Source: a virus. Taken from it: a stretch of 27,211 nucleotides of DNA. Below are positions 1 to 27,211 of this stretch, piece by piece. The notes beneath the pieces are model-generated. The model was not told the DNA's origin, did not search any database, and was given only the letters and a program-made list of their open reading frames with translations. The stretch's first letter is position 1. Each line of letters begins with the position of its first letter. The translations under genes and the position numbers were made by a program. The stretch spans positions 1 through 27,211 of IMG/VR virus record IMGVR_UViG_3300025128_000255; one strand, 5' to 3'.

Positions 1-296
1 CTCACGCAGGTACTTCTACTGATACTGACTTTGACTTTGGCATAACAGGTGGAGACCTCGACAACTTTGTTGATGGTTTTGACTTTGATGGTGCAAGTGT
101 AGGTGATTATGCTCCTACTCCTGCAGCTTATGCTCCAGTTATTATTGGTGGCACTTCAGATACTATTGACATTGAAATCCAAGCAATGACAGGCACAACA
201 ACTGGTGGAAAAATCAGAATGTTTGCTATTTGCATGGACATTGATGACGTTGGTACAATGGCTGCTGATGAAGTAGACAGAGATACATTAGCGTAA
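1..296 (+). CDS. C-terminal part of a virion protein, probably the major capsid protein (5' end outside window)
   Basis: The frame is open from the window edge (first full codon at base 3) to TAA at 294-296, giving 97 residues. The segment is acidic and rich in Gly, Asp and Thr, and ends in beta-strand-like sequence (GGKIRMFAICMDID). That resembles the closing strand of phage coat proteins but is not a diagnostic motif. The capsid call rests mainly on position: the next genes look like tail-tube genes, and a terminator-like hairpin follows directly, as after T7 gene 10. A decoration or other head protein is the alternative. The frame and stop are certain; the function is only moderately supported. 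Confidence 0.5.
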   Translation, partial: HAGTSTDTDFDFGITGGDLDNFVDGFDFDGASVGDYAPTPAAYAPVIIGGTSDTIDIEIQAMTGTTTGGKIRMFAICMDIDDVGTMAADEVDRDTLA

Positions 297-311
297 CTCA
301 ACTATATATAT

Positions 312-337
312 AAGGGGGCAGAGTAATTTGCCCTCTT
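312..337 (+). terminator. Hairpin with GNRA tetraloop after the probable capsid gene (terminator or processing site)
   Basis: An 11-bp stem (312-322 with 327-337, including two G-T wobbles) closes on the tetraloop GTAA, a GNRA loop. It starts 16 bases after the stop codon and is the only strong hairpin in the 62-base gap. The following bases (ACATTACATTTAG) are only moderately T-rich, so termination would be partial. A leaky terminator here would match T7 Tphi and keep capsid transcripts above tail transcripts. RNA processing or 3'-end protection is equally possible. Confidence 0.55.
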
Positions 338-358
338 ACATTACATTTAGGATAGGAC

Positions 359-1300
359 ATGGCTGAGAGTTTTCTTACACATACAAATAGAGTAATAGCA
401 CGTTTAAATGAAGTAGCATTAACTTCTGCAAATTTTTCATCTGCTAGAGGTATTCAAATACAATGTAAAAATGCAGTTAATGAAGCTATTCGTTATATAA
501 ATCAAAAAGAATTTCAATACCCTTTTAATCACGCAACCGATACAGAAGTATTAGTTGCAGGAACATTTAAATATTCAGTTCCAACTACAGCTAAAACTGT
601 AGATTATAATACATTTAGATTAGTTAAAGATAGTGACTTAGGAACTAGTGGTGGTAGATTAAGAATATTAAACTATAATGATTATCTTAATGCATACATA
701 ACCCAAGAAGATGAAATAGAAACTACAACTTTAAGCACTTCTCATACAGATTCAGTTACTACAATTACGGTTGTAAGTACAACAGGATTTGATAGTGCAG
801 GTACATTATATGTAGGCAATGAACAAATAACCTATACAGCCATAGGTGGGTCTACAACATTTACAGGAGCAACAAGAGGTGCTAATGGAACAACAGCTAC
901 TTCTCACGATAGTGCAGTGCAGGTTGCGCAGTTTGATGGAGGAAGTGTACCACAGTATGTAACAAGAACTCCTGATAATAACTATATTCTTTATCCTTTC
1001 CCCACAAAATCTTTTACAATTAAATACGACTACTTTACTTTTCCTACTGATATGTCAGCACACAGTGATACTACATCTGTACCTGATAGGTTTGCACCTA
1101 TTATAGCAGATGGTGCTACAGCATTTGTATATCAGTACAGAGGTGAAACACAACAATATCAATTAAATATGCAAAGATTTGAACAGGGTATTAAGAATAT
1201 GCAAACATTATTAGTTAATAGGTTTGAATATATTCGTTCTACATATATACCACAAGCAGGACATCATAATACGTCTAATATATCTACAAGAGTAAATTAA
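359..1300 (+). CDS. Probable tail tube/adaptor protein (T7 gp11-like position)
   Basis: This 313-residue protein starts with ATG after an AGGA-containing leader. Residues 1-120 are mixed helical/strand sequence (SARGIQIQCKNAVNEAIRYI resembles the helical start of podovirus adaptor/tail tubular A proteins). Residues 124-190 form a small beta module (STTGF...NEQITYT...TRG...T..SH) that recurs twice in the next gene. The C-terminal third is helical again. Its place between the capsid-like gene and the larger tail gene matches T7 gene 11, the dodecameric adaptor between portal and nozzle. No signal peptide or membrane segment is seen. The assignment depends on gene order and fold impression; a generic structural protein is the fallback. 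Confidence 0.5.
   Translation: MAESFLTHTNRVIARLNEVALTSANFSSARGIQIQCKNAVNEAIRYINQKEFQYPFNHATDTEVLVAGTFKYSVPTTAKTVDYNTFRLVKDSDLGTSGGRLRILNYNDYLNAYITQEDEIETTTLSTSHTDSVTTITVVSTTGFDSAGTLYVGNEQITYTAIGGSTTFTGATRGANGTTATSHDSAVQVAQFDGGSVPQYVTRTPDNNYILYPFPTKSFTIKYDYFTFPTDMSAHSDTTSVPDRFAPIIADGATAFVYQYRGETQQYQLNMQRFEQGIKNMQTLLVNRFEYIRSTYIPQAGHHNTSNISTRVN
728..928 (+). repeat. Tail beta module, copy 1 (in the gp11-like gene)
   Basis: Residues 124-190 of the 313-residue protein. The shared pattern is V-x-STTGF, a Gly-rich turn, I/V-x-x-E-x-x-x-YT, TTF-x-G-x-TR, then T-A-T/A-x-H. It matches the two modules in the next gene at the protein level. Confidence 0.7.
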
Positions 1301-1301
1301 T

Positions 1302-3290
1302 ATGGCTGCCCAAGACCAAGTACAACCATCAGCTTTTGTTTGCGAAGGTGGTTTAATTAAAAGCCGTTCTACTTTTATTATGCAACCCGGACAGGCTTTA
1401 GAGTTACAAAACTTTGAACCTGATATTGAAGGTGGCTATAAAAGAATTAACGGCTTTAGAAAATATGTAAATCATATAGTACCTCAAACATCCTCTAGTA
1501 GTGAAAAGGTTTTAATGACAGCAACCTTTGCTAATAAAATAATAGCAGCTAGAGGTGAAAAAATATTTAGTTCGGCTTCTACTGAATTAAATACTAAAAT
1601 AGTTTCAACAACTGCAATGACAGGTTCAGGAGAAATAATAGTTGACAGTACAACAGGTTTTACTGATCCGGGGGGTTCAGGAACAGCTACATTACAAATT
1701 AACTCTGAAATATTTACATACACAGGAGTAACAGCTACTACATTTTCAGGTGTAACAAGAGCTGCATCAAGCACAACAGCTGCAACACACGCTGTAGATG
1801 ATGCTGTATCAGAAAGTTGGACAGCTAAAGATACAGGTAGAACTAGTGCAGGTAAGTATAATTTTGAAAGATATAATTTTGATGGTACTGATAAATTAAT
1901 TGTAGTAGATGGAACTAATGCTCCTACTGTATTTAATACATCAATAGTGGCTTCAAATGTTACATCACCTAATGCTGCAACAGGTGATGTAACCCAATTA
2001 GGTGCTGATATAGCTTCTGGAACAGGAATGACAGGTTCAGGTACTGTAACAGTTAAATCGACTACAAATTTTAATTCTAGTGGTTCTGTATTAATTAATA
2101 GTGAAATATTTGATTATACAGGTAAAACTTCTACTACACTTACAGGGGTAACAAGAGCACAAGATGGTTCAGTTGCAGATGACCACACAATAGGTACTGT
2201 AGTAGCTGATTTATTTCCACCTACAGTAACTGGTGCAAAACACGTAGTAGCTTTTAAAGAACATATGTTTTATTCAGGTATGTCTAGTACACCACAAGAA
2301 CTAGTGTTTTCTGCACCTTTTGAAGAAACTGAGTTTTCTGTAGCTATAGGTGCTGGTAGTATACGAGTTGATGATACTATAGTTGGATTAAAAGTTTTCC
2401 GAAGTGATTTATTTATATTTTGTAAAAATAGAATATTTAAATTATCGGGAAGTTCACAAGCTGACTTTTCAATGACTCCTGTTACACGTAATATAGGATG
2501 TATAAATGGTGATACTATTCAAGAATTTGCAGGTGACTTAATATTTTTAGGACCTGATGGATTACGTACTATAGCAGGTACAGCTAGAATTGGTGACGTT
2601 GAATTAGGAACTATTAGTTCAAATGTACAATCTATATTTGAAGAAAACCTAACAGATTCTGAATTATTTGAATCTGTAGTTATACCTAATAAAACCCAGT
2701 ATAGGTTATTTTTTGCTAAAGATGGTCAGGCTGTTTCTTCATCAAAGGGTGTTACCTGTGTTATGAAAGGACAAAACTTTGAATTTTCTGAATTAAGAGG
2801 TATAAAACCATCTTGTACAGATACTTTTGTAGAAGCAGGAGATGTTTTAGTTTTACATGGTGGGTTTAATGGTTATGTTCATAGACAAGAAAAAGGTAAT
2901 AGTTTTGATGGGGAACTAATATCAGGTCGATATAGAAGTCCTGACTTAACATTTGGTGACCCCGGAATACGTAAACATATGCAAAGAGTGTTAGTAAATT
3001 ATAAACCTGAATCAGCTATTAATGCTGATTTGTTTATACGATATGATTATGAGGATAAAAACTCTGCAAGACCTGCAGCATATGCATTAGATTCGTCAGA
3101 TGTTGTAGCTATTTATGGAACATCTGCATATGGTACAGGTACTTATGGAGGTCCATCAGAACCCTTGATACGACAATCTGTAGAAGGTTCAGGATTTGCT
3201 GTAGCCTTACGAGTTAATGATAATGCAACAACAGCACCCTATTCATTAAAAGGATTTCAATTAGAATATCAATTAGGAGCAAGAAGGTAA
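1302..3290 (+). CDS. Probable tail nozzle/tubular protein B-like virion protein
   Basis: This 662-residue protein starts one base after the previous stop. Its N-terminus (GGLIKSRSTFIMQPGQALEL, then NFEPDIEGGYKRINGFRKY) looks like the opening of phage nozzle/gp12-type proteins, where a 'glycine-leader, then N-F..d..G..rR.G' pattern is common. Residues 103-170 and 240-302 are two copies of the beta module found at residues 124-190 of the preceding protein. The remaining sequence is beta-rich and could form a propeller, as expected for a nozzle. Position and length fit the T7 gp12 role of forming the distal tube to which fibres attach. Some podoviruses place a P22 gp10-type stabilisation protein here, so this is a role assignment and not a family hit. 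Confidence 0.5.
   Translation: MAAQDQVQPSAFVCEGGLIKSRSTFIMQPGQALELQNFEPDIEGGYKRINGFRKYVNHIVPQTSSSSEKVLMTATFANKIIAARGEKIFSSASTELNTKIVSTTAMTGSGEIIVDSTTGFTDPGGSGTATLQINSEIFTYTGVTATTFSGVTRAASSTTAATHAVDDAVSESWTAKDTGRTSAGKYNFERYNFDGTDKLIVVDGTNAPTVFNTSIVASNVTSPNAATGDVTQLGADIASGTGMTGSGTVTVKSTTNFNSSGSVLINSEIFDYTGKTSTTLTGVTRAQDGSVADDHTIGTVVADLFPPTVTGAKHVVAFKEHMFYSGMSSTPQELVFSAPFEETEFSVAIGAGSIRVDDTIVGLKVFRSDLFIFCKNRIFKLSGSSQADFSMTPVTRNIGCINGDTIQEFAGDLIFLGPDGLRTIAGTARIGDVELGTISSNVQSIFEENLTDSELFESVVIPNKTQYRLFFAKDGQAVSSSKGVTCVMKGQNFEFSELRGIKPSCTDTFVEAGDVLVLHGGFNGYVHRQEKGNSFDGELISGRYRSPDLTFGDPGIRKHMQRVLVNYKPESAINADLFIRYDYEDKNSARPAAYALDSSDVVAIYGTSAYGTGTYGGPSEPLIRQSVEGSGFAVALRVNDNATTAPYSLKGFQLEYQLGARR
1608..1811 (+). 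repeat. Tail beta module, copy 2
   Basis: Residues 103-170 of the 662-residue protein. Key matches to the other copies are MTGSG, DSTTGF, INSEIFTYTG, TTFSGVTR and AATH. The DNA string atgacaggttcagg is shared exactly with copy 3. Confidence 0.75.
2019..2207 (+). repeat. Tail beta module, copy 3
   Basis: Residues 240-302 of the 662-residue protein. Key matches are MTGSG, KSTTNF, INSEIFDYTG, TTLTGVTR and the His near the end. About 410 bp separate the starts of copies 2 and 3, so this is a dispersed duplication, not a tandem one. Confidence 0.75.
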
Positions 3291-6200
3291 ATGGGAGCAA
3301 CATATACAAGACAGTCATCTTTTACAGATGGTGATGTAATATCAGCTGCAGATAGCAATGATGAATTTGACCAACTATTAGCAGCCTTTCAAGCAAGTAG
3401 TGGACACACACATGATGGCACAGCCAATGAAGGTGGTCCTATTACTAAATTACTCGGAACGTCACTTACAATAGGTGATGGCAGTTCAGGTACAGATATA
3501 GCTGTAACCTTTGATGGTGAGTCTAACGATGGTGTACTTACATGGATGGAAGATGAAGACTATTTTAAGTTTTCAGATGATATATTAATTATTGACAATG
3601 AACAATTAATATTTGGTTCAGATTCAAATGTAGCAATTAGTTATGATGAAACTACAACCGATTCACTAAAGATAGCTGCAACTGAGGGTGCAGGTTTAGC
3701 TATTACATTAATGGCTGATGAAGGTGATGATGCAGGAGATGAATGGAAATTAAATATAGCTGATGGTGGTACACTAACATTAGGTAATGATATAGCAAGT
3801 GCAGGAAGTTATGTAACACATCTTACTTTAACTCCTAATTCTACAGTAGCCAGTTCTACATTAGCTGTGGCAGGTAATCTTACAGTAGGTGGTTCTTTAA
3901 CATTAGGTTCAGGTGCTGAGTTAGCTGAAGCAGAATTAGAGATGCTCGATGGTATTACCGCAGGTACAGTTGCCGCTAGTAAGGCTATGGTTGTCGATGC
4001 TAATAGAGATATAGGAACAGTTCGTAACTTAACCATAGATGGTACATTTTCAGATGGTAACTATACATTTGATACAAGTGGTAATGTTAGTGGTTTAGGT
4101 ACTGTTGCTTCAGGTGCTATTACATCTAGTGGTATAATTAAAACAGATAATGCTACAGATGCTACATCTACATTAGACGGTTCTCTACAAACAGATGGTG
4201 GGCTATCCGTAGCTAAAGATGCTATATTAGGTAATGATGTAAAATTGTTATCGGATTCTGCTGTTCTTTCATTAGGCTTGGGGAGTGATGCTACTTTTAC
4301 ACATGATGGTACAACAGGATTAACGATTGCAGCAACACCAATATCAATAGATTCAACTGGAGAGTTGCATTTAAATTCAACTACTGGTGATATTAAACTT
4401 CAAGGTGGTGGAACTGACCAAATTGCTTTTGATTTAGATGGTACAGCAGGTGAAGTTATAATGAAACCTGCCGTAGATTCTGATGATTTAGTTATTTCAC
4501 AATATGATGGAACTGAAGTAATTCGTGTTGAAGATAATGGTAGTTTAGGTTTAGTAGGGAATAAATTAAGCATTGCAAATTCTTCTAGTGATGTAGTAAT
4601 TAAACCTCTTACAGATGCTAAGGACATTATATTTCAACAATATGATGGTACAGTAGTAGCAACAGTTGAGGATGATGGAACTTTTAATGTTCCAACAGGT
4701 AAATTAGCAATAAATAGTACTGCTATTACTTCTACTGCAGCTGAATTAAATTTATTAGATACGGCAAGTGCAAATAGTGTCGTTAATAGTAAGGCAGTTA
4801 TATATGGTTCTTCTGGTGAACTTGCAGGTACTTTAAGTACAGCTGCTCAAGCAAATATTACATCTGTAGGCACGTTAACTGCTCTTACAGTTGATGAAGT
4901 AGCTGTAGATGGAAAAGTTATTACTATGACAGGTTCAAGTGGTGATACTTTTACAACAACTGTCGGCACAAATGGTGCAACAAGTTTAGTAACAGTAGAT
5001 ACTGCAGGTGCTGCGGCACACTTAGAAATTACTGCTGATGGTACAGTAGATATTAATTCGGCAGGAGTATTGACTTTAGATTCTGGAGCTGCAATAAATA
5101 TTGAACCTGCTTCAGGGTCAGCGATTCTACTTGATGGTACAATTAGTATAGATGCTGGAGTAGTTACAGGTGCAACGAGTATTACATCTACAGCTTTTGT
5201 TGGTGATATAACTGGTGATGTTACAGGTACAGCAGATGTAGCTACAGTTGCAACAACAGTAACAATTACGGATAATGAAAGTACAAATGAAGATAACGCT
5301 ATCATATTTACAGCAGGTGGTGATGTTGATGGTGGTAATATAGGTCTTGAATCAGATGGAACATTAACTTACAATCCAAGTACAGGCAAAGTAACTGCTA
5401 CAGGGTTTATTGGAGCATTAACAGGTGCTGTAACAGGTAATGTTGCAGGTAACTTGACAGGTACAGTAGCCACAGCAACACAAAATTCTATAACGACTGC
5501 TACTGGTTTAGTTTCAGTAGGAGCGTTAGACTCAGGTAGTATAACAAGTGGTTTTGGAACTATTGATACAGGCTCTTCAGCTATTACAACAACTGGTGTA
5601 GGTTCATTTGGTTCGTTAGACATATCTGGTGCTATAGATGTAGATGGAACAACTAATCTTGATGTTGTAGATATAGATGGTGCATTAACTCAAGACGGTG
5701 GTGCAGTTTTTAATGAAGATAGTGCTGATGTAGACTTCAGGGTTGAATCTAATGGACAAACACATAAGTTGTTTGTTGATGGTGGCAACGATGTTGTTTG
5801 TCTTGGTTTGGCAACTCCAGAAACTATTGGTGGACAAATGCCGGGTCTTCAAATTGAAGGAACAGATTATAAAGGTGGACAGGTAAGTATTTGGCGAAAT
5901 GCAGATGACGATGCTGGTGCATATTTACTTTTAGGTAAAAGCAGAGGTACTTCTCTTAACTCTGATACTATTGTTCAAGATGGCGATGATGTCGGAATTA
6001 TTAATTTTATAGGTGCAGATGGTGGTGATCGTGCACACCCTGTAGCTTCAATTCGTGCTGCTGTAGACGGTACTCCCGGAAGCAACGATATGCCCGGAAG
6101 AATTGAGTTTTGGACTACTGCTGATGGTGGTACAACCATGACTGAAAGAATGAGAATTAAAAATGATGGTGATGTTATTATTAATTCTTCAACTGGAATT

Positions 6201-6902
6201 GGTGGTGTAACTCCCACTAATCTGTTTACTGTTTCTGGTAGTGTTAATTCTTATGTTTCAAGATTTAACAATACTGTTGGTTCTGGAAATGTTTTTATGC
6301 ATCTTTGGCGTTTTACACAAGCACCAGACAATAACACATCAACCTTTTTGTATTGTGATGATGGTAATGGTTCTACAAATAGACTTAGAATAGATAGTGA
6401 TGGTGACGTTAAAAATCACGACAACAGTTATGGTGCTATATCGGATGAAAGAATAAAACAAGATATTACAGATGCTAATAGCCAATGGGATGATATAAAA
6501 GCTGTTAAAGTTAGAAACTTTAAAAAGAAAGACGATGTTCGTCAGTATGGTGATAAAGCATGGTCGCAGATAGGAGTTATTGCACAAGAACTAGAAACAG
6601 TATCACCTAAATTAATACGAGAAAATTCTGTATCTGTGGGAGACATAGAATCCTCTTCAGAATTTGGAACTTTAGAAGATGATTTAGAAAATCCTGTTTA
6701 TTATGTTGATGGCGATACAATACCAAGTGGTAAAAAAGTTGGTGATTTTAAAAAGTATATTAAAAAAGTCAAAGAACAAAAAACTACAGTTAAATCTGTA
6801 AATTATTCTATACTTTACATGAAAGCTGTTAAAGCACTTCAGGAAGCCATGACTAGAATTGAAACATTAGAGAGTAAAGTCAAAGCATTGGAGGATGCTT
6901 AG
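3291..6902 (+). CDS. Tail fibre/spike with C-terminal S74 intramolecular chaperone
   Basis: This 1203-residue protein has its ATG immediately after the previous stop, with AAGG just upstream. The N-terminus (FTDGDVISAADSNDEFDQLL) is the usual attachment-end pattern of marine phage fibres. The long middle is low-complexity beta-helix-like sequence with AEL..LD modules and a 46-residue tandem duplication (residues 387-478). From about residue 1051 comes a peptidase S74 domain: SDERIKQDI at Ser1051, then WSQIGVIAQELE and a YSILYMKAVKALQE helix ending in a coiled coil. S74 domains trimerise the fibre and then cut themselves off just before the conserved Ser, so the mature fibre should end near residue 1050. 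The protein recognises host receptors at the tail tip. Confidence is high for the S74 domain and fibre role; the receptor is unknown. Confidence 0.88.
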   Translation: MGATYTRQSSFTDGDVISAADSNDEFDQLLAAFQASSGHTHDGTANEGGPITKLLGTSLTIGDGSSGTDIAVTFDGESNDGVLTWMEDEDYFKFSDDILIIDNEQLIFGSDSNVAISYDETTTDSLKIAATEGAGLAITLMADEGDDAGDEWKLNIADGGTLTLGNDIASAGSYVTHLTLTPNSTVASSTLAVAGNLTVGGSLTLGSGAELAEAELEMLDGITAGTVAASKAMVVDANRDIGTVRNLTIDGTFSDGNYTFDTSGNVSGLGTVASGAITSSGIIKTDNATDATSTLDGSLQTDGGLSVAKDAILGNDVKLLSDSAVLSLGLGSDATFTHDGTTGLTIAATPISIDSTGELHLNSTTGDIKLQGGGTDQIAFDLDGTAGEVIMKPAVDSDDLVISQYDGTEVIRVEDNGSLGLVGNKLSIANSSSDVVIKPLTDAKDIIFQQYDGTVVATVEDDGTFNVPTGKLAINSTAITSTAAELNLLDTASANSVVNSKAVIYGSSGELAGTLSTAAQANITSVGTLTALTVDEVAVDGKVITMTGSSGDTFTTTVGTNGATSLVTVDTAGAAAHLEITADGTVDINSAGVLTLDSGAAINIEPASGSAILLDGTISIDAGVVTGATSITSTAFVGDITGDVTGTADVATVATTVTITDNESTNEDNAIIFTAGGDVDGGNIGLESDGTLTYNPSTGKVTATGFIGALTGAVTGNVAGNLTGTVATATQNSITTATGLVSVGALDSGSITSGFGTIDTGSSAITTTGVGSFGSLDISGAIDVDGTTNLDVVDIDGALTQDGGAVFNEDSADVDFRVESNGQTHKLFVDGGNDVVCLGLATPETIGGQMPGLQIEGTDYKGGQVSIWRNADDDAGAYLLLGKSRGTSLNSDTIVQDGDDVGIINFIGADGGDRAHPVASIRAAVDGTPGSNDMPGRIEFWTTADGGTTMTERMRIKNDGDVIINSSTGIGGVTPTNLFTVSGSVNSYVSRFNNTVGSGNVFMHLWRFTQAPDNNTSTFLYCDDGNGSTNRLRIDSDGDVKNHDNSYGAISDERIKQDITDANSQWDDIKAVKVRNFKKKDDVRQYGDKAWSQIGVIAQELETVSPKLIRENSVSVGDIESSSEFGTLEDDLENPVYYVDGDTIPSGKKVGDFKKYIKKVKEQKTTVKSVNYSILYMKAVKALQEAMTRIETLESKVKALEDA
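4449..4724 (+). repeat. 46-residue tandem duplication in the fibre shaft
   Basis: Two adjacent 138-bp units encode residues 387-432 and 433-478. Both carry the pattern V-I-M/I-KP, D-x-x-D, QYDGT-x-V, VED-x-G and K-L-x-I. The DNA copies have diverged and are recognisable mainly at the protein level. Confidence 0.75.
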
Positions 6903-7135
6903 TGGAAATTTCTCCTATACTTTTTTGGAATGGCTTACTAACCCTCGTCATAGCCCCTGCTATATGGGTGTTTCGTAGTATGTTTATGGAAGTTAAACGA
7001 CTTGACATACTTCTTAATAAGACACGAGAAGAGTATGCAAAGCGTGATGATGTAAAGGAAGATATGCATGACATCATGGATGCTATGCAAAGATTAGAAG
7101 ATAAATTAGATAAGATATTAATTGGAAGTAAATAA
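6902..7135 (+). CDS. Small membrane-anchored coiled-coil protein, holin or spanin-like candidate
   Basis: This 77-residue protein starts with GTG at 6902; the G is shared with the fibre gene's TAG stop. A strong GGAGG lies about seven bases upstream, which decides this start. Residues about 7-27 (FWNGLLTLVIAPAIWVFRSMF) form one hydrophobic segment. The remainder is charged and heptad-like (KRDDVKEDMHDIMDAMQRL), ending in a basic tail. One transmembrane helix plus a coiled coil, between fibre and internal virion genes, is where podoviruses often carry a holin or other lysis accessory gene. No endolysin is visible in the window to support this. A membrane-bound structural accessory is also possible. 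Confidence 0.6.
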   Translation: MEISPILFWNGLLTLVIAPAIWVFRSMFMEVKRLDILLNKTREEYAKRDDVKEDMHDIMDAMQRLEDKLDKILIGSK

Positions 7136-7137
7136 AT

Positions 7138-9144
7138 ATGGCAATATTCAAAGGTTTTAAACCTCAAGGAATGCAAAAGATTGCAAATAAAATGGGCTAT
7201 CAAGGTAGTATGGAAAACTTTGATAATTATTTGCAACAAAATCCTAATAAGCAACGAGAGATGATTGTTTATCAAGATGCTGCTAGAAAAATGGCACAAG
7301 GTGGTGTGGTAAGATTACAAGAAGGTGGTTTTGCTAGACCTACTGATAATCCTGATAATTTTGTTCCTTTACCCTTTCCTCCTCCTTCAGGTGTCGCAGG
7401 TGGACAAGCACAACCAAGAGAGTTATCACAAGAGTATGTTCCACCTGCTGCATCAACGGCAGGTAAAGGTATAGGAGATGTAGCAGCAGATCGTCTAACA
7501 CAACCGGGTTTACCTACAGGTGCAGTAGTTTCTCCTGTTGGAACAGAAATAACTGATGCACAAACAATTGACTCTCAAACAGGTAGGTTATCAGGGGATA
7601 TTGTAGTAGACCCTACTACTGCTGATACTACATTAGCTGATGACGTTACAGCAACAGAAGCTAATTTAACAGACCCAGTAAAGAGTAAAGAAGATGTTGA
7701 TTCTGCTTTAGATTCTGTACAAACGGCTCAAACTGATGAGGATGACCCTAGAGCAAAAGTAATTGCGGCAGAACAAACAGAGTCAGCCGTAGGTAATTTA
7801 GAAGCTGCGCAAGGTAAATCTATTAAAATGGATAATCCTGTACAAAGAGAAATACAGGTAGGAGAACTAATAGAGGGTGTAGCTAACGCAGAAAAAGCAG
7901 CTCAATTTACAGAACAAATACAGGCTGCTGAAGCTAAACCTACAGAGAAAGCTACTGTACAAGGGCAACTTGAAGGATTAATGCAACAGTTTGAAGGTGG
8001 TAAAACACCTCCTTGGGCTGCAGGTGCTATGAGGGCTGAAATGGCTAGGATGGCTTCTAGAGGTATGGGTGCTTCTAGTATGTCAGGTCAGGCAATGATT
8101 CAAGCCGCATTGGAATCTGCTTTACCCATTGCATCGGCTGATGCACAAGTAACTGCAAAGTTTGAAGCACAGAATTTAAGTAATAGACAACAAACAGCTA
8201 TGTTAGCAGCAGAACATCGTGCTAAATTTATGGGCATGGAGTTTGACCAAGCCTTTCAAGCTAGAGTTCAGAATGCTAGTAAAATAGCAGATGTAGCGAA
8301 TATGAATTTTACGGCAGAGCAGCAGATTGCTTTAGAAAACAGTCGTAATGCTAATAGTATGAATATGGCTAACTTAACGAATAGTCAGGCTTTAATTATG
8401 GCTGAAGCAGCAGCTGTATCTAATTTAGAAATGGGTAGTCTAAATAATAGACAACAAGCAAGTGTTCAGAATGCTCAAAACTTCTTGCAAATGGATATGG
8501 CTAATTTATCTAATCAACAACAGACAGAATTATTTAAGGCACAACAAAGAGTACAATCTTTATTTTCCGATCAAGCTGCAGCAAATGCTTCTAGACAATT
8601 TAATGCTACGTCACAAAATCAAGTAGACCAATTCTTTTCCAATCTTAAACAACAAGCATCACAATACAATGCTACACAGGCTAACGCACAAGCACAGTTT
8701 AATGCAGGTCAAACAAATACTATTGAAAGATTTAATGCTGAAGTTAATAATCAGCGTGACCAGTTTAACGCTAACAATGAAACTGTAATAGCACAGAATA
8801 ATGCTCAATGGCGAAGACAAGTAGCTACGGCAGATACTGTAGCAGTCAACAGGGCTAATGAATTAAATGCTAGTGCTGTTCTAGGTATATCAAAACAGTC
8901 TTACGATAATTTGTGGACTATGTATGCTGACACTATGGAATTTGCATGGAAGAGTGCTGAAAGTGAATTAGATAGAATAGTAACAATGGCTGAAGCACAA
9001 TTAGATGCTGAAGCAGCGCAATATGCAGCTGATGCCGCAGGTAAATCTTCAGCAGGTAAATCAATTGGTAATTTAATTACTACATTAGGTGGTACTTATC
9101 TGAAGTATCAATTAGGTGGAGCAGGGTCTTTAATAGATGTATAG
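7138..9144 (+). CDS. Large repeat-rich helical virion protein
   Basis: This 668-residue protein starts two bases after the previous stop. Residues 1-65 (MAIFKGFKPQGMQKIANKMG, followed by MAQGGVVRLQEGG) resemble an N-terminus I recognise from uncultured marine phages. Residues 65-240 are Pro/Thr/Asp/Ala-rich and probably disordered. Residues 344-475 are six 22-residue repeats and residues 486-557 continue as 11-residue repeats centred on F/Y-N-A, together predicting a long helical rod. A Gly/Ala-rich C-terminus follows. There is no enzymatic motif. Gene order places it with internal/ejection proteins; a fibre-associated or tail-length role cannot be excluded. It is certainly coding, but its function is inferred only. 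Confidence 0.8.
   Translation: MAIFKGFKPQGMQKIANKMGYQGSMENFDNYLQQNPNKQREMIVYQDAARKMAQGGVVRLQEGGFARPTDNPDNFVPLPFPPPSGVAGGQAQPRELSQEYVPPAASTAGKGIGDVAADRLTQPGLPTGAVVSPVGTEITDAQTIDSQTGRLSGDIVVDPTTADTTLADDVTATEANLTDPVKSKEDVDSALDSVQTAQTDEDDPRAKVIAAEQTESAVGNLEAAQGKSIKMDNPVQREIQVGELIEGVANAEKAAQFTEQIQAAEAKPTEKATVQGQLEGLMQQFEGGKTPPWAAGAMRAEMARMASRGMGASSMSGQAMIQAALESALPIASADAQVTAKFEAQNLSNRQQTAMLAAEHRAKFMGMEFDQAFQARVQNASKIADVANMNFTAEQQIALENSRNANSMNMANLTNSQALIMAEAAAVSNLEMGSLNNRQQASVQNAQNFLQMDMANLSNQQQTELFKAQQRVQSLFSDQAAANASRQFNATSQNQVDQFFSNLKQQASQYNATQANAQAQFNAGQTNTIERFNAEVNNQRDQFNANNETVIAQNNAQWRRQVATADTVAVNRANELNASAVLGISKQSYDNLWTMYADTMEFAWKSAESELDRIVTMAEAQLDAEAAQYAADAAGKSSAGKSIGNLITTLGGTYLKYQLGGAGSLIDV
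8167..8562 (+). repeat. Six 22-residue (66-bp) repeats within the virion protein
   Basis: A hydrophobic Leu/Phe recurs at residues 347, 369, 391, 413, 435 and 457, exactly 22 apart. Conserved units read M-A/G-x-L-x-N-x-Q-Q (for example MANLTNSQ, MGSLNNRQQ, MANLSNQQQ). Twenty-two is two hendecads, as in long right-handed coiled coils. Confidence 0.8.
8593..8811 (+). repeat. 11-residue (33-bp) F/Y-N-A repeats
   Basis: Aromatic residues fall at 488, 499, 510, 521, 532 and 543 of the 668-residue protein, an exact 11-residue spacing, mostly in the context Q-F/Y-N-A. The phase is shifted relative to the upstream 22-residue series, so a break or stutter lies near residues 476-487. Confidence 0.8.
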
Positions 9145-9155
9145 GGAACTAAATA

Positions 9156-9377
9156 ATGCAAACAAATTATGCTAGAGATATGTTTTTGGTTTTTGACAGT
9201 TTTAATGTTTTAGATAAAAAAAAGAAAAACTCTAATAGCCTATTAACAAAAAATTCACAATATTCTAAAATGAGTAGTGATACAAAAAGTCAACCTATTT
9301 TTAAAATAGCACGATATAAAAATACAATTAAGAAAAAACGAATGGAATTTTTAAATGCAAGAAACAGCACAACATAA
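9156..9377 (+). CDS. Small basic Lys/Asn/Ser-rich ORF of unknown function, possibly not coding
   Basis: This open frame encodes 73 residues and fills most of the 210-base gap between two virion genes. It starts at ATG 12 bases after the upstream stop, with AGGGA in the leader, and overlaps the next gene by 23 bases. The product is very basic (KKKKK, KKKR clusters) and low in complexity, with no motif or membrane segment. In its favour are the packed gene order and no better frame in the gap. Against it is composition typical of AT-rich spacer DNA. It could be a small DNA-binding protein or a remnant. Confidence 0.4.
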   Translation: MQTNYARDMFLVFDSFNVLDKKKKNSNSLLTKNSQYSKMSSDTKSQPIFKIARYKNTIKKKRMEFLNARNSTT

Positions 9378-9900
9378 ATTTAATGCACCAATTCCGGGCG
9401 AATCTTTAACAACGGAATTAGGAGGAAGACCTTGGCAAAAACCTCCTCAGTATTCTGATATAAATGAAGTTGTTAATTACTATACGACTCGTATGAATAC
9501 TGAAGAATTTTCTATGCAACTCGCAGACGTAATGGATATGGGTATTCCTTTAACAACATTAGCAAACTCCATCCAAATGTCGGGGGTTATGCAAGGAAAA
9601 CATACTATTGATGCAGGTATATTAGTTATGCCTGTCTTAATGGAACAGATGATGGTTATAGGCGATGCTTTAGGTATTAAATATGACAGTGGTTTAGAAG
9701 ATGATGCAAAATTAATGTCTGAAAGAGATAGTCTAGCCCATAGAAGTTTAAGAAAATTAAGGAGTCAGGAAGACAAAGGTTTACCTAATCTTGAAGAAGT
9801 ACAAGGAGTATCCTTGAGTTCAAAACCCCAAGCGAACGAAACAGTAGCTAATGAACAAGAAGAAAAGCCAATGGGATTAATGTCTAGGAGAGCAGAATGA
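9355..9900 (+). CDS. Conserved-looking phage protein of unknown function in the virion operon
   Basis: This 181-residue protein has an N-terminus with an 'APIPGESLTTELGGRPWQKPPQY' type pattern (PIPG, then RPW-x-x-PPQY). I associate that pattern with marine phage proteins located between structural genes. Residues 45-125 are helical (TEEFSMQLADVMDMGIPL, Met-rich VMPVLMEQMMVIG), and the tail is charged and probably disordered. There is no catalytic motif. The gene ends in ATGA, so the next gene starts inside its stop, indicating translational coupling. It may be a scaffold, chaperone or minor virion component for its neighbours. The first ATG is used because PIPG lies close to the N-terminus. 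Confidence 0.75.
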   Translation: MQETAQHKFNAPIPGESLTTELGGRPWQKPPQYSDINEVVNYYTTRMNTEEFSMQLADVMDMGIPLTTLANSIQMSGVMQGKHTIDAGILVMPVLMEQMMVIGDALGIKYDSGLEDDAKLMSERDSLAHRSLRKLRSQEDKGLPNLEEVQGVSLSSKPQANETVANEQEEKPMGLMSRRAE

Positions 9901-11444
9901 GTCTATTTGAAAATATAGCAAAAATATTAGGTGGTGGGGATAAACATGTAGGCTATGGTGTTATAGAAGGTAGTGCAGATAATGCTACACAAATAATAAA
10001 AGACGATGACGATAGATTAGATGCCAATATAAGTCGTTTGACAGAAATAAGACAGAAAAGACTTTTAAATGAGGAAACAAAATACAATACAGAATACAAT
10101 ACTAATTTTGAAGAAGTAAAGGCATTAGCTGCTTCTTTAGGTCCTAATGGTTCTGATATATTACACAGTTTAGTTGTACAGGATAATAGAGGATATGCAG
10201 GTGCTAAAGCACTTGTTCCTGTAGTGGTTAAAAAAGCTGCATCTGAAAATAGAACTGTAGAAGATATTTTAAATTACACTCAAAGAAAAGAGGGAAAAAG
10301 TATAACAGCAAAACAATTAACGGATATAGTTACAACACCTATGAATGTACCTGATTTTGATATGGGAACTATATTACAGGGAACAGGAAGTGATATTATA
10401 AACTTAATAGCAGGTGCAGGTTCGGCAGAAAGATATACAGAAGGACAAGTTAAACAACAAATGGCTATTGCAGGTTTTGGAGAAGATTTTGGTAAAACAG
10501 AAAAATCTGATTTAGCTATTGAACCTATCACTGTAGATTTATTTGAGTTAAATCTTGTTGGAACTATAGATCAAAAAATAAAAATGCTTAATGATGCTTT
10601 TATGAATACATCAGATAACAATGAAAAGAAAAAGTATTCTAATAGAATATCAGAATTAACGATTAGAAAAAATATATTGGGTGAAAGTAAACTTTTATCT
10701 ACTTCAGCATTAAATAGAGAAATACAATTAACTCTAGCAGACATAGCTAAATCACAGAATTTAACAGGAACATTTGATTCAAATTCTGGTAGGTGGATTA
10801 ATCAAGGCACAGAAATAGAAAGAGTAAATGAAGGAACTAGACTTGCAACAAATATAACGAGCGTAATAGAGTCTGCAAAAATGATTAAGTCAAGATCAGA
10901 TGGAAGACCTGCTCAAGGATATTTAGAAGCAAGTGTTTCAAGTGAAATACAAGATATTGCAGATTCTCTTGGTATAGCAATTGCTGCAGATATATCTGTA
11001 ATACAATTAAAAACAATAGCTACAACTTTAGGATATAATGTAAAACTTGTTTCTGCAAAAGATTCTAGTACAGGTGAACCTTACCTTACTTTAGGTTCTA
11101 AATTTGTATTTACACCACCTTCAAATACATCTTCAGGAAACCCTCCAAATAGTAATACTGTATTTCCTAAAGGTCTTAATAAGGTAATAGGTCAACATAA
11201 AAATACAATATCAAAAATTAGTCCTCAAGCAGGAATGAATGCAAATCAAAATGCTGCAAGAAAAGCACTTATAATAATAGCGATACAAAACAGTCATCCA
11301 AATGCTCCTACAGCAAATAACATAACACAAAACTATATAAACAGCATACCACTAAAGCAACTAGAAAAATACTGGAAAGATAACGTAGGTTATGATTATG
11401 ATCGTACTATATTTAATAACAAAACTATTAACGATTTATCATAA
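9897..11444 (+). CDS. Putative internal virion/ejection protein (515 residues)
   Basis: The gene starts in a 4-base ATGA overlap with the upstream gene. Residues 1-100 contain long charged helices (DDDDRLDANISRLTEIRQKR), the middle is mixed, and a Pro/Ser/Asn-rich linker near residues 405-425 precedes a short helical C-terminal domain. I see no recognised motif, signal peptide or membrane segment. In T7-like phages the genes between fibre/tail and the end of the structural operon encode internal core proteins that are ejected to build a conduit across the cell envelope. Position and size suggest that role for this gene and the next. It is not identifiable by sequence alone. Confidence 0.65.
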   Translation: MSLFENIAKILGGGDKHVGYGVIEGSADNATQIIKDDDDRLDANISRLTEIRQKRLLNEETKYNTEYNTNFEEVKALAASLGPNGSDILHSLVVQDNRGYAGAKALVPVVVKKAASENRTVEDILNYTQRKEGKSITAKQLTDIVTTPMNVPDFDMGTILQGTGSDIINLIAGAGSAERYTEGQVKQQMAIAGFGEDFGKTEKSDLAIEPITVDLFELNLVGTIDQKIKMLNDAFMNTSDNNEKKKYSNRISELTIRKNILGESKLLSTSALNREIQLTLADIAKSQNLTGTFDSNSGRWINQGTEIERVNEGTRLATNITSVIESAKMIKSRSDGRPAQGYLEASVSSEIQDIADSLGIAIAADISVIQLKTIATTLGYNVKLVSAKDSSTGEPYLTLGSKFVFTPPSNTSSGNPPNSNTVFPKGLNKVIGQHKNTISKISPQAGMNANQNAARKALIIIAIQNSHPNAPTANNITQNYINSIPLKQLEKYWKDNVGYDYDRTIFNNKTINDLS

Positions 11445-11463
11445 ATTAAAGGTAAACATATAA

Positions 11464-14400
11464 ATGAGTTCATACACTACTTACAGTCAAGAAGATTTAA
11501 CAAAAGAAGTTCTTATTGACAATGAAGATTTTTTAACTGATGCAACGAGTTTTTTAAATAAACGTAGAAAAGCAGGATTAAAAACTAACATAGACGAAAT
11601 GAGCCTAGAAGATAAAACTGAGGTTTATGATGAGTTTATGCAACATTTTCGTATGCAAAATGTAAATGAAGGAACTGCAACTTTCGATTTATTTCATGCT
11701 CAACAACAAGATGCTGCAGGTAAAACGCAAATGGGTAATCTTATGAATACCTACGATAGAATGGATAGCGACTTTGGTTTTAAAGCTGCAGGTGATTATC
11801 TTCAAGGTATAGTTACTGCACCTTCTACATATGCAGGTATATTTTCTTTTGGTGCAGCTAAAGCAGGTGCTATTGCAGCACAACAAGGAATAAAATTAGG
11901 TATAAGAGAAGTTATAAAAAGAGGTGCTGCAAAAGCATTAGAAAAACAAGGTGTTGCTCTAACTCAAAAAAATATTGCTAAAGAAGCAGGAGAACAAGCC
12001 ATTAGAGGTATAGGTTATAAAGAAGCAATAAAAAGCCCTTTAAAAACTATAGGTCAACAGGCAATGAATTATAAAGATGGTTTTATACACGGTGGTTATA
12101 AAACAGCTATAGGTGCAGGTCTTGTTGAAGGTGTGGGTGCAGGAGTAACTGTTTATCAACAGGAAAGACTAAGAGCAGAGCAATTAGGTCTAAAAGAAAA
12201 TATAAATTTATTTGATGTATCTTTAGCAACAGGTTTAGCTACAGTAACAGGTGGTGTGTTAGGTGGTATTACAGGTAGTAGTAGAACACTAAGTGCTAAT
12301 GTAGCTGAACAAATTAGAATGGTTGCAATAGCAAAAGAAACAAGAGGTATTGAAAGAGTAAATAAAAAACTAGCAAAAAAAGCATTTACAGATTCTACAA
12401 AAGGTGATTTAATTAAAGTTAATAGTAAAGGTGAAGAAGTAATATTAAAAGGTAAAGGAGAATCCATAGCAGATAATGCAAAAACAATATATAGTGATTT
12501 AAAAGCATCGTTAGAAGAGTCTGTACCTAAACTTAAAAAGGCAGGTCAAAAACTTAAAGAAAGAGTAGGTATTTCAGGGGATGTTGATTTTGGTCAAGTA
12601 GGTTATGATTTATCTTTAGATAGAAAGTTACATGAAAACATTGCTACTGCTGCAGCGAAAGTATTACATTTAATACCTGCTCAAGACGTAGCTGTATTAT
12701 CAAAAGATGGTCTTACTAAAACATTAAAAAAAGAAAGAATAGCATCTAGAATAGCTAGAGGATTAACATCAGGAGTTATTAGTGATGTTAGATTTATAAA
12801 AATATTAGATGACCACGGTTTAAGTTTACAACAATTTTCTGGACTTTTAGTTGAAGATTATAGTTTAGCAGGTAAAACTCTACAAACAGCTGCCCAATTA
12901 TCTAAAGCAGAAAAGAAAGCTAAACAAAATTTATTATTGTCTGAATTAACAGAAATAGATCAAAGACTATTAAATTTAGTTGATATTGTTACACCTGCTA
13001 CAAAAGCTATAAAAGAATCAGGTTCAGAAAGTAGAGGTGCTAAATTATTTACTTTGTGGAAAAACTGGTTTGGTTTAGGTGCTGCAAATAAAGCACGTAT
13101 TGGAATGATGACAATACAAACTGCTACTACAATGCGTAACACCTCTAGTGGTTATATGCGTAATTATACATACGCTCTTGATACTTTTGGTGAAGGGTTA
13201 TTAACTACTCTAAAAGGTAAAGTGCAAGGTGGTAGTTTAAAAAAAGCAATAAAAGGATTGACTGATGAAGAAATAAAAGAAGCAGGAAATTTAAATGTTC
13301 GTTTAGGTCTTGGAATGATGAGAAATGGTTGGCACTCAGCATTAGGAAAAGATTTATGGCTAGGAACTAGAAGTTGGGAAACAGAAGCACTAGAACTATT
13401 ACTAAGAGATGAAAGATTTTCTAAGTCAGATTTAGGTAAAAAACTATTTAAAGAATTGGGAGATATAGGTAGTATAACAGGGCAAGAAGCAGGAATTGTC
13501 AGACTTGCAAGAAAAATGAATTACTTAAATACTTTAAGTGATAACATGTTTAAACGTGCTATTTTTTCAAGAGAGGTAGATAAGTGGTTATATACATCAG
13601 GACAAAGAGGTGGTTTAAGAGGATTTTTTGAAGATGCTTATTTAGACCCTATCAACGCAGCTAGTTCAACAGGAAAGTTTAGTAGTTTACCTGATAAAGT
13701 AATAGCAGAGTCTATGGAAAAAGCACTTGAGTTTACTTATCAGACAGGTAACTTTAGAGATAAAGAAGGTGCTACAAATATTCTGTTTGATGCTTTTATC
13801 AAAGGATTTGAAAGATTTATACCTTTATCTTTTGCTGCACCTTTTCCACGATATTTAGTTAATCAACTTATATTTCAATATGAACATATGCCAATACTTG
13901 CTCATATAAATTTAGGTGGTATACTTAATAAAAAAGGTGGTAAAAAAGGTGTTAGAGGAATAGAGATAGCACCAGAACTTAGATTAAAATTAGATGCTGA
14001 ATCTTTTGCAAAAGAAACAACAGGACTTGCAACACTAGCTACTTTTTTTGCTATTAGGGCACATTTTGGAGATGAAGATACAGGTCCTTACACAATTAAT
14101 AATCCATTTGGTGAAGGGCAATATAATCTACAAGCATTATTAGGACCTTATATGGGTTATGCTATGGTTGCAGATATAATATATAGAATGACTGGACCTA
14201 ATAGAAAAAGAAAAAAGATTCCAGTACTTGGAGTACCCATACCTCAATTACACGATAATGATAAAGTAGCTGTAGATATACCTGTACCAACAAGAGAAAT
14301 ATTACAAGCAATAGCAGGTGGTCAGGGTCGTGCAGGTACAGGTTTGCATATAGTTGATGCTACTGTCGATATTATAGTTAATGGTGCTGAACAAGGTTTA

Positions 14401-15246
14401 GGTAAAGAATTTGTTTATGAATCTCTTGCAAGAGTTTTAGGAGATGCTTTTAATTCTGCAACAGTTGGAATGGGTCAACTTAAAGATATAGCAGGTACAT
14501 TTCTTGATCCTGAATACAGAATAATATCAGACAGTACATCTGTTGATTTTTTTGAATATATGTTAAAACAAGCTGTAAGATCATTTCCAAATAGATATGA
14601 TGCTAACGAGGGTAATATTCTTTTAGACAAGGAAGACGTACCTGTATATACACCCTATAAGAAAAAACCTTTAACTAACGTAAATCCATTTTTAAAAATG
14701 ACTACAGGTGTCACAATAGAAGAAGAAAAAACTGTAGCAGAAAATGAGTTAGATAGATTAAGATTTGATTGGTTTGAAGTTTCACCTCAAACAATTAGAG
14801 GAGATAGACCTGCAACAAATCTAGCTAGATTAAAAATGGGAACTTATATGGATGATCAAATAACAGGGTTTATTTTAAGTGACGATTATAAAAATTTAAA
14901 AAGTGATTTAGTTAAAAGATTTTTTTTAAAGTCTTTAATAAATCAAAAAAGAACTGCATCTAGAGGTAAGATAATGGCTCTAGTTGGCAATGAAACTCTA
15001 GAAGAACATCATCAAAAATTTAAAAATATATTTTTCTCATTACCTAAGTCAAAAATAAACATAGTTGCCGAAGCCTACAAAGAAGTTTCTGGAGGTGTTT
15101 CTATATATGAAGAAGTATTACCCGGTAAACTTAAAGGCAACTATGAATATGGCATGTTTTTGTATACAGATTACTTTGGTCAAGAAGATGAAGATTTAGT
15201 AAAACTAAAACTTAAAGATATGTTTGGAGCTAGAAGACCAAAATAA
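11464..15246 (+). CDS. Very large putative internal virion/ejection protein (1260 residues)
   Basis: This is the last gene of the virion module; ATG follows an AAAGG leader. The N-terminus is acidic and helical. Residues about 105-125 (TAPSTYAGIFSFGAAKAGAI) and 252-273 (VSLATGLATVTGGVLGGITG) are Gly/Ala-rich hydrophobic stretches typical of ejected proteins that insert into membranes. The rest is Lys-rich and helical. Length and operon position match T7 gp16, the largest ejection protein, but I do not see the lytic transglycosylase Glu motif that T7 gp16 carries at its N-terminus. Either the lytic function is absent or it sits elsewhere. The stop codon directly abuts the stop of the convergent MazG gene. 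Confidence 0.65.
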   Translation: MSSYTTYSQEDLTKEVLIDNEDFLTDATSFLNKRRKAGLKTNIDEMSLEDKTEVYDEFMQHFRMQNVNEGTATFDLFHAQQQDAAGKTQMGNLMNTYDRMDSDFGFKAAGDYLQGIVTAPSTYAGIFSFGAAKAGAIAAQQGIKLGIREVIKRGAAKALEKQGVALTQKNIAKEAGEQAIRGIGYKEAIKSPLKTIGQQAMNYKDGFIHGGYKTAIGAGLVEGVGAGVTVYQQERLRAEQLGLKENINLFDVSLATGLATVTGGVLGGITGSSRTLSANVAEQIRMVAIAKETRGIERVNKKLAKKAFTDSTKGDLIKVNSKGEEVILKGKGESIADNAKTIYSDLKASLEESVPKLKKAGQKLKERVGISGDVDFGQVGYDLSLDRKLHENIATAAAKVLHLIPAQDVAVLSKDGLTKTLKKERIASRIARGLTSGVISDVRFIKILDDHGLSLQQFSGLLVEDYSLAGKTLQTAAQLSKAEKKAKQNLLLSELTEIDQRLLNLVDIVTPATKAIKESGSESRGAKLFTLWKNWFGLGAANKARIGMMTIQTATTMRNTSSGYMRNYTYALDTFGEGLLTTLKGKVQGGSLKKAIKGLTDEEIKEAGNLNVRLGLGMMRNGWHSALGKDLWLGTRSWETEALELLLRDERFSKSDLGKKLFKELGDIGSITGQEAGIVRLARKMNYLNTLSDNMFKRAIFSREVDKWLYTSGQRGGLRGFFEDAYLDPINAASSTGKFSSLPDKVIAESMEKALEFTYQTGNFRDKEGATNILFDAFIKGFERFIPLSFAAPFPRYLVNQLIFQYEHMPILAHINLGGILNKKGGKKGVRGIEIAPELRLKLDAESFAKETTGLATLATFFAIRAHFGDEDTGPYTINNPFGEGQYNLQALLGPYMGYAMVADIIYRMTGPNRKRKKIPVLGVPIPQLHDNDKVAVDIPVPTREILQAIAGGQGRAGTGLHIVDATVDIIVNGAEQGLGKEFVYESLARVLGDAFNSATVGMGQLKDIAGTFLDPEYRIISDSTSVDFFEYMLKQAVRSFPNRYDANEGNILLDKEDVPVYTPYKKKPLTNVNPFLKMTTGVTIEEEKTVAENELDRLRFDWFEVSPQTIRGDRPATNLARLKMGTYMDDQITGFILSDDYKNLKSDLVKRFFLKSLINQKRTASRGKIMALVGNETLEEHHQKFKNIFFSLPKSKINIVAEAYKEVSGGVSIYEEVLPGKLKGNYEYGMFLYTDYFGQEDEDLVKLKLKDMFGARRPK

Positions 15247-15609
15247 CTAACGATTATCACCACTACCACCTAAGACACCTCTACTCTTTCTAGAGTGTAA
15301 CTTATTAATATTATCTTCCATTATCTTTCCTAAATCAACATCAAAGTAATCAGCCAACATAGCACAGTACCATAGTACATCCCCTATCTCACTAGCTACA
15401 TCCACATCAATCTTTTTATCACGTATAATCTTTTTAACTTTGTTAGCAACTTCTCCTGCTTCACCTACTAACCCTAGAGATAAATACTCTAGGGCTTTGT
15501 TAGCAGGAAAGATAGCAGTCTTCTTAGCTTCTGATTGATACATATTAGCAGTTATCATACTTTTCTTTTTATTTTCCATATATTTCTTAACCTCTTCTTC
15601 TAGCTTCAT
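15247..15609 (-). CDS. mazG: MazG-like nucleoside triphosphate pyrophosphohydrolase
   Basis: This 120-residue single-domain protein hydrolyses (d)NTPs to monophosphates plus pyrophosphate. The metal-binding pattern E-x2-E-x(12-28)-E-x2-D is present as Glu50, Glu53, Glu74 and Asp77 (GLVGEAGEVANKVKK and SEIGDVLWY). The C-terminus RGVLGGSGDNR is typical of phage MazG. Marine phage MazG has been proposed to lower (p)ppGpp or to recycle host nucleotides; for this protein the preferred substrate is unknown. It is the last gene of the minus-strand operon, overlapping the upstream gene by 23 bases, and its stop abuts the convergent virion gene. Confidence 0.92.
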   Translation of the reverse strand: MKLEEEVKKYMENKKKSMITANMYQSEAKKTAIFPANKALEYLSLGLVGEAGEVANKVKKIIRDKKIDVDVASEIGDVLWYCAMLADYFDVDLGKIMEDNINKLHSRKSRGVLGGSGDNR

Positions 15610-15805
15610 GTTGTTTAACTTTCTTTAACTGTAATGCATAAGCATCATTCCACCCACGTAACCACTCTCTATAAACCATAGTATTAATATTAAATGGTGT
15701 TGGTCTATTTCTTTTAAAGTCGGTTACTCCCCTAGTATATTGTATATGTAGGGGAGCATCATATTTACCTAGACCTCTTTCTTTTCTACTTCTTAGTTTT
15801 CTCAT
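15587..15805 (-). CDS. Small basic phage protein of unknown function
   Basis: This 72-residue, Arg/Lys-rich protein is hydrophilic throughout. The C-terminal segment REWLRGWNDAYALQL looks like a conserved helix that I associate with small marine phage proteins; the family has no assigned role. Overlaps of 20 bases with the upstream gene and 23 bases with mazG imply a coupled set. A 'GW..AY' segment faintly recalls ribosome modulation factor, but the CP motif of that family is missing, so I do not assign it. Confidence 0.7.
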   Translation of the reverse strand: MRKLRSRKERGLGKYDAPLHIQYTRGVTDFKRNRPTPFNINTMVYREWLRGWNDAYALQLKKVKQHEARRRG

Positions 15806-16058
15806 CTTTTATCTCCGATGGTTGAGGTTGTTCTTCTTCTGTTTGTTTTGGTTTAGTAAAATATTTAACAAGCATATCTAGTTTATCATGGTAGTCGGCA
15901 ATCCTTCCCACTTCAACTTCAATGACAGCTTGTATATCTTGATGTTCAGCTTCCCCTATTCCTGTAGGATTTGTTAACAATACTTCTACATTAGCTATAT
16001 GTTTATTAATCATACCCACATAATAGCTTCTAGCTGCTCCAATTAGTAATTCTCTCAT
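15786..16058 (-). CDS. Small phage protein of unknown function (MRELLIGAARSYY type)
   Basis: This 90-residue protein has a helical N-terminal domain (MRELLIGAARSYYVGMINKH, then ANVEVLLTNPTGIGEAEHQD) and a charged disordered tail rich in Glu, Pro and Lys. I recognise the N-terminal pattern from many marine phage genomes, where it is annotated only as hypothetical. A strong AAGGAG lies eight bases before the ATG, directly after the T-run of a terminator-like hairpin. It may therefore be read from leftover readthrough or a separate promoter, apart from the RNR transcript. Confidence 0.75.
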   Translation of the reverse strand: MRELLIGAARSYYVGMINKHIANVEVLLTNPTGIGEAEHQDIQAVIEVEVGRIADYHDKLDMLVKYFTKPKQTEEEQPQPSEIKDEKTKK

Positions 16059-16074
16059 AAAATTCTCCTTTTTT

Positions 16075-16098
16075 AAAAAAATGTCTTCATATAAAGAC
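16075..16098 (-). terminator. Rho-independent terminator-like hairpin after the RNR gene
   Basis: Read on the minus strand, GTCTTT-ATAT-GAAGAC forms a 6-bp stem (one T-G pair, two G-C pairs, 4-base loop) followed one base later by seven T residues. It lies 44 bases after the RNR stop. The stem is short, so termination is probably partial, lowering expression of the three downstream genes. Two further small hairpins precede it, at 16116-16131 and 16097-16110. Confidence 0.5.
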
Positions 16099-16142
16099 CC
16101 TCAGATGGGTAAAACCATACTCTTGTGTATGATTATACCTGA

Positions 16143-18074
16143 TTATGAAGCCTGTATATCTACGACCTCGCAAACTCCAGCAACACAAGCTAACTCTTTT
16201 GAGCCTGTCGTACCGTCTTCTTTTTCATAATTTTGTAGTAAAGACCAGTCTATCACATCAGGCATTAGTTTGTCAAGTTTTTTATACTCTTTTTCATTAA
16301 TTTCTTGATAGGGTGCTTGGGCATAAGTGTGGTCACTATGTGGCAGGAAGCTAATTCCTGATACTTCATCAAAGTGTTTATACACCCATGCTCCTACTTC
16401 CATCCACTCATCTTCACGAACTGTGATGGTTACAGAAGGTTTATGTTCACACCAATATGTTTGATAGATAGTCCATAACTCTAATTGTTGTAAAGCCGAC
16501 ATGTCATTTCTCGTTATAGCATTAGAAGGTGACTTCATAGGAAAGCTAAATACTGTAGTGCTTTCAGGTTTCATAATGTCAGGTTCATTCGGTATAGCTC
16601 TATCAATCATAAACTGTGTAAGAGGGTCTTTGTTATCACCACGTACAGTACGAATATAATACTCGCTATGTCGAGCATGTATACCACTCGCACTATCAAC
16701 GAGTTGAGAAACAGTTCCACTAGGCTTAACACATGTAATCGCAGTAGACTGTGGTATATTAAGCTGTTCTGCAAATAGTCTGTTAGTTTCAATTGCTTTC
16801 TCCTTTAATGTTGTTAGTAAACTAGGCAATGACTCACTTTTAAAATTAAGTAGTTTATTATCCATAATGCCTGTTAAAGACACACCTAATAATCTTTCTT
16901 CTTCAGTATTATCTTTCCATACCTTACGTAGATATTTAAAGTCTGTAAGTGTAGATTGAAATGTACCTAGGATAGTAGCTATCTCTACTTTTTTAAGTAG
17001 CATATCTTTAGTGTCATGCTCTCGTACTACAACTTCAGATAAATTACAAAACTGATAAGGTCTGAGAATAATCTCACTGCAAGGATTGCAACCAAAAGCA
17101 TAGTCTGTATCTCTCCTGCCATTTTTACCTGCTTGTTCTACAGCAGACTTACGATTAAAAATACCACGTTCACCTGATTTACTTTCTACAAGAGACAACC
17201 ATTCACGCATAAATGTTTCCATTTGTACTTTACCTTTGTATGCTACACTGTTATTAGCCAAAGCACGTTGTCCTTCCGTTTCCCACCACTGACCTGATTT
17301 AGCGTGTCTCATTTGGTCATCACCTAAGTTTGAAAGGCTAATAAGGGCAGAACGTCTAACACCACCTACCACAACTACTTCACCTATCTTACACATTATA
17401 TCATGGCATTCAACAGGGTAGAGTCTTCTACCTGAAGCACTTTTAAATACGTCAATACAGAACTCAAAAAGTTCAATTAAGGGTGCAGGTCCTGATGCTC
17501 TGCCACCAAATGTTTTAAGTCTAGCACCTGCAGGTCTGACTTCAGATACATCCCATTTAGGTATTTGTCCTGCATAAAGCATAGCGATTAACTCACGCAG
17601 TGCTTTAGCCCAACCTTGCCTAGAATCCCCTACTTTAATTATAGTTTCACTTTCTTCAAAGTGTTCATTGACTATAGGCATCTTGTCTACGTTCTCACGT
17701 TCTACTGAGAAGCCTACACCTGTGCCACACATAAGGATGTACATAGTTTCATCAAAGGAACGTGGACTATCGACAGGTAGATATGAGCAGTTATAACCTG
17801 CTACATGGCATCTGTCTAAGGCATTACCTGAAGTCATTAATGCTCTCATACTAGGCATGACATCTAGATTAGCAATAGCATTGTATATATCTTTCCATAA
17901 AGTATCTGTAATTTTATAATTATAATTTTTAGATACCTGCACAGTCATAAAATCTAAATATCTTTCGACTGTTTCTGACCACTCTTCTCTTCTATTCTCA
18001 TAATCCATCCACCTAGCATATCTAGATAATGCTATAAAAGATTGATAATCTGTTGGTAATTTCACATTATTCAT
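16143..18074 (-). CDS. Class II adenosylcobalamin-dependent ribonucleoside-triphosphate reductase, monomeric type
   Basis: This 643-residue enzyme reduces ribonucleoside triphosphates to dNTPs using a B12-derived thiyl radical. Every expected catalytic residue is visible, with the spacing of the Lactobacillus leichmannii enzyme: redox cysteine Cys96 (YNCSYL), the NPCSE motif with radical Cys332 and Glu334, partner Cys343 eleven residues later, and the C-terminal shuttle pair Cys630/Cys635 (CVAGVCEV). The monomeric form is somewhat short compared with the bacterial enzyme. Needing no second subunit and no oxygen suits a phage, but it makes dNTP supply depend on host cobalamin. The start overlaps the stop of the upstream 58-residue gene (ATGA). 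Confidence 0.95.
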   Translation of the reverse strand: MNNVKLPTDYQSFIALSRYARWMDYENRREEWSETVERYLDFMTVQVSKNYNYKITDTLWKDIYNAIANLDVMPSMRALMTSGNALDRCHVAGYNCSYLPVDSPRSFDETMYILMCGTGVGFSVERENVDKMPIVNEHFEESETIIKVGDSRQGWAKALRELIAMLYAGQIPKWDVSEVRPAGARLKTFGGRASGPAPLIELFEFCIDVFKSASGRRLYPVECHDIMCKIGEVVVVGGVRRSALISLSNLGDDQMRHAKSGQWWETEGQRALANNSVAYKGKVQMETFMREWLSLVESKSGERGIFNRKSAVEQAGKNGRRDTDYAFGCNPCSEIILRPYQFCNLSEVVVREHDTKDMLLKKVEIATILGTFQSTLTDFKYLRKVWKDNTEEERLLGVSLTGIMDNKLLNFKSESLPSLLTTLKEKAIETNRLFAEQLNIPQSTAITCVKPSGTVSQLVDSASGIHARHSEYYIRTVRGDNKDPLTQFMIDRAIPNEPDIMKPESTTVFSFPMKSPSNAITRNDMSALQQLELWTIYQTYWCEHKPSVTITVREDEWMEVGAWVYKHFDEVSGISFLPHSDHTYAQAPYQEINEKEYKKLDKLMPDVIDWSLLQNYEKEDGTTGSKELACVAGVCEVVDIQAS

Positions 18075-18247
18075 TGATGTATCTCCTCACTCGTTATTCT
18101 AAAATGTTTTATTTTTGCACCCTCTAAGTCGTGAAAAGTCTCTTGTATGTAATCTGCAATCTCTTCATCTACTTTACCATCAGCAGGTACAACATACTCC
18201 TCGGTATCTATGTCTAGAGTTAGTAGCATTTTAAGTCTTATTGTCAT
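18071..18247 (-). CDS. 58-residue phage protein overlapping both neighbours
   Basis: The frame runs from ATG at 18247 to TGA at 18071 and encodes an acidic protein (MTIRLKMLLTLDIDTEEYVV, then PADGKVDEEIADYIQE). I recognise the 'RLK-x-LLTLD-D-TEEY..PADG' pattern from small marine phage proteins. AGAGG lies six bases before the ATG, supporting this start over an internal Met7. It overlaps DUF3310 by 17 bases and shares ATGA with the RNR start. It may couple RNR translation to the upstream genes. The function is unknown; the fold looks like a small beta-alpha-beta domain. Confidence 0.75.
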   Translation of the reverse strand: MTIRLKMLLTLDIDTEEYVVPADGKVDEEIADYIQETFHDLEGAKIKHFRITSEEIHQ

Positions 18248-18629
18248 TCTTAACCTCTATTAATTTAGATAAGTACCATTGTGCTTTTTTCAAGTCCTCT
18301 ATACCATTTTTATAATTATATCTCCATAAATACTTTAATATATTACCTTGTAGATAAGGTTCAAAACCATCTCCTGTTGCTGCTTTTATAGCATCAATGC
18401 ACTCTATTTCATATTGATTGTAATGTTCAGGGTGATTAACCATATCTTTTTGTTTCATATCATCAGAAAAGAAATCTTTTTCACCTACAAACTTTGTAAA
18501 TAAACCATCTGTCATAACTTCCTCTGCTCCTTTTTTCATTTGCTCACTTAAAAATTCATCGTGGGTTTGTTGCCCTGTTTTATTTTTCTTTTTTTTATTA
18601 TGTTTTTCTACAGCTTTTATATAACTCAC
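18231..18629 (-). CDS. DUF3310 protein (SaV-like; related to T7 gp1.7 nucleotide kinase)
   Basis: This 132-residue protein starts with GTG, sharing its G with the upstream TAG stop; AGGAG seven bases before supports it. Residues 1-62 are a Lys-rich, probably flexible extension. Residues 63-126 are the DUF3310 domain: MVNHPEHYNQYEIECIDAI, then YLQGNILKYLWRYNYKNGIEDLKKAQWYL. In T7 the same family (gp1.7) acts as a nucleotide kinase acting on dTMP/dGMP. Its place just upstream of RNR agrees with a role in dNTP metabolism. The family call is secure; the activity of this protein is inferred. Confidence 0.88.
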   Translation of the reverse strand: MSYIKAVEKHNKKKKNKTGQQTHDEFLSEQMKKGAEEVMTDGLFTKFVGEKDFFSDDMKQKDMVNHPEHYNQYEIECIDAIKAATGDGFEPYLQGNILKYLWRYNYKNGIEDLKKAQWYLSKLIEVKNDNKT

Positions 18630-18955
18630 TATGCTTCTCCTCTTGTTTTAGTTTTAAAATCTAAATTAATAATATTACCTTTTTTAGAAACAACCTCTAA
18701 ACTATTATCTTCAGGCTCAGATATAAAGTCTTCTAATCTATTAGCTAGGTCTTCATCCTTTTCCATCAAAGCGACTGTACTTGATACAAGTTGTGCTAAA
18801 TGTAATAAACTCTCTTTACTTGCTTCAGGCATAGGATTATCTTTAGATGTTAATATTGTTATTCTTAATGCACCTGTCCAAGAGCCATCTTCATAAAGAT
18901 CAGGTGCAAGTTCTATAAAACAAGATGCTGGATTTTTATTTGAAAAGTCTATCAT
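18629..18955 (-). CDS. Unknown phage protein (108 residues) in the replication operon
   Basis: ATG is preceded by AAGGAGA within the end of the endonuclease I gene, two bases after that stop. The N-terminal half is beta-like (CFIELAPDLYEDGSWTGALR), the middle is helical (ASKESLLHLAQLVSSTVALM), and the C-terminus is charged. No membrane segment, cysteine cluster or catalytic motif is seen. It resembles hypothetical proteins I associate with marine podoviruses and may be a small regulator or accessory of the nucleases upstream. Coding is well supported by the overlaps on both sides. Confidence 0.75.
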   Translation of the reverse strand: MIDFSNKNPASCFIELAPDLYEDGSWTGALRITILTSKDNPMPEASKESLLHLAQLVSSTVALMEKDEDLANRLEDFISEPEDNSLEVVSKKGNIINLDFKTKTRGEA

Positions 18956-18957
18956 AG

Positions 18958-19410
18958 TTATCTCCTTAACTTTGTACCTAAGAATTTAATAAACTTAGGG
19001 TGTTTGTTTTTTCCTTTTTCTTTTAACCAATCTTCAGGTATGATTCTATTATAATACATAAAATCATATTTATTACACCAATCGGCATAACAAGATTTTG
19101 CTCCCTTTCTTAATTTAGATTTACTGTTAGTAAAAACAAATCTTATATCTAATTTAGGATGCTGTTTCTTTATACAAAGATGTTTACGTCTATCTAAAGC
19201 TGTAAAAAAACCTTTTGTTTCTATTATTATACCATTATCTAACACAAAATCAGGGGTATAGGTGCGATATGCTAAGTCTTCCCACTCTATTTTTATCTTT
19301 TCATAAAGAAACTTTATGTTGTTTACTTTTAAGAAAGTGGCAACTTTATCTTCTAAACCACTCCTATACCCATTTCTACGTGCTACTTGGGTTGCACTAA
19401 AAGCTGCCAT
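18958..19410 (-). CDS. T7-type endonuclease I, Holliday junction resolvase
   Basis: This 150-residue protein follows T7 gp3 closely along its length: RSGLEDKVA, YTPDFVLDNGIIIETKG, DRRKHLCIKKQHPKLDIRFVF, then a conserved YADWC segment and IPEDWLKE. The PD-(D/E)xK active-site residues known in T7 (Glu20, Asp55, Glu65, Lys67) map to Glu20, Asp54, Glu64 and Lys66 here. T7 endonuclease I acts as a domain-swapped dimer, cutting four-way junctions and other branched DNA before packaging, and also helps degrade host DNA. Its start codon follows the exonuclease stop with no gap. Confidence is very high. Confidence 0.96.
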   Translation of the reverse strand: MAAFSATQVARRNGYRSGLEDKVATFLKVNNIKFLYEKIKIEWEDLAYRTYTPDFVLDNGIIIETKGFFTALDRRKHLCIKKQHPKLDIRFVFTNSKSKLRKGAKSCYADWCNKYDFMYYNRIIPEDWLKEKGKNKHPKFIKFLGTKLRR

Positions 19411-20262
19411 CTACTTCTCATTTAATTCTACGTATGATACCATCTTAGGAAATTGTGCTTTAGATTTAACAGCAGGGAGTTCTACTAAGTCTTCCCAACA
19501 AGCCTTTCTAAAATCACAAAAAGTGCAATTCTTACTAAGAACTTTATTGCCTGTAGGCTTTCCTCTAAAAAACTCTTCCACAGGCTCAAAGCATCTTTTA
19601 AACTTATTTTTGTTGACAGTTTCAATAGTTTTGTCAATCTTAGACAATTCTTTTTTCATATCTAAGTTTTCAGCAGATACATATTTAAATTTACCATTGG
19701 TTTTATTTACTGCCCACCAACCACCTGCTTTGGTATTTGTTGCTTTAGCATAACCAGCTAATTGTGCTACGTACCCAAAAGCATCACCACTACTTAATGT
19801 CTCAAATGATTCAAACTTATTTCGGTAAGACCAATCTGAAGCTGATTTAACATCATCAACTGCACCATTTATAATAAGATCATAGCTACCATTTATGTCC
19901 TGTTCCTTAGTTTTAAGTGTAACCTTTTCAGAATCTTTATATTGAACTTCTGCAGCTTTTAGTAAACCTTTAAATACAGCTTCAACAATATCACCTAGCA
20001 TCATGTTCATTAAAAAATTGGAAGGCTTAGGTTCAGCTAACTCAGGTTTATTTTTTTCAAACCACAACTGACACGTTGGCTTACCAATATTAGACATACG
20101 TAAAGTAAAGTCTCCTCTACTCTTACCACTATTAAACTGACGTTTAAGAGCATCCATAACATCTTTGCCTACTTGTTCTATAACTTCTTCAGACATAGTT
20201 GACTTACCCTTTACAGCATCATTCATGTACTGATGTAACGACAGTTCAGCTAGATGAGTCAT
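19411..20262 (-). CDS. PD-(D/E)xK exonuclease of the Cas4/RecB type with iron-sulfur cysteines
   Basis: This 283-residue nuclease shows the RecB-like set: GDIVEAVF with Glu94, GSYD with Asp128, DDVK with Asp137 and Lys139, and QLAGY with Gln167 and Tyr171. Four cysteines, Cys64 plus Cys246, Cys249 and Cys255 (C-x2-C-x5-C), match the one-plus-three arrangement that holds a 4Fe-4S cluster in Cas4 and AddB-type enzymes. No Cas1/Cas2 or CRISPR array is present, so this is a phage recombination or DNA-degradation exonuclease, functionally like T7 gp6. It shares one base with the upstream probable SSB gene and abuts endonuclease I. The polarity of digestion cannot be read from sequence. Confidence 0.88.
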   Translation of the reverse strand: MTHLAELSLHQYMNDAVKGKSTMSEEVIEQVGKDVMDALKRQFNSGKSRGDFTLRMSNIGKPTCQLWFEKNKPELAEPKPSNFLMNMMLGDIVEAVFKGLLKAAEVQYKDSEKVTLKTKEQDINGSYDLIINGAVDDVKSASDWSYRNKFESFETLSSGDAFGYVAQLAGYAKATNTKAGGWWAVNKTNGKFKYVSAENLDMKKELSKIDKTIETVNKNKFKRCFEPVEEFFRGKPTGNKVLSKNCTFCDFRKACWEDLVELPAVKSKAQFPKMVSYVELNEK

Positions 20263-21194
20263 TACTTAACTCCATCATCTAAGTCTACATCTATAAATTG
20301 ATCGACAGTATCTGTATCTTCATCAGACATACTGCTCTGTCTTGCATGAGATTTCTCTTCCCACTCTTTATAGATGTAATCATTATAGTTTTTAACCCAA
20401 TCAACAAAATCACCAAATGTCTTGTGGTCTTTAGGGTTTATGTCAAGTATCTTAGATAAATTAACTTGTGCTATAGGTGTATAAAAACTAGACCCATTAG
20501 GTAGTGGATTCTCTTTAGTTTCTTTCAATAACATATTATGCTCTAGAGGTAGTCGTTCTTTCTTTAAGAAAATATTAAACTGATCCCCAATAGTCTTATA
20601 AGCATCTTTATTATCTATTTCCCAGATGAAAGGAACTTCTTCTACAGTTACTTCTTTACCTTTTTCATCCACAGGTTTATCTAATTTAATTGTTCCAAAT
20701 ACGACACGTACTCTTTTTATCTGTCTAATTAAATCCTGCATGTCAGTAGGTAAGGCTTTGAAATCTTCAATAAAACCTGTTGGTTTACCACAGTTAAATC
20801 TACCTGTATTATCCTTTAAGTCAATATTAAGATTATCAGACATAATAGTTCTATGAAAACTACCCTTAGGTTCTCCTGCTTTGGCATTAGGATTAGCTAA
20901 ATATCTTCTGTACATATACCTCTGCATAAAAGGTCTTATAACAGCCGTTTTAGCATAGTAATATGTTGAAGTGCCCTCATCTAAAACTTCTAGTCTGTAT
21001 GAACCACCTTCAACAACCTCGACATTTTTAGTCTTACCATTTACTTCAGCTTGACCCATGACCGGGGAATGCCATATTCTTAATCTATTAAGATTATTAG
21101 ATTTTTTTATGGTGCTGGTATTTGCACCTGCTATGCCCATAGCCTTTGCCATCTGAGCATAATTGTCTGTACTTATTGTTATTAACTCTGTCAT
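20262..21194 (-). CDS. Probable single-stranded DNA-binding protein
   Basis: This 310-residue protein has a strong AAGGAG seven bases before its ATG. The centre is beta-rich with aromatic and basic residues (YYYAKTAVIRPFMQRYMYRR; IKRVRVVFGTIKL) and the last 25 residues are highly acidic (DEDTDTVDQFIDVDLDDGVK type). An acidic C-terminal tail on a beta-barrel is the hallmark of phage SSBs such as T7 gp2.5 and T4 gp32, where it recruits polymerase and primase-helicase. It sits directly between polymerase and exonuclease. I cannot identify an OB fold by eye, so the call rests on tail and context. Confidence 0.65.
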   Translation of the reverse strand: MTELITISTDNYAQMAKAMGIAGANTSTIKKSNNLNRLRIWHSPVMGQAEVNGKTKNVEVVEGGSYRLEVLDEGTSTYYYAKTAVIRPFMQRYMYRRYLANPNAKAGEPKGSFHRTIMSDNLNIDLKDNTGRFNCGKPTGFIEDFKALPTDMQDLIRQIKRVRVVFGTIKLDKPVDEKGKEVTVEEVPFIWEIDNKDAYKTIGDQFNIFLKKERLPLEHNMLLKETKENPLPNGSSFYTPIAQVNLSKILDINPKDHKTFGDFVDWVKNYNDYIYKEWEEKSHARQSSMSDEDTDTVDQFIDVDLDDGVK

Positions 21195-21232
21195 ATTATT
21201 TTCTCCTTCTTTCTGTTGAATTTAAAGTTATA

Positions 21233-23251
21233 TCACACTATATCTTTCATGTCAAGCCAATTATTACCTATTTTTGCTTCTAGTAATAAAGGTACATTTA
21301 AGTCTATCTTGAAGTGCTTATTTATAGTCTCTGTCATATCAGCATTAGTATCTTTTATAATCTTCATAACAGAGTCTATTTCATCAGGGTGTACATCAAT
21401 TACAATAGAATCATGTACTGTATTAACAACACAAGACTCTAGCTTATCGAGCCTTCTATCTATATCCATAAGTATTAAAGGTACTATATCGGCTGTAGCA
21501 AATGATTGTACTGGATAATTTTTAATCTGTGTAAAATATGTCACACCACCATTCATTCTTCTAGTTACCTCAGGAAAAGAAAACTCCCTTCCTGAAGGTG
21601 TCTTTATTTTAAAAGTGCTTAGAGCTTCTTTAGCCAATCGGGAATGCCAAAGTGCGATCCCTTTGTACTTTTTTGTGAACTGTTCATAATACGCTGCTTC
21701 AGCAGTTGTCCTCCCAAATCCTGTTGCCCCAAAGAGGGGTGCGAAGGTATGCCCTTTCGCCACCTGCCTAGTAATCTTTTGACCATTCTCCGATATAACT
21801 TTTGCAGTATAGCTATGTACGTCAAAACCATTTTTAATTTCCTCCATTGCTGTTTTATCCTGTGCAAGATAAGCTGCCGTTCTAAACTCTAGTTGTGCGA
21901 AATCGGCTTCTAATATCTTACCTCTATTCCACCTAGACACAAATACTCTTTTTACAGGAAAAGTACCACCTCTAGGCATGTTCTGCATATTAGGATCAGC
22001 ACCACTAAATCTACCTGTCGATGTTCTATGCTGTAATAATCTTACGTGTAGCTTACCATCTGGTTTTATAAAAGAGTTTATACCTTCTACAAAAGATGAA
22101 AGATATGTATCTAATGCTGACAATCTTTGTAGGTCAGTTAAAAACTGATATGCAGTAACTGAATCATTCCTCTTAGCTATATGCTGTAGAACACTTAACA
22201 TGTTTTTATTAACACTAAAACCATTAGCACTAACCCATTTAGCTGTAGGAATATTAAATTTAAGACCTGCTAACATCTTTGTGGGTCTAAACACAAACCC
22301 TGAACCTACACAGTCATGGCATTTTGGGTGGTTTTTATAAGGCTTTCCATCCTTTTTAACTTTTCTTATTACTCCAGAGCCATAACATATATTACATCTA
22401 ACTGCTATTGTCTTGTAAACAATGTCACTATTTTCTCTTATACCTTCAAATAAATCTTTCTTATTCATATAAGGTGTGAAGTTATTCAACCACGTTGTCT
22501 TATCTTTAGGTCTTCTACTATAAATAACCCAAGACATCTGTTCAGGACTGTTTAAATTTATAGGTGTGTCTCCCATAAGTTCTTTGACTTGAACAGAAAG
22601 TCTCTTCTCGATAGCAGTCTTTTCTTGTTCAAACTCTTTTTTAACTTTATCAAGCGATACTTGATCAACATTAAACCCACGACTATAAACGTGAGCAAGA
22701 GTAAGGGAAACACGATTGGTATGCTCAATAGTACTAAGCAAACCACTATGCTCTTCCATAGAAAGTTTTCTGTATAATTCATCTGCTAACTCCTTTGTTG
22801 CATTGATATCTGCTGATAGATATTCAGATAGCTCTTCTTTTGGAACATCATCAACACCTAAACCTTTCTTAAAGTATTCTTTTAATGTATCTTTTTTCTG
22901 CGTGTTAAGATTATATCTTTCAGCACAGGCTTCAAGAGATAGAGGTTTCTTCTGACCACGTTGCATTATATATTCTACTAACATAGTATCAAAGACATCA
23001 CCATCATACTTAAAACCACATTCCCAAAGCCACATCAAATCATAAGATATGTTATGACCAATTAGAACAGTAGTGCTGTCAAGTATTTCTTGCACACCTT
23101 CAAAGCCTGTTTCGTGATGAAACAAATGTTCTTTACCATCTTCTGTAATACAACCAATCATAATAAGTTGATTGTCTTTTTCAAAAGGGTCAAGATGCAT
23201 CTTGCCATTACGTTTAGTAACAGTATTTTCTACATCAAGTACTAGTTTCAT
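21233..23251 (-). CDS. Family A DNA polymerase with 3'-5' exonuclease and DnaJ-like zinc insertion
   Basis: This 672-residue replicative polymerase has an exonuclease domain with Asp6/Glu8 (LDVENT), Asp71 (NISYDL) and Tyr144/Asp148 (YLSAD). Residues about 286-318 carry CNICYGSG and CHDCVGSG, two CxxCxGxG knuckles (Cys286, Cys289, Cys311, Cys314) like half of a DnaJ central domain. The polymerase follows: motif A DFAQLEF with Asp450, motif B R495-x3-K499-x7-F507-G508, and motif C VHDS with His613/Asp614. The residue equivalent to E. coli Phe762 is Phe503. No 5'-3' exonuclease domain is present, as in T7. The zinc insertion is the feature reported for phage HMO-2011. It overlaps the endonuclease VII gene by 17 bases. 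Confidence 0.96.
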   Translation of the reverse strand: MKLVLDVENTVTKRNGKMHLDPFEKDNQLIMIGCITEDGKEHLFHHETGFEGVQEILDSTTVLIGHNISYDLMWLWECGFKYDGDVFDTMLVEYIMQRGQKKPLSLEACAERYNLNTQKKDTLKEYFKKGLGVDDVPKEELSEYLSADINATKELADELYRKLSMEEHSGLLSTIEHTNRVSLTLAHVYSRGFNVDQVSLDKVKKEFEQEKTAIEKRLSVQVKELMGDTPINLNSPEQMSWVIYSRRPKDKTTWLNNFTPYMNKKDLFEGIRENSDIVYKTIAVRCNICYGSGVIRKVKKDGKPYKNHPKCHDCVGSGFVFRPTKMLAGLKFNIPTAKWVSANGFSVNKNMLSVLQHIAKRNDSVTAYQFLTDLQRLSALDTYLSSFVEGINSFIKPDGKLHVRLLQHRTSTGRFSGADPNMQNMPRGGTFPVKRVFVSRWNRGKILEADFAQLEFRTAAYLAQDKTAMEEIKNGFDVHSYTAKVISENGQKITRQVAKGHTFAPLFGATGFGRTTAEAAYYEQFTKKYKGIALWHSRLAKEALSTFKIKTPSGREFSFPEVTRRMNGGVTYFTQIKNYPVQSFATADIVPLILMDIDRRLDKLESCVVNTVHDSIVIDVHPDEIDSVMKIIKDTNADMTETINKHFKIDLNVPLLLEAKIGNNWLDMKDIV

Positions 23252-23681
23252 TTAACTTCTCCTTATGCTTTTTTAAATATATAATGGCTTTTTTTAAAAT
23301 GTCAATGCTATCAGCAAATCCACCTAAGGACCTGTTGCAACTATGACACAACCAACCTCTAAATGTTTCTGTATCATGGCAATGGTCTATAACCCATGCA
23401 CCATTTCTTAATCCACCTTTACCTGCTACTTCACTTTCACCCTTATTACATATAGGACATATGTATGTATTATCAGGCATACCATGTACTTTTCTTAATT
23501 CGTTTCGTATTTTAGTCATATCATTATTACAACTTCTACACTCAGGTCTAAGAAAGTTTGCACCTGAAGATTTGGAAAACTTATCTAAAGGTAACTTAAT
23601 ATTGCACTTACTACAAGTTTTAGTTTCACCATCTAGATTTATTAATTCAATTTCAGGTTCAAAAAGTTCTTGTTGGCTCAT
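23235..23681 (-). CDS. Endonuclease VII-type HNH/zinc nuclease
   Basis: This 148-residue protein of the recombination endonuclease VII family has an N-terminal zinc pair Cys23/Cys26 with Cys48/Cys51, then the core with Cys75/Cys78, the DHCH motif (Asp99, His100, His102), RGWLCHSCNRSLGG with Cys112/Cys115 and Asn116, and the helix ILKKAIIYL. T4 endonuclease VII resolves branched DNA; free-standing relatives can also act as homing endonucleases. It overlaps helicase by four bases (ATGA) and polymerase by 17. This tight fit favours a fixed replication gene over a recent homing insertion. Confidence 0.9.
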   Translation of the reverse strand: MSQQELFEPEIELINLDGETKTCSKCNIKLPLDKFSKSSGANFLRPECRSCNNDMTKIRNELRKVHGMPDNTYICPICNKGESEVAGKGGLRNGAWVIDHCHDTETFRGWLCHSCNRSLGGFADSIDILKKAIIYLKKHKEKLNETST

Positions 23682-24904
23682 GCTTCATACCTACCTATTT
23701 GATAATTTAACTGACAATGTACTAATCCATGCCAACCTGTCAATTTATTCTTGACTACATTTAAATGTCTTTGGATATCTTCACCTTCATCGTCATCTTG
23801 TTTAGGTGGATTCTTAGCTATTAATATCATTAAGTCAGCTTCAGCAGCCTTACCTGTACGACTACCTTCCATCATACTTTGATTAAGCAATACTTTACCT
23901 TCTGCATCAGCCGATAACTGTGACATATAAAACATAGCACACTTATGTTGCTTTGCTATCTGTCTAGCATATATAGCATTAGCTTTTAGTGCTTCATCAG
24001 GTCTAGCAAAACCACCTGTACGTGCGAACTTATCGCCCATGTCTAACAAAACTACATCAGGCTTGTATGATTTACAAACAGACTCTACCCAAGACATATC
24101 TCTACCTGTAGCATCTTTAATTTTTATTCTTTCTTTTACAGGTTGATATAAGTCACGAGCCTTAGAGGGATTATCTTTTATCTCACGCATTGTCATTCCT
24201 GTTGCGGCAGTTAAGTATCTAGCTCCTACTCTATGACTACCCTCTTCATTACATAAGATAATACAATCAGCACCTTGATGTGCTAATCCATCAGGAGCAG
24301 CAATCATACTAGCATGAAAAGATGTCTTACCTGTATTAGGTCTAGCACCTATCTCAATAAGATGTCCTTCATTAACTCCACTAATCTGACGAGTTAGTGC
24401 AGGGATATTAAAATGCCACCTAGCTTCTAGTGCATTCTTAGCAAGTAATGTTTCTATATCCATATCATCCCACTCTACATTTAAATCAGGTGTAAAATCA
24501 TCATTGTGTTGTTCTAACAGTAACCTTAAAGGTTCAAGGCTTGTCTGTGTACCATTTACAAAATCAAACCCTATATTAGCTACATCTTCTCCAACTACTT
24601 GTTGGAATAATTTAGATAACACCTCTTGTGCTATGTCACTACCTAAAGGTGCTTCATTCTTTATCTGCTTAAACAAATGTGAATAGGCTTGTTTCTGTGC
24701 TGTTGTTAAAGATGGATTGTCAGACATAAACAATGCTTCTATCTCATCAGGTGTAACAGTACGTTCATACCTATCCATAGCCTTATCTATGGCTTGTTTT
24801 ACTTTTCTAGTGTCTTTACTAAATAGTTTGTCAGGGCATTTAGCTCCACGATGGTCTTCGTAGAATTGCCTATCCATCAAACTACGTACTAATGAAAGTT
24901 CCAT
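23678..24904 (-). CDS. DnaB/T7 gp4-type replicative helicase (without primase domain)
   Basis: This 408-residue protein carries a RecA-like motor. Walker A is GARPNTGKTS (residues 186-195), the catalytic Glu lies in ILCNEEG (Glu220/221), Walker B is VVLLDMGD (Asp288), and a sensor Gln is in MSQLSAD (Gln329). The N-terminal 165 residues are helical and include a DnaB-like linker helix. Hexameric 5'-3' unwinding is expected. In T7 the same motor is fused to primase; here primase is the separate upstream gene, overlapping by 23 bases, so the two are translated together and probably assemble. Confidence 0.93.
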   Translation of the reverse strand: MELSLVRSLMDRQFYEDHRGAKCPDKLFSKDTRKVKQAIDKAMDRYERTVTPDEIEALFMSDNPSLTTAQKQAYSHLFKQIKNEAPLGSDIAQEVLSKLFQQVVGEDVANIGFDFVNGTQTSLEPLRLLLEQHNDDFTPDLNVEWDDMDIETLLAKNALEARWHFNIPALTRQISGVNEGHLIEIGARPNTGKTSFHASMIAAPDGLAHQGADCIILCNEEGSHRVGARYLTAATGMTMREIKDNPSKARDLYQPVKERIKIKDATGRDMSWVESVCKSYKPDVVLLDMGDKFARTGGFARPDEALKANAIYARQIAKQHKCAMFYMSQLSADAEGKVLLNQSMMEGSRTGKAAEADLMILIAKNPPKQDDDEGEDIQRHLNVVKNKLTGWHGLVHCQLNYQIGRYEA

Positions 24905-25676
24905 GTTGGTTCTCCTTTGGGGTTAGTTTATTTAAATTTATTATATCCTGTTTCTTTCTATATTTTATATCATCTTCTAATTTAAGAACACGTACATCTT
25001 TAACGTGCCCTCGTAATTCTTTAGCAAAAGATAGTGTCTTAGGTAACGCATCGGGGTCTAATGCTATGATGGCTGTTGAGAATTGTGATATATACTTCTT
25101 ATGTATTTCGGTAAGAGATGTACCCAACACAGCCACCCCGACATATACATCACTACCTATAATTGCAGCACTAACACAATCCTCAACAACTACTGCCACC
25201 TTACCACATCCGAAAGAAAAAGGCAACCCTGAATTTCCATATTTCTTCCATTTAGGTAATTTATTTTTGAGTGACCTACCTATAGCATCAACTAGGATGT
25301 CATTATTATAGATAGGAAATACAACACGATGCTCCTTCACATCATAATGTATGTCTAAGTCTACAGGGTCTAGTGACCACTCATTACACCACCTAACAAC
25401 GTCAGGTGTATTCTTTCTGTCCACAACATACTCAGGCAATATAAATGCTTCTGTTTTATTATACAATAAACCTTCATTAAATGTGTGCTTAATATCATCA
25501 ATGGATAAATGTACACGTTTCTTTCCACTAATGCTACAAGAAACTTTATAACAGTTCCACAGTAAAGCACCCATATTATTTGTCACAGTAAAAGTTTTAT
25601 ATCCATTACAGTTAGGACAATCCATTCTACGTGTTTCACCTGTAGGTATATCTAAGTTGTATAAATAATCTAGCAT
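24882..25676 (-). CDS. DNA primase, zinc-binding plus TOPRIM (T7 gp4 N-terminal half as a separate gene)
   Basis: This 264-residue protein has a zinc ribbon from Cys20, Cys23, Cys42 and Cys47 (CPNC and CYKVSC) that would recognise the priming site. A central region (HRVVFPIYN, DILVDAIGRSLK) leads into the TOPRIM domain: AVVVEDCVSA with Glu165 and IIALDPDA with Asp207/Asp209, the metal-binding residues for RNA primer synthesis. Length and order equal the primase part of T7 gp4. The gene starts after a 78-bp AT-rich gap that may hold the promoter of the replication operon; only a weak GAAAG precedes the ATG. Confidence 0.92.
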   Translation of the reverse strand: MLDYLYNLDIPTGETRRMDCPNCNGYKTFTVTNNMGALLWNCYKVSCSISGKKRVHLSIDDIKHTFNEGLLYNKTEAFILPEYVVDRKNTPDVVRWCNEWSLDPVDLDIHYDVKEHRVVFPIYNNDILVDAIGRSLKNKLPKWKKYGNSGLPFSFGCGKVAVVVEDCVSAAIIGSDVYVGVAVLGTSLTEIHKKYISQFSTAIIALDPDALPKTLSFAKELRGHVKDVRVLKLEDDIKYRKKQDIINLNKLTPKENQHGTFIST

Positions 25677-25754
25677 TATATATGTCTTTCATTATATATG
25701 TTATAATATATATTATATATGTTTGGGCAATGACAATGTTCTTTTATCACGAAT
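25677..25754 (-). promoter_or_regulatory. AT-rich gap with 16-bp perfect palindrome, candidate promoter/operator of the replication operon
   Basis: This is the only sizeable gap upstream of primase. It contains the perfect palindrome TATAATATATATTATA at 25702-25717, embedded in a longer run of alternating A and T. On the minus strand a TTGTCA (complement of 25731-25736) could be a -35 box, but several AT hexamers could serve as -10, at spacings of 13, 15 or 18 bases, so no single promoter stands out. The palindrome could be an operator or a DNA-unwinding element. Confidence 0.35.
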
Positions 25755-26660
25755 TTAAACATCTGTCAACTGTTTTCTTTGATTTAATGCTAAATTAGCA
25801 CTTTTATATGTATTCTTCATGTATGGTTTCACACTCTGTGGATTAGAATGTCCTGTGACAGACATAATATTACCCATAGATACACCAGCATCTACCATTT
25901 CAACAGTTCCTGTACGTCTTAGGTCGGATAAACGTAGGTCATCAGGTAGGTTAGCTTCCCTCATAACCCTTTTAGCCACCTTAGGAAGCCTGTAAAGAGA
26001 ATAAGGTTGATAGACACCCTTCTTTGGCTTTATATGAGGTGCTACATATTCTTGAAACCCAAAATCTTCTTTCTGTTGTACAAGCATTTCACCTAGACTG
26101 TCACCTATAGGTAAAAATACTTCTGCCCTACGTTTAGATTGTTCTACGTGCATCCTCTGTTCTTCTAAATCTAAGTTAGACCATTTTAATAAACGCATAT
26201 CACCTAATCTTTGACACCAATCATAAGCCATGTGTGCTATAAGACCTATACTACGTGTTTTAAAATTAGAGTAAGCTGCATCTAAGAAGTCTGTTACATT
26301 CTCCTTTGTCCATATTGTTTTTCGCCTTTGTGGTATTCTTTTCTTTACAGACACAAAAGGATTTTTGTTTATTTTTTCCATTCCTATAGCATAATTAAAT
26401 ACTATTCTAGAAACAGACATGACATGATTAGCGAGATGTATTCCACGATCACACCAATCATTATAACCATTTTTAGCTATCAGAGTTGTTAAATTATCTA
26501 TAGGTATATCACCTAATCTTTTATCTAAATCAGGCAACCTTGTGTTCAAGAGTACGTTAAGAAAGTATTGATATTGTTGTTTAGTTTCATCACGTAAACC
26601 CTTGAACTCAAAGGATAAATAATACTCTTTCACTAAATTTTTAAGAGTAATAGTTGCCAT
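25755..26660 (-). CDS. int: Tyrosine recombinase (phage integrase) with Ser in place of the box II His
   Basis: This 301-residue protein has an N-terminal SAM-like arm/core-binding domain (residues 1-105), then the catalytic domain: Arg151 (WCQRLGDMRLLKW), Lys176 on the beta hairpin (VEQSKRRAEVFLP), SDLRRT with Arg248, GHS with His271, and nucleophile Tyr280 (KPYMKNT). The usual His of H-x-x-R is Ser245; variation here is tolerated in some families. All other catalytic residues are intact, so an active integrase is expected. It starts two bases after the DUF932 stop and lacks a clear ribosome-binding site, implying coupling. No excisionase, repressor, attP or tRNA fragment was found nearby. 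Confidence 0.93.
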   Translation of the reverse strand: MATITLKNLVKEYYLSFEFKGLRDETKQQYQYFLNVLLNTRLPDLDKRLGDIPIDNLTTLIAKNGYNDWCDRGIHLANHVMSVSRIVFNYAIGMEKINKNPFVSVKKRIPQRRKTIWTKENVTDFLDAAYSNFKTRSIGLIAHMAYDWCQRLGDMRLLKWSNLDLEEQRMHVEQSKRRAEVFLPIGDSLGEMLVQQKEDFGFQEYVAPHIKPKKGVYQPYSLYRLPKVAKRVMREANLPDDLRLSDLRRTGTVEMVDAGVSMGNIMSVTGHSNPQSVKPYMKNTYKSANLALNQRKQLTDV

Positions 26661-26662
26661 AA

Positions 26663-27211
26663 TTATGCTGCAACTAATTGTTTAAATTGTGGTGAAGACA
26701 CCCATTTAGAAACTTCCTGCTCTCTAGCCCACATAGATTGAGAAGCTGTATCTTTACCTGTATTACGTAAGTTAAACCCATTACGTTCATCTGCATAAGA
26801 TGCATAGTTAGTAAAAGCACTATATAAAGAAAATACATTTTTACCTCGCTTACTAATCTCTTGTTGTACAAGAGGAAACATTTTCTCTGCTTTCCTATCG
26901 GATTTTATGATAGCTTCTAGTAACTGTTTCATATTTAAGGTTTGCTCAATAGGTGTTCTAGCCCATTTTTGTAACTGTTCAGCTTGTTCATAGAAATCAG
27001 CACTACTTTTATTAAGCTCTTGTATAAACCTATCCATACAGAAGTTAGATGTATTCTTACGTCTTACTGTATCATAATCTCCTCTAATCATTCCATTAGT
27101 ACAGAAGAAATCTATAGCACCAAAGAATACTTGATTAGAACATGAACCATCTATACCATGTAAGGCAATAAGACGTTGACCTATCTTTGTTTCATGTTTG
27201 TCTGTTAGGAT
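26663..27211 (-). CDS. DUF932-like protein, C-terminal 182 residues (5' end outside window)
   Basis: The frame stays open beyond Met at 27091 to the window edge, adding 40 upstream codons that end in DFFCTNG just before that Met. This Met is therefore internal, not the start. The segment FFCTNGMIRGDYDTVRRKNT matches the conserved 'CsNG...g....rrkHt' core of DUF932 phage/plasmid proteins. The remainder is helical with a conserved-looking aromatic stretch (VFSLYSAFTNYASYADERNG). DUF932 proteins are widespread in phages and plasmids and have no settled function. It heads the visible operon, coupled to integrase. Confidence 0.8.
   Translation of the reverse strand: MLTDKHETKIGQRLIALHGIDGSCSNQVFFGAIDFFCTNGMIRGDYDTVRRKNTSNFCMDRFIQELNKSSADFYEQAEQLQKWARTPIEQTLNMKQLLEAIIKSDRKAEKMFPLVQQEISKRGKNVFSLYSAFTNYASYADERNGFNLRNTGKDTASQSMWAREQEVSKWVSSPQFKQLVAA

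Follow-up and report, generated by a model that had tools for sequence, protein, structure and literature searches.

Gene order and domain layout of the repeat protein

The DNA analysed here, called the window, is a stretch of 27,211 nucleotides from a virus. Its gene order opens with an adaptor-like protein (Pfam SU10_adaptor), an amidase-type tail protein and a tail fibre of 1203 amino acids carrying an S74 domain. The tail fibre is followed by the gene of a protein with internal repeats, referred to as the repeat protein, and then by genes for three proteins of 181, 515 and 1260 amino acids (Table 1). Next, on the opposite strand, come MazG, ribonucleotide reductase, a nucleotide kinase, an endonuclease, a Cas4-type exonuclease, DNA polymerase, endonuclease VII, a helicase and a primase. 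No tRNA was found in the 27.2-kb window.

A tblastn search with the repeat protein returned 27 matching phage records of about 52–69 kb, among them HMO-2011, whose gp25 is 56% identical over 99% of the length. The gene order around the repeat protein is that of HMO-2011. Judged by whole-length homology and shared neighbourhood, the repeat protein is a member of the gp25 family of HMO-2011-type podophages, with direct homologues at the same genome place in CRP-1, CRP-345 and other phages of this type. HMO-2011 gp25 itself is annotated 'hypothetical protein' and differs by an extra C-terminal CWVARE-type domain; after the C-terminal tail, some relatives add either such a domain or an S74 domain. 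The N-terminal helical module was restricted to repeat proteins of the gp25 family among the open reading frames examined. That the repeat protein belongs to the virion, as an earlier note on this DNA had it, is something we infer.

Table 1 Features of the repeat protein and of the genes downstream in the window.
Feature	Position	Strand	Remarks
Repeat protein, open reading frame of 668 aa	7138..9144	+	HMO-2011 gp25 homologue, 56% identity
N-terminal helical module, residues 1-71	7138..7350	+	End near GGVVRLQEGG
Conserved pre-repeat segment, residues 263-330	7924..8127	+	N-side anchor Ile331-Ala332 comes next
Series 1, residues 347-478	8176..8571	+	Six complete degenerate 22-residue units
Series 2, residues 479-566	8572..8835	+	11-residue units; modelled within continuous helix 459-582
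Conserved post-repeat segment, residues 567-639	8836..9054	+	C-side anchor Trp593
C-terminal tail, residues 640-668	9055..9141	+	Gly-rich, mildly hydrophobic
181-aa protein, module gene 2	9355..9900	+	BLAST relatives in 84 loci
515-aa protein, module gene 3	9897..11444	+	Fast-diverging; BLAST relatives in 13 loci
1260-aa protein, module gene 4	11464..15246	+	Fast-diverging; BLAST relatives in 33 loci

Two degenerate repeat series share one 11-residue register

The earlier note had described exact repeats of 22 and 11 residues at positions 8167–8811, corresponding to residues 344–558 of the repeat protein. The residues and spacings it named are correct: positions 347, 369, 391, 413, 435 and 457 are L, F, F, L, L and L, and positions 488, 499, 510, 521, 532 and 543 are F, F, Y, F, F and F. 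BLOSUM62 self-similarity over residues 336–590 gave z = 7.4 at lag 22, 6.1 at lag 33, 6.0 at lag 44 and 5.0 at lag 11, all above the top z of 4.2 reached over all lags in 500 shuffles. The peak lies at lag 22 for residues 336–480 and at lags 33 and 11 for residues 480–590, which marks two separate series. In neither of them are the repeats exact, as identity between successive units is only 21% in series 1 (lag 22) and 27% in series 2 (lag 11), compared with 9–11% off phase. At the DNA level, unit-to-unit identity is 39% at lag 66 and 45% at lag 33, and Tandem Repeats Finder, a check of the kind the note had proposed, gave no array at the repeat region.

The same note had placed a stutter between the two series, which we did not find. 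The marker residues of series 1 lie on phase 1 and those of series 2 on phase 10, and setting these unlike positions against each other produces the apparent stutter. Asn at phase 11 and Ala or Leu at phase 1 run from series 1 into series 2 in a single 11-residue register, and the anchor-to-anchor length is itself quantised by 11 (see below). The repeats are rich in amide side chains (N+Q 31%, against 7–13% in the six neighbouring proteins measured). Their composition is otherwise 1.5% G+P, 13% V+I+T and 56.5% A+Q+E+L+M+K+R.

Repeat length changes in whole units among relatives

We measured length as the raw residue count from the Ile-Ala before the repeats to the Trp after them, using the core profile only to place these anchors. 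Among relatives the distance ranges from 152 to 812 residues, the window protein having 262. With strict anchors, 138 unique segments from 213 matches take 12 lengths, each of them a multiple of 11 away from 262; 52 of the 213 matches were set aside for want of one anchor residue, and the remaining exclusions were duplicate segments. When substituted anchor residues were allowed, all 186 of 186 unique proteins differed by multiples of 11, in 15 lengths (152, 185, 196, 207, 218, 262, 284, 350, 372, 460, 482, 570, 592, 702 and 812). The flanking parts of the same proteins served as controls: the N-terminal part before the anchor has 96 distinct lengths and the C-terminal part after the anchor 37, both spread over all residues modulo 11. 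The rule was then applied to a set fetched after it had been fixed. This later set comprised 126 loci from three other queries, less 3 without both anchors, 10 already present and 34 duplicates; 79 of 79 new unique proteins obeyed the multiple-of-11 rule and contributed one new length, 680.

When the region is split at the junction Asn, the two series follow different steps. Series 1 lengths are multiples of 22 apart (12 values among 176 proteins) and series 2 lengths multiples of 11 apart (6 values), with one row lacking the mid anchor and two rows ambiguous; the later-fetched set agrees in both respects. Unit numbers of series 1 in relatives are 3, 4, 5, 7, 10, 12, 15, 17, 20, 22, 27 and 32, the six complete units of the window protein counting as seven on this family scale. 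A maximum-likelihood tree was computed from the non-repeat flanks of 80 proteins, taken from 173 rows with no more than 16 from any length class, and it requires a minimum of 23 length changes.

The variation is easily missed in close homologues, where the 255-residue span is equal in 70 of 71 unique proteins and 22 residues longer in the other. This set would suggest that length does not vary, since it is biased towards close homologues. Within the class of length 372, 43 aligned proteins with 44–78% identity to the first have repeats that are gap-free in the alignment shown. The suggestion of the earlier note that repeat number varies between relatives thus holds, in exact steps, and homologues without the 11-residue spacing did not occur among the relatives. 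The presence of the repeats and the quantisation of their length in steps of 11 and 22 are conclusions in which we have very high confidence, and the two rules are firm. Such strictly modular length evolution is unusual and, within the literature searched, which included few subscription journals, new; that literature, covering 22-residue repeats, hendecads, HMO-2011-type phages and ejection, yielded no description of this repeat.

Series 1 shows a suggestive five-unit pattern

In the first set, series 1 unit numbers of seven and above (7, 10, 12, 15, 17, 20, 22, 27 and 32) are all 0 or 2 modulo 5. On the flank tree, with one row lacking the split, series 1 requires at least 20 changes, of which just 4 must alter the unit number modulo 5; 13 changes fall among the 50 rows of one state and 2 among the 20 rows of another. 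With 15 of 20 changes and a chance of one in five for each, a crude binomial estimate that assumes independence is 2e-7. The later set added a case of 25 units, which fits, and a single case of 8, which breaks the pattern and in which the mid anchor is possibly misplaced. The longest proteins (L146, L147, L149, L151 and L177) hold 330-base tandem copies, with a DNA identity of 0.57–0.64 at five units, and with such copies a step of five units arises readily for no structural cause. Identity in the 372 class is 0.26–0.35 at lags of 1–9 units, with no strong preference for any of them. Steps of 110 residues are frequent, and taken together the five-unit pattern is suggestive.

Predicted structure of the two series

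The AlphaFold model of the window protein (51 sequences, mean pLDDT 52.6) contains a continuous helix over residues 459–582, with pLDDT 60–80 over most of it, and has low confidence in series 1. A second model, of a 372-class relative (43 sequences, almost gapless), shows series 1 as separate helices with pLDDT 62–82, and all 11 of the 11 series 1 helices listed begin at phase 3 of the 22-mer. In this model series 2 is again mostly helix, at low confidence (pLDDT 33–55). The profile of the 22-mer explains why the helix is broken in series 1: position 1 is hydrophobic in 85%, the N-cap position 2 is S, T, D or N in 89%, position 5 is Gln in 82%, and Gly is nearly confined to position 20 (19%). 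Asn reaches 59–65% at three positions.

Plotted on an 11/3 helix, series 1 hydrophobicity forms two opposite seams and no single seam. Its second harmonic was equalled in 1, 0 and 0 of 5000 shuffles for three length classes, while the first harmonic stayed at shuffle level. In series 2 both hydrophobicity harmonics are about equal (0.109 and 0.106). The faces of the repeats on the 11/3 helix are likewise distinct, with uncharged amides on one side and charges opposite.

The earlier note had proposed a coiled-coil rod built from pairs of hendecads. The region is indeed predicted to be helical, series 2 is modelled as a long helix and the 11-residue register is real, but a continuous two-hendecad coiled coil in series 1 is not supported, given the separate modelled helices, the capping boxes and the shuffle-level first harmonic. 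An amide-lined barrel of continuous hendecads was similarly dropped for series 1 after the 372-class model; for series 2 such a barrel is possible. Going by the models, series 1 is best seen as an array of one helix per 22 residues and series 2 as a long helix, and we consider this helical-unit architecture likely.

With neither model did Foldseek find a PDB entry at E <= 0.001. Against viral models there were 5 matches at E <= 0.001, with TM below 0.25; the sixth match, at E 2e-3, bears the name 'DNA transfer protein'. VIA-align, a re-examination of Foldseek's own list in which absence carries no weight, returned mostly designed helical repeats at Z <= 8.6, a range common for helical repeats. 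The best structural matches of the second model were the designed proteins DHR76, DHR18 and DHR79, aligned to the end of series 1 and the start of series 2; Z went up to 8.6, for a designed fusion, and the likeness is one of general arrangement only.

The repeat protein and its downstream neighbours

The window protein had no match in PHROGs (E up to 0.001) or Pfam (E up to 0.1), and when each of the 51 sequences in its alignment was compared with PHROGs the best E was 0.029. A phmmer search with it gave one insignificant match. Profile searches of the PDB returned none for the repeat protein, the 181-aa protein or the 515-aa protein, and for the 1260-aa protein only weak, unrelated matches (best E 0.043). 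When the downstream genes of five relatives were compared with PHROGs, nothing consistent emerged, 'virion structural protein' being assigned only to the large protein of Slicky01. In three relatives, from the Roseobacter phages CRP-3, CRP-212 and CRP-738, the protein ends in an S74 domain that passes Pfam's cutoff; Pfam found no Peptidase_S74 at the C terminus of the window protein. Homology to ejection proteins via PHROG was rejected, as the matches of S74-bearing relatives vanish once S74 is removed.

The best clue to function is position in the gene order. Annotated relatives keep the same order of repeat protein, protein of ~165–210 aa, medium protein and large protein. Ejection proteins are described, in the available text of PMC8954989, as 181–240 aa (gp14 type), 431–982 aa (gp15) and 609–1337 aa (gp16), the gp14 type being the best conserved. 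The 181, 515 and 1260 aa of the window lie inside these ranges and the first of the three is the best conserved, which we count in favour of an ejection role. Against it counts the 181-aa protein, which shows no clear transmembrane helices, unlike the gp14-type proteins. As far as the available sources describe them, gp14/gp15/gp16 of T7 and gp73/gp72/gp71 of DEV (PMC10925440) likewise form clusters of three proteins, one small, one medium-sized and one very large, of which the larger two diverge fast. No sequence match to these trios was found, and in the window the repeat-protein gene precedes the trio as an extra first gene. By this analogy, the repeat protein may head a conserved four-gene ejection (internal virion) module, a reading on which our judgement is evenly balanced.

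Two further families resemble the repeat protein in position and build. Gp20 of Salmonella phage 7-11 (phrog_4287), annotated as a DNA ejection protein, ends in S74, and its relative in SU10 is gp22; phiGT1_17 (phrog_6121), annotated as structural, also ends in S74 and sits just before putative internal virion proteins. For SU10, the accessible part of PMC9509320 reports gp20–24 as missing after genome release. Both families are encoded in or just before an ejection block, as the repeat protein would be if its module is of this kind, and like it have an N/Q-rich stretch, a Gly-rich segment and, in some members, S74. Their N/Q-rich part differs in being Gly-rich (11–19% G against 1.5% in the repeats). 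Alignment of the repeat protein with the 7-11/SU10 family by hhalign gave a probability of 0.4%, that is, no homology at the sensitivity used, and phiGT1_17 scored E 0.6 against the core model. The likeness is therefore one of position and build and not of membership, with no homology found beyond S74.

Discussion

Our best overall explanation, which we hold about as strongly as we doubt it, is that the repeat protein belongs to an ejection module, carries an element of helical repeats and has a role in a DNA conduit. In its C-terminal half, a run of N 22-residue units, each comprising a capped helix of ~12–18 residues and a loop, would lead into the long helix of 11-residue units. The protein would be packaged in the head, exit ahead of the DNA or together with its leading end, and help to build or line the DNA conduit through the cell envelope, where repeat number would set the reach or the wall area of its part of the conduit. 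Insertions and deletions other than whole units would be eliminated because the packing register would break. The quantised lengths, the two unit types and the conserved gene order are observed and the helical architecture is predicted; packaging, ejection and a conduit role are suggested rather than observed. Within the 262 and 372 classes, rod length is constant among quite diverged relatives, which would fit a reach or wall matched to the host envelope or to partner proteins outside the head. Laid out as a single straight helix, the longest repeat region would measure ~120 nm, an excessive length for a simple rod spanning the periplasm, and this counts against the explanation.

The DNA pilot protein H of phiX174, which forms a decameric alpha-helical DNA tube, offers a comparison. 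According to the available text of PMC7354561, amide and guanidinium side chains (N, Q and R) line the lumen of this tube, and its repeats start with hendecads, 3 of them with 11 heptads in one helix, whereas series 1 of the repeat protein is modelled as separate helices. N+Q amounts to 31% in the repeats and 25.6% in the H tube, N+Q+R to 36% and 30%, and the share of large hydrophobic residues is alike (25% and 24%). PhiX174 is a single-stranded DNA phage without a tail, and no sequence relation to H is claimed. As an analogy, the comparison supports a DNA-contacting helical conduit and proves nothing.

The most substantial alternative, still unlikely in our view, is an external trimeric fibre or tail needle, with the rod outside the particle, a chaperone at the C terminus where present and repeat number setting rod length. 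The S74 domain is known from trimeric fibres, and its occurrence at the C terminus in the relatives from CRP-3, CRP-212 and CRP-738 points this way, as do the location of the repeat gene directly 3' of the tail-fibre genes and the modelled long helix of series 2. In P22 the needle gene likewise stands ahead of the ejection genes, which counts for the same reading. A parallel in SU10 is the needle gp18, encoded shortly before the ejection proteins gp20–24 in the available text of PMC9509320. However, S74 is absent from the window protein and from most relatives, and it also occurs on proteins annotated as ejection proteins or lying within a block of internal proteins; matches to tail or fibre families without S74 are no better than E 0.029. 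Series 1, moreover, resembles capped separate helices and lacks the single hydrophobic seam of a rod, whereas the best 66-residue windows of SU10 needle gp18 have a first harmonic of 0.16–0.18. A length that changes in discrete steps and is kept within a lineage, as in the 70 of 71 close homologues, could also belong to a scaffold or ruler in the head interior, whose repeats would gauge a dimension within the capsid or fix its DNA content. The earlier note had raised length-setting of the tape-measure kind. As a ruler of genome size this is not supported, since rod length showed no relation to genome length in 14 records, selected from the fetched ones and with lengths taken from tables (Spearman -0.22, p 0.45): phages of 68 kb from rhizobia have 185 residues and pelagiphages of 54 kb have 350. 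We regard the scaffold or ruler as very improbable.

Two other explanations concern the repeats themselves. Quantised lengths might be a mutational artefact, in which slippage or unequal recombination copies whole units of 66 or 33 bases and there is no selection on register. The 330-base tandem copies of the longest proteins are what such a process would leave, yet the 372 class shows no strongly favoured lag, and small in-frame insertions and deletions, expected at such divergence, are never out of register in 265 unique proteins; we find this explanation improbable. Series 1 might instead be a beta-solenoid with coils of 22 residues and ladders of Asn and Gln. Asn at 59–65% in three positions would suit such ladders, and by aliasing the second harmonic at 11/6 residues is inseparable by sequence from a period of 2.2. 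Against this stand the 11-residue steps of series 2, the recurring N-cap boxes and a composition poor in G+P (1.5%) and V+I+T (13%) relative to A+Q+E+L+M+K+R (56.5%). Together with both AlphaFold models, which are helical, the composition favours helices over a beta pattern, and we give the solenoid hardly any credence.

Within the conduit explanation, a more specific geometry can be drawn from the five-unit pattern, as a speculation that we think has little chance of being right. Series 1 would wind into a superhelical tube or spring, each turn made of five 22-residue helices (110 residues), and would evolve by whole turns; as a monomer or a ring of monomers it would coil round the entering DNA. 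Its uncharged Asn/Gln face would be turned towards the DNA, and the number of turns, hence the reach of the conduit, would be set by repeat number. The best structural matches of the second model are up-down helical hairpins, which counts against such a superhelix. As a separate observation, the uncharged amide face and the charged face opposite to it lend this geometry some support.

HMO-2011-type phages are, in the available text of PMC9038755, widespread and among the most abundant of the ocean. In the literature searched, which included few subscription journals, we found no description of how their DNA crosses the host envelope. The repeat protein is ordinary as an uncharacterised protein of a probable ejection module, and it is unusual in its modular length evolution. 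It also carries a caution, in that 22-residue repeats need not be two hendecads of a coiled coil. With at least 23 length changes, made in whole helical modules only, the family amounts to a natural experiment on the dimensions of a probable DNA-delivery machine, and since unit numbers from 3 to 32 occur in nature, the relation of repeat number to physical dimension is directly testable.

The C-terminal end of the repeat protein

A CWVARE-type domain of about 75 aa is found at the C terminus in 11 of the 71 unique close homologues of the repeat protein, as counted by eye, with examples in the relatives L082, L022, L023, L026 and L031. In three Roseobacter-phage relatives, its place is taken by the chaperone domain S74 (Peptidase_S74), and the window protein bears no domain at all at this position. 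The C terminus is thus an exchangeable cassette, which can be of the CWVARE type, S74 or absent.

Neighboring gene and annotation of homologues

Downstream of the repeat gene, the start of the gene for the 181-aa protein is overlapped by a small ORF, and a gene of ~60–75 codons is annotated at the matching position in several relatives.

Small ORF following the repeat gene in the window
Feature	Position	Strand	Location
73-aa ORF	9156-9377	+	Occupies the 210-base gap from the repeat gene to the 181-aa gene

For the homologue in the relative L089 (MW202701, ctYwJ313; 7345-9936), the GenBank annotation reads 'huntingtin'; this is evidently a misnomer for a Gln-rich sequence of helical repeats.

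Length variation in the repeat protein

The N-terminal part, located ahead of the repeats, is widely spread in length and follows no rule, with 96 distinct lengths among 128 proteins; examples are the relatives L052 (1656 aa) and L045 (1347 aa). The repeats adjoining this rule-free part nevertheless keep to the strict length rule, their region differing between flanking anchors by multiples of 11 residues. The Sinorhizobium and Rhizobium phages L087 and L093, which are soil phages of ~68 kb, carry a four-gene module of the same kind as the 54-kb marine phages. At 185 residues, their repeat region is the shortest among the isolates measured. The longest repeat proteins (L147, L149, L177, L146 and L151) contain tandem repeats of 330 bases, corresponding to five units, with a DNA identity of 57–64%. 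These surviving tandem repeats may represent a record of how units are gained.
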